A stretch of DNA of 43,839 bases from Acidobacteriota bacterium (lineage in GTDB: Bacteria > Acidobacteriota > Terriglobia > Terriglobales > Acidobacteriaceae). A program made the translations under genes and the position numbers. Numbering within the stretch: position 1 is the stretch's first letter; the number at the start of each line of letters is the position of its first letter. The stretch spans positions 1 through 43,839 of the forward strand of contig JAGWNX010000024.1 of assembly GCA_028872955.1 (NCBI GenBank), read 5' to 3'. Below the pieces are notes generated by a model. It had not been told where the DNA came from. It saw nothing but the letters and a program-made list of their open reading frames with translations, and did no database searches. Of the stretch, positions 1-43,839 are shown one piece after another.

Positions 1-2
1 AC

Positions 3-368
3 GATGCCCAGGCGCTGGCAGCGGCGGGTTGCTTCAGTCTGGTGCTGGAGGGCGTGCCGCGTGAGCTGGCCGCGAAGATCAGCCGCGAGCTGGAGATTCC
101 GACCATTGGCATTGGCGCCGGGCCGGAGTGTGACGGGCAGGTGCTGGTGTTGCATGACCTGCTGTCGTTGACCTTTGCGCGGGCACCCAAGTTTGTACGC
201 CGCTACGCCGACGTGGGCACCCTGATGCGTGAGGCGCTGGAGCACTATCGCGCCGATGTCGAGTCGCGCAGCTTTCCCAGCGACGCCGAGAGCTACCACC
301 TGCCGCTGGAGCTGCGCGCCCTGCTGGACGACCACGAGCCGCTGCCCCCTGCCGGGCAACCGCGTTAG
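3..368 (+). CDS. panB: 3-methyl-2-oxobutanoate hydroxymethyltransferase, C-terminal part (cut by window start)
   Basis: PanB makes ketopantoate from 2-oxoisovalerate and methylenetetrahydrofolate, the first committed step of pantothenate and CoA synthesis, in the cytoplasm. The reading frame is open from base 3 without a start, so the N-terminal part lies outside the window. What is visible is the typical C-terminal third: the 'LVLEGVP' strand, then 'IPTIGIGAGPECDGQVLVLHDLL', which carries the conserved IGIGAG turn, and a helical tail with 'APKFVRRYAD'. The gene stops 8 bases before the panC ATG, so the two are almost certainly co-transcribed and perform consecutive steps of one pathway. Identification rests on well-conserved family motifs. 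Confidence 0.93.
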   Translation, partial: DAQALAAAGCFSLVLEGVPRELAAKISRELEIPTIGIGAGPECDGQVLVLHDLLSLTFARAPKFVRRYADVGTLMREALEHYRADVESRSFPSDAESYHLPLELRALLDDHEPLPPAGQPR

Positions 369-376
369 GCGTGGCC

Positions 377-1222
377 ATGCAACGAGTCCATACCGTAGCC
401 GCCATGCAGCAGCTGTGCCGCGAACTGCGCGAACGCCACCAATCCATCCACCTGGTGCCGACCATGGGTGCCCTGCACGCCGGTCACCTGTCGCTGGTGC
501 GCCGGGCGCGGCAGGATGGCGGCTGCGTGATCGTGACCATCTTTGTGAATCCACTGCAGTTCGGTCCCAGTGAGGACTTCAGCCGCTATCCGCGCACGCT
601 GGAGGCAGACTGCGCGCTGCTGGAGCAGGAGGATGTGACCGCCGTCTTTGTGCCCGAGGTGGCAGAGATGTATCCGCCCGGTGCCTGCACCACCCTGACG
701 GTGGCGGGCCTGAGCGACCGGCTGGACGGTGCCTCGCGGCCCGGGCACTTTACCGGCGTGGCCACGGTCGTAGCGAAGCTCTTCCACGCGGTGCCGGCAG
801 ACCGGGCGTACTTCGGCCAGAAGGATGCCGCGCAGCTGGCCGTCATCCGGCGCATGGTGCGCGACCTGAACTTTGGCATCGCCATTGTGGGCTGCCCGAT
901 TGTGCGCGACCCGGACGGCCTGGCGCTGAGCAGCCGCAATGCCTACCTGAGCCCGCAGGAGCGTACCCAGGCCCTGGCACTGCAGCGCTGCCTGTTGGCC
1001 ATGCAGGCTGCCCTGGCCAGCGGCATCCGCGACACCGAGACCCTGCTGGCCACCGGCCATGCGGTGCTGGCGGCAGAGCCGGCCGTGCGGCTGGACTACC
1101 TGGCCGTGGTGGACGCCGACGAGCTGCTGCCCGTGCCGATCGCCGTGCCCGGCACACTGGTGGCGATTGCTGCCTGGGTGGGCACGACGCGGCTGATCGA
1201 CAACCTCCTCGTGCAGGCTTAG
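377..1222 (+). CDS. panC: Pantothenate synthetase (pantoate--beta-alanine ligase)
   Basis: PanC condenses pantoate with beta-alanine using ATP to give pantothenate, in the cytoplasm. The 281-residue product has the family's usual length. Motifs in order are PTMGALHAGH near residue 25 (HIGH-like ATP-binding element), FVNPLQF, the RPGHFTGVATVVAKLF segment, GQKDAAQ and SSRNAYL near the end of the nucleotide-binding domain. Two starts are possible: GTG at 371 and ATG at 377. I chose the ATG because the protein then begins MQRVHT, as many PanC proteins do; neither has a strong ribosome binding site. It follows panB by a few bases, so translation may be coupled. There is no obvious plus-strand terminator after it; the hairpin at 1261 has its T-rich side on the other strand. 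Confidence 0.95.
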   Translation: MQRVHTVAAMQQLCRELRERHQSIHLVPTMGALHAGHLSLVRRARQDGGCVIVTIFVNPLQFGPSEDFSRYPRTLEADCALLEQEDVTAVFVPEVAEMYPPGACTTLTVAGLSDRLDGASRPGHFTGVATVVAKLFHAVPADRAYFGQKDAAQLAVIRRMVRDLNFGIAIVGCPIVRDPDGLALSSRNAYLSPQERTQALALQRCLLAMQAALASGIRDTETLLATGHAVLAAEPAVRLDYLAVVDADELLPVPIAVPGTLVAIAAWVGTTRLIDNLLVQA

Positions 1223-1260
1223 CTGCCATCACGCGGAATCGCGCGCCGCGCAAAAGAAAT

Positions 1261-1288
1261 GGCCCGCACTCCCGAGAGAGTGCGGGCC
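1261..1288 (-). terminator. Intrinsic terminator after the first TonB-dependent receptor gene
   Basis: An 11-bp perfect stem (ggcccgcactc paired with gagtgcgggcc) encloses a 6-base loop. On the minus strand it is followed by the T-rich run ATTTCTTTT (plus-strand 1252-1260), so it fits a terminator for the receptor gene whose stop is at 1312. It may also weakly stop panB-panC transcripts from the other side, where no T-run follows. Confidence 0.8.
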
Positions 1289-1311
1289 TGAAACAAAGCC
1301 AGTTGCTGCGC

Positions 1312-4300
1312 CTAGAAGGTCAGGCTCAGCGACATCTGGATCTGCCGCGGGCTGCCGATGGTGTGCGTCACCGTGCCCAGGCCCGACGGGCAGTTGTAGA
1401 AGTAGTTGCCCGTGTTCGGCTGCGACGACGCCTGTCCGGCATCGGTGGAGCAGGTGCTGCCCGTGGGCGCGACACCCAGCGGATAGCTGCCGGCCGCACC
1501 CGGGAAGGCGTTGTAGTTGGCGTTCTGTGAGACCTCGTTGCCGGGGACGTCAAAGCTCGCCGAGTTGGTGAGGTTGTAGACATCGAAGGTGTACTTCAGG
1601 TTGTAGCGCTCGGTCAGCTTGGTGCTCTTTAGCAGCGAGGCATCGGCGCGCTTCTGGAAGGCCTGACGGAAGATGTTGCGCTGACCGCTGGTGAAGCCGG
1701 TCTCATAGGGGTCGGTCTTGGGAATGGCACCGTTCAAGCCGCCCGCCGGAAGCAGCGGCAGCGTGAAGCAGTCCGACTTGAGCGCCGTATCGCCAAACGC
1801 GCCGGACTTGCCGGTGAGCGCAGACTTCGCGGTGCAGCCTGGTGCCAGAGGAACAATCGGGTTGGTGATGCCGTCCGCCGTGCTGTAGTAGACGCTGCCC
1901 ACCGCACCGGAGAAGTCGATGACGCTGTAGGGCTGGCCGCTCTGCAGCACGGTCAGGCCGACCAGCGACCAGCCGTCGGTGAACTTGCCCGCCAGGCTCT
2001 CCGGCTTGTAGAAGTCCGGCAGGCGGAAGACGTAGTTGAAGTTGAGCACATGCGTACGGTCGAAGTCTGACGAAGCATAGCCGTCGCGCAGGTTGAGCGG
2101 GTTGTTGCCGTTGTAGAACAGGCCCAGGCCAGACTGCTCGTCCAGCGCATGCGAGTAGGTGTAGGAGGCCGCAATCTGGAAGTTGTGGCTCATACGCTTT
2201 TCGACGTGCGCGGTCAGGGCGTTATAGGCGTCTACGCCGGCTGCCTTGTAGGAGATGGACTCTGCCGCATAGCCGATGTAGGGCACGCGATGGTCGACGT
2301 TGCCGCCCTCGTAGTCCGCATCGTAGCCGGGGCCGGAGGTGGTGCCGTCCAGCGTGGAGTGCTGCACGTTGTAGCCATACGAGTAGGTCTCGCCATGGAT
2401 GGGATTGCTGGCCGAGGCGATGCCGGGCTGGTTGAACGGCACCGGGATGACCTGATGCCGGCCCAGGTTGCCGACGTAGCCCAGTTCGATGGCCAGGTCG
2501 TTGCGCGGCTGCCACTGGATATCCAGCGTGTAGTTGTAGGTGTAGGGCAGCTTGTTGGTGCGATCGTACACACCCAGCGAGATGGGCTGGCCGCCGTTGT
2601 TGATTGCGCCCGTTCCGTTCGTACCGGTCAGGGTGGGCAGGTACTTCACCAGGTCGGATGCCTTCGGATTGGTGGGCGGTGCCGACTTGACGTTGGTGTA
2701 GGGGTTGGCCAGGTTGCCGGTAGCAGCCGTCGGCGCAATGGTGGGCGGGGCGTAAGGATCGCCGTTGGGAGCCAGGCCGCCGCAGGTGGGAATGTAGTAG
2801 CTGTACAGCGTCGCCGTCGGGCAGCTCTGCGCCGTGACGAAGGGCAACTGCTGGTTGACGCCGAACGGACCGCCGGTAACCGTGCCGATGGCGTAGCCGG
2901 GCGAGAAGTAGGTAAACAGCTCGCCACGGTCGTAGTACATGCCGGCACCGGCGCGGATAACCACCTTGTCGTGGAACATGGTGGGCTGCCATGCGGCACC
3001 CAGGCGCGGCGCAATGCCCCACTGGCGACCGGTGAGGGTGGTGGCGCTGACGCCAGCCGTGCCGTTCACGTTGTTGCCCGCGATGATGAGGCCGGGGTTG
3101 CTGATGACGTCGGACGTGGCGTTGTAGTTATAGGCCGTGGGATCGAAGTTGAACAGGCGGCCGTACTTCTCCGTCAGGCCACCGTCCCAGTCGTAGCGGA
3201 CGCCAGCGGTGAGCGAGAGGTTGGGCAGCACCTGGAACTTGTCCTGCACATAGGTGCCCACCTGGTTGGCGCGGTAGTAGCGGCTGGCATCGCCCTGCAG
3301 GAACGAGCTGACGTAGAAGGACGTGGCGGAGCTGCCGGGCGTCACGTAGCCCTGCGAGAAGGCGCTCAGGTCGTCCGTCGCCACCGTACCGGTGCCGGTG
3401 CGCTTGTCGATGGTGTTGAGCTGCGTGTAGCTGTAGGTGCCGCCAAAGGCCACCGTGTGACGGCCCAGAGTCCAGATGGCCGAGGCCGAGGGCTGGATAC
3501 GATTCTGGAACGCACCGGTGTTGGGGGCCTGACCCTCGGCGTTCGGGCCGATGTTCAGAATGCCGGTGCTGACGTTGGCATCGTAACCCGCATTGCCCAG
3601 CACATTCACGATGGAGACGCCGGGGAAGTAGGTAGAGCCGAAGGTGTTGATGGAGGCCGTACCGAACGAGCCGCCCGGGATGGACTGCGGGGTGAACGGC
3701 TGCTCGTTGTCGACCCAGGTCTTCTCACGCAGGAAGGCGATGGTCTGCGTGGTGCTCAGGTTGGGCTTCAGCAGGTACGAGTTGATGATGGAGAAGACGT
3801 GCGCGCCGGAGTCCAGGTGCTCGGTGAAGCCCGGGACGCTCGAGTAGGCGTACGGTGCCAGGGTGGGGTCGTGCTGGTAGTAGTACTTCAGCGCCACAGT
3901 GTCCTTGGCGGTGGCGTTGTAGTCCAGGTCGGCGACGGCCATATCGGCCTTGAAGCGGCCGGTGCCGGGCAGGAAGGCATCGAAGGGGTGCGTGGGCGAG
4001 AGCAGCGCCGAGGCCGTGTCGTTGGGGATGAGCCACTTGCCCGGCTCACCCGACAGCGCCGGAGAGTTGAACAACGCCAGGGCCGTGGTGTCCATGGCAC
4101 TGGGCTGCAGCTGGGTGCAGTTGCCGGCCTGCGCATTGGCGTCGGTGCAGTAGCCGAAGTTGTTGTTCATCAGGTTGGCGAAGCCGGCCGCGGTGCGGTT
4201 GGTGTCGTTCAGACCCGCCGGTACGTCAAGGAACGAGGCACCGATCTCAGAGTCGGAGACGTGCAGGTGCTGGTAGGCAAAGTAGCCGAAGAGCTTGTTC

Positions 4301-5331
4301 TTGATAATGGGGCCACCCACTGCGCCGCCAACCTCGTAGCGGTGCAGCATCGGGTTCTTCAGGTTGGCCGGAATGTCGCCATCATTCTTGAAGAAGAAGG
4401 GCGCCGCGTTCAGCCAGTTGGTGCCGCGATGGCCATAGAGCGTGCCGTGAATCTCGTTGGTGCCGGTCGAGGTGCTGAGGTCGACGTGTGCGCCCGAGGT
4501 GGAGCCCTGCGAGGCGTCGTACATGGAGGCATTCACGCGGACCTCCTGCACGGTCTCAGGAGCGGGCGTGGGAATGGAGTTGCCGATGGAGAGATAGACC
4601 GAGGCCACCGACTGAATGACGCCGCCCGCACCCGAGCTGGTGGAGACGCCGGTGCTGTTGATGACGCGAGCCGAGCCCACCTGGCTGGTGCTCTTGCCGT
4701 TGAACAGGCTGGTGGTGTCCACACCGTTCAGAGAGAAGCTGTTGCTGGTATCGCGCTGGCCGTTGGCCCAGATAGGCGCGTTGCCCAGGCCGGAGTTGGC
4801 GCCGGTGCCGCCCGGGAGCTCGGCATTCACGCCCGGCGACAGAATGGCCACGCCGGTGAAGCTGCCCGTGGGCAGAGGAATGGACTCCATCTGCGCCTTG
4901 TCCAGAACATAGCCGTTGGTGGTGTCCACTGCGTTCATCAGCGGCACGGCTTCCACCGTGACGGACTCCGACGTGGAGCCGATGCCGAGCGAAGCGGGCA
5001 GGGTGACCGTACGATCGGCCTGCACCAGGATGCCGGGGAACTTCTGCGACTGGAAGCCCTCATGCGAGACGGTTACGGTGTAGGTGCCGATGGGCAGGTT
5101 CTGAAAGGCGTAGAAGCCGTTATCGCCCGACTGCTGGGTGCGCTTGAGGCCGGTACCGTCGGCGACGGCGGTGATCTCCGCACCGGGCAGGATGCTGCCC
5201 GTGGTGTCTGTAACCAGGCCGGTGATGCTGCCCAGCGTCTGCTGAGCAAGCGCGGCGGGCAGCTGCACCAACAGCGCAACCACCGCGAACAGGATGGTGA
5301 AAAGTAGAGTACGAGAGCTACGGACCGTCAC
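1312..5331 (-). CDS. Oar-like TonB-dependent receptor with carboxypeptidase-regulatory-like N-terminal domain
   Basis: This is a predicted outer-membrane beta-barrel of 1339 residues. It has a signal peptide (hydrophobic stretch 9-28, cleavage probably after ALA29), then a beta-sandwich of the carboxypeptidase regulatory-like type at about 32-115 ('GSITGLVTDTTGSILPGAEI', 'FQNLPIGTYTVTV'), a plug region ('LSPGVNAELPGG', 'SLNGVDTTSLFNG') and a long barrel ending in aromatic Phe ('LSLTF'). The frame stays open far upstream across the neighbouring gene, so the start matters: GTG at 5331 is preceded by AGGAGG at 5 bases and is followed directly by the signal peptide. Such proteins are numerous in acidobacteria and are thought to take up or bind polymers; the substrate is not known. 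Its place beside two glycoside hydrolases suggests an oligosaccharide, which is inference. Confidence 0.9.
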   Translation of the reverse strand: MTVRSSRTLLFTILFAVVALLVQLPAALAQQTLGSITGLVTDTTGSILPGAEITAVADGTGLKRTQQSGDNGFYAFQNLPIGTYTVTVSHEGFQSQKFPGILVQADRTVTLPASLGIGSTSESVTVEAVPLMNAVDTTNGYVLDKAQMESIPLPTGSFTGVAILSPGVNAELPGGTGANSGLGNAPIWANGQRDTSNSFSLNGVDTTSLFNGKSTSQVGSARVINSTGVSTSSGAGGVIQSVASVYLSIGNSIPTPAPETVQEVRVNASMYDASQGSTSGAHVDLSTSTGTNEIHGTLYGHRGTNWLNAAPFFFKNDGDIPANLKNPMLHRYEVGGAVGGPIIKNKLFGYFAYQHLHVSDSEIGASFLDVPAGLNDTNRTAAGFANLMNNNFGYCTDANAQAGNCTQLQPSAMDTTALALFNSPALSGEPGKWLIPNDTASALLSPTHPFDAFLPGTGRFKADMAVADLDYNATAKDTVALKYYYQHDPTLAPYAYSSVPGFTEHLDSGAHVFSIINSYLLKPNLSTTQTIAFLREKTWVDNEQPFTPQSIPGGSFGTASINTFGSTYFPGVSIVNVLGNAGYDANVSTGILNIGPNAEGQAPNTGAFQNRIQPSASAIWTLGRHTVAFGGTYSYTQLNTIDKRTGTGTVATDDLSAFSQGYVTPGSSATSFYVSSFLQGDASRYYRANQVGTYVQDKFQVLPNLSLTAGVRYDWDGGLTEKYGRLFNFDPTAYNYNATSDVISNPGLIIAGNNVNGTAGVSATTLTGRQWGIAPRLGAAWQPTMFHDKVVIRAGAGMYYDRGELFTYFSPGYAIGTVTGGPFGVNQQLPFVTAQSCPTATLYSYYIPTCGGLAPNGDPYAPPTIAPTAATGNLANPYTNVKSAPPTNPKASDLVKYLPTLTGTNGTGAINNGGQPISLGVYDRTNKLPYTYNYTLDIQWQPRNDLAIELGYVGNLGRHQVIPVPFNQPGIASASNPIHGETYSYGYNVQHSTLDGTTSGPGYDADYEGGNVDHRVPYIGYAAESISYKAAGVDAYNALTAHVEKRMSHNFQIAASYTYSHALDEQSGLGLFYNGNNPLNLRDGYASSDFDRTHVLNFNYVFRLPDFYKPESLAGKFTDGWSLVGLTVLQSGQPYSVIDFSGAVGSVYYSTADGITNPIVPLAPGCTAKSALTGKSGAFGDTALKSDCFTLPLLPAGGLNGAIPKTDPYETGFTSGQRNIFRQAFQKRADASLLKSTKLTERYNLKYTFDVYNLTNSASFDVPGNEVSQNANYNAFPGAAGSYPLGVAPTGSTCSTDAGQASSQPNTGNYFYNCPSGLGTVTHTIGSPRQIQMSLSLTF

Positions 5332-5470
5332 ATTTGCCTCCTGAGTTGATCCAAAAATGCAAGAAAAAGACGACAGCGTTTTTTGTAGAAAAACGGCTGG
5401 GGCTCTGCGCTGACAGGGGGCAGAGGCGGGGGTTCGTACCACGTTGCGCTGCGGACAGCTTCGAGTACTG

Positions 5471-5498
5471 TTTATGTTGAAAAGAGGTTTCAATTCAA
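5471..5498 (-). promoter_or_regulatory. Possible promoter for the TonB receptor gene
   Basis: On the minus strand a -35-like TTGAAT (5493-5498) and a -10-like CATAAA (5471-5476) are separated by 16 bases. Each matches four of six consensus positions. It would leave a leader of about 130 bases before the GTG start. Weak by sequence alone. Confidence 0.3.
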
Positions 5499-5680
5499 AG
5501 GTAATGCAACACAGACGCGGGGGTAAAGAGCAACGGTGCAGAAGAATTGAAGCATCAATTTTTTTGATAGTCCGACGACGGTTTTGCTGATGAGCGATCG
5601 CATCGGCTGCCGCGCCGAAGGGCCCCGCTTCCGTGTAGGATGGTCGAGGTTTTTGTAAGGGCCCGCAGCATGCAGCCCGA

Positions 5681-5694
5681 TTAAACCGCTTAAT
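5681..5694. promoter_or_regulatory. Possible LacI-family operator upstream of the GH31 gene
   Basis: The core AACCGCTT at 5684-5691 fits the AAnCGnTT half-site pattern common to LacI/GalR operators, within TTAAACCGCTTAAT. Outer symmetry is imperfect. It lies about 90 bases before the GH31 start. Support comes mainly from the much better palindrome before the GH3 gene in the same locus. Confidence 0.25.
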
Positions 5695-5781
5695 TACGGT
5701 GTGCTGGCCCGCGCTGCGGTCAACCTGCGATTCCGGCAGGCATCCACAAGTCGCCAGCACCCCGCACAGGAGCAGCCCGCC

Positions 5782-8157
5782 ATGCGCACTCGCACTCGCG
5801 TCTTTACCCGGACGATCGCCGCCTTCGTTGCAGCCACCCTTGCCCTGAGCGGCGCAGCGCAGCGGCTGCAGTTGCACCGTGGCGAGGCCACCGTGGTGGT
5901 GGAGCCCTACGCGCCCAACATTGTGCGCGTAACCATGAGCCTGCTGCCCAGGTACGCGCTGGCCGGCCCCGGCTACGGCATCCTTGCCAGCAGCGACGCA
6001 GCAGGCTGGACGGCGGATACAGGCGCTGCGGGCGACGTGCTGCGTTCGGCCCGGATGACTGTCACGGTCTCGCCGGAGGGCCGGAAGTGGACCCCGACCG
6101 GCACGCAGGCTGACATTGCCAAGTTCTTCAACGGCTCCACGCCGGGAGTGGGCATTAGCGTGCGCACCCCGGACGGCGCAACGCTGGTGCAGATGCAGGG
6201 CTGGCAGATGTCTGTACCGAACTACAAAGACGGCAACACGCAGGTGCTGTATGACCGGCGGCCCGGAGATGACCCGTTCTTTGAGGTGGGCGCTTCCTTC
6301 GCCTCGCCCAAAGATGAGCACTACTACGGCCTGGGCCAGAACCAGGAGGGCTACCTGGATCGTCGTGGCCACGTGGTGCGCTGCGCCCACGACTACGACG
6401 CGCCCGCCGGCCAGAGCGTTTGTGTTCCCTTTGTGGTTACGAATAAGGGCTACGGCATTCTGTGGGATAACCCCTCGAAGACTACCGTCGCCTTTGGCTT
6501 CAACGACCAGGTTCGCTGGACCTCGCAGGTGGGCCAGCGCGTCTCGTTCTTTGTGATCGCCGGCAAGACCTACGACGAGATCTACAGCGGGTATCGCCGT
6601 CTGACCGGGGACACGCCCATGCTGCCCAAGTCGGCGTATGGCTACATCCAGTGCAAGCAGCGCTACACCAGCCAGCAGGAGCTGATGGCCGTAGCCAAGG
6701 GCTATCGCGACCGCCACCTGCCCGCCGACGTGCTGGTCATCGACTGGTTCCACTACACCAAGATGGGCGAGATGAACATGGATCCGGAGAAGTGGCCGGA
6801 CCCGGTGGCGATGAACCAGCAGCTGCATGCCATGAACTTCCACACCATGATCAGCGTGTGGCCGCGCTTTATCCCGGAGGACCGCTACTACCAGATCGTG
6901 CGCGACAACGGCTGGTTTGAGCAGCTCGCCGACGGTACGCCCACCAACGGCCTGCCGTACGACCGCGCAGGCTCCGACATCGACACGACCAACCCCGATG
7001 CGGCGAAGTGGTACTGGGACGTGGTGCGCGACAACTACATCACCAAAGGCTTTGACGCCTTCTGGGCCGACGAGACCGAGCCCGACCTGCCGCCCAACGG
7101 CAGCTACTTCCACGTCGGGCCGGGCACGGAGTTCTTCAACGTCTATCCGTTGTTCCACACGGCGGCCTTCTACAACGGCATGCGGCGCGACACCAAGCAG
7201 CGCGCGGTGATTCTGGCGCGCGATGCGTATCTTGGCGCGCAGCACAACGGCGCTATCTTCTGGTCGTCGGACATCAGCGGCAACTGGGACACGCTGAAGC
7301 GGCAGGTGCCCACCGGCATCAACTTTGTGGCCTCCGGCACGCCCTACTGGAGCACCGATATCGGCGGCTGGCAGTACCTGCCCCAGCACCACAAGGCCGA
7401 GCGCACGCCGCTGATCGACGGCAGCGACGCCCGCGACAACATTGGCGACTACGAGGACTACGCCGAGCTGTACGTGCGTTGGTTTGAGTATGGTGCCTTC
7501 CAGCCGAACTTCCGCGCGCACGGCAGCCGTCCGCAGAACGAGGTGTGGTCGTTTGGCAAGCAGGCGGAGCCGATCCTGGAGAAGTACCTGCGCCTGCGCT
7601 ACGAGCTGATGCCCTACCTCTACTCGCTGGGCCGCATGACCAACCAGACCGGTGCGCCGTTTATGCGCGGGCTGTTCATGGACTTTGGCAACGACCCGAA
7701 GGTGGCTGACATTGGCGACGAGTACATGTTTGGGCCCGCGCTGCTGGTGGCCCCGGTGACGGAGCAGGGCGTAACCAGCCGCACCGTGTATCTGCCCGCC
7801 GGCACGGACTGGTACAACTACTGGACGAACGAGCGGGTACATGGCGGCCAGACGATTACCGCTGCCGCGCCGATCGACACCATTCCGCTGTTCGTGCGGG
7901 CGGGCTCTATTCTGCCGCTGGGCGTGCCGGTGGAGAGCACCAACGAGACCCAGGCCATCGCGAAGGTGAAGGTCTACCCCGGCGCCGACGGCGACTTTAC
8001 CCTGTACCAGGACGACGGCCAAACCTACGCCTATGAGCACGGCGACCTGCAGTTGACCCAGCTGCACTGGAGCAACGCCGCCCACCGGCTGGAGCACTCC
8101 GGCGCGGCCGCGTGGACGAAGCCGGACGCGGAGATCGTGCAGGTGGTGGGCAGGTAG
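5782..8157 (+). CDS. Secreted glycoside hydrolase family 31 enzyme (alpha-xylosidase/alpha-glucosidase type)
   Basis: GH31 enzymes remove alpha-linked glucose or xylose from oligosaccharide ends by a retaining mechanism. The 791-residue product has a signal peptide (hydrophobic 11-25, cleavage near AAQ27), so it acts in the periplasm or outside. An N-terminal beta-sandwich leads into a TIM barrel with 'VLVIDWFHY' and 'FDAFWADETEPD' (D430 is the expected nucleophile); 'IFWSSDISGNWDTL' follows (D497 the likely acid/base). The C-terminal part has 'FTLYQDDGQTYAYEHG', typical of the DUF5110-like beta domain. The frame opens earlier at 5701, but ATG 5782 has AGGAG about 9 bases upstream and starts the signal peptide. 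It converges on the PQQ dehydrogenase gene with only 7 bases between stops. Exact substrate is unknown; the WADETEPD form is compatible with xylosidase activity, as inference. Confidence 0.9.
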   Translation: MRTRTRVFTRTIAAFVAATLALSGAAQRLQLHRGEATVVVEPYAPNIVRVTMSLLPRYALAGPGYGILASSDAAGWTADTGAAGDVLRSARMTVTVSPEGRKWTPTGTQADIAKFFNGSTPGVGISVRTPDGATLVQMQGWQMSVPNYKDGNTQVLYDRRPGDDPFFEVGASFASPKDEHYYGLGQNQEGYLDRRGHVVRCAHDYDAPAGQSVCVPFVVTNKGYGILWDNPSKTTVAFGFNDQVRWTSQVGQRVSFFVIAGKTYDEIYSGYRRLTGDTPMLPKSAYGYIQCKQRYTSQQELMAVAKGYRDRHLPADVLVIDWFHYTKMGEMNMDPEKWPDPVAMNQQLHAMNFHTMISVWPRFIPEDRYYQIVRDNGWFEQLADGTPTNGLPYDRAGSDIDTTNPDAAKWYWDVVRDNYITKGFDAFWADETEPDLPPNGSYFHVGPGTEFFNVYPLFHTAAFYNGMRRDTKQRAVILARDAYLGAQHNGAIFWSSDISGNWDTLKRQVPTGINFVASGTPYWSTDIGGWQYLPQHHKAERTPLIDGSDARDNIGDYEDYAELYVRWFEYGAFQPNFRAHGSRPQNEVWSFGKQAEPILEKYLRLRYELMPYLYSLGRMTNQTGAPFMRGLFMDFGNDPKVADIGDEYMFGPALLVAPVTEQGVTSRTVYLPAGTDWYNYWTNERVHGGQTITAAAPIDTIPLFVRAGSILPLGVPVESTNETQAIAKVKVYPGADGDFTLYQDDGQTYAYEHGDLQLTQLHWSNAAHRLEHSGAAAWTKPDAEIVQVVGR

Positions 8158-8164
8158 TTATGCG

Positions 8165-10309
8165 CTACGGCAGGGCGAAGGCGACGTAGGCCGCGCCCTG
8201 CGGCCCTTTGGGGTTGCGCTGCCCGCTGGCCGCGATGACGATGTATTGCTTGCCATCCACCATGTAGGTAGCCGGCGTGGCCACGCCCGCGTAGGGCAGC
8301 GTGGTCTGCCACAGCAGCTGGCCGGTGGCACTGTCAAAGATGCGCAGGCGGCGGTCGTACACCGTGGCGCCGATGATGACCAGCCCGCCCGCCGTGACCA
8401 CAGGACCGCCGTAGTTCTCGCTGCCGGTGTTGGGCATGCCGTGGGCGGCCAGCTCCGGGTACTCGCCCAGCGGCACCTTCCACAGATACTTGCCGGTGTT
8501 CAGGTCAATCGCGTTCAGGGTGCCCCACGGCGGCTGCACGGCGGGGTAGCCATCGGGATCCTGAAACTTGCGATAGCCGGTAAAGCTGTAGGCCGTGTCG
8601 CCGGGCTGCTGGTCTGGCTTGCGGCCAGACTGCCGGCCAGTTGGGGCGGCGGCGCGCGCCCCCGCCTGCGGAAACAGCATCAGGCTGTCGCTGGCAAGAA
8701 AGCGCAGCAGCGCATCCGTGTCGCTGCTGGAGAGGCTGGGGAAGCCGTTCATACGGCCGCGGCCGTTGTGGATGACGCCTCGCAGCGCCTGCTCGTCCAG
8801 ACGCTTGGTGACGTCGACCAGCGAGGGGAACGCCGGTGGCGAGCCGCGCCGGTCCACACCATGACACAAGCCGCACTGCTGCCGGTAGAGGGCCTCGCCG
8901 TGGTTGGTGGCGGGGTCATAGGCGACCAGGCCGCCGGTGTAAGGAACATCGTTGGCGTTGACGTAGAGCACGGAGGTGGTGGGGTCCACTGCCGGGCCGC
9001 CCCACTCGGCACCGCCGTCAAAGCCGGGGAAGACGACGGTCTGCTGGTTGAGCGCGAGCGGCACAAACTGGCCGTCGCTGCGGTAGGTGCGGAACTGCGC
9101 CAGCACGGCAGCGTGAGCGGCGGGGGTGCGGGTGGTCAGCAGGTCAGCGGTCAGGCGCTGGCGGGCAAAGGGCTCCGGCGCCACCGGAATGGGCTGGGTG
9201 GGCGAGGTGCGTTCGCCGGGCACGGTACTGGCCGGGAAGGGCCGCTCCTCAATGGGGAAGAGCGGCTGGCCGCTGACGCGGTCGAAGAGGAAGACGTAGC
9301 CCTGCTTGGAGGTCTGCGCCACGGCGTCGACGGCGTGGCCCTGGTGCTGCACGGTCACCAGAGCGGGCGGCGCGGGAAAGTCGCGGTCCCACACGTCGTG
9401 GTGTACGCCCTGGAAGTGCCACAGCAGCTTGCCGGTGGCGGCGTCCAGCGCCAGCAGCGTGTTGGCGTACAGGTCGTCGCCCAGGCGGTCGGCACCGTAG
9501 AAGTCGTTGACGGCGGAGCCGGTGGGCACGTAGACGATGCCGCGCTCGGCATCCAGCGACATGCCGGCCCAGTTGTTGGCTGCGCCGGTGGAGCGCCAGG
9601 CCTCGGCCGGCCAGGTCTCATAGCCGGGCTCGCCGGGGTGCGGGATGGTGTGGAACGACCAGCGCAGCTTGCCGGTGTGCACGTCGTAGGCGCGGATGTC
9701 GCCGTGCGGCGCAGGCTGCGTCTCTGGCGCGCGGAAGCCGAGGATGATGAGATCTTTGAACAACACGCCGGGCGTGGTGAGCACGGCAAAGGTCTTGCTG
9801 GGGTCCGCCTCGTCCAGGCCCTGCCGCAGGTCGATGCTGCCGTGGTCGCCAAAGCTGGTGATCGACTTGCCGTTGCGCGGGTTCAGCGCATACAGGTGGT
9901 CCATCACCCCGGCCAGCAGCCGCGCGCTGTGGCCGTCGGTCCAGTAGCAGAGCCCGCGGTTGGGTTGGGACGCGGGTACACCGGCGGAGAAGCGCCACAG
10001 CTGCTTGCCGCTGGCGGCGTCCAGCGCTACCAGTTGCTGGCTGGGCGTATAGGCGTAGAGCGTGCCGCCGATGACCAGCGGATTGGTCTGCAGGCCGCCG
10101 GTCTCGCCGGTGTCAAAGCTCCAGGCCTGGCGCAGTTGCTGCACGTTGCTGCGGTTGATCTGGTGCAGCAGCGAGTAGTGGTCGCCGCCGGGCTGGCCGT
10201 TGTAGCTTTGCCAATCTGTGTTGGGGCCGGGATGCCGGTGACACCCTGCGAGCAACGCCGGACCTACCAGCGCCAGCAGGGAGAGAACAAGCCGAGGACA
10301 AGGTCGCAC
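8165..10309 (-). CDS. PQQ-dependent dehydrogenase lipoprotein with inserted cytochrome c domain
   Basis: This is a predicted quinoprotein that oxidises an alcohol or aldose sugar in the periplasm and passes electrons to the respiratory chain through its own haem. The 714-residue product starts with a lipoprotein signal (LLAGC, Cys23). It then shows beta-propeller repeats ('SYNGQPGGDHYSLLHQINRSNV', 'VALDAASGKQLWRF', 'LALDAATGKLLWHF'). A c-type haem segment with CGLCH at about 479-483 and a downstream Met-containing 'GRMNGFPSLS' loop is inserted before the last blades. The layout resembles the glucose dehydrogenase-like PQQ enzymes with an internal cytochrome. The start is GTG 10309, with AGGAG 8 bases upstream; the open frame extends to 10486 without support. 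It lies between GH31 and GH3 genes on the opposite strand. Substrate cannot be told from the sequence, and no PQQ synthesis gene is in view. Confidence 0.88.
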   Translation of the reverse strand: MRPCPRLVLSLLALVGPALLAGCHRHPGPNTDWQSYNGQPGGDHYSLLHQINRSNVQQLRQAWSFDTGETGGLQTNPLVIGGTLYAYTPSQQLVALDAASGKQLWRFSAGVPASQPNRGLCYWTDGHSARLLAGVMDHLYALNPRNGKSITSFGDHGSIDLRQGLDEADPSKTFAVLTTPGVLFKDLIILGFRAPETQPAPHGDIRAYDVHTGKLRWSFHTIPHPGEPGYETWPAEAWRSTGAANNWAGMSLDAERGIVYVPTGSAVNDFYGADRLGDDLYANTLLALDAATGKLLWHFQGVHHDVWDRDFPAPPALVTVQHQGHAVDAVAQTSKQGYVFLFDRVSGQPLFPIEERPFPASTVPGERTSPTQPIPVAPEPFARQRLTADLLTTRTPAAHAAVLAQFRTYRSDGQFVPLALNQQTVVFPGFDGGAEWGGPAVDPTTSVLYVNANDVPYTGGLVAYDPATNHGEALYRQQCGLCHGVDRRGSPPAFPSLVDVTKRLDEQALRGVIHNGRGRMNGFPSLSSSDTDALLRFLASDSLMLFPQAGARAAAPTGRQSGRKPDQQPGDTAYSFTGYRKFQDPDGYPAVQPPWGTLNAIDLNTGKYLWKVPLGEYPELAAHGMPNTGSENYGGPVVTAGGLVIIGATVYDRRLRIFDSATGQLLWQTTLPYAGVATPATYMVDGKQYIVIAASGQRNPKGPQGAAYVAFALP

Positions 10310-10491
10310 GTGTGCTTCTCCTGAGGGATGAACCGGCAAGCAGACCGTGCGGGCGGGCAAGCGGAGAGGCACCGCCCGGCGACCGCACAGGGTGCGTTGC
10401 CACGACGCGGGGGATTGTAGCGAAGGGTTCCTGCCCGTGGCAAAGTGCGGAAATTTACCGTTGCCTGTCGCCCATGCTGGTGGCAATCCCC

Positions 10492-10520
10492 TATAATTCG
10501 GTCTCTTGTAAAGCGCTTTA
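10492..10520 (+). promoter_or_regulatory. GH3 promoter -10 box with LacI-type operator
   Basis: A perfect TATAAT lies at 10492-10497. About 11 bases further on is the perfect 12-bp palindrome TAAAGCGCTTTA (10509-10520), which matches the operator style of LacI/GalR-family sugar repressors. With a start site near 10504 the palindrome would cover about +5 to +16, where a bound repressor would block initiation or early elongation. No good -35 sits at normal spacing (TTGCCT at 10461 is too far), so an activator or a weak promoter is possible. No LacI-family gene is in the window. Confidence 0.6.
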
Positions 10521-10540
10521 TTGTGCGAGGACGAACCGTA

Positions 10541-13231
10541 ATGAGCATGACACCCCGTATCTGTGCCTTGTGGGCTGGCGTTGCGCTGCTGGCCACCAGT
10601 GGGCTAGCCTGTGCCCAGTCCCCAGCCGCCCGACCCAACCCTGACGCTGCCTACTGGAACTCTGCCCTGCCCACGGACCAGCGCGTGAACGACCTGATTG
10701 GCCGCATGACGCTGGAAGAGAAGGTGCAGCAGATGCGCGACCACGCCCCGGCTATTCCCCGGCTGGGCGTGCCCAGGTACGACTGGTGGAACGAGAGCCT
10801 GCACGGTGTGGCCTTTGCCGGGTACGCCACCAACTTCCCGCAGGTGATCGGCATGTCGGCCACGTGGGACACGCGCATGGTGCACACCATGGCTCAGACC
10901 ATCAGCACCGAGGCCCGCGCCAAGTACAACCAGGCCATGCGCGAGGACCACCACGAGATGTTCTTCGGCCTCACCTTCTGGGCGCCGAACATCAATATCT
11001 TCCGCGATCCGCGCTGGGGCCGCGGGCAGGAGACCTACGGCGAAGACCCCTACCTGACCGGACGCATGGGCGTCGCCTTTGTGACCGGCATGCAGGGCGA
11101 CGACCCGCGCTACCTGAAGGTGGTCTCCACACCCAAACACTACGCCGTGCACAGCGGGCCGGAGCCGCTGCGCCACCAGTTCAATGTGGACGTGACGCCA
11201 CACGACCTGGAGGACACCTACCTGCCCGCGTTTCGCGCCACCGTCACGGAGGCGCACGCGCAATCTGTGATGTGCGCGTACAACGCGATTGATGGCGCAC
11301 CCGCCTGTGCCAGCACGCTGCTGCTGAAGGATCATCTGCGCGATGCCTGGGGCTTTGACGGCTATGTGGTGAGCGACTGCGCCGCCGTGGCCGACGTCAA
11401 CACCGGCCACCACTTTGCTCCGGACATGGCGCACGCCGCTGCAGCGGCCGTGAAGGCAGGCACCGACCTGGAGTGCGGCTTCGCCAAGGGCCAGGCCTTC
11501 CCGGCGCTGGTGGAGGCCGTGCAGCAGAATCTGATCACCGAGGCGGAGCTGAACGTGGCGCTGCAGCGGCTGTTCCGCGCGCGCTTCCGGCTGGGCATGT
11601 TTGACGCGCCCGAGAGCTACGCCTATGGGCAGATTCCGCTGAGCGAGAACAACTCGGCCGAGCACCGCGCCCTCTCGCTGCAGGCAGCGCGGGAGTCCAT
11701 GGTGCTGCTGAAGAACGCCAACCACACGCTACCGCTGCGGGCCGATGTGCGGCGCATTGCCGTGGTGGGACCCACGGCAGAGCTGGTGCAGTCGCTGCAA
11801 GGCAACTACAACGGCCCGCCGCCCTCGCCGGTGGATCCGCTGCTGGGGATGGAACGGCGATTTGGCGCAGAGAAGGTGGCCTACGCGCAGGGTGCAAGCC
11901 TGGTGGAGGGGCTGGCCATGCCCGTGGAGCGGACCGCGCTGCACCCCGCCAGCGGAACAGGCAACGGCCTGACCGGCGAGTACTTTGCCTCGCCCGACCT
12001 GAGCGGCACGCCCGTGCTGACGCGCACCGACAGCTCGATCAACTTCAACTGGGACAAGGTTGTGCCGCTGGCCGGGCTGCAGCGCAACAACTACAGCGTG
12101 CGCTGGACCGGTACCTTTACCCCGCCCGCGCCCGGCGACTACCGCCTGGGCGTGCGCGTGAACTACTGCTACGCCTGCGAGAACAGCGAAGGCTTCAACC
12201 TGTACGTGGACGACAAGCTAGTGGTGAGCGATGCCGGACGCAAGACCGGCGAGCGCGGCGGCGCGACCGATGCTCCGCTGCACTTTGACTCCGTGGCTCC
12301 GCACACGTTGCGGCTGGAGTATCGCCACGGCACGGGCAGCGCAGGCATTGACCTGACCTGGCAGGCTCCGGCGGCGGTGTTGCGGGCAGAGGCCGTAGCC
12401 GCTGCGAACTCTGCGGATGTAGTGGTCGCGTTTGCCGGCCTCTCGCCCGGCCTGGAGGGCGAGGAGATGCCGGTGAAGCTGCCGGGATTTGCCGGCGGCG
12501 ACCGCACCGCCATCGACCTGCCCGCCGTGCAGGAGGAGCTGTTGAAGGCCCTGGCCGCTACCGGCAAGCCGCTGGTGGTGGTGCTGCAGAACGGCAGCGC
12601 GCTGGCCGTCAACTGGGCGGCCGCACACGCCAGCGCGATTCTGGAAGCGTGGTATCCCGGCGAGGAGGGCGGCACCGCCATCGCCGAGACGCTGGCCGGG
12701 GACAACAACCCCGCCGGACGGCTGCCGCTTACCTTCTACCGCTCGCTCGATCAACTGCCGGCGTTTACCGAGTACAGCATGCAGGGCCGCACCTACCGCT
12801 ACTTCCAGGGCTCGCCGCTGTATCGCTTCGGCGATGGACTGAGCTACACCACCTTCGCGTACAGCGGCATCAAGGCTCCAGCCGCCGCAGTCAAGGCCGG
12901 GGATGCCGTGACCATTGAGGCGGAGGTAAAGAACACCGGTACCCGCGCAGGCGATGAAGTGGTGGAGCTGTACCTGACCCAGCCCAGTGGCTACCAGACG
13001 CCGCTGCGCGTGCTGGCTGGCTTTGAGCGGGTGCACGTCGAGGCAGGCCAGAGCGTCCACGTCGGCCTCACGCTTGACCCGCGCTCGCTGGGACAGGTGG
13101 ATGAACATGGAACGCGCGTCATTCTGCCCGGCGAGTACACCGTGTCGCTGGGTGGTGCCCAGCCGGGCGGCGCCCTCAAGACGCTGGCGGCGAAGTTTAC
13201 CGTCGCCGGCCGTACGGAGCTGCCGAAGTAG
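10541..13231 (+). CDS. Secreted glycoside hydrolase family 3 beta-glycosidase with PA14 domain
   Basis: GH3 enzymes release beta-linked glucose, xylose or related sugars. The 896-residue product begins with a signal peptide (cleavage near ACA25-Q26). The catalytic N-terminal barrel contains '[10 protein letters not shown]' and '[10 protein letters not shown]' (D279 is the expected nucleophile). An alpha/beta second domain is interrupted by a PA14-like domain at about 470-605 ('[16 protein letters not shown]', '[12 protein letters not shown]'), often a carbohydrate-binding element in this family. A fibronectin III-like domain ends the protein ('[25 protein letters not shown]'). ATG 10541 was chosen because GAGG lies 10 bases upstream and the signal peptide follows. 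The SGPEPLRH segment resembles beta-xylosidase-type members, but beta-glucosidase cannot be excluded. A LacI-type palindrome before it suggests sugar-dependent control. Confidence 0.92.
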
Positions 13232-13255
13232 GCATTGAGTCTCCGTCTCCAAAGA

Positions 13256-13290
13256 GCGGCCTGAGGCAACGTCCTCAGGCCGCATTTTTC
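13256..13290 (+). terminator. Strong intrinsic terminator between GH3 and the second TonB receptor
   Basis: A perfect 11-bp stem (gcggcctgagg with cctcaggccgc) has a 6-base loop and is followed by ATTTTTC. It lies 24 bases after the GH3 stop. On the minus strand the stem is followed by TCTTT, so it may also end the converging receptor transcript, which stops at 13298. Confidence 0.9.
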
Positions 13291-13297
13291 TGCGTTG

Positions 13298-16200
13298 CTA
13301 GAACGAAAGCCGCGCGCTGAGCTGGATCTCGCGGCCCGGCGTGCTGACCTCAGTGATGGAGCCGAAGCCCGCCGTGTTGATGAAGCGGTTGGGCGTGCCG
13401 AGGTTGGTGTGGTTCAGCGCGTTGAAGAACTCACCACGCGTCTCCAGGTTGAGCGACTCGCGAATGGGGAAGCTGCGGACCAGGCTCAGGTCCACCGTCT
13501 GCATGCCGGGGCCGACCACGGAGTTCCGCGAGGCGTTGCCGAAGGTATACGCAGCGGGCGCGGAGAAGGCCGCCGGGTTGAACCAGGTGGTGGCGTTACG
13601 GGTGCCGGGGCCGAAGACCGGCTTGCCGGTGACATTGGCGCGGATGGGGTTCTCGCCCAGCGCGGTGCCGGCGTTGGCGGTATCGCCAAAGACGGAGATG
13701 GTAAGCGGAAAACCGCTCTGCGCCTGCAGGATGGCGGAGGTGCTCCAGTCGCGGGTGACGGCCCGGAGTAGACGGTGCGAGCTGATGGCCGGCACATCAT
13801 AGACGACGCTGGCGGCCACGCGATTGCGCACGTCGCAGGCCGGCCCTTTCTCCGCAGCCAGGTTGCTGTTGTTCTGCGGAATCGCCGCTTCGAACATGGG
13901 CGAGCGGAAGTCCGGTGCGTTGGAGAGGCTCTTGGACCAGGTGTAGTTGGCCAGGAAGCTGAGGCCGTGGCCGGCCTTGCGGCGCAGGTTCACGTATCCG
14001 GCGTCGTACCAGCTCTGGGCCGCGTTCTCCAGCAGGTTGATGGTGCTGACGCCGAAGGTGGTGTTGGTGACGGCAATGTTGGACGGCAGCGTGGTGTTGG
14101 GCACAAAGCTGATCTTGGGGAAGGGACGCCGTGGCTGGATGAGACCGGGGCCGGGCTGCGCGTTGTTGATGAGGTGCGCGCGCTGCAGGTGGAAGCCGCC
14201 CGAGCCCAGGTAGCCGATCTCCATCACCGTGTCTTTGCCGAGGTTCTGCTCGATGGCCGCGCTCCACTGCTGGATGTACTCCGGCGCGGGATTGGTCTGC
14301 ATGCCGGTAAAGCTCACCACGGTGGTGCCGAGCACTGCGGGGTTGAAGTTGAAGGTCTTGATGGACGGCGTAAAGTTGTCGCTCTGGTTGGTCTCCGGAA
14401 AGACGTAGGGAACGTTGTGGCGCTGGTTGCACCAGGTATTCATATCCACCGGCGTAAAGAAGATGCCGTAGGCGGCATGCAGCACGATGCCTCGGCTGGG
14501 GATGCTCTGGGAGATGCCGATGCGCGGCGCAAAGTTGGTCTTGTTGGGATACATCAGACCGCTGGGCATGCCGTTTTGCCCGCCGATGAAGACGCTGGGC
14601 ACGCCGGCGGAGGAGAAGGTGAGGTTGCTGTTGGTGTAGGTGATGTCGACCAGCGCGCTCATGTACTCGTAGCGCACGCCGTAGTCGAGCGTGGTGGTGG
14701 GGGTCAGGCGGAAGGTATCCTGCGCGAAGCCGTTGGCGTACCACTGGCGCAGATTCATCTGCGGCACTCCGGCCTGGCGCTGACGCACCGCGGGCAGGCC
14801 CAGCAGAAAGCTGGCCAGCGCAGAGCCAGTGCCATCGTTGGCACCGATGTCCGTGGTAAAGCCGTTGGTGAACTGGTAGTAGCCGCGGTTCTGGAAGAAG
14901 CCCCACATGGGCCAGATGAAGCGCTGGTACGCGCCGCCGAATTTGTAACTGTGCCGGTTGCTGAGCCAGCTCAGCGTGTCGCGGCCCTCCACAATGGTGT
15001 CCCACGCGTGCATGGGCGTGGCGGCGTAGCTGTCGCCCAGCGGCGAGTAGCCCTGGATGCTGAAGTAGGGCGCACCCCACGCACCGGGCCCGCCGTAGCC
15101 GATACCCTGGATGCCAAGCTGGCCGGTGATGTCATTCTTGAAGGCGCTCTCCGTGGTGTGGTTCATGCTGAGCCGCGAGACCGCGACCGTGGCGACATTG
15201 AGCAACGAAGCCGAGAAGACGTGCGTATAGGAGCCCACGCCCTGCTGTGCGAGATTGTCGTGCACGTAGCCGAAGCCGGGCAGATTCTCCGGCATAAAGC
15301 CGTGCTCGCCGCCGGCGCTATAGCGGACAAAGATGTTGTTGTTGCCGTTGAACTGCTGGTCAATGCGCACGGTGCCCTGATCGGTGTAGTGCTGCTCGTT
15401 GCGTACATCCAGGTAGTTGTTGGAGTCGTTGCCGGAACCGACCACGGTGGGCTGCCCCATCATGGTCATGCCGCCAGTCATCCCCATCATCAGGTTGGGC
15501 TGTGGCGTGTACTGCGTGAGCATGGTGACTGCGACCGGGCTGAGGCGGCTGGCCGGAATGACGTTGTTGGGAAACGGCTGTCGCGTGAACTGCGGGTTCT
15601 GCTGGCTGACGGGGAGGGCTGGGTTGTAGTTGGGATTAACGACCGTGGTGTTGGGGTCGTAGATGGTGACGCCGCTCATGCTGAAGTCGCCGGAGACCTC
15701 CTGCGCTGTGGGCACCGTGTCGGTCATGGAATCGGCCTGCACGTGGCGCAGCGCCTCGTAGTTCATAAAGAAGAAGGTGTGGTGGCGGCTGAGCGGGCCG
15801 GAGGCAGAAGCGCCAAAGTTGTTCTGCACCAGATGATTGGTGCCGCCCATCTCGTTGAAGGAGTGAGCGTCCATGGCGCCGTTGCGCAGGAACTCATACG
15901 CCGTGCCATGAAAGCGGCTGCCGCCGGAGCGCGTGACGATGTTGACCTGGCCACCGCCTGCGCCGCCCATCTCCGCCGAGTAGCTGCCAATCTGCACCTG
16001 AAACTCCTGCACGGCGTCGGGCGAGGGGCTGAAGTTCTGGGTGTTGAAGGTGGGGTCGGTGTTGGTTGCGCCGTCCAGCAGAAAGTAGTTGCCGTTGGGC
16101 CGATTGCCGCCCACGCTGATGGCCGAACGCTGGCCGGGCCGCCAGTACAGCGGATTCATATCGCCGGTCTGCGCGCCGTGGCTGACGTGCGCGCCGGGCA

Positions 16201-16678
16201 CGGTCAGCATCAGGTCCACCAGCATGCGGCCGTTCAGCGGCAACTGGCTCACCGCGCGCTGATCCACCACCTCGCCCACGCTGGCATCGCCGGTCTTCAG
16301 CAACTCGCCGGTCGCGACCGCCGTGACCGTCTGCGTCTGCTGGCCAATGGAGAGCTCCACGTCCAGCGTTACCTGCTGGCCAACCTCCAGCTGCAGCGAG
16401 CGGTGCAGTACGGCAAAGCCGTTGCTCTCCGCGTCCAGGTTATACGCCCCGGGCAGCAGGCCGCCCAGCTCGTACGCGCCATGCGCATCTGCCGTTACGG
16501 TGCGGGTGACGCCCGTGGCGACCGCCGTGAGCCGGACCGTGGCGTGCGGAACAGCCAGGTGCTGCGGATCGCTCACGACACCGCGCAGCGTGGCGTCATT
16601 GCTCTGCGCCATAGCGGGCGCGGCAGACAGACACAGCAGTGCGGCAAGCAAAAGAGAGAGACGAAGGGTGGTGCGCAT
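13298..16678 (-). CDS. Second Oar-like TonB-dependent receptor
   Basis: A predicted 1126-residue outer-membrane protein. Residues 1-24 are a signal peptide (cleavage AMA24-Q25). A carboxypeptidase-regulatory-like beta domain follows at about 28-115 ('TLRGVVSDPQHLAVPHATVRL', 'YELGGLLPGAYNL'), then a plug with 'QLPLNGRMLVDLMLTVPG' and 'GNRPNGNYFLLDGATNTDPTFN', and a barrel ending 'ARLSF'. The ATG is preceded by GGAGG at 4 bases, a firm start. It is not a close copy of the receptor at 1312-5331; the two share architecture, not long identical stretches. It lies downstream of, and converges with, the GH3 gene, with a shared terminator. Likely role is binding or uptake of a large substrate; the ligand is unknown. 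No TonB box can be assigned by eye. Confidence 0.9.
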   Translation of the reverse strand: MRTTLRLSLLLAALLCLSAAPAMAQSNDATLRGVVSDPQHLAVPHATVRLTAVATGVTRTVTADAHGAYELGGLLPGAYNLDAESNGFAVLHRSLQLEVGQQVTLDVELSIGQQTQTVTAVATGELLKTGDASVGEVVDQRAVSQLPLNGRMLVDLMLTVPGAHVSHGAQTGDMNPLYWRPGQRSAISVGGNRPNGNYFLLDGATNTDPTFNTQNFSPSPDAVQEFQVQIGSYSAEMGGAGGGQVNIVTRSGGSRFHGTAYEFLRNGAMDAHSFNEMGGTNHLVQNNFGASASGPLSRHHTFFFMNYEALRHVQADSMTDTVPTAQEVSGDFSMSGVTIYDPNTTVVNPNYNPALPVSQQNPQFTRQPFPNNVIPASRLSPVAVTMLTQYTPQPNLMMGMTGGMTMMGQPTVVGSGNDSNNYLDVRNEQHYTDQGTVRIDQQFNGNNNIFVRYSAGGEHGFMPENLPGFGYVHDNLAQQGVGSYTHVFSASLLNVATVAVSRLSMNHTTESAFKNDITGQLGIQGIGYGGPGAWGAPYFSIQGYSPLGDSYAATPMHAWDTIVEGRDTLSWLSNRHSYKFGGAYQRFIWPMWGFFQNRGYYQFTNGFTTDIGANDGTGSALASFLLGLPAVRQRQAGVPQMNLRQWYANGFAQDTFRLTPTTTLDYGVRYEYMSALVDITYTNSNLTFSSAGVPSVFIGGQNGMPSGLMYPNKTNFAPRIGISQSIPSRGIVLHAAYGIFFTPVDMNTWCNQRHNVPYVFPETNQSDNFTPSIKTFNFNPAVLGTTVVSFTGMQTNPAPEYIQQWSAAIEQNLGKDTVMEIGYLGSGGFHLQRAHLINNAQPGPGLIQPRRPFPKISFVPNTTLPSNIAVTNTTFGVSTINLLENAAQSWYDAGYVNLRRKAGHGLSFLANYTWSKSLSNAPDFRSPMFEAAIPQNNSNLAAEKGPACDVRNRVAASVVYDVPAISSHRLLRAVTRDWSTSAILQAQSGFPLTISVFGDTANAGTALGENPIRANVTGKPVFGPGTRNATTWFNPAAFSAPAAYTFGNASRNSVVGPGMQTVDLSLVRSFPIRESLNLETRGEFFNALNHTNLGTPNRFINTAGFGSITEVSTPGREIQLSARLSF

Positions 16679-16891
16679 AAAGCCTCCAAAGGTACCTCTG
16701 CGACTCGACGATCTCCACCGGCAGGGCCACTCGCCGCCGGCGCAGTGTCGCCGTGCAGTCGGTGGTGCTCAACAAATGTGGAAGAAGTTCGCAGTGTGAT
16801 GCTAGAGAGCGCAGCGCCGGAAGTCTTGGACCCGCAGGAGGATTCGGCGCTCCATCCGTGGGTGGAGAGCGCGCTGGTTGCGATGCAGAAA

Positions 16892-18082
16892 CTATTGCAG
16901 GTGCGATGCTGTCCGCGACGGATTGCCGCCGGGTGAGTCGGCGGGGACCGGGGCAAACGGGCTGTACAGGCCCTGATCCGGATCAGTTACGATATGCGCC
17001 TCGGCACGAAACTCGTGGTATTGGCTAAACGCCACGTCGTTCAGAAAGGTCTTGGGAGTACCCCTGTGGCTGGTGGCGGAGTTGGAGCTGGCCGCCTGCG
17101 GCGCCGTATCAGCGCGCAGGATGGAGACGCTCTTGCTTGCAACAACGACCGTCTTCGCGCCGATCTCCAGAGGTCCATACTCCACCAGAATGCCTGCCTG
17201 CGAGACCAGATCGCCGGTCAGCAGATCGGCCTCGGCGACGATCCGGAAGATGGTTCCGGTCGCGGGGTCGAAGACGATCTCTCCGTGATACGGCGGAGTC
17301 TGGCTGTAGATGTGCGATTCGCCACGCAGGTCAGTGGTGCAGCAGAACTGCACGGTGTAGTGCGACTTGCCGTCGGGCACGGCAAAGTGGAAGACCGCTC
17401 GATTGCCCGCGGAATTGCGCTCCCATTGGCCCCAGGTGATTCTGCCTGCAAGTGCGTCGGCCAGAATGAGGCTGAGGATAGGACCAAACTCGCCCGAAGT
17501 TCTGAGCCCCTGAATCTTGGCCTCGTGTTTGTGATCCTTCTTATAGGCTGGGTCCAGTTCTTCGCGCCGGTCATGGTAGAGCACGCGCACGCTGGACGAA
17601 CCTTCCAGATGCATGGGTAGGTAGCTGTAGCTGGTGACGCCCGTTTGCCCAAGCACATCCACAGCAGGGCTATCCTCAAAGCCCGTGGTGGTGCGCGTCG
17701 CGGTAAAGTTTGGCAGTTGGCGAACGGTGAGGTTCACATAGGCCGCCAATTTATCCAACATCTGGCGTAACGACGACGCATCCGGAGTGGGGTCGCGGGC
17801 GACCTCGGATGCCGGCAGCGGCAGGAACGCCGAAAGATCTGCCAGTTGCATCAGTGCTCCCTGGGTTGCAGCGCCGGGGAACTCCTTCTGCAGCTGTTGC
17901 AGCCGCACACTACTTAGGCACTCCGTCAACTCCACACCAGCCAGTTGATGCGCAACCTCCGCATCCGGCTTGCCCTGGTTCACCGCAAGCATCTGGTCCA
18001 GTTGCTCAACCGAGACCTTGCTGGCAGCGAATGTCGACGAAGTGAGCCCCACCGATAAGAGCAGAACCAACAGTGGACGCAT
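16892..18082 (-). CDS. Secreted protein of unknown function
   Basis: I do not recognise a named family. The 396-residue product starts with a clear signal peptide (MRPLLVLLLSVGLTSSTFAA), so it is exported. After it comes a helix-rich part with 'LQQLQKEFPGAA' and 'LRQMLDKLAAYVNLTVRQLPNFTATRTT', then a beta-rich part containing a 'CC' pair in 'VQFCCTTDLRGE', 'IVFDPATGTIFRIVAEADL' and, near the end, 'FSQYHEFRAEAHIV'. From memory such proteins are common in acidobacterial genomes as hypotheticals; this was not checked. ATG 18082 has GAGG 6 bases upstream; an in-frame TTG at 18094 is less likely. The gene lies between the receptor and mnmE on the same strand, with about 100 bases before it. Confidence 0.75.
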   Translation of the reverse strand: MRPLLVLLLSVGLTSSTFAASKVSVEQLDQMLAVNQGKPDAEVAHQLAGVELTECLSSVRLQQLQKEFPGAATQGALMQLADLSAFLPLPASEVARDPTPDASSLRQMLDKLAAYVNLTVRQLPNFTATRTTTGFEDSPAVDVLGQTGVTSYSYLPMHLEGSSSVRVLYHDRREELDPAYKKDHKHEAKIQGLRTSGEFGPILSLILADALAGRITWGQWERNSAGNRAVFHFAVPDGKSHYTVQFCCTTDLRGESHIYSQTPPYHGEIVFDPATGTIFRIVAEADLLTGDLVSQAGILVEYGPLEIGAKTVVVASKSVSILRADTAPQAASSNSATSHRGTPKTFLNDVAFSQYHEFRAEAHIVTDPDQGLYSPFAPVPADSPGGNPSRTASHLQ

Positions 18083-18186
18083 CGCGGACCTCAATGGAAC
18101 CTCGCGACGACCTTACCCGAAGTTCGACTGGGAAGTACGCTACCACCGGGCTGCTGCGTCGTCCAGACCCTCCGATACGGCCTCTC

Positions 18187-19593
18187 TCACTTGCCGATGC
18201 AGAACTCGTGAAAGATGCGGTGCAGGATGTCGTCTGGCGTGGTGGCGCCGGTCAGGGAGTCGAGCGACTGCAGCGCCTCGTAGAGGTCGATGAGCAGCAC
18301 CTCGTGGGGCGTGCCGGTGCGGGTGGCTCCGGCGGCGCGCTGCAGCGCGGCCGTTGCGGCGGTGACGGCCTGCTGCTGGCGCAGGTTGGTCAGCAGCGCT
18401 GTCTCTGCCGAGGCAGGGCGCGCAGCCACCTGCTGCAGGATGGCCTGGCGCAGCGCGTCAACGCCGGTGCCGGTGGTGGCGGAGGTAAAGAGCGTGGGCA
18501 CGGCAGGCAGGCTGCCGGCGGCGGGTGGCGGAGCCGCGTGCTCTGGCGGCGGTGCGGGCGGCAGGTCGCACTTGTTCAATACCAGCAGCAGGGGCCGACC
18601 GGCCAGCGAGTGCAGCAACGCGTCGTCTTCCGGCGCGGGTGGCAGGCTGCTGTCGCGCACCAGCAGGATGAGATCGGCCTCGGCGATGGCCTCGCGGGAC
18701 TTTGCGATGCCCAGTGCTTCGGCCTCGTCTGCCGGTGACTCCGTGGCGCTGCGCAGGCCTGCGGTATCCACGAGTTGCAGCGGGATGCCGCCGAGTGCAA
18801 CCTGCTCTGTAACCAGATCGCGCGTGGTGCCGGGCGCTGCCGTCACGATGGCGCGCTCGCGCTGCACCAGTCGGTTGAAGAGCGACGATTTGCCTGCATT
18901 CGGCCGACCGGCGATGGCCAGCGTGATGCCGTTGCGCAGCACGCGGCCGTAGGCGAAGCTCTGCGCCAGCTGCCGCAGCGGCCGCTCCACGGCTGCGATC
19001 TGCTGCGTGATCTCGTCGGCAGGCATCACGTCCACATCATCTTCGGCAAAGTCGACTCCTGCCTCCAGCGCGGCGATGAGGCCGATGAGCTGCTGCTTGA
19101 TGGGCGCTACGGTGCGGGCGATGGAGCCATCGAGCTGTTGCGCCGCCTGTCGCGCCTGCTCCAGCGTCTGCGACTCGATAAGGTCGCGCACGGCCTCGGC
19201 CTGGGTCAGGTCCAGCCGCCCGGCCAGAAAGGCGCGCTGAGTGAACTCGCCGGGCTCCGCCAGCCGGGCTCCGCGCTCCAGACACCGGCGCAGCAGGTGG
19301 TCCAGCAGGACGGGCGAGCCGTGGGTGGCGATCTCTACCACGTCCTGCGTGGTGTAGGAGCGCGGTGCGGCAAAGTAGGTGACCACGGCCTCGTCCAGCA
19401 CGGCGCCGGATGAGTCGAGCACCTGCGCCAGCCGCACCTGGGCGTGCGCCAAGGCATGCCGCAGACGCAGCAGCGGCTCCGCAATCGCACGCGCCGCGGG
19501 CCCGGAGAGCCGCACGATGCCGATGCCGCCGCGGCCGGGCGGCGTGGAGAGGGCAACGATGGTGTCGGTACTTTCGGGCGTGGAGGTCAACAT
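18187..19593 (-). CDS. mnmE: tRNA modification GTPase MnmE
   Basis: MnmE, with MnmG, adds the carboxymethylaminomethyl group to U34 of certain tRNAs, using GTP and folate, in the cytoplasm. The 468-residue product has the expected length and order. An N-terminal folate-binding domain begins 'DTIVALSTPPGRGGIGIVRLSG'. A helical domain is split by the G domain, which shows GRPNAGKSS (about 228-236), 'PGTTRD', DTAG and NKCD. The C-terminal FCIGK carries the catalytic Cys. The G1 loop has Ala where Val is more usual, a tolerated change. No strong ribosome binding site precedes the ATG. mnmG, its usual partner, is not in the window, and the gene is 15 kb away from the yidC-jag block it often follows. 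Confidence 0.97.
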   Translation of the reverse strand: MLTSTPESTDTIVALSTPPGRGGIGIVRLSGPAARAIAEPLLRLRHALAHAQVRLAQVLDSSGAVLDEAVVTYFAAPRSYTTQDVVEIATHGSPVLLDHLLRRCLERGARLAEPGEFTQRAFLAGRLDLTQAEAVRDLIESQTLEQARQAAQQLDGSIARTVAPIKQQLIGLIAALEAGVDFAEDDVDVMPADEITQQIAAVERPLRQLAQSFAYGRVLRNGITLAIAGRPNAGKSSLFNRLVQRERAIVTAAPGTTRDLVTEQVALGGIPLQLVDTAGLRSATESPADEAEALGIAKSREAIAEADLILLVRDSSLPPAPEDDALLHSLAGRPLLLVLNKCDLPPAPPPEHAAPPPAAGSLPAVPTLFTSATTGTGVDALRQAILQQVAARPASAETALLTNLRQQQAVTAATAALQRAAGATRTGTPHEVLLIDLYEALQSLDSLTGATTPDDILHRIFHEFCIGK

Positions 19594-19674
19594 AGCGCAT
19601 GCGCAGCCGGAGTGCGCTGCTACCAGAGTAAGCCAGCGCGGCCGCGACTGGCCTGGGTCACTGCGAACGGCAGG

Positions 19675-20757
19675 CTAGGGCGCGCTGGGCGTGTGGTCGC
19701 GATACTCGTCCCAGTGCTGCTGCAACTGGTGCAGCACGGTGCTGCCTACCAGCCAGGAGCAATCCAGCGCCGTGGACTTGATATAAGGAGAGTTCACCGA
19801 CTGCACCGCCGTGGTGCCGGGCGCGGGCATGGAGTAGTTGGAGGCCACGCGCAGCACCAGCAGCCGCTGGTAGTCTGCCCGGTGCATGCGGTCCAGCCGC
19901 AGCAGCGCCTCGGCAATGGCGGCGTCCTCCATGTTGGCCATTACAAAGTTGCCCTTGCCACGGGTCCAAAGCTTCACCCAGTCGTTGGCGTACTGGTTCA
20001 TCACAGCGCCGTGCCAGTAGGAGTCTGACGCGTAGCTATCTCCCACGATGACGGTGGGCGGAGCCGCCGCCGCAGGATAAGCCGACCCCTGCCACCGCGC
20101 GCGCTCAGCCGCCATGGCCGCGTTATCGGGCAGCTTCAGAGCACGGGTAAGACCATAGGCCCAGTCCGCCAGTGCGGCGTTGAGCGTGTACAGGTTGTTG
20201 GTCATGGGCTGCGCGGGCAGCACATTGGGCTGGTGTGCGCCGATGACAAACAGCCCGTAGGGCCACGCGGCGGGCTTCTCGCTGGAGTCCACCTGGCGGT
20301 TGACGTCGTTCACCACATAGTGCGCCCAGGCAGCCGTGCCGATGGTGCCATCGGCAGGATCGACACCGGCGATGCCGTCCACGAGCCAGTAGGCGTGGGT
20401 CAGGTCAAAGCGCGGGTCTACACCCAGCGCCAGGATGGACGGACCAGCATTGGCCAGCGTCATGCCGGTCACAATGCCCAGCACGTCGTGCGCCGCATTG
20501 ATGCGTAGCGGACGAACGCCGCCGGGGAAGGGCAGCTTCTCGGGCAGCGGCTCGCGCTCTACCCAGTACTGGAACTCGCCGGGTGTATCGCCGGTGTCTT
20601 CGCCGGGCTCAAAGGTGGTGACGATCACGGCCTTGATGCGCAGCGGTGCCGGAGCGGTATCGCTCTGCGCAGCGAGTGACTGCCCGGCGAGGGGCTGTAC
20701 GCCGCACCACACCATGGCGGCCAACACAAGGGCGAGCGACTGCAACGTCTTCAGCAT
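19675..20757 (-). CDS. Purine nucleoside permease-family (NUP) protein
   Basis: The 360-residue product resembles the NUP family, named after a fungal nucleoside permease and related in fold to nucleoside phosphorylases. Visible features are a signal peptide (MLKTLQSLALVLAAMVWCGV, probably cleaved around residue 27), 'IKAVIVTTFEPGEDTGDTPGEFQYWVERE', 'GIVTGMTLANAGPSILALGVDPRFDL', 'HAYWLVDGIAGVDP' and 'GNFVMANMEDAAIAEALLRL'. It has no membrane-spanning array, so despite the name it looks like a periplasmic binding or hydrolytic protein rather than a channel; that is inference. ATG 20757 is preceded by GGAG at 8 bases; the open frame begins 20 codons earlier without support. A GC-rich palindromic stretch (19632-19652) lies just after the stop and could form a hairpin. 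Confidence 0.8.
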   Translation of the reverse strand: MLKTLQSLALVLAAMVWCGVQPLAGQSLAAQSDTAPAPLRIKAVIVTTFEPGEDTGDTPGEFQYWVEREPLPEKLPFPGGVRPLRINAAHDVLGIVTGMTLANAGPSILALGVDPRFDLTHAYWLVDGIAGVDPADGTIGTAAWAHYVVNDVNRQVDSSEKPAAWPYGLFVIGAHQPNVLPAQPMTNNLYTLNAALADWAYGLTRALKLPDNAAMAAERARWQGSAYPAAAAPPTVIVGDSYASDSYWHGAVMNQYANDWVKLWTRGKGNFVMANMEDAAIAEALLRLDRMHRADYQRLLVLRVASNYSMPAPGTTAVQSVNSPYIKSTALDCSWLVGSTVLHQLQQHWDEYRDHTPSAP

Positions 20758-20834
20758 CGTGGCGTCTCCAGAAACAGCTATAGGATTGGCAGGAATGCTT
20801 TGACGATACAGCAGCACGGCGCGAAATGCAGCAC

Positions 20835-21767
20835 CTAACCCGCCGGCGGCGGAGCCGGAGCAGGCGTCGACGTGGCACGCAGACCGGCGATGATCTGCGA
20901 CTGGAAGTCGTTGGCCGCGCCGGGATTGTTGGGCAGAAAGATGGTGTTGGTGCTGCCGCGCGTGCCGATGTCGCGCAGCGTATCAAAGTACTGGGTCAGC
21001 AGCACCAGCGCCATCACCTCTTCAGACGTGCTGCCGGGGATGGCTCCCTGGAAGTGCTCAATGGACGCGCTGAGGCCGTCGATGATGGCCTGCCGCTCTG
21101 CCGCGATGCCCTTGCCCTGCAGCGCCTTGGACTCCGCCTCGGCCTCGGCCTGCTTCACCTTCAGAATCTTCTCTGCCTCGCCACGCGCCTGCGCGGCCAC
21201 CTGCGCGCGCTGTGCGGCGTTGATGTCGTTCATCGCGTCCTTCACCTTCACGTCGGGAATGATGTCTGTCACCAGCGCGGTAAGGATGTTGAAGCCAAAG
21301 CCCGACATGATGGTGTCCAGCTCGGTTTTGACGGCGACGGAGATGCCGGACTGCTGCTCGAACGTCTCATCGAGCGTGAGCTTGGGCACGTGGCCGAGGA
21401 TGGAGTTGAAGACAAAGGACTCGATCTGCTTCTGCGGGCTGGAGAGCTTGTAGAACGAGTCGAAGATCTTGTCGTCCAGCACCTGGTACTGCACGGAGAC
21501 GGGAATCTGCACGAAGACGTTGTCGCGCGTCTTGGTCTCCACGGCAAACTGCGCCTGCTTCACCTGCAGGTCAATGATGAAGACGCGCTCCGCATAGGGC
21601 ACCAGAAAGTGCAGGCCGGGCCGCTCGATGCGATTGAACTTGCCGAACCGCTCCACAATGGCCGCGCTGGAGGTGCGCACGGTGTACATGGTCTTCAAGA
21701 TGGTGACCAGTGCAGCCACCGCCAGAAGGACAAACAGAAAGAGAGCAAACGCGTTCAACGCTTCCAT
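20835..21767 (-). CDS. SPFH/Band 7 (stomatin-like) membrane protein
   Basis: Proteins of this family form large ring or cage assemblies at membranes and affect membrane domains or proteases. The 310-residue product has one N-terminal membrane helix (about 6-26, 'FALFLFVLLAVAALVTIL'), the SPFH core ('AAIVERFGKFNRIERPGLHFLVPYAERVFIIDLQVKQAQF', 'TKTRDNVFVQIPVSVQYQVLD') and a long Ala/Glu coiled-coil stretch ('AQRAQVAAQARGEAEKILKVKQAEAEAESKAL'), followed by a Pro/Ala-rich tail. The order fits the QmcA/stomatin type rather than HflK or HflC. An NfeD partner is not next to it. ATG 21767 has GAGG about 8 bases upstream. It is divergent from the DUF2461 gene, with a 97-base gap. Confidence 0.9.
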   Translation of the reverse strand: MEALNAFALFLFVLLAVAALVTILKTMYTVRTSSAAIVERFGKFNRIERPGLHFLVPYAERVFIIDLQVKQAQFAVETKTRDNVFVQIPVSVQYQVLDDKIFDSFYKLSSPQKQIESFVFNSILGHVPKLTLDETFEQQSGISVAVKTELDTIMSGFGFNILTALVTDIIPDVKVKDAMNDINAAQRAQVAAQARGEAEKILKVKQAEAEAESKALQGKGIAAERQAIIDGLSASIEHFQGAIPGSTSEEVMALVLLTQYFDTLRDIGTRGSTNTIFLPNNPGAANDFQSQIIAGLRATSTPAPAPPPAG

Positions 21768-21864
21768 AGAGACACCTCTGCAACACCGCACATCGCGTGC
21801 AGCGAGGATACACGAGGAGCGGTATAAAGAATGTGTCCGGAATGTGTTCTGGAGGAGCAGCGCG

Positions 21865-22557
21865 ATGCCCGCCCACTTCACCGAAGAGTCGATCAAGTTT
21901 CTGCGCGGGTTGAAGCGCAACAACGACCGCACCTGGTTTGAGGCGCGCAAGCCCGTGTTTGAGCGCGGGCTGAAGGTACCCATGCTGGCCGTCATCGCCG
22001 CCGTGAACGACGCCATGGTCGACTTTGCGCCGGAGAACGTGCGCCCGCCGCAGAAGGTGATGATGCGCATCTACCGCGACATTCGCTTTAGCAGCGACAA
22101 GAGCCCCTACAAGACGCAGGTGGCCGCATGGTGGGCGCGCGAGGGGCTGGAGAAGACCTCCGGCGGCGGCTATTACTTTCACCTGAGCGCCACGGAGCTG
22201 ACCATCGCCGCAGGAGTCTACATGCCGCAGGCCGAGCAGCTGCTGGCCATCCGCCGCCACCTGCTGGAGCACCACGCGGAGCTGCGTGCGCTGCTGGCGG
22301 GCAAGAAGCTGCGCGCCAAGCTGGGCGAGTTTGACGGGCAGAAGCTCACGCGGCCGCCCAAAGGCTTCCCCGCAGACCACCCGGCGATGGACCTGCTGGT
22401 GTGCCGGCAGTGGGGCGTGGCCGCCACCCTGCCTGCGGAGACCGCGACCCAGCCCACGCTGGTGCGGGAGATTGTGGAGCGCTTCCGCCTGGCCGCACCG
22501 GTCGTCCAACTGCTGAACGCACCGCTGATGGCACGGCCCAGGCAGCCCCTGTTTTAG
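21865..22557 (+). CDS. DUF2461 family protein
   Basis: The 230-residue product matches the DUF2461 (TIGR02453-type) family of unknown function. Recognisable segments are 'FTEESIKFLRGLKRNNDRTWFEARKPVFE' at the start, 'MRIYRDIRFSSDKSPYKTQVAAWW' in the middle and 'GGYYFHLSATELTIAAGVYMP' (a strand-rich core). It appears soluble and cytoplasmic, with no signal or membrane segment. The start at 21865 is well set by GGAGG 9 bases upstream; the frame is open for 79 codons before that without support. A TATAAA at 21823-21828 could be a -10 box, without a clear -35. It precedes the HU gene on the same strand with a 283-base gap, so the two are probably separate transcripts. Confidence 0.88.
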   Translation: MPAHFTEESIKFLRGLKRNNDRTWFEARKPVFERGLKVPMLAVIAAVNDAMVDFAPENVRPPQKVMMRIYRDIRFSSDKSPYKTQVAAWWAREGLEKTSGGGYYFHLSATELTIAAGVYMPQAEQLLAIRRHLLEHHAELRALLAGKKLRAKLGEFDGQKLTRPPKGFPADHPAMDLLVCRQWGVAATLPAETATQPTLVREIVERFRLAAPVVQLLNAPLMARPRQPLF

Positions 22558-22840
22558 CGCGCGAGAAGCGCTTGCAGCCGGGCGCGAGGAGCCGCAAAGG
22601 CGCGTGGTTGGGGGTGTTTGCGTGCGTTTGACCCCGAAAACATGGCTAAATGCCTAGAAAAACCGCAAAAAAGCTGTGGAAAGTAGCAAATCCTTATTGA
22701 CAAAGAACGCTGAAAAGCTGAAGGTTGATGGCGGTACATTACTTCGGACCCGCATAAATACTGAGGTTTTCTCGTATTGGAAGCTCGCGGCGAAGTAGCG
22801 CCACAGGCAGTACATTCGCAACACACGAAGGAGAAACACA

Positions 22841-23137
22841 ATGGCAAAGGGATTGACTAAGACAGCGTTGGTGCGTCACCTGGCAGAGAAGCTGGAGCTG
22901 ACCAACAAGCAGACCTCGGCGTTCCTGGACCTGCTGGCCGAGACCGCAGTGAAGGAGACCAAGAAGAACGGCGAGTTCACCATCCCCGGCATCGGCAAGC
23001 TGGTGAAGGCCGAGCGCAAGGCACGCCTGGGCCGCAACCCGCAGACCGGCGAGCCGATCAAGATCAAGGCCAAGACCGTGGTCAAGTTCCGCGTGGCCAA
23101 GGTTGCGAAGGACACGATCGCTCCGCCGAAGAAGTAA
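22841..23137 (+). CDS. HU/IHF-family DNA-binding protein
   Basis: HU-type proteins dimerise, bend DNA and compact the nucleoid. The 98-residue product fits: N-terminal helices ('LTKTALVRHLAEKLELTNKQTSAFLDLL'), the beta saddle ('GEFTIPGIGKLVKAERKARLGRNPQTGEPIKI', whose RNPQTG turn is the minor-groove arm) and a Lys-rich tail. AAGGAG lies about 8 bases before the ATG, an excellent start. Upstream there is an exact -35 consensus TTGACA at 22697-22702, but no good -10 at usual spacing, so the promoter is not assigned. Strong ribosome binding and clean codon use suggest high expression. It stands alone, with a possible hairpin about 85 bases after the stop. Confidence 0.95.
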   Translation: MAKGLTKTALVRHLAEKLELTNKQTSAFLDLLAETAVKETKKNGEFTIPGIGKLVKAERKARLGRNPQTGEPIKIKAKTVVKFRVAKVAKDTIAPPKK

Positions 23138-23221
23138 GCTTCCACGCACAGCCGACCACTCCGGTCGGACGTCGCGTAGCAGCTGCCCTCCCCAAAACGA
23201 CCCCGCGTCGCAACCCACGAG

Positions 23222-23262
23222 TAGCCCGTCTTGCCTGGCCGCAGCCAGTGCAGGGCGGGCTA
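23222..23262. repeat. Inverted repeat between converging HU and methyltransferase genes
   Basis: TAGCCCG (from 23222) pairs with CGGGCTA (ending 23262) and the stem continues inward with two mismatches to TTGC/GCAG, around a loop of about 15 bases. It overlaps the stop codon of the minus-strand gene. No T-run follows on either strand, so it may be a weak or Rho-assisted transcript end. Confidence 0.45.
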
Positions 23263-24018
23263 TTCTGCTGGAGTGGAGCTGCCCGGGGTGGATGCAGCGG
23301 CAGAGCGCGGCAGCAGGCCACGCAGCACCAGCGATACCCCCAGCGAGATGAGAACGCCGCGGCCAAGCAGCCAGGAGTTGTACAGCCAGCCCACGGCCAC
23401 ATAGGTTACGACGACGCCCCACATGTAGCTCTCTGCCAGGATGGCCTTGCCCCAGGCGGGCTTGCGCCCGGAGGCCGCCACGCGCGGCACGATGGAGGGC
23501 AGCAGGCGAGGTACAGCGGCCTGATAGGCACGATACCGCTGGCCGAGCTTGCCGGTGAGGAACGCCTCCTCGCCGCCGATCAGGCGCAGCTGAATGATGC
23601 CGATGGCGACGATCGCAAAGATGGCGCCGGTGGGCGGCATGATCATGGCCAGCGCAAAGGTGTGCAGCAAGGTGCCGAGGTAGAGCGGGTTACGCACATA
23701 GCGGTAGGGCCCGTCCGCCACCACCGCGTCTCCGTGCATCGCACCGGCGCTCATTACGTCGGCCCCTAGATAAGCCGTGCCCCAGGTGCGCAGGCAGGCT
23801 GCCAGCAGCGCGCACAGCAGCGCGGTGGAGGTAACGGCGATGCTGGCATTCTCAAACCCAAGGTGCAGCGTGTGCATCAGCCAGGCAGCAACCAGCTGGC
23901 GGGTACCAATCCCGCTCTCCCAGTGGAGCGGCACCGTCCAAGGAGCCCAGAAGCCCAGCGTGTAAACCAGGGCGTGGGTGAGCAGGCGGAGACGGAATTC
24001 AACGGCGGAGGCCTTCAT
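23260..24018 (-). CDS. Integral membrane methyltransferase of the ICMT/PEMT type
   Basis: The 252-residue product has several hydrophobic helices and the hallmark of the isoprenylcysteine/phospholipid methyltransferase superfamily: 'VADGPYRYVRNPLYLGTLL' (about 147-165), followed by two helices and 'EEAFLTGKLGQRYRAYQAAVPRLLPS', the segment containing the second part of the S-adenosylmethionine site. The methyl acceptor is unknown; bacterial members act on lipids or small hydrophobic molecules. The ATG is preceded by AAGGA at about 6 bases. It is last in the minus-strand series after parB, with a 54-base AT-rich gap, so it may be read through from parAB or have its own promoter. Confidence 0.82.
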   Translation of the reverse strand: MKASAVEFRLRLLTHALVYTLGFWAPWTVPLHWESGIGTRQLVAAWLMHTLHLGFENASIAVTSTALLCALLAACLRTWGTAYLGADVMSAGAMHGDAVVADGPYRYVRNPLYLGTLLHTFALAMIMPPTGAIFAIVAIGIIQLRLIGGEEAFLTGKLGQRYRAYQAAVPRLLPSIVPRVAASGRKPAWGKAILAESYMWGVVVTYVAVGWLYNSWLLGRGVLISLGVSLVLRGLLPRSAAASTPGSSTPAE

Positions 24019-24072
24019 GCTTTTCCTTACTAATCTGTTTAGATAGAGAGAAATGTGAGATGGAATCGACTT

Positions 24073-25005
24073 CTAGGCAGTCTGCTCGCCCAGCGCGGAC
24101 AGGATGTGGTCAAAGTCCTCCAGGCCGGAGTACTCGATGATGACGCGCCCCTTGCCCTTCTTGTCTTCAATGCGGACGCGCAAACCCAGCACACGCTGCA
24201 GGTGGTTCTGCGCCTCCTTGACGTTGGGATCCACCTCGTCCTCAGCCTTATCTTCCTTCTTTTCTTTCACTTCCGGGTTCAGGATGCCCTTGACGTAGTT
24301 CTCCGTCTGGCGGACCGAAAAGCTGAGCGCCAGCACCTTTTGAGCGGCTGCGATGATGGCCTCGGGGGTCTCCAGGGCGAGCAGGGCGCGGGCGTGGCCA
24401 AAGCTCAGGTCGCCGGCCTCCACCCGTTGCTGCACGCCTTCAGGTAAACGCAACAAACGAAGGAAGTTAGCTACGGATGCGCGCTCTTTGCCGGTGCGCA
24501 CGGCCATCTGCTCCTGCGTCATCTTGAACTCGGCAGAGAGGCGCTGATAGGCGCGCGCCTGCTCCATGGGGTTCAGGTCGGCGCGCTGCAGGTTCTCGAC
24601 GATGGTCATCTCCATCGTCTGCTCGTCCGAGACCTGGCGCACGATGGCGGGCACGGTCGCCTTGCCGGCTTTGCGCGACGCCAGCCAGCGGCGCTCGCCG
24701 GTGATGAGCTGGAAGCGGCCGGCCGGGAGCGGACGCACCACAATAGGCTGCACGACGCCAGAGGCGGCGATGGACTGAGCCAGCTCGTTGAGCTGCGTCT
24801 CGTCAAAGTGCGAGCGGGTCTGGAAGGGGTTGCGGTCGATCAGGTCGAGCGCGATCTCCAGCGGCTTGCCCGTAGCCTCTGCCACAGGAGCAGGCGAGGC
24901 CGCCACCGCAGGCGGAGTAGCGGGGCGTTGCGGCAGCAGCGACTCCAGACCTTTGCCTAGAGCGCGACGTTTCGGATCGTGTACGGGTTGCGACATGGGG
25001 GCCAT
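24073..25005 (-). CDS. parB: Chromosome-partitioning protein ParB
   Basis: ParB binds parS sites, loads as a CTP-dependent clamp and spreads around the origin, and it stimulates ParA. The 310-residue product shows the N-terminal 'RALGKGLESLLP' ParA-interacting peptide, a CTP-binding domain with GERRWLAS (103-110), 'TIVENLQRADLNPMEQARAY', a helix-turn-helix ('TQEQMAVRTGKERASVANFLRLLRLP') and a C-terminal dimerisation part. A charged linker ('EVKEKKEDKAEDEVD') precedes the C-domain. GERRW-L-AS has Leu where Arg is usual. ATG 25005 was used; ATG 24996 is also possible and neither has a clear ribosome binding site. It follows parA by 50 bases, and three parS sites lie upstream of parA. Confidence 0.97.
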   Translation of the reverse strand: MAPMSQPVHDPKRRALGKGLESLLPQRPATPPAVAASPAPVAEATGKPLEIALDLIDRNPFQTRSHFDETQLNELAQSIAASGVVQPIVVRPLPAGRFQLITGERRWLASRKAGKATVPAIVRQVSDEQTMEMTIVENLQRADLNPMEQARAYQRLSAEFKMTQEQMAVRTGKERASVANFLRLLRLPEGVQQRVEAGDLSFGHARALLALETPEAIIAAAQKVLALSFSVRQTENYVKGILNPEVKEKKEDKAEDEVDPNVKEAQNHLQRVLGLRVRIEDKKGKGRVIIEYSGLEDFDHILSALGEQTA

Positions 25006-25055
25006 CCAAAGAGAGTGTGGTGAAGAAGCTGAGTTGTTGCGCTGTTTGGCGCAGC

Positions 25056-26006
25056 TTATCGACCGTAGGGCCAGAAGCGGACGCGGCGTTTTTCGTCCGA
25101 GCCGGCGGCCGACTCGGGCTGGGCGGCGGCCTCTGCCTGGCGGCGCAGCTGCTGCGGGCTGACGATCTGGTTGCGTTGCAGCAGCTCCAGCGCCAGCTCG
25201 TGGTAGGTCTCTGCACCGCGCGAGCGTGGGTCGTAGACGGCGACCGGTTTGCCATGGCTGGGCGCCTCGGCCAGGCGGATGTTGCGCGGAATGGTGGTCT
25301 TGAAGAGCTTGTCGCCAAAGAAGCCGCGCAGGTTCTCGGTCACCTGTTGGGACAGGTTGGTTCGGTCGTCGTACATCGTAAGCAGGACGCCTTCCAGCTG
25401 CAGGCTGGGGTTGAAGACATGAGCGACACGATCCAGGGTAGACATCAACTCTGAGATACCCTCCAGCGCAAAGTACTCCGCCTGCATGGGCACCAGCAGG
25501 CTGTCTGCGGCCACCAGGGCATTGAGGGTCAGCAGGTCGAGGGCAGGGGGGCAGTCCAGCAGGATGAACGGAAACTGGTTGCGAACCGGCTCCAGCGCGT
25601 CCCGCAGGCGGAATTCGCGGCGATCCTGGCTGACCAGCTCGATATTGGCGCCGATCAGGTTCTTGCTGCCCGGCACCAGCGAGAGGTTGGGCACCTCGGT
25701 CGGGAGCAGGATGCGGCTGGCGGGGGCATGACCGGAGAGCAGATCGTAGATGCTGAGGCGCGAGTCGTCGCGCGAGAAGCCCAGTCCGCCCGTGGTATTG
25801 GCCTGCGGGTCGCAGTCGAGCAGCAGGGTGGGCAGGCCCTCCAGCGCGAGCGCCGCGGCCAGGTTGATGGCGGTGGTGGTCTTGCCGACGCCGCCCTTCT
25901 GATTGACGACGGCGATCACCTTGCCGGGTTGGGTGGCGGGTGGCGTGGTCTCAGGCCCGGGCTCCGGCTGACGGTTCGCTTTATTCGCTGGATGGATGGT
26001 GATCAT
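25056..26006 (-). CDS. parA: Chromosome-partitioning ATPase ParA
   Basis: ParA (Soj type) is the ATPase that moves ParB-parS complexes and thus origins after replication. The 316-residue product carries the deviant Walker A box KGGVGKTTT (37-45), 'LLDCDPQANTTGGLG', 'FILLDCPPALDLLT' (Walker B region) and 'TMYDDRTNLSQQV'. A Pro-rich tail of about 28 residues precedes the ATPase domain. ATG 26006 was chosen; the frame opens at 26105 with a TTG, but this lies in a parS-containing gap and lacks support. No clear ribosome binding site is seen for either. The gene lies in the usual order rsmG-parA-parB on one strand. A TTCTCCACA (one mismatch from a DnaA box) occurs about 70 bases before the start, probably by chance. 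Confidence 0.97.
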   Translation of the reverse strand: MITIHPANKANRQPEPGPETTPPATQPGKVIAVVNQKGGVGKTTTAINLAAALALEGLPTLLLDCDPQANTTGGLGFSRDDSRLSIYDLLSGHAPASRILLPTEVPNLSLVPGSKNLIGANIELVSQDRREFRLRDALEPVRNQFPFILLDCPPALDLLTLNALVAADSLLVPMQAEYFALEGISELMSTLDRVAHVFNPSLQLEGVLLTMYDDRTNLSQQVTENLRGFFGDKLFKTTIPRNIRLAEAPSHGKPVAVYDPRSRGAETYHELALELLQRNQIVSPQQLRRQAEAAAQPESAAGSDEKRRVRFWPYGR

Positions 26007-26178
26007 CGAAGTAAAAGCAGGGTAGCGGCCTGCAGGGGAGAAGGCAAACTGATAGGCCTTGTGGAGCGCCGTGGAAGCCTGTGGAGAAGTTGTGGACGGA
26101 TGCAAATCGCCGCATTCTCAGACGCTTTCAGCGTGCGCGGTGTGGAAATGTTTTTTTGATCAGGGCAGGGCTCTCGAG

Positions 26179-26194
26179 TGTTCCACGTGGAACA
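26179..26194. other. parS site 1 (ParB-binding centromere)
   Basis: A perfect 16-bp palindrome, TGTTCCACGTGGAACA, identical to a well-known form of the bacterial parS. It lies in the gap between rsmG and parA. It is flanked by GAG, a base triplet shared by all three copies when read in the right direction. Confidence 0.95.
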
Positions 26195-26249
26195 GCAGGG
26201 CAAACCAGGCCCTCTCGCGGACCTCAGGCAACGTCGGGCGCTGGCCGAC

Positions 26250-26876
26250 TCAATCCAGCCGGAGCAAAGCCAACACGCCTGCGTCTGAGAGGGGCAACGC
26301 GTGCAGGTCGCTGCCCGCAGGAGCCAGGGCCCGCGTGGTGAGCACGGCAAGCTGCCCCCCGGCGGCCACGCGCGCCCGTGCTGCCGCGAGAGCCGCAGCC
26401 ATATCGTCCACGGCCCGCAGCGTGACCGTGTCAAAGCGCTGGGCAGGGGGCATCTGCTCCACACGAGCAGCCCAGACCTGCGTGGGTAGCTGCAGGGTGC
26501 GGACAGCCTCTCGCAGGAAGGCGGACTTCTTGTGCTGCGACTCCGCCAGCGTCACCTGCCGCGCAGGGTGCAGCAGCTGGATAGGTAGCCCGGGGAATCC
26601 CGCGCCGGAGCCGAAGTCCAGCAGCGTACCCGTAGGGGCAAGATGCTGTGCGGCGAAAAGGCTCTCGCCAAAGTGGCGCTGCACGATCTCCTGGGGTCCG
26701 CGGATGGCCGTCAGGTTGGTGCGCGCGTTCCACTTGAGCAGGATCTCGAGGTAGTCAGAGAGGCTCTGGAGCAACGGCTGGCCGAGAGCGGTGGCGGCAT
26801 GCGGGCTGGCAGGCTGGGCTGGCACCAGGTAGGGCTGGAGCAGGGCAGCGATCTCGGATTGGCTCAGGGTTGGCAT
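26250..26876 (-). CDS. rsmG: 16S rRNA (guanine527-N7)-methyltransferase RsmG
   Basis: RsmG (GidB) methylates G527 of 16S rRNA using S-adenosylmethionine. The 208-residue product has the expected length and motifs: 'LEILLKWNARTNLTAIRGPQEIVQRHFGESL', 'LLDFGSGAGFPGLPIQLLHPARQVTLAESQHKKSAFLRE' (SAM-binding loop, with Glu after the second strand) and 'FDTVTLRAVDDM', where RAV matches the catalytic region. ATG 26876 begins right at the protein's first helices; the longer frame to 27050 overlaps the neighbouring gene and a parS site. It keeps the classic rsmG-parA-parB order. Here a parS lies on each side of the gene. Confidence 0.96.
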   Translation of the reverse strand: MPTLSQSEIAALLQPYLVPAQPASPHAATALGQPLLQSLSDYLEILLKWNARTNLTAIRGPQEIVQRHFGESLFAAQHLAPTGTLLDFGSGAGFPGLPIQLLHPARQVTLAESQHKKSAFLREAVRTLQLPTQVWAARVEQMPPAQRFDTVTLRAVDDMAAALAAARARVAAGGQLAVLTTRALAPAGSDLHALPLSDAGVLALLRLD

Positions 26877-26906
26877 AGCAAGCAGCTTCGGCGGTACGGT
26901 GCGGAG

Positions 26907-26922
26907 TGTTCCACGTGGAACA
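26907..26922. other. parS site 2
   Basis: A second perfect copy of TGTTCCACGTGGAACA. It begins 30 bases upstream of the rsmG start codon and ends one base before the stop codon of the C26 amidotransferase gene (stop at 26924-26926). Bound ParB could sit on the rsmG leader. Confidence 0.95.
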
Positions 26923-26923
26923 T

Positions 26924-27718
26924 CTAGGCCTGGGGCGTGGCAACCGACGTGTGGATCGCGCGGGGCCTCCAGTGCGCGGCCTCCTGCACCAGGCGGGCGA
27001 AGAGCGCCCGCGAGGTGGGGCTGGTGTCGTAGGTGCGCTCCGGGTGCCACTGCACGGCCAGCACGTAGTGGCCGGGCTCGCCCGAGCCAGCCGCAGAGGG
27101 CCCTTCGACGGCCTCCACCACGGCGTCCTGTGGGCAGCGGGCCACAACGCGCAGGTTGTCTCCGGCGATTCCGATGGCCTGGTGATGGCTGGAGTTGACG
27201 GGCAGCCGCAGGAACCCATCGACGAGCGGCGCCTCGCTCGCATCAACCAGGCTGGCCAGCAGGGAGCCAGGCACGATCGCCGCCGTGTGGGCCACGGCAA
27301 CGCTGCGCCCGGCACGGTGGTTGACGGGCAATACCTGAAGGTCCTGCACCAGGGTGCCGCCACGCCACACATTCAGCGACTGCGAGCCGAAGCAGATGCA
27401 GAACAACGGCTTGTGCATGTTGTGCGCGTCCTGGATGAGGATCTCATCGATGGCCTCGCGCGCGGGGTCGGCGGCAGCGGTGGCGGGGTCGGCCTGCTGC
27501 CCATACTTCTGCGGACTCAGGTCGGCACAGCTGCCCGGAAGCAGAATCCCGGAGCAGCTGCTGACCAGCTGCGCGGCTGCGGATTGGGTGAGGCGAAGCG
27601 GGACGCGGACGACCTCGCCGCCGGCGCGTTCGACGGCCTGGGCGTAGAGCGGCCAGGATCGCTCGTTGTACTCCGTGTCTCGGCTGTGGGCTTCGGGGAT
27701 GGCGATGCGAGGCTTCAT
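26924..27718 (-). CDS. Class I glutamine amidotransferase-like peptidase (C26 family)
   Basis: The 264-residue product resembles gamma-glutamyl-gamma-aminobutyrate hydrolase and related peptidases C26, cytoplasmic enzymes that cut gamma-glutamyl bonds. 'GILLPGSCADLSPQKYG' corresponds to the first conserved loop. 'PLFCICFGSQSLNVWRGGTLVQDL' carries the expected nucleophile, the second Cys of CIC, with Phe where Arg or Tyr is usual before GxQ. 'VNSSHHQAI' and 'LAVQWHPER' supply the His and Glu of the triad. ATG 27718 directly begins the first strand (PRIAIPEAH); there is no good ribosome binding site. It sits between two parS sites in the folC-to-parB series. Substrate is unknown; the name used for PuuD is not warranted. 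Confidence 0.85.
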   Translation of the reverse strand: MKPRIAIPEAHSRDTEYNERSWPLYAQAVERAGGEVVRVPLRLTQSAAAQLVSSCSGILLPGSCADLSPQKYGQQADPATAAADPAREAIDEILIQDAHNMHKPLFCICFGSQSLNVWRGGTLVQDLQVLPVNHRAGRSVAVAHTAAIVPGSLLASLVDASEAPLVDGFLRLPVNSSHHQAIGIAGDNLRVVARCPQDAVVEAVEGPSAAGSGEPGHYVLAVQWHPERTYDTSPTSRALFARLVQEAAHWRPRAIHTSVATPQA

Positions 27719-27758
27719 GGGCGGTTGGCTACCATGATACGACGGGTGCAGGCCGGCA

Positions 27759-27774
27759 TGTTCCACGTGGAACA
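27759..27774. other. parS site 3
   Basis: Third perfect copy of TGTTCCACGTGGAACA, one base beyond the stop codon of the plsC-like gene (stop at 27776-27778) and 40 bases before the C26 start. Its GAG flank lies on the other side compared with sites 1 and 2, so the extended 19-bp site is inverted here. Confidence 0.95.
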
Positions 27775-27775
27775 C

Positions 27776-28531
27776 TCAGGCCTGCTGGTCGTTGTGCTCG
27801 AAGTAGGTCGCGGTGATGACGTCCTGCAACCGCTGGGTCAGGGCATCGGCGTCCCTTGTCGTCAGCCCCTCCGTAGACAGGGCGTCGCCCACCACCAGCT
27901 TGAGCGGCCTTGGGCTCAGGTGGTAGGTGTGCATGGGCAGCAGCTCATAGGTGCCTACCAGGGTGACCGGCACCAGCGGCACTCCGGCTTTGATGGCCAT
28001 AAAGGCGCAACCGGAGAGGTAGGCCTGCGGCTTGCCATCGAGCGTGCGGCCGCCCTCTGGAAACAGCACCAGCGGCATCCCCGCCCTCAACGCGGCCACA
28101 CCACGGTTCAGGCTGGCAATGGCGGAGCGAGCGCTCGACTGATCCACCGGCACCTGCCCGGAGCGGTTCAGATACCAGCCAATAAACGGGATCTTCCACA
28201 GTCCCTGCTTGGCGATGATACGAAACTGAAACGGCAGCCGACCAAAGAGGAGTGGCGTGTCGTAGTAGCTCAGGTGGTTGGAGGCGTAGACCGCCACCGG
28301 GTAGCGACCCAGCTTCTCCGCGCCGATCACCTGCACCGGCGAGAGGCTGATGCGCAGCAGGCTCCTCGCCCAGATCTGGGCGATCGCGTGCTGTTGTCGG
28401 CCAGAGCGGTCCCACAGCGCGCAGGTAAGTGCCAGGCAGCCAAAGAAGGTCGTCGAAAGCCCAATCAGCGGTGTCAGAACCAGATAGGTGAGCCAGCGCA
28501 TCGCCGGCGAAGCGGAGACCCTTTGCGTCAT
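27776..28531 (-). CDS. 1-acyl-sn-glycerol-3-phosphate acyltransferase (PlsC-like)
   Basis: PlsC-type enzymes add the second acyl chain to lysophosphatidate in phospholipid synthesis at the inner membrane. The 251-residue product has an N-terminal hydrophobic helix (about 12-38) and the acyltransferase blocks 'ASNHLSYYDTPLL' (HX4D, the catalytic motif), 'KIPFIGWYLNRSGQVPVDQ', 'PLVLFPEGGRTLDG' (FPEG motif) and 'VPVTLVGTYELLP'. Its ATG overlaps the folC stop in an ATGA, so it is probably translated by coupling. The acyl chain and acceptor preference are not visible from sequence; related lipid acyltransferases share these motifs. A parS site follows the stop immediately. Confidence 0.9.
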   Translation of the reverse strand: MTQRVSASPAMRWLTYLVLTPLIGLSTTFFGCLALTCALWDRSGRQQHAIAQIWARSLLRISLSPVQVIGAEKLGRYPVAVYASNHLSYYDTPLLFGRLPFQFRIIAKQGLWKIPFIGWYLNRSGQVPVDQSSARSAIASLNRGVAALRAGMPLVLFPEGGRTLDGKPQAYLSGCAFMAIKAGVPLVPVTLVGTYELLPMHTYHLSPRPLKLVVGDALSTEGLTTRDADALTQRLQDVITATYFEHNDQQA

Positions 28532-29994
28532 ACCATGACCTGCAGTGCCTCGTGGATCTCCCCGATAAGGTACACCGAGCCAGTCGCGATGACGATACCG
28601 CCGGGCGGCGTGCTCTGACGGGCCCAGGCCAGCGCCGTGGCAACATCCGGAGCTGCCTGTGCAGGAATGGAGAGGGCCTGCGCGGTGGCCATCAGGTCCT
28701 CAATCGGGGCAGCGCGCGGACTACGGATGGGCGCGAAGAAGATGTGGTCCTGCGGCCGCGAGGGCGAGCCATCGGGCGAGGAGTCAAACAGCGGCAACAG
28801 AATGCGCGCCATCTCGGTCAGCGACTTGTCGCGCAGACAGCTGAAGATCAACGTGCGCGGCTGTGCCTCCGGCAGCTGGGCCAGCGCGGCACGCAGCGTC
28901 CAGGCACCGGCAGGGTTGTGCGCCACATCGACCAGAACGGGCGGCTCTGAGCCTGGAATGAGCTGCAGACGGCCGGGCCAGTGCGTGGCGCGGATACCAG
29001 CGGCGATCGAGGCGTTGCTTATCTTGTAACTAACTTGGTTGCGTATTTCGCCGGGTGCCTGCGGCGGCGCGGCGTGCGGCGTACGCAGCTCCACCGCAGC
29101 GGCGATGGCGAGTGCCAGGTTGCGCTGCTGGTGCTGGCCAGAGAGGGGCGAGTCGACCAGAAGCGGCTCGCCTGCTACCTGCACAGTGTAGTGGTTGCGC
29201 GCAGGCAGTCCGGCGGCGGCACCTGTCACGGAGGGCAGCTGGGTGGGGATGTAGTCTGCGGCCGAGACGGCGTGCAGGTCCAGAGTTGCGGCCACCTCGC
29301 CAATGGCCTGGTTGGCCTCAGGGTGCTGGGGCAGGGTGATGAGGGTTCCGCCTGGTCGCAGGATGCCCGCCTTCTCGCGGGTGATGGCGCCAATCGTGTC
29401 GCCGAGATACTCCATGTGGTCCAGCGCAATGTCGGTGATGATGGACAGGAGCGGCTCGACGATGTTGGTGGCGTCCAGGCGCCCGCCCATGCCCACCTCC
29501 AGGATGGCGATCTCTACCTGCTGCTCCGCAAAGTACAGAAAGGCCATCGCCGTCAGGGTCTCAAAGTAGCTGGGCGCGTGAGGCAGGGTGCCGGCCGCCA
29601 CCAGCTGCTGCGCCGCGGCCTGCACCTGGAAGAACAGGCGGGCGAAGTCATCGTCTGCGATGGGCTGCAGCCGCGCAGCCCCATCGGGGATGGGGCGGGG
29701 CGAGATCTGGATGCGCTCGTTCACCCGCACCAGGTGGGGCGAGGTGTACAGGCCTGTTTTGTATCCTGCGGCGTTACAGATGCTGGCCAGCGTGGCGGCT
29801 GTGGAGCCTTTGCCGTTGGTGCCGGCGATCAGCACGGAGGCGAATCGCGTCTGGGGCTGGCCCAGAGCGGCCGCCAGCGTGCGCATGTGGGCCAGGTCAA
29901 ACTTTCGCCGCGGCGCCGCAGCGGTAGAGGCACTTCCTGGCGCGAGCTCAGGACCAAGGGCTTTCAGGTGTTCGAGCGCCGCAGTGTACGACAT
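28528..29994 (-). CDS. folC: Bifunctional folylpolyglutamate synthase/dihydrofolate synthase
   Basis: FolC adds glutamate to dihydropteroate and to folates, completing and retaining cellular folate. The 488-residue product is somewhat long for the family. It contains GTNGKGST (58-65, the ATP loop), 'GLYTSPHLVRVNERI', 'ILEVGMGGRLDATNIV', 'DHMEYLGDTIGAITREKAGI', 'SGQHQQRNLALAIAA' and 'VDVAHNPAGA', the expected Mur-ligase-like order. Extra length comes from Ala/Pro-rich loops around 280-310 and after 400. It starts the minus-strand series with plsC-like, C26, rsmG, parA and parB. The ATG has no ribosome binding site, but a -10-like box ends 6 bases before it, so the message may be leaderless. 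The ATGA overlap links it to the next gene. Confidence 0.95.
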   Translation of the reverse strand: MSYTAALEHLKALGPELAPGSASTAAAPRRKFDLAHMRTLAAALGQPQTRFASVLIAGTNGKGSTAATLASICNAAGYKTGLYTSPHLVRVNERIQISPRPIPDGAARLQPIADDDFARLFFQVQAAAQQLVAAGTLPHAPSYFETLTAMAFLYFAEQQVEIAILEVGMGGRLDATNIVEPLLSIITDIALDHMEYLGDTIGAITREKAGILRPGGTLITLPQHPEANQAIGEVAATLDLHAVSAADYIPTQLPSVTGAAAGLPARNHYTVQVAGEPLLVDSPLSGQHQQRNLALAIAAAVELRTPHAAPPQAPGEIRNQVSYKISNASIAAGIRATHWPGRLQLIPGSEPPVLVDVAHNPAGAWTLRAALAQLPEAQPRTLIFSCLRDKSLTEMARILLPLFDSSPDGSPSRPQDHIFFAPIRSPRAAPIEDLMATAQALSIPAQAAPDVATALAWARQSTPPGGIVIATGSVYLIGEIHEALQVMV

Positions 29995-30000
29995 GCTGCT

Positions 30001-30006
30001 ATTTTA
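30001..30006 (-). promoter_or_regulatory. Possible -10 box giving a leaderless folC transcript
   Basis: On the minus strand TAAAAT (five of six to consensus) ends six bases before the folC ATG, with no ribosome binding site between. Transcription would start at or next to the A of the ATG. No convincing -35 is at 16-18 bases, which lowers confidence. Confidence 0.35.
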
Positions 30007-30243
30007 GGCGATTCCGTCGCCGCAATCCCGAATTGGCAAGCGTGATGCTGACGAGGAAGTGACGATGCCACCAAAGTGGTATGGCCGAGTCGGAAAGTGG
30101 GATAGAGAGACTGCCGCGAACGGGCGATAGTGAGGACAGAGCTGGACGAGGCATCTGTCTCACCCGGCAAGGCTTTTTGAATTTGGTCTCAACCAATCTG
30201 CCAGGGTTCAACACAGTAACTCTCGGGCGCAAGGAGAAGGTGT

Positions 30244-30378
30244 ATGCACGTAGCGATGGGTCTGGCTTTCAGCTTGATTTTGGTGGCGCCGTTTTACGGG
30301 CGCTGGCGTGCCAACGTATGGCTGCGTCGGCATGTTCACGAGGAGATGCACGCTGGCCAGGTCGTGGAACAGGTTTAG
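30244..30378 (+). CDS. Small predicted membrane-associated protein, 44 residues
   Basis: This short frame is not a known family to me. It reads MHVAMGLAFSLILVAPFYGR, a hydrophobic N-terminal stretch that could span or enter the membrane, followed by a basic, aromatic part (RWRANVWLRRHVHEE) and a short charged tail ending EQV. Support is independent of length: AAGGAG lies 7 bases before the ATG, and 52 bases after the TAG is a strong intrinsic terminator on the same strand (30431-30467). So a short, self-contained plus-strand transcription unit sits between the divergent folC gene and the converging tspO gene. No promoter could be assigned in the 249 bases upstream. Function is unknown. Confidence 0.6.
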   Translation: MHVAMGLAFSLILVAPFYGRWRANVWLRRHVHEEMHAGQVVEQV

Positions 30379-30430
30379 CTCCTAAGACAGGGATTCGGCC
30401 TTGGGCCTCCTCTCCTGAGTAGACTTTTCT

Positions 30431-30467
30431 GGACCGTTAGCCGGGCTGGCGCGGTCCTTCTTTTTTT
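30431..30467 (+). terminator. Intrinsic terminator after the 44-residue ORF
   Basis: GGACCG pairs with CGGTCC (30431-30436 with 30452-30457) and an inner GCC/GGC extends the hairpin. It is followed by TTCTTTTTTT (30458-30467). The T-run is only on the plus strand, so it serves a plus-strand transcript and not tspO, which ends at 30486 on the other strand. Confidence 0.85.
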
Positions 30468-30485
30468 GCGGTGGGCAGGGTCTGG

Positions 30486-31031
30486 CTAGTTCAGGTGCAC
30501 CAGCGCAAGGTTCAGCACGCCGGCAAAGGTAACCCACGCCAGGTAGGGCGCCAGCAGCAACGCTGCAACGCGACTGATGCGTGCGAAGAGTGCCATGGTG
30601 ACGGCGATGGCCAGCCATAGAACCACCAGCACCATCGCGGCTGCCAGCAACTGGTGCAGCCGGAAGAAGACGGGCGTCCAGGCGAAGTTGAGCACCAGTT
30701 GCAGCCAGAAGGCTCGCAAGGCATCGCTACGCCGGGTCTCTCCAGGGTTAGCGTCCCAGGCCTCAGCCTGCTGCGGCACCTGCTGCCACACCAGCCAGGC
30801 GGCGACAGCCATCAGCAGGTAGAGCGTAGTCCACACCGGCGCAAACACCCAGTTGGGTGGATTGAACGACGGCTTGGTCAGGCCTGCGTACCAGGTGGGG
30901 ATCTCGCGAATGCTGAACAGCGAGGCGGTAGCGCCGACCGCGAGACACAGCAGCACCATCCCGGCAAGCGCCAGCCCGCGTCGCGGACGTCGGGCGCCTG
31001 TGGCGATCAGCGGTGTGGCATGCTCGGGCAT
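30486..31031 (-). CDS. tspO: TspO/MBR family membrane protein
   Basis: TspO proteins are five-helix membrane proteins that bind tetrapyrroles and other hydrophobic molecules and act in stress responses. The 181-residue product fits: 'IPTWYAGLTKPSFNPPNWVFAPVWTTLYLLMAVAAWLVW' carries the signature PSFNPP and WVFAPVWT segments, 'LQLVLNFAWTPVFF' the conserved helix III-IV part, and 'LLLAPYLAWVTFAGVLNLAL' the last helix. An Arg-rich N-terminal tail of about 15 residues precedes helix 1. Two starts are possible: ATG 31031, with GGGAGG 11 bases upstream, or ATG 31064 without one; I chose 31031. The loop between helices 2 and 3 (QQAEAWDANPGETRRSD) is longer than usual. Confidence 0.9.
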   Translation of the reverse strand: MPEHATPLIATGARRPRRGLALAGMVLLCLAVGATASLFSIREIPTWYAGLTKPSFNPPNWVFAPVWTTLYLLMAVAAWLVWQQVPQQAEAWDANPGETRRSDALRAFWLQLVLNFAWTPVFFRLHQLLAAAMVLVVLWLAIAVTMALFARISRVAALLLAPYLAWVTFAGVLNLALVHLN

Positions 31032-31151
31032 CGCGGCAACAACCTCCCTCGGCAACGTGCGCATCCAGAGTACACGCGACCCGTGAACCTGGGGGCAAAG
31101 CGACTGCGAATCGCGCCATCACATGAGAGGGCAGGGAGGGGAGCACGCCAC

Positions 31152-31198
31152 AAGAAAGCGCGGCAAGGCGCGACGGGGAGGGTCGTCGGCCTTGCCGC
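31152..31198 (-). terminator. Long hairpin after the small CxxC protein gene
   Basis: GCGGCAAGGC (31160-31169) pairs perfectly with GCCTTGCCGC (31189-31198), with an inner CGAC/GTCG stem. On the minus strand the hairpin is followed by CTTTCTTG, so it can act as terminator for the gene at 31269-31577, about 70 bases past its stop. Confidence 0.65.
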
Positions 31199-31268
31199 AA
31201 GCGGTGGCAGTGCGGTGGAACGCAGGGCGAACCCATCCGGCGAGCGCCGGGGGCTCTGAACTTGGGTG

Positions 31269-31577
31269 CTACTTGATGGCGCCGGTCAGGTCCAGCTCGG
31301 CCGGGGCTGCGCGGCGAATGGTCGAGAGGCCACCCAGCAGGGCTGCGCCGGAGAACTGTGCCGGACCCTGCCACTCCGGCCAGGTGAAGGGACTGGCGGG
31401 GTGTGCTGCAGCGGTCTGATCCGTAGCGTGCTGGTGAGCCAGTTCACGGGCCACCTCAGCGCGCATGGAGGCCTGCTCCTCGAGCGATGTGCGCTCAAAG
31501 TACAGGCGGAAGCCCTGTCCGCAGACAGCGCACTGGATGTCCTGCTTCTCGTTCGATTTTCTGACTAGAACCTGCAT
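31269..31577 (-). CDS. Small protein of unknown function with a CxxC pair
   Basis: The 102-residue product is not recognised. Near the N-terminus 'DIQCAVCGQGFRLYFERTSLEEQASMRAEVARELAHQH' combines a single CxxC (residues 16-19), which could be half of a zinc-binding knuckle, with an amphipathic helix containing several Glu and Arg. A Pro-rich middle ('HPASPFTWPEWQG') leads to a short tail ending GAIK. No signal or membrane helix. The start ATG 31577 has only a weak AGG nearby. Its reality is supported by a long hairpin with a T-rich side after the stop and by codon use like that of neighbouring genes. It is divergent from thrS, with 181 bases between. Confidence 0.65.
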   Translation of the reverse strand: MQVLVRKSNEKQDIQCAVCGQGFRLYFERTSLEEQASMRAEVARELAHQHATDQTAAAHPASPFTWPEWQGPAQFSGAALLGGLSTIRRAAPAELDLTGAIK

Positions 31578-31758
31578 GGCGACCTACTCTGGCTGTCGTG
31601 TGGGGAGTATCTTCACACGCTGGTGGAGATCACGACGTAACGCAACAGTAGCGCCCGCGTGTTTCAGATTGAATACAACCAATGGGTGAGGTGGGCGACC
31701 GACGGTGCGGAGCCTGACGGCGGAGGTGGGATGCTCGGAAAAAGGCGGTGAACCAGCT

Positions 31759-33801
31759 ATGCTGTTAACTGTGAGCAACGCAACGATTTCGATTCAGCTT
31801 CCTGATGGCTCCGTACGCGAAGTGGCGCGCGGCACGACCCCGTATGACATTGCCCTGAGCATCTCGCCCCGGCTGGCTGCTGCCGTGGTGGTGGCCCGCA
31901 TCCGGCCGCTGGCAACGACTGCCGTGACGGCTACTGCCGCAGACGAGCCCTCGGAAGAGGCGATGTATGGTGCCGCTGTGAGCGGCGAGCGCCTGGTGGA
32001 CCTGGCGGCTCCGCTGACCGAGGATGTAGCCCTGGAGCTGCTGAAGGAGAACGACGAGGCGGCGCTGCGCGTGGTGCGTCACTCGGCGGCCCACGTCATG
32101 GCGACGGCCATTCTGGAGCTGTTTCCTGAGGCCAAGCTGGGCCACGGCCCCGCGACCGATTCGGGCTTCTTCTACGACATCTACCGCGAGACGCCGTTTA
32201 CTGAGGCTGACCTGGCCGCGATTGAAACGCGCATGGCCGAGGTGGTGGCACGCGACGAGAAGTTTGTGCGCGAAGAAGAGTCGCGCGAGGCCGGGCTGGC
32301 CGAGTACCAGGCCAAGGGCGAGTTCATGAAGGTCCACTTCATCGAGCGCTTCACGCACGCGGGCGAGACCATCTCGCTGTACCGCAACGGCGGCTTTGTG
32401 GACTTCTGCCGCGGCCCGCACGTGCCGTCGACCGGACGCGTCAAGGCCTTCAAGCTGACCAGTGTGGCCGGTGCCTATTGGCTGGGCGACGAGAAGAACC
32501 AGCAGCTGCAGCGCGTGTATGGCACAGCCTTCTTCAACGGCAAGGACATGGAGGCGCACTTCAAGCGGCTGGAGGAGATCAAGGCCCGCGACCATCGCGT
32601 GCTGGGGCGGCAGCTTGACCTGTTCAGCATTCAGGAGGTGGCAGGCGCGGGCCTCATCTTCTGGCATCCGAAGGGCGGCCTGATCCGCAAGACCATGGAA
32701 GACTGGATGCGCGAAGAGTGTATCCGTCGTGGTTACGATATGGTGTTCACCCCCCACATCATGCGGCGCGAGCTTTGGAAGATCTCTGGCCACGACGGCT
32801 TCTACGGGCAGAATATGTATCCGCCGATGGAGCTGGACGATGCGGAGTACCGGCTGAAGCCGATGAACTGCCCGGGCCACATTCTGATCTACAAGAACTC
32901 GCCCAAGAGCTATCGCGACCTGCCCGCGCGCTATGCGGAGCTGGGCAACGTCTACCGGTTTGAGCGCTCGGGCACCATGCACGGCCTGCTGCGCGTGCGC
33001 GGCTTTACCCAGGATGACGCTCACATCTTCTGCACGCCGCAGCAGATTGAGGGCGAGGTGGCGGCCTGCATTGAGTTTGCTGAGAGCGTGCTGAAGACCT
33101 TCGGCTTTGAAGAGTTCAAGGTCGAGCTATCCACGTGGGACCCGAACGACCGCAAGAGCTACGTAGGCTCGGAGGAGAACTGGCTGTTCGCGTCGGGATC
33201 ACTCAAAAAGGTGCTGGAGGCCAAGGGGATTCCGTATCGCGAGATTCCCGGCGAAGCAGCCTTCTACGGCCCCAAGATCGACATCAAGCTGGTGGACGTA
33301 CTGGGCCGCATGTGGCAGCTCTCCACCGTGCAGTTTGACTTCAACCTGCCGCAGCGCTTTGAGCTGGAGTACAAGGGCGAGGACGGTGAGCTGCACCGGC
33401 CGGTGATGGTGCATCGCGCGCTGTTCGGCAGCGTGGAGCGGTTCTTCGGCGTGCTGATCGAGCACTACGCCGGGGCGTTTCCATTCTGGCTGGCACCGGT
33501 GCAGGTGGGCCTGGTCCCCATCAGCGAAAAGCACCTGGAGTATGCGCAGCGTGTGAAGGCCACGCTGGAGGCCGCAGGCGTGCGCGTGGAGCTGGATACG
33601 CGCAACGAGAAGATGAATGCCAAGATCCGGGACTTTACGCTGCAGAAGGTGCCGTTTGTGCTGATTCTGGGCGATAAGGAGTCTGGCAGCGGCAGCGTGA
33701 GTGTGCGCACGCGGGGCAAGGGCGACGAAGGCAGTGTCGCACTGGAGAGCTTCCTGGAGCGGACGCAGGCGCTGCAGGCGGCGAAGGGTGTGGCGCTGTA
33801 G
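31759..33801 (+). CDS. thrS: Threonyl-tRNA synthetase
   Basis: ThrRS charges tRNA-Thr and removes mis-attached serine. The 680-residue product is in the normal size range. In order: a TGS domain ('ISIQLPDGSVREVARGTTPYDIA'), the editing domain with 'RHSAAHVMA' (H-x3-H near residue 107) and 'FCRGPHVPSTG', then the class II core with 'MNCPGH' (zinc Cys near 371), 'GFTQDDAHIFC' (zinc His near 422), and 'MVHRALFGSVERFFGVLIEHYAG' (motif 3 and the third zinc ligand), and the anticodon-binding domain ('VGLVPISEKHLEYA', 'PFVLILGDKE'). ATG 31759 was chosen because the TGS domain begins there; an in-frame start 18 codons earlier lacks support. No T-box-like leader was seen. Confidence 0.97.
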   Translation: MLLTVSNATISIQLPDGSVREVARGTTPYDIALSISPRLAAAVVVARIRPLATTAVTATAADEPSEEAMYGAAVSGERLVDLAAPLTEDVALELLKENDEAALRVVRHSAAHVMATAILELFPEAKLGHGPATDSGFFYDIYRETPFTEADLAAIETRMAEVVARDEKFVREEESREAGLAEYQAKGEFMKVHFIERFTHAGETISLYRNGGFVDFCRGPHVPSTGRVKAFKLTSVAGAYWLGDEKNQQLQRVYGTAFFNGKDMEAHFKRLEEIKARDHRVLGRQLDLFSIQEVAGAGLIFWHPKGGLIRKTMEDWMREECIRRGYDMVFTPHIMRRELWKISGHDGFYGQNMYPPMELDDAEYRLKPMNCPGHILIYKNSPKSYRDLPARYAELGNVYRFERSGTMHGLLRVRGFTQDDAHIFCTPQQIEGEVAACIEFAESVLKTFGFEEFKVELSTWDPNDRKSYVGSEENWLFASGSLKKVLEAKGIPYREIPGEAAFYGPKIDIKLVDVLGRMWQLSTVQFDFNLPQRFELEYKGEDGELHRPVMVHRALFGSVERFFGVLIEHYAGAFPFWLAPVQVGLVPISEKHLEYAQRVKATLEAAGVRVELDTRNEKMNAKIRDFTLQKVPFVLILGDKESGSGSVSVRTRGKGDEGSVALESFLERTQALQAAKGVAL

Positions 33802-33854
33802 CAACAGCACGGGCAGAGGCCGCACAGGCAGCGGCCGGGAAACGGACGGCAGGC

Positions 33855-34370
33855 ATGGCAAGGAGCAAGCTGGTACGGCGACCGGGCGGCGGCAACCTCT
33901 ACACGGTGAGCGACACGGTGCATGTGAATGCCCCGATCGAGCGCTGCTTCCTGCTCTCCACCAGCATTGATCTGGTGGCGCTCACGCTGCAGATGCGGCC
34001 CGTCGAGGGCAAAAAGACCGGCCTCATCACCATGGATGACCGCATCCTATGGACGGGATGGAAGTTTGGCCTGCCGCAGCGGCACGAAACCCTGATTACG
34101 GGCTACGACGCGCCCAACTTCTTTCAGGACACGATGGGCAAGGGGCGCTTCCAATGGTTTCAGCATGACCACTCCTTCACGCAGATTGGCAACCACACCC
34201 TGCTGCACGACAAGGTTCGCTTCTCCCTGCCCTTCGGCATCCTCGGCAGCATAGTGGCGCGGCAGCTTATGGTGCCGTATATTGCTGGTCTGGTTCGGCG
34301 GCGCTTCCTGCTGCTGAAGCGTATGGCCGAGAGCGAAGGCTGGCGGCAGTACCTGCCAGACCAGCAGTAG
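33855..34370 (+). CDS. SRPBCC-fold protein (first of a tandem pair)
   Basis: The 171-residue product looks like a START/SRPBCC-fold protein, a family that binds hydrophobic ligands in a deep pocket. 'VSDTVHVNAPIERCFLLSTSIDLVALTL' is the typical first strand with the AP-hinge; 'GWKFGLPQRHETLITGYDAPNFFQDTMGKGRFQWFQHDHSFTQIGNHTLLHDKVRFSLP' covers the middle strands; the C-terminal helix is 'IAGLVRRRFLLLKRMAES'. It follows thrS by 53 bases on the same strand. The start has only a weak GGCAGG. It shares the family pattern and the RxFLL/RLL helix with the next gene, so they are likely an old duplication. Ligand and role are unknown. Confidence 0.75.
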   Translation: MARSKLVRRPGGGNLYTVSDTVHVNAPIERCFLLSTSIDLVALTLQMRPVEGKKTGLITMDDRILWTGWKFGLPQRHETLITGYDAPNFFQDTMGKGRFQWFQHDHSFTQIGNHTLLHDKVRFSLPFGILGSIVARQLMVPYIAGLVRRRFLLLKRMAESEGWRQYLPDQQ

Positions 34371-34386
34371 CAGCGGGCCAGGCAGG

Positions 34387-34420
34387 CCAGCAGGCGGCTA
34401 ATTCCCTGAGCCGCTGCTGG
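34387..34420 (+). repeat. Hairpin between the two SRPBCC genes
   Basis: CCAGCAGGCGGCT pairs with AGCCGCTGCTGG with a single bulged base and a 9-base loop. No T-run follows. It lies 25 bases before the second ORF and could stabilise or attenuate the shared message. Confidence 0.45.
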
Positions 34421-34444
34421 AGTCACGCAGTAGAGGAGTTTGCC

Positions 34445-34978
34445 ATGCTCACGATGCGCCGCACCACATGGATCGCAGCTCCGGTCGAGCGTGTCTTTCG
34501 TCTGGCCGCCTGTCTTGATCTCCAGTTGCTGGCCGGTGAGCGGCGTGGCCTGCGCATCCTGGCCGGGCGCGGGCAGGGTCTGCTAGCGGGTGGTGATCGC
34601 ATCACCTGGCGGCAGCGCGTGCTGGGGCTGCCGATTCGCTACCAGACTGAGGTGAACGTCTGGCATCCGCATCACCACTTCCGCACCATGATGCTGCTGG
34701 GTCCACTGCGCTCCTACCATCACGATCGCTACTTTGCCGCGCAGAACGACGGCACGCGACTTCAGGATGAGGTGACTCTGCGCCCCGGCGGCGTGACCGC
34801 GTGGCTACCCACCGCCGTGTTGCGCAGTCAGCTGCAGAAGCGGCTGCTGGAGCGCAACGCACGGCTGAAGCAAGTAGCCGAGTCGAACGATTGGCATACG
34901 TACCTGGATCATGCCCCGGAGATCGCCGCAGAGGTCTACCTTGCGCAGGATGCCGGCGAGCGCTTTCTGGCCGGCTAG
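34445..34978 (+). CDS. SRPBCC-fold protein (second of a tandem pair)
   Basis: The 177-residue product has the same layout as its upstream neighbour: 'TTWIAAPVERVFRLAACLDLQLL' (first strand with AP hinge), 'DRITWRQRVLGLPIRYQTEVNVWHPHHHFRTMMLLGPLRSYHHDRYF' (central strands, His-rich), 'RLQDEVTLRP' and a long C-terminal helix 'LRSQLQKRLLERNARLKQVAES'. Beyond it comes an extra 25-residue tail (DWHTYLDHAPEIAAEVYLAQ). The start is strong: GAGGAG with 7 bases to the ATG. It converges with jag; the stops are 29 bases apart and no terminator is evident. I cannot say what it binds. Confidence 0.78.
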   Translation: MLTMRRTTWIAAPVERVFRLAACLDLQLLAGERRGLRILAGRGQGLLAGGDRITWRQRVLGLPIRYQTEVNVWHPHHHFRTMMLLGPLRSYHHDRYFAAQNDGTRLQDEVTLRPGGVTAWLPTAVLRSQLQKRLLERNARLKQVAESNDWHTYLDHAPEIAAEVYLAQDAGERFLAG

Positions 34979-35007
34979 CCGACTAGCGCTGCGGTAGCGG
35001 ACCCCGA

Positions 35008-35610
35008 CTAGCGGCGACGAAACGCGTTGCGGATGGAGGCGGCGCGATCGGTTGCCGGTGCCCCTGCGGCAGAGCGCGGCTGCCCACTGCGGGCTGGCGC
35101 CGAGCCGCGGCCAAAGAGCTGGTAGTCCTGCGGGTACAGCACAACGTGGCGGCGCGGGCCTTCGCCATCGGAGGCGGTGGGCAGGCCGGAGGGTTCCAGC
35201 TCCAGATGCAGCATGCGCCGCTCGCGCGAGGTCATAGGCGGGAAGGCGAAGGGTCGCCCCGTGGATTGCACGGAGGCAACGGCCGCAGCGGCAGAGGCGC
35301 GCAGCTGCTGGTCGCGATTCGCCTTGAAGCCGGCGGCATCGATGCAGATGCGGTGATGCTCCTCGGGGTCCAGCTGCAGCAGCTTGGCGGCCAGGTGTTC
35401 CATGGCGTTGAGTAACTCGCCGTTGCGGTCGGTCAGCAGCGCCTCGTCGGGCCCGCTCAACAGCACACGCAGCGCCGGAGAGGCGGCGGGGTCAGCCGCG
35501 CTCTCCAGCTCATACGTAAACTCCAGCCCGGTGGCCGCGCGCAGCTGATCCAGAAAGCGCGAGACAGTGCCGGTATCTACCTTGGACCACAGACGGTTCG
35601 GGTCACGCAT
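35008..35610 (-). CDS. jag: Jag/KhpB-type R3H RNA-binding protein
   Basis: Jag (SpoIIIJ-associated, also called KhpB) is a single-strand nucleic acid-binding protein usually encoded next to yidC. The 200-residue product is short for the family. It lacks the long N-terminal Jag_N part; a KH-like core ('FTYELESAAD', 'DEALLTDRNGELLNAMEHLAAKLLQLD') is followed by an R3H domain ('STGRPFAFPPMTSRERRMLHLEL'), whose ERRMLHLEL matches the usual ERRxxH core. An Arg/Pro/Ala-rich tail follows. It starts 8 bases after the yidC stop, so it is in the rpmH-rnpA-yidD-yidC-jag unit. The ATG is chosen by default; GGAGG lies about 14 bases upstream inside the end of yidC. Confidence 0.88.
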   Translation of the reverse strand: MRDPNRLWSKVDTGTVSRFLDQLRAATGLEFTYELESAADPAASPALRVLLSGPDEALLTDRNGELLNAMEHLAAKLLQLDPEEHHRICIDAAGFKANRDQQLRASAAAAVASVQSTGRPFAFPPMTSRERRMLHLELEPSGLPTASDGEGPRRHVVLYPQDYQLFGRGSAPARSGQPRSAAGAPATDRAASIRNAFRRR

Positions 35611-35618
35611 GGGGCAGG

Positions 35619-37394
35619 CTAGCGCCTCCCCTGGATGGTGGTGCCGGACTTGCGACGAGCACGCCGGGCCGCGATCTCGCGCATCTCCCGGCCCAGGCTG
35701 GTGCGGTTCATCACCGCCTGCTGGATGATGCCGATGAGGTTACCGACCGACCAGTACAGCGCCAGGCCCGAGGCGTAGTTCCAGGTGAGGTAGCCGGAGA
35801 AGGCGGGCATCATGAAGGCCATCATCTTCTGCTGCTGCGGATCGACACCCGGCGACGGCGTGTAGAACTGCACCAGAAACTGGCTGACGATCATGAGGAT
35901 GGGCAGGATGTGGTAGGGGTCTGCTGCGGTCAGGTCCGGCAGCCAGAACCAGTGCGCCTGGCGCAGCTCCACCACCTTAGGCAGCATGGCGAAGAAGGCA
36001 AACAGCAGCGGCAGCTGGATGAGCGTGGGGATGCAGCCGCCGAACATGTTGACGCCATTGTCCTTCTGCAGCTGCATGATCTCGGCGTTCATCTCGTTGC
36101 GCTTCGGATCCGTGACCTTGTACTTCTTGTACTTCTCCTTGATGGCGTCCATCTGCGGCTGAATGCGCTGCATCTTCAGACCAGACTGCATGGTCTTGAC
36201 GCGCAGCGGCAGCAGCAGCAGGTTGATGAAGATGGTCAACAGGATGATGGCCCAGCCCCACGAGCCAGCCCAGTTGAGCGTGACGTGCGCATGAATGAAC
36301 TGCAGTGCCAGGAAGAGATACTTACCGATCCAGCCGAAGAAGCCGAACTCGAGAATCGGCTCCAGGGTCACCTTGGGGTTGGCGGCATGCACGGCGCGCA
36401 GCACGCTGATGGCCTTTGGACCCGCGAAGACGCGTACGTCGGTGGTTCCAGAGGTGTCGCCAATCGCAGCACCCAGAATATTGACCAGCACGGGACCCTT
36501 GCTGGAGGGAGCGCTCATGCCGGTGCGGCGAATGGTCTTGGCCACGTCCAGCTGGTTGTGCAACGTGGCCACGGTCGCGGTCTCAGAGTGGTCCGGCAGG
36601 AAGACAGCGGCAAAGTAGGGATCACTGACTCCGGCCCAGTCAAACGGGCCGCTCAGCGTGTCTCCGCCGGTCACCTTCTTGGCGGCCAGGTGGTCCACCT
36701 TACCATCGCTCATGGTGTCGATCTGGCCACCGTTGTAGGCCTGCACATTATCCTGGTCGCCCAGGCCTGCGGGCCAGCTCAGCAACGCGCGCAGCGGCGC
36801 GCCGTTGTGGGTCACGCTCAGCTCGGCGTGCAGCACATAGGTCTCGTCCAGGTGGAAGGTCTTGGTCACCTGGGTTGCGCCGTCAGAGTACTTAAAGCTG
36901 AGCGTCGCAGGCGCGGCCAGGCTGGCGGTGGCAGAGGCGACATACATCGCCTGGTTCAGCGCAGCGGTCTGCGTGGGGTCGTAGGTGTACACCGAGAGCG
37001 GGTAGCCGAAGTGCTCCGCAGCCTGCGCATGCACCAGGTCCAGCGGCTTGCCGTCGCTGCCCTGCACCTTCTTCAGCTGCCAGCTGGTGACCACGCCACC
37101 GCGATTGCTGAAGGTAATGCGAACCAGGTCGTTCTCCACCACGGTGGTGGTCGCGGCAGCCGCCTGCACCACGGGTGCGGCGCCGGCCGGTGCGCTGGCA
37201 TTGCCTGTAGCGACTGGGGCCGGTGTGGCGGTCGAGCTGGCTGCGGCAGGTGCTGCAACATGCCCTGCCGGGGCTGCGTTACGGTTCCTGAAGTACTGCA
37301 TGCCCAGGAAGACCATGACCATCACCAGCATCATGACGAGAAGCGAATTGTTGTCCTGGCCACCCTGCTGACCGGGATTTTTGAACTCTGCCAA
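35619..37394 (-). CDS. yidC: Membrane protein insertase YidC
   Basis: YidC inserts and folds inner-membrane proteins alone or with SecYEG. The 591-residue product follows the long Gram-negative form: an N-terminal helix (about 17-33, 'SLLVMMLVMVMVFLGMQYF'), an Ala/Pro-rich linker, a large periplasmic domain (about 85-345), then the conserved core with 'LNWAGSWGWAIILLTIFINLLLLPLRVKTMQSGLKMQRIQPQMDAIKEKYKK', which includes the groove Arg, 'GGCIPTLIQLPLLFAFFAML' and 'LTWNYASGLALYWSVGNLIGIIQQ', and a basic tail. The start is TTG 37394 (AGGA 8 bases upstream); residues AEFKNP then match the normal YidC N-terminus. The open frame reaches 37469 without support. It is in the usual gene order with yidD and jag. 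Confidence 0.96.
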   Translation of the reverse strand: MAEFKNPGQQGGQDNNSLLVMMLVMVMVFLGMQYFRNRNAAPAGHVAAPAAASSTATPAPVATGNASAPAGAAPVVQAAAATTTVVENDLVRITFSNRGGVVTSWQLKKVQGSDGKPLDLVHAQAAEHFGYPLSVYTYDPTQTAALNQAMYVASATASLAAPATLSFKYSDGATQVTKTFHLDETYVLHAELSVTHNGAPLRALLSWPAGLGDQDNVQAYNGGQIDTMSDGKVDHLAAKKVTGGDTLSGPFDWAGVSDPYFAAVFLPDHSETATVATLHNQLDVAKTIRRTGMSAPSSKGPVLVNILGAAIGDTSGTTDVRVFAGPKAISVLRAVHAANPKVTLEPILEFGFFGWIGKYLFLALQFIHAHVTLNWAGSWGWAIILLTIFINLLLLPLRVKTMQSGLKMQRIQPQMDAIKEKYKKYKVTDPKRNEMNAEIMQLQKDNGVNMFGGCIPTLIQLPLLFAFFAMLPKVVELRQAHWFWLPDLTAADPYHILPILMIVSQFLVQFYTPSPGVDPQQQKMMAFMMPAFSGYLTWNYASGLALYWSVGNLIGIIQQAVMNRTSLGREMREIAARRARRKSGTTIQGRR

Positions 37395-37522
37395 GCGAAA
37401 CGTCCTATCTGCGGCTGCGCTGTCGCAGGGCTCTTCGCTTCTGTTGGCGAAAGGCCGCGCAGCAGCCACGCTTCCATGATACCTGTTGCCTTGGCCAATG
37501 CACGCTGCACGGGCGAATCAGG

Positions 37523-37765
37523 TCACCGGTCGGGCACGGGATCCAGACCGCCCTTGCCCAGCGGATGGCAGCGGGAGAGCCGTCGCAGTGCCATCGCTCC
37601 TCCACGCAGCACGCCGAAGCGCTCCATGGCGACAAAGGCATACTCCGAGCAGGTGGGCAGAAAGATGCACTGCGAGCGTCCGAACTGGTGCAGCACGGGC
37701 GAGAGGAGGCCGCGGTAGAGCCCAAAGACGACACGCAACAGCAGGCTGCGCAGGCGGGCCAGCAT
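37523..37765 (-). CDS. yidD: Membrane protein insertion efficiency factor YidD
   Basis: YidD is a small protein that aids YidC-dependent membrane insertion. The 80-residue product has the diagnostic run 'GLYRGLLSPVLHQFGRSQCIFLPTCSEYAFVAMERFGVLRGGAMALRRLSRCHPLGKGGLDPVPD', with the three conserved Cys residues and the CxPTCSEYA core, after a short amphipathic N-terminal helix. Its ATG shares one base with the rnpA stop (TAATG), so coupling by termination-reinitiation is expected. It lies about 130 bases before yidC on the same strand. Confidence 0.95.
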   Translation of the reverse strand: MLARLRSLLLRVVFGLYRGLLSPVLHQFGRSQCIFLPTCSEYAFVAMERFGVLRGGAMALRRLSRCHPLGKGGLDPVPDR

Positions 37766-38178
37766 TACCCTTCACTCCGGCGGGCCAGCGGTGCCTGCTG
37801 CTTAACCTGGCCCCGGTCCACGGCGAGTTGCACGGCGCGGAAGACCTGCGCCACCTCCTGATCCAGCACGGAGAACTCCAGCGTCAACACGGAGCGGCGC
37901 GGATGCAGGATGACATCGACCGGCGCCCGCAGCAGCGCAGCATGGCGGCGGACGCACTCGCGCAGGCGGCGCTTGATGCGGTTGCGGTCCACGGCCTTGC
38001 CCATCACTTTGCCGACGGTGAGCCCGATGCGCGGGCCGTCTGTCTCTGCCGCAGCGTCGCTGCGCAGCGCGCAGAAGTAGGCGATCTGCCGGGCAAACTG
38101 CTTGCGGCTGGCCGCGTACACGCGCTGGTAGTCCGCGTGCTTGCGCAGACGAAGAGCCGCATTGGGTGAGAGGGTCAT
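37765..38178 (-). CDS. rnpA: Ribonuclease P protein component
   Basis: RnpA is the protein subunit that assists the P RNA in cutting 5' leaders from tRNA precursors. The 137-residue product shows 'LRLRKHADYQRVYAASRKQFA' at the start, 'RIGLTVGKVMGKAVDRNRIKRRLRECVRRH' (the conserved RNR motif) and 'PVDVILHPRR'. The ATG at 38178 has no clear ribosome binding site; the open frame continues upstream into a strong hairpin region without support. The gene follows rpmH by 141 bases, a normal order, but with a notable 12-bp perfect stem in the gap. Confidence 0.95.
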   Translation of the reverse strand: MTLSPNAALRLRKHADYQRVYAASRKQFARQIAYFCALRSDAAAETDGPRIGLTVGKVMGKAVDRNRIKRRLRECVRRHAALLRAPVDVILHPRRSVLTLEFSVLDQEVAQVFRAVQLAVDRGQVKQQAPLARRSEG

Positions 38179-38214
38179 GCGGAGAGACTCGAGCAGGCTC
38201 CACGCAAGACAGTG

Positions 38215-38255
38215 ACTCGCGCGGCAGAGGCTGGGTAAGAGCGTGCCGCGCGAGT
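38215..38255 (-). repeat. 12-bp perfect inverted repeat between rpmH and rnpA
   Basis: ACTCGCGCGGCA (38215-38226) and TGCCGCGCGAGT (38244-38255) are exact reverse complements, with a 17-base loop. In the rpmH-rnpA message this would form a very stable hairpin 65 bases after the rpmH stop. No T-run follows, so it looks like a processing or partial-attenuation structure rather than a full terminator. Confidence 0.75.
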
Positions 38256-38319
38256 GCTGGATGCGAGGAGATTCATGGATGGTTGCGCACCGGCAGCGGC
38301 CGGGCACAGTAGCGGCAAG

Positions 38320-38475
38320 CTAGTCGCGGTAGCCAGCGCTGACGGCGATCTTGTGACGCCCCTTGGCGCGGCGGCGGCTGAGCACGGCGGCACCGGACTT
38401 GGACTTCATCCGCGAGAGGAAGCCGTGCACCTTGGCGCGGCGGCGGCGGTTGGGTTGAAATGTACGCTTCGGCAT
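38320..38475 (-). CDS. rpmH: 50S ribosomal protein L34
   Basis: This gene is too short for many ORF screens but is clear. The 51-residue, Arg/Lys-rich product begins [20 protein letters not shown] and continues with the conserved '[23 protein letters not shown]' and ends 'SAGYRD'. The usual length is 44-51. AGGAG sits 9 bases before the ATG. It is the first gene of the rpmH-rnpA-yidD-yidC-jag run, divergent from dnaA, and has a good promoter (38551-38579). Confidence 0.98.
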
Positions 38476-38550
38476 GGGATTGCACTCCTGAACATAATGC
38501 TGGCGGGCAGATTCCCTTACCAGTCTTGTGCGCTATGGCAACAATTCTTG

Positions 38551-38579
38551 ATTGTACCCGAGGCTGTGGATAAGGGCAA
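38551..38579 (-). promoter_or_regulatory. Predicted rpmH promoter with DnaA box in its spacer
   Basis: On the minus strand TTGCCC (38574-38579) and TACAAT (38551-38556, five of six) are exactly 17 bases apart. The perfect DnaA box TTATCCACA fills the upstream part of the spacer. The expected start near 38544 gives a leader of about 70 bases to the rpmH ATG. Confidence 0.6.
38565..38573 (-). promoter_or_regulatory. Perfect DnaA box
   Basis: TTATCCACA on the minus strand equals the canonical DnaA-binding nonamer. It sits between the -35 and -10 of the predicted rpmH promoter, so DnaA binding there should hinder that promoter. Confidence 0.8.
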
Positions 38580-38691
38580 AGAAATTCGCGCCGCGGCCAC
38601 CCGGGTAACGCGAGGCGATCTGCCTTGCGGAATGCCCCGGCAGGTGACTTCACCGGGAATGGTGCAACTCGAGTTTTTGTCGTCTGCCGGG

Positions 38692-38722
38692 TTGAAAGAG
38701 GGCCTGTTTTCCGTGCTACTAT
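38692..38722 (+). promoter_or_regulatory. Possible dnaA promoter
   Basis: TTGAAA (38692-38697) and TACTAT (38717-38722) on the plus strand are separated by 19 bases, longer than ideal. The -10 is preceded by TGC, an extended -10 element, which can compensate. It would give a leader of about 275 bases before dnaA. Confidence 0.4.
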
Positions 38723-39002
38723 CGAACCCGATTCGTAAGAAATTTTTCCGCTGTAGGCGCTGTCCCGCACACCTGTCACACCGATGCAACTTCCGCTCCA
38801 CAGAATGGCCAAAGCGGTCTGGGCTCAAGCAAGTTGGCCTGTGGAGAGCTGCTAGCAACTGTCCTTTTTCCTCACCCGCGGCAACACGCGGGCGTGGAGA
38901 GTATTTGCTCTTGTATTGTTTCGTCGCAGAAATTTTTCTCTGCGTCCGTACGCCGTGCAAACAGCCTGGGCTCACCAAGGCAAGCGACAAGGAATTTAGA
39001 GA

Positions 39003-40436
<1,434 letters not shown>

Positions 40437-40460
40437 TCCGCCTGCCTTACCCGCCCCCAG

Positions 40461-40498
40461 CTACCCGCGCCGCCCTTGTGCCGCGCGGGTAGTTTTTT
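40461..40498 (+). terminator. Intrinsic terminator after dnaA
   Basis: CTACCCGCGC (40461-40470) pairs perfectly with GCGCGGGTAG (40483-40492) across a 12-base loop and is followed by TTTTTT. It lies 24 bases beyond the dnaA stop, so dnaA is probably a single-gene transcript. Confidence 0.95.
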
Positions 40499-40601
40499 GC
40501 GCCGGGTGGAGCCAAGGCCCGGAGTGGCAGATATTCCTATTAAGCGATATAGTGATTGAAGGGGCGGCCTTTCCTGGCTGCCCCAACGAATGGAGAGTGC
40601 C

Positions 40602-40961
40602 ATGGCAACCAACGCGCAGGAGTACTACCAGAACATCGCCGCCGAGATGCGGCCGGTCCGCACTGAGATGGCAGATATCGTCGCCGGCTTCCGGGCCATG
40701 CATCAGGCCGCCTTCAAGGCCGGAGCACTGAGCGTGGCGGAGAAAGAGCTGATCGCGCTCTCCATTGGCGTTGCGCTGCGCTGCGAGAACTGCATCTACT
40801 CGCATGTGCAGGCCAGCCTGAAGGCCGGCGCGACGCGTGAACAGGTGCTGGAGGCCGCGGGCGTTGCTGTGCTGATGCAGGGCGGTCCGAGCTACACCTA
40901 CCTGCCTCAGGTCATTGAAGCGCTGGATGCCCTGGCTGCCCATGCGGCAGCAACCAAATGA
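40602..40961 (+). CDS. Carboxymuconolactone decarboxylase/AhpD-like protein
   Basis: The 119-residue product is of the carboxymuconolactone decarboxylase fold, whose AhpD-like members act as thiol peroxidase-type redox proteins. The core 'LSVAEKELIALSIGVALRCENCIYSHVQASLKAGATREQVLEAAGVAVLMQGGPSYTYLPQV' contains CENCIYSH (Cys61, Cys64, His68), the AhpD-type active-site pattern, so a redox role is likely. ATG 40602 has GGAG 6 bases upstream. A -10-like TATAGT lies at 40548-40553 in an AT-rich patch. The stop overlaps the start of the rhodanese gene as ATGA, so the two are co-translated and probably function together in sulfur or peroxide metabolism. Confidence 0.88.
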   Translation: MATNAQEYYQNIAAEMRPVRTEMADIVAGFRAMHQAAFKAGALSVAEKELIALSIGVALRCENCIYSHVQASLKAGATREQVLEAAGVAVLMQGGPSYTYLPQVIEALDALAAHAAATK

Positions 40962-41542
40962 GCGGGCTGCGGCAGGTAACCGTGACGGAGCTGGATGCCC
41001 GCATGCGGCAAGGCCTCATCCTGCGTCTGCTGGATGTGCGCTCGCAGCGGGAGTACCAGCGCGGCCATGCCACACCTGCGACGCTGCTGCCGCTGGACCA
41101 GTTAGACGCCGCCTCGGTGGATCAGCACCGGAGCAGCGATGGCAACCTCTATGTGATCTGCCAGGCAGGTACGCGCTCTGCGGAGGCCTGCCGCCGCCTT
41201 CAGACTGCGGGCGTACCGCGCGTGGTGAATGTTGCGGGTGGCACGACGGCGTGGCAGCGCGCCGGGCTGCCTGTGGCGCCGCAGCGCCGGGTGATCGCCA
41301 TGGAGCGCCAGGTGCGCATCGGCGCGGGCATGCTGGTGGTGCTGGGCTGCGCGCTCAGCTGGCTGGTGAAGCCTGCCCTGCTGGTGCTAGCCGCGCTGGT
41401 GGGCTGTGGCCTGATCTTCGCTGGAGTTACAGACATCTGTGGCCTGGCCATGCTGCTGGCCCGGATGCCCTGGAACCGCGGCGCGACGACCACGTGCGCC
41501 ACGACGACCCAGCCCGGCAACGGCCCGGTGGTGAACGCCTAG
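40958..41542 (+). CDS. Rhodanese-domain membrane protein (YgaP-like, with DUF2892 tail)
   Basis: Rhodaneses carry a persulfide on a Cys and transfer sulfane sulfur. The 194-residue product has a rhodanese domain at about 5-108 ('LRLLDVRSQREYQRGHATPATLLPLDQL', with CQAGTRS and Cys68 as the expected catalytic residue, and 'VPRVVNVAGGTTAWQRAGLPV'), then two hydrophobic helices ('GAGMLVVLGCALSWLVKPALLVLAALVGCGLIFAGVTDICGLAMLLARMPWN') resembling the DUF2892 tail of YgaP, which anchors the domain to the inner membrane. It begins within the stop of the AhpD-like gene. It converges with the NAD(P)-binding protein gene, stops 10 bases apart, with no clear terminator. Confidence 0.9.
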   Translation: MSGLRQVTVTELDARMRQGLILRLLDVRSQREYQRGHATPATLLPLDQLDAASVDQHRSSDGNLYVICQAGTRSAEACRRLQTAGVPRVVNVAGGTTAWQRAGLPVAPQRRVIAMERQVRIGAGMLVVLGCALSWLVKPALLVLAALVGCGLIFAGVTDICGLAMLLARMPWNRGATTTCATTTQPGNGPVVNA

Positions 41543-41552
41543 CGGTTGAGCC

Positions 41553-42212
41553 CTAATCGCTGATGTAGACGCCCTTGCGCACCCAGGTATCGCTGTGGAT
41601 CTGGGCAAACATGAAGTCGGCCACATCGGCGCGGGAGATGGAGCTGCCGTTGCGCGGCAGGGCTCGCCCATCCACGCGATAGGTGCCGCGGGCCCGGCCG
41701 TTGGTCAGCATGGGCGGCATCACCATGGTCCAGTCCAGGTCAGAGGCTGCCAGCAGCTTGTACTGGGCCACCTGCGAGGCTACGGGCCACTTAAGGAAGG
41801 TCTTGTAGACGATATTCTTCACGATCCACCGGCGCCAGGCGGGCTGAAGATCCAGCGAATCCTCCAGCGCACCGGCCGAGCCTAGCGCGATGATCCGCCG
41901 CACCGGCCCATGCAAGGCGGAGTGGCGCTTCATCGCTGCCAGGATGTTGGGTATGCCATCCTCCAGCACGTCTTCCTTCCCCCAGGAGCGCGCACCCAGG
42001 GCACTTAAGACAACATCGGCGCCGGCGACGGTCTGCCGCACGGCAAAGTTGTCTCGAACATCGCCCCGTACCACTTGCACGCGGTGCGCCAACGAATACT
42101 CGCCGGGGTTGCGCACCAGAACCTGCACCAGGTAGCCCGCACTCAGGCACCGCTGGGTCAACAGAGTGCCCGTTGCACCCGATGCTCCGAAGATTGCGAC
42201 AGTAAAGCTCAT
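41553..42212 (-). CDS. NAD(P)-binding protein (NmrA/atypical SDR type)
   Basis: The 219-residue product begins with 'TVAIFGASGATGTLLTQRCLSAGYLVQVLVRNP' (GASGATG at 9-15, the dinucleotide-binding loop of atypical short-chain dehydrogenases), then 'VQVVRGDVRDNFAVRQTVAGADVVLSALGARSW' (Rossmann strand and helix) and ends with a small substrate-side part ('DLDWTMVMPPMLTNGRARGTYRV'). There is no YxxxK-type catalytic motif, so it is an NmrA/biliverdin reductase B-like regulator or reductase, not a classical dehydrogenase. GGGAG is 9-12 bases upstream of the ATG. A -10-like GATAAT (42240-42245) lies upstream without a good -35. Substrate unknown. Confidence 0.85.
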   Translation of the reverse strand: MSFTVAIFGASGATGTLLTQRCLSAGYLVQVLVRNPGEYSLAHRVQVVRGDVRDNFAVRQTVAGADVVLSALGARSWGKEDVLEDGIPNILAAMKRHSALHGPVRRIIALGSAGALEDSLDLQPAWRRWIVKNIVYKTFLKWPVASQVAQYKLLAASDLDWTMVMPPMLTNGRARGTYRVDGRALPRNGSSISRADVADFMFAQIHSDTWVRKGVYISD

Positions 42213-42818
42213 ACTGGGGGTCTCTCCCGTACTGTCCTGATTATCCTCATGGCAGGCTCACCACCTGTGGATATGAGGTCTGTTACAAAAGCAATGTATC
42301 CAACACTTTGCCGCTATTCCCACTCCCGCAACCGGGCTTCTGAGCCGTGCTGCAGTCGTGCCTGTGCAGAATCTGGATATGTCAGGACAGAATCTGCGAC
42401 TCGGCCTCGGTTCTCCGGAACGTGCTCTGCATCGATGCCAGGTTTTCTAAATGTGATGCACGTTCCAACCTATAGGAAGCAGGCAGGATGCACCCGATAT
42501 CCACTTTTCAGCAGCCAACGAGTACTACGACGACAATCAGACTCCTTTGGACTCTCGTTTCTTTAGTAGTACTCGCACGGCAGCATTCTGTCCGTTGTTT
42601 TGCGAACACACAAATGCGACCGACTTTCCACAGCCAAATAGTTCCCGCTCAGGGGAGTTTGCCCCCTAGAATCAAGCAGGCCACTTCGTTACGGATGCGC
42701 AGCGCACAGGATTGCGATAGAGTTTTGCCAACGGCTCTGCCGGCGAAGTGATGGCGAAGAGATGGCCGAGAGCTTTGGGGGAGAGGCAACGGTGACGATG
42801 GCAACTCAGGAGTCTGGC
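42213..42818. other. Gene-free region upstream of dnaN; second origin candidate
   Basis: This 606-base stretch is AT-richer than the surrounding genes. It carries several imperfect DnaA boxes: TTATCCTCA (42241, 8/9), TGTGGATAT (42266, 8/9), TCTGGATAT (42372, 7/9), ATATCCACT (42498, 7/9) and CTTTCCACA (42624, 7/9), and a 10-bp inverted repeat (42520-42576). Clustered boxes next to dnaN fit an origin. No convincing gene lies in it; frames up to 87 codons look random. A dnaN promoter could not be assigned. Confidence 0.45.
42520..42576. repeat. 10-bp inverted repeat in the dnaN-upstream region
   Basis: CGAGTACTAC (42520-42529) and GTAGTACTCG (42567-42576) are exact reverse complements 37 bases apart. 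GACTC also occurs twice between them (42541 and 42551). It lies within the candidate origin, about 240 bases before dnaN. Confidence 0.6.
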
Positions 42819-43839
42819 ATGACGGCAACACCCGCACCGGCGGGCAATCTTGAGATCACGGTGTCGCGCGCGGAGCTGCTGCGTGAACTGACGGCCGCAC
42901 AGTCGGTGGTGGAGCGCAAGACGACCATCCCGATCCTCTCGAACTTTCTGTTTGAAGCCGTGGATGATCGCCTGACCATCACCGCGACGGACCTGGACCA
43001 GAGCCTGCGGACCAGCTGCGCGGCCAAGGTCAAGAAGCCCGGTGCCTGCACCATTCCGGCCCGCAAGCTGTACGACTACATCAAGCTGCTGCCCGAGGGC
43101 GAAATCTCCATCAAGCTGATGGATAACCATTGGGTGCAGATTCGCGCGGGCCGCTCCAACACCAAGATGGTTGGCATGGCGCGGGCGAACTATCCGCAGG
43201 TGCCGGAGTTCCCCAGCAGCGGCACCTTCCGCCTCGCGGTCGCTTCGCTGCGCAACCTGATCTCGAAGACGATCTTTGCCATCTCAAACGAGGAGAGCCG
43301 CTACACGCTGAACGGCGCGCTGCTGGTGCTGAAGGCCGAGAGCATGGCCATGGTGGCCACGGATGGCCATCGCCTGGCGCACATTGAGAAGCTGGGCGAG
43401 TCGCTGGAGGGAGTCTCGGGCGAGAAGAAGACGCTGATTCCGCGCAAGGCGCTGAGCGAGCTGAACAGCCTGCTGGGTGCCACCGATGCCGAGACGCTGG
43501 AGTTTGCCGATGACGAGCAGACGCTCTACTTCCGCGTGGGTGGGCGGGTGCTTACCAGCCGCAAGCTGACCGGCCAGTTCCCCAACTATGAGGCCGTGCT
43601 GCCGCGCGACAACAACAAGTTTGTGATCGTCCGCAGTGAGGATCTGATGGGCTCCATCCAGCGCGTGGCGCAGTTTGCCGACGAGCGCTCGGGCGCGATC
43701 AAGATCCGGCTGGAGCAGAACGAGCTGAAACTCTCGTCGTCGTCCAGCGAGGCGGGCGAGTCCGAGGACTCGATTGAGACGCCGTACAACTACGACCCGC
43801 TGGTGGTGGGCTTCAACAGCCAGTACCTCATCGACTTTC
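42819..43839 (+). CDS. dnaN: DNA polymerase III beta subunit (sliding clamp), cut by window end
   Basis: DnaN is the ring that tethers DNA polymerase III and other repair factors to DNA. The frame is open to the window end, so about 340 of roughly 370 residues are seen. After a short Ala/Pro-rich N-terminal tail it shows 'LEITVSRAELLRELTAAQSVVERKTTIPILSNFLFEAVDDRLTITATDLDQSL' (first clamp domain), 'KMVGMARANYPQVPEFP', 'YTLNGALLVLKAESMAMVATDGHRLAHIEK' (second domain, with TDGHRL) and 'VGFNSQYLIDF' at the cut end. Three in-frame starts exist: GTG 42792, ATG 42798 and ATG 42819. I chose 42819 because AGGAG is 6 bases upstream; the others rely on a GAGAGG at odd spacing. Confidence 0.97.
   Translation, partial: MTATPAPAGNLEITVSRAELLRELTAAQSVVERKTTIPILSNFLFEAVDDRLTITATDLDQSLRTSCAAKVKKPGACTIPARKLYDYIKLLPEGEISIKLMDNHWVQIRAGRSNTKMVGMARANYPQVPEFPSSGTFRLAVASLRNLISKTIFAISNEESRYTLNGALLVLKAESMAMVATDGHRLAHIEKLGESLEGVSGEKKTLIPRKALSELNSLLGATDAETLEFADDEQTLYFRVGGRVLTSRKLTGQFPNYEAVLPRDNNKFVIVRSEDLMGSIQRVAQFADERSGAIKIRLEQNELKLSSSSSEAGESEDSIETPYNYDPLVVGFNSQYLIDF

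Follow-up and report, generated by a model that had tools for sequence, protein, structure and literature searches.

Does the short stretch that separates folC from tspO on an acidobacterial contig hold a gene for a small protein, or is it the source of a small RNA in which an ORF is incidental? The window, that is, the whole 43,839-nt stretch of DNA that was analyzed, carries a short plus-strand ORF at this place, and the original prediction had named a small protein and an sRNA as the two options. Tiny genes are easily missed by annotation; here, sequence, position, and control signals were all found to be kept among relatives. The bacteria that carry this peptide family are probably soil acidobacteria.

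The small ORF and its surroundings

The features of the locus are collected in Table 1. The AAGGAG motif that had been placed 7 bases before the ATG was confirmed, with AAGGTGT as the 7-nt spacer. Because the minus-strand side of the hairpin runs into AGAAAAGTC, the T-run belongs to the plus strand only, again as predicted. Both genes that flank the ORF, folC and tspO, are on the minus strand, and thrS, the next plus-strand gene identified, begins beyond the hairpin.

Table 1. Positions of the small ORF, its candidate signals, and its neighbors in the window
Feature	Position	Strand	Evidence or remark
folC, divergent neighbor (context)	28528..29994	-	TIGR01499, E 2.3e-98; retained beside the small ORF in relatives
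AAAGTGGTATGG, which repeats the AAGTGGGATAG box imperfectly farther upstream and may be a second half-site	30073..30084	+	sequence reading; similar copy in G014
Box B, GTGGGAT	30097..30103	+	10-nt stretch 30095-30104, mean pairwise identity 0.91 in 14 close units; flanking spacers 0.42-0.53
Box C, GATAGT	30126..30131	+	exactly 22 nt after box B; identity 0.96
Ribosome binding site (SD), AAGGAG	30231..30236	+	GGAG-type SD in 17/17 close units; identity 0.74
44-codon ORF, predicted single-helix membrane peptide MHVAMGLAFSLILVAPFYGRWRANVWLRRHVHEEMHAGQVVEQV	30244..30378	+	start ATG at 30244, stop TAG ends at 30378 (stop included); homologues, alignments A1/A2, pN/pS, AlphaFold2
Intrinsic terminator, hairpin GGACCGTTAGCCGGGCTGGCGCGGTCC (30431-30457) and T-tract TTCTTTTTTT (30458-30467)	30431..30467	+	conserved in relatives
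tspO, convergent neighbor (context)	30486..31064	-	PF03073, E 3.9e-49; only some relatives have it
thrS, next plus-strand gene identified	ORF 31705-33801	+	TIGR00418; start lies past the hairpin

A simple terminator scan of 28000-32500 gave six sites, including a plus-strand site at 30443-30457, against 1.9 expected, so the hairpin alone is weak evidence. When SD-led ATG ORFs of 25-70 codons were sought throughout the window on either strand, six turned up, and only the 44-codon ORF was followed within 110 nt by a terminator (fold energy of -10 or lower and at least 6 T in 8). The best named relatives of the neighboring TspO came from a Silvibacterium MAG (51% identity) and an Acidobacteria MAG (53% identity), which is compatible with the acidobacterial source assumed in the original prediction but no proof of it. 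Eighty TspO loci tried as a source of homologues were set aside, because a narrow motif scan found the small ORF in none of them and gave one chance match (L065).

The 44-codon frame is conserved under purifying selection

A single-sequence search of 41 genomes matched seven other genomes of the genus with E values of 7e-15 to 1e-10, above a set of weaker matches. With a nine-row profile (A1), the homologue search that had been proposed detected the family in 31 of 62 genus genomes, source included (best E 1.3e-28), and in 25 of the 47 of good quality, leaving about half of the genus without an A1 match. A 26-row profile brought the count to 32 of the 62 genomes at E ≤ 1e-3; at E ≤ 0.05 it was 37, with the additional genomes doubtful. 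In samples of the family (200 genomes) and the class (250 genomes), A1 matches occurred in 6 and 18 genomes, respectively; all six and 15 of the 18 belonged to the same genus as the source and three were weak, so that no convincing 44-aa homologue was found outside the source genus in either sample. The weak non-genus matches L113-L115 were rejected, L113 and L114 having no in-frame Met and the frame of L115 not being returned by the filter.

The ORF was exactly 44 codons long in all 17 close units, a set that leaves out G325 (the same as G208 there). The original prediction had opposed a frame lost among relatives to a hairpin that is kept; both proved to be kept, the 44-codon frame in 17/17 close units and the hairpin too. 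The Ka/Ks comparison that it had also suggested covered 15 pairs: the 13 with more than one difference gave pN/pS values between 0.04 and 0.45 (0.04-0.45), and the remaining two have one base difference each. The changes fell mostly at third codon positions, and five dS values were saturated. Frame 2 was likewise stop-free in 10 of the 17 units and some antisense frames were open as well, so an open frame by itself is no evidence, and it is the amino acid pattern that counts. Frame, start, and length of the 44-aa gene are thus conserved under purifying selection. Of the two options, this frame conservation and the low pN/pS favor the small protein, and as far as sequence comparison can tell, the ORF is almost certainly a genuine protein gene.

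The segments of the unit differed in conservation. Among 14 of the 17 close units, identity was 0.74 for the SD, 0.74 for codons 1-27, 0.57 for codons 28-44, and 0.75 for the hairpin, compared with 0.26-0.53 for spacers and UTRs (5′ UTR 0.48, 3′ UTR 0.26). A non-coding or dual-function sRNA, with the ORF incidental, would agree with the shortness of the unit and its well-conserved hairpin, and the stretch from stop to hairpin also seems conserved in G094, G010, G048, and G023. The amino acid constraint, the third-position differences, the constant length, and the low identity of both UTRs speak against it, and no Rfam model reached its gathering threshold in the window. We therefore regard an sRNA with an incidental ORF as highly improbable, and a purely non-coding one as very unlikely.

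A predicted one-helix membrane peptide

The predicted hydrophobic N-terminal helix with a basic aromatic tail was recovered as a helix at about residues 3-19 followed by the segment G-R-W-R-A-N-V-W-L-K/R. In the nine A1 rows, A4, F9, A15, P16, F17, G19, R20, W21, R22, A23, N24, W26, L27, and E42 were invariant, and the core motif of the family reads AP-F-x-GRWRANVWL. G19, W21, R22, and W26 were still invariant in the 26-row alignment A2, which includes two paralogues from elsewhere in their genomes and omits several near-identical rows and the copy of G452, which has Tyr at R22. The core reads AP-LIG-IWRGHVWAKAN instead in distant units that adjoin folC or thrS. The paralogues away from folC and thrS carry GRWRVYRW (L187:4694-4984, in G051:C3) and GKWRAKVWL (L189, in G385:C2, minus strand).

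The best 16-residue mean Kyte-Doolittle hydropathy of the peptide was 2.07, and AlphaFold2, given the single sequence, modeled one helix over residues 2-42 (mean pLDDT 83.7, pTM 0.41). On the strength of these predictions, the product is very probably a membrane peptide whose single hydrophobic helix is long enough to span the membrane once. Since Arg/Trp-rich residues follow the helix, we infer one membrane pass with the C terminus inside; by the positive-inside rule, the helix would span the inner membrane and leave the C-terminal segment in the cytoplasm.

CydX, KdpF, and AcrZ are small single-pass membrane proteins of 30-50 residues with one helix, and such proteins are often unannotated. 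The 44-aa family resembles them in size, in its one helix, and in its tiny gene, but unlike them it lacks a convincing match in Pfam, NCBIfam, PHROG, or the PDB. No curated family in Pfam, NCBIfam, PHROG, PADLOC, or the PDB fits it; among searches with three proteins each, with one protein, with 26 members, and with the profile, the best E value was 0.021 for the 26 members and 0.53 for the profile, and the PDB gave weak matches only. No such family was described among the titles and abstracts found for small acidobacterial proteins and for families of this kind, most subscription journals lying outside the search, and four taxon names sought in PMC10903887 had no occurrence there. The family is so far unnamed and without a curated model.

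Genomic position and inheritance

In most units (27 of 33), folC and the small ORF are divergently oriented and no more than 2.6 kb apart; for the 17 close units, the distance to the start of folC is 224-259 nt. folC and thrS flank it in 20 of 32 fetched neighborhoods, and three more adjoin thrS, with folC absent from the fetched stretch. Neither gene adjoins the ORF in G010 or at two paralogues (G051:C3; G385:C2 at 5.11 Mb). tspO was present in 6 of the 32 neighborhoods only and is therefore not a fixed partner. On a 63-row folC tree, the presence of the ORF needs 8 label changes, compared with 20.6 when labels were shuffled, and at least 6 of the 8 are forced by well-supported branches; 27 of the 31 genomes that gave no A1 match had a usable folC, and some absences are uncertain, as in G007 with just 212 nt upstream of folC. 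The test shows clustering only, a pattern that vertical descent with losses would produce.

This distribution bears on the nature of the peptide. Type I toxins such as Fst and Ldr are small hydrophobic peptides encoded in short units, and the present one might likewise damage or depolarize the membrane once derepressed, with an antisense RNA restraining it. Its size, its single hydrophobic helix with a basic-aromatic tail, and its short self-contained unit would suit that role, but one fixed chromosomal site in most genomes, a presence clustered on the folC tree, and purifying selection would not; in addition, tblastn against plasmids gave no match to the 44-aa peptide. Together with the evidence on control signals given below, a type I toxin appears quite unlikely, and less likely than an accessory or regulatory peptide.

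Tiny subunits are also known in respiratory complexes and efflux pumps. Instead of being a regulator, the peptide could accordingly serve one specific membrane complex, either as a structural subunit or as an assembly factor, a role in keeping with the strong conservation of GRWRANVWL after the helix and with the fixed length in close units. However, no conserved neighbor of the 44-aa gene codes for a subunit of a membrane complex, and the gene is missing from about half of the genus. We consider this role unlikely.

Candidate control signals

Two boxes upstream of the SD, AAGTGGGATA and GATAGT, were the best conserved segments of the unit in the 14 close units (0.91 and 0.96). When the 44-aa family was pooled with a second peptide family described below, the relaxed form of the pair, GTGnnAT-N22-[CG]ATnnT, occurred in 48 of the 81 units, the window unit among them. 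The 44-aa family has it in 23 of 33 units, with 131-157 nt from element to ATG, and the other units have it in 25 of 48, at a distance of 75-100 nt, so that it is universal in neither family. The 33 units that lack it include one copy in the source genome, C192, and all five of its orthologues that were tested. Over the 81 units, other spacings from 14 to 31 gave 0-3 matches, the reverse complement gave 0/81, and shuffles gave 0.08%. Because the motif was found post hoc from these units and then relaxed, and because the units are not independent, many being close relatives, the shuffle figure overstates the strength of the element, and the spacing control is the better one. A narrower motif, AGTGGRAT-N22-GATNNT, had 15 matches in nine of 14 whole genomes, 11 at small-ORF units and four elsewhere, versus 0 in the reversed control; G013, G450, and G404 were unmatched because their box begins GGTGG. 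A consensus sigma-70 scan found no sense-strand promoter, either at the 44-codon ORF or in the 14 close units. Either box might supply the -10: box C resembles one, and box B, in many second-family units, also looks like an extended -10. The pair is thus a putative promoter or control element of the 44-aa gene.

The 5′ UTR of the L162-L167 subgroup and its relatives (e.g., G013) contains a well-conserved inverted repeat, TTGCAACATGCAATGTTTTGCAA, which is absent from the window. A hairpin proximal to the SD, which looked conserved by eye, was dropped, as the 42 nt before the SD were no more structured than the upstream control in three of four groups. The mean fold z values, each versus its control, were -0.40 versus -0.59 in the 44-aa family (33 units), -0.56 versus -0.68 in 26 second-family units, and -0.60 versus -0.55 in 14 genus second-family units (two of 16, G014b and G404b, having been lost by the search pattern). 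The value was -1.17 versus 0.17 in the 'fol' group of eight, the only group taken as below its control, which includes L237 (G080), whose position beside folC is presumed.

The same region gave mixed indications on the toxin. With the transcript start assumed, the predicted SD had a mean unpaired value of 0.29 versus 0.36 in UTR-shuffled sequences and was less open than these in 13 of 21 units, with values of 0.03-0.10 in G000 (the source genome), G014, G457, and G051, as a toxin gene might have it; in the other 8 of the 21, the close relative G020 included, the SD was at least as open as in the shuffled sequences. That three of the four groups showed no unusual structure in the 42 nt ahead of the SD also tells against a toxin. 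The count of sigma-70-like antisense sites, 0 in 14 units, may do so too, though the consensus scan behind it would overlook non-consensus promoters and likewise yields no sense promoter.

Under a permissive rule, 27 of 33 units have a hairpin followed by a T-rich stretch downstream of the stop (weak in G051b), and none was detected in G042, G460, G385b, G050, G452, and G009. GGACCG-type hairpins from relatives were aligned (A5; 22 rows, 21 distinct), and in the 21 distinct ones pairing reached 98.1% of the cells in the outer stem and 70.5% in the inner stem, fractions that are biased upward because the hairpins were picked by eye. Three rows replace A-U by G-C at one outer-stem pair, two outer pairs are invariant, and 2 of 500 shuffles reached the covariation score; covariation support for the hairpin is modest. 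GGACCG-N8-24-CGGTCCTT was rejected as a genome-wide repeat, with 0-5 copies per genome and 78 in 62 genomes versus 68 in the reversed control; in the source genome (G000), the terminator site is one of two places where it occurs. A stretch resembling GTTGTACTGCANCACTCACTGAATGAGCGCA recurs between stop and hairpin in L179, L180, L183, and L190 (G094, G010, G048, and G023, respectively). It persists in G023 despite a diverged protein and is possibly an extra RNA or DNA element.

A second family of one-helix peptides

Another small one-helix ORF was found upstream of folC in six genus genomes without an A1 match. Four of these (G338, G006, G458, and G046) are of the type M.D...AL.F.AM..AP..VA and pass an automatic filter for hydrophobic SD-led ORFs, that of G458 from an internal GTG, and two (G005 and G449) look by eye like divergent 44-aa types. 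In G127, of another genus, a member of the same type (A4) also lies upstream of folC. The filter is weak alone because it selected 6 of 56 regions upstream of folC versus 3 of 56 reverse complements. A profile built from the folC-site members and G127 revealed a multicopy family in 23 of 150 genomes of the taxonomic family, from 13 genera (E ≤ 0.01), and a 24-row A4 profile matched 49 of 399 class genomes from nine genera (E ≤ 0.001). Most copies are 30-33 aa long, with the consensus MHDLLIALxFxAMVxAPAxVAAxSG. A set of 26 second-family units was drawn from these copies, two weak ones (L259 6651 and L264 1816) being left out.

The source genome has two A4 copies, on contigs C192 and C199, and the element precedes the latter only. 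The C199 copy (G000:C199:13101-13196, minus strand; L256:2599-2700) is a 33-codon one-helix ORF, MVHDLVLAMVFLGMILAPALIAMRSGKEEKEPS, with AAAGGAG and the element; it adjoins an M28 peptidase gene, a site kept in nine fetched relatives. The C192 copy (G000:C192:44285-44374, plus strand; L255:2786-2878) is a 30-codon one-helix ORF, MQDVLVALVFVAMVMAPAFVAMNAFGEKNR, without the element, downstream of a ClpA/B-type AAA gene, and seven fetched relatives have same-site copies.

Second-family copies adjoin mutually unrelated genes. The C199 copy lies next to the M28 peptidase gene and near an ORF end that we take to resemble ccmE, and genes near a G161 copy may be ccmC and ccmB, which would be in line with a subunit of a membrane complex. 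The matches of the second family to FixS and ATP19, however, were far below their cut-offs.

Tandem A4 copies occur in G161:C10 (three) and G127:C235 (two). Among the fetched loci, L253:2659-3748 holds three copies, L254:2635-3705 two, and L309 three; the duplication in L254 looks recent because its two copies share almost identical stretches of about 250 nt. It is these tandem copies, together with the predicted SD pairing, that make a toxin conceivable, since a multicopy, sometimes tandem family would be in keeping with one. Small hydrophobic peptides and short units are shared with Fst and Ldr, as are tandem copies in the second family; unlike Fst and Ldr, the 44-aa gene has a fixed site, is under purifying selection, and yielded no antisense signal in the consensus scan and no match to a toxin model.

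The A4 and 44-aa families were aligned by hhalign with a probability of 2.7% and an E value of 0.017 over 16 columns, a profile match too weak to establish homology. Both have Ala-Pro near the end of the helix at the same distance from Phe, both have GTGnnAT-N22-[CG]ATnnT in part of their units, and both use the folC site, the A4 family in four genus genomes and G127. In contrast to the 44-aa family, A4 is shorter, lacks GRWRANVWL, and is multicopy. Among 34 genus genomes, with the first family scored by the A1 profile, 20 carried both families, three the second only, none the first only, and 11 neither. What ties the two families together is the element that part of each carries, their common use of the folC site, and this co-occurrence, which shared descent could explain. 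To judge from these sequence features, the 44-aa gene most likely belongs to a dispersed set of one-helix peptides, many with a common element.

Proposed role

The best overall explanation is that the 44-aa gene probably encodes a single-pass inner-membrane accessory or regulatory peptide. It would stand alone as a protein gene, equipped with a control element upstream, a ribosome binding site, and an intrinsic terminator that are all its own. Its 44-residue product would consist of the hydrophobic helix, with the conserved Ala-Pro near its end, and the basic-aromatic segment that follows, and through the Ala-Pro helix and a Trp/Arg collar it may pack against a larger membrane protein or complex. 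Against this reading, folC, thrS, and tspO offer no obvious membrane partner, the second-family copies adjoin unrelated genes, and about half of the genus lacks the gene. We give about even chances to the role itself being accessory or regulatory and not that of a toxin or something else.

More tentatively, the gene might be a node of an undescribed regulon of dispersed, stand-alone one-helix membrane peptides in one bacterial family, many under the common element and lacking a consensus sigma-70 promoter, that serve in membrane stress or in tuning complexes and tend to be kept or lost together. A precise candidate regulatory element common to the 44-aa family and to part of a second, genome-scattered peptide family, and present upstream of two of the source genome's three peptide genes, offers an entry point to an unstudied membrane function, and all three of these genes are short enough for tagging or deletion.
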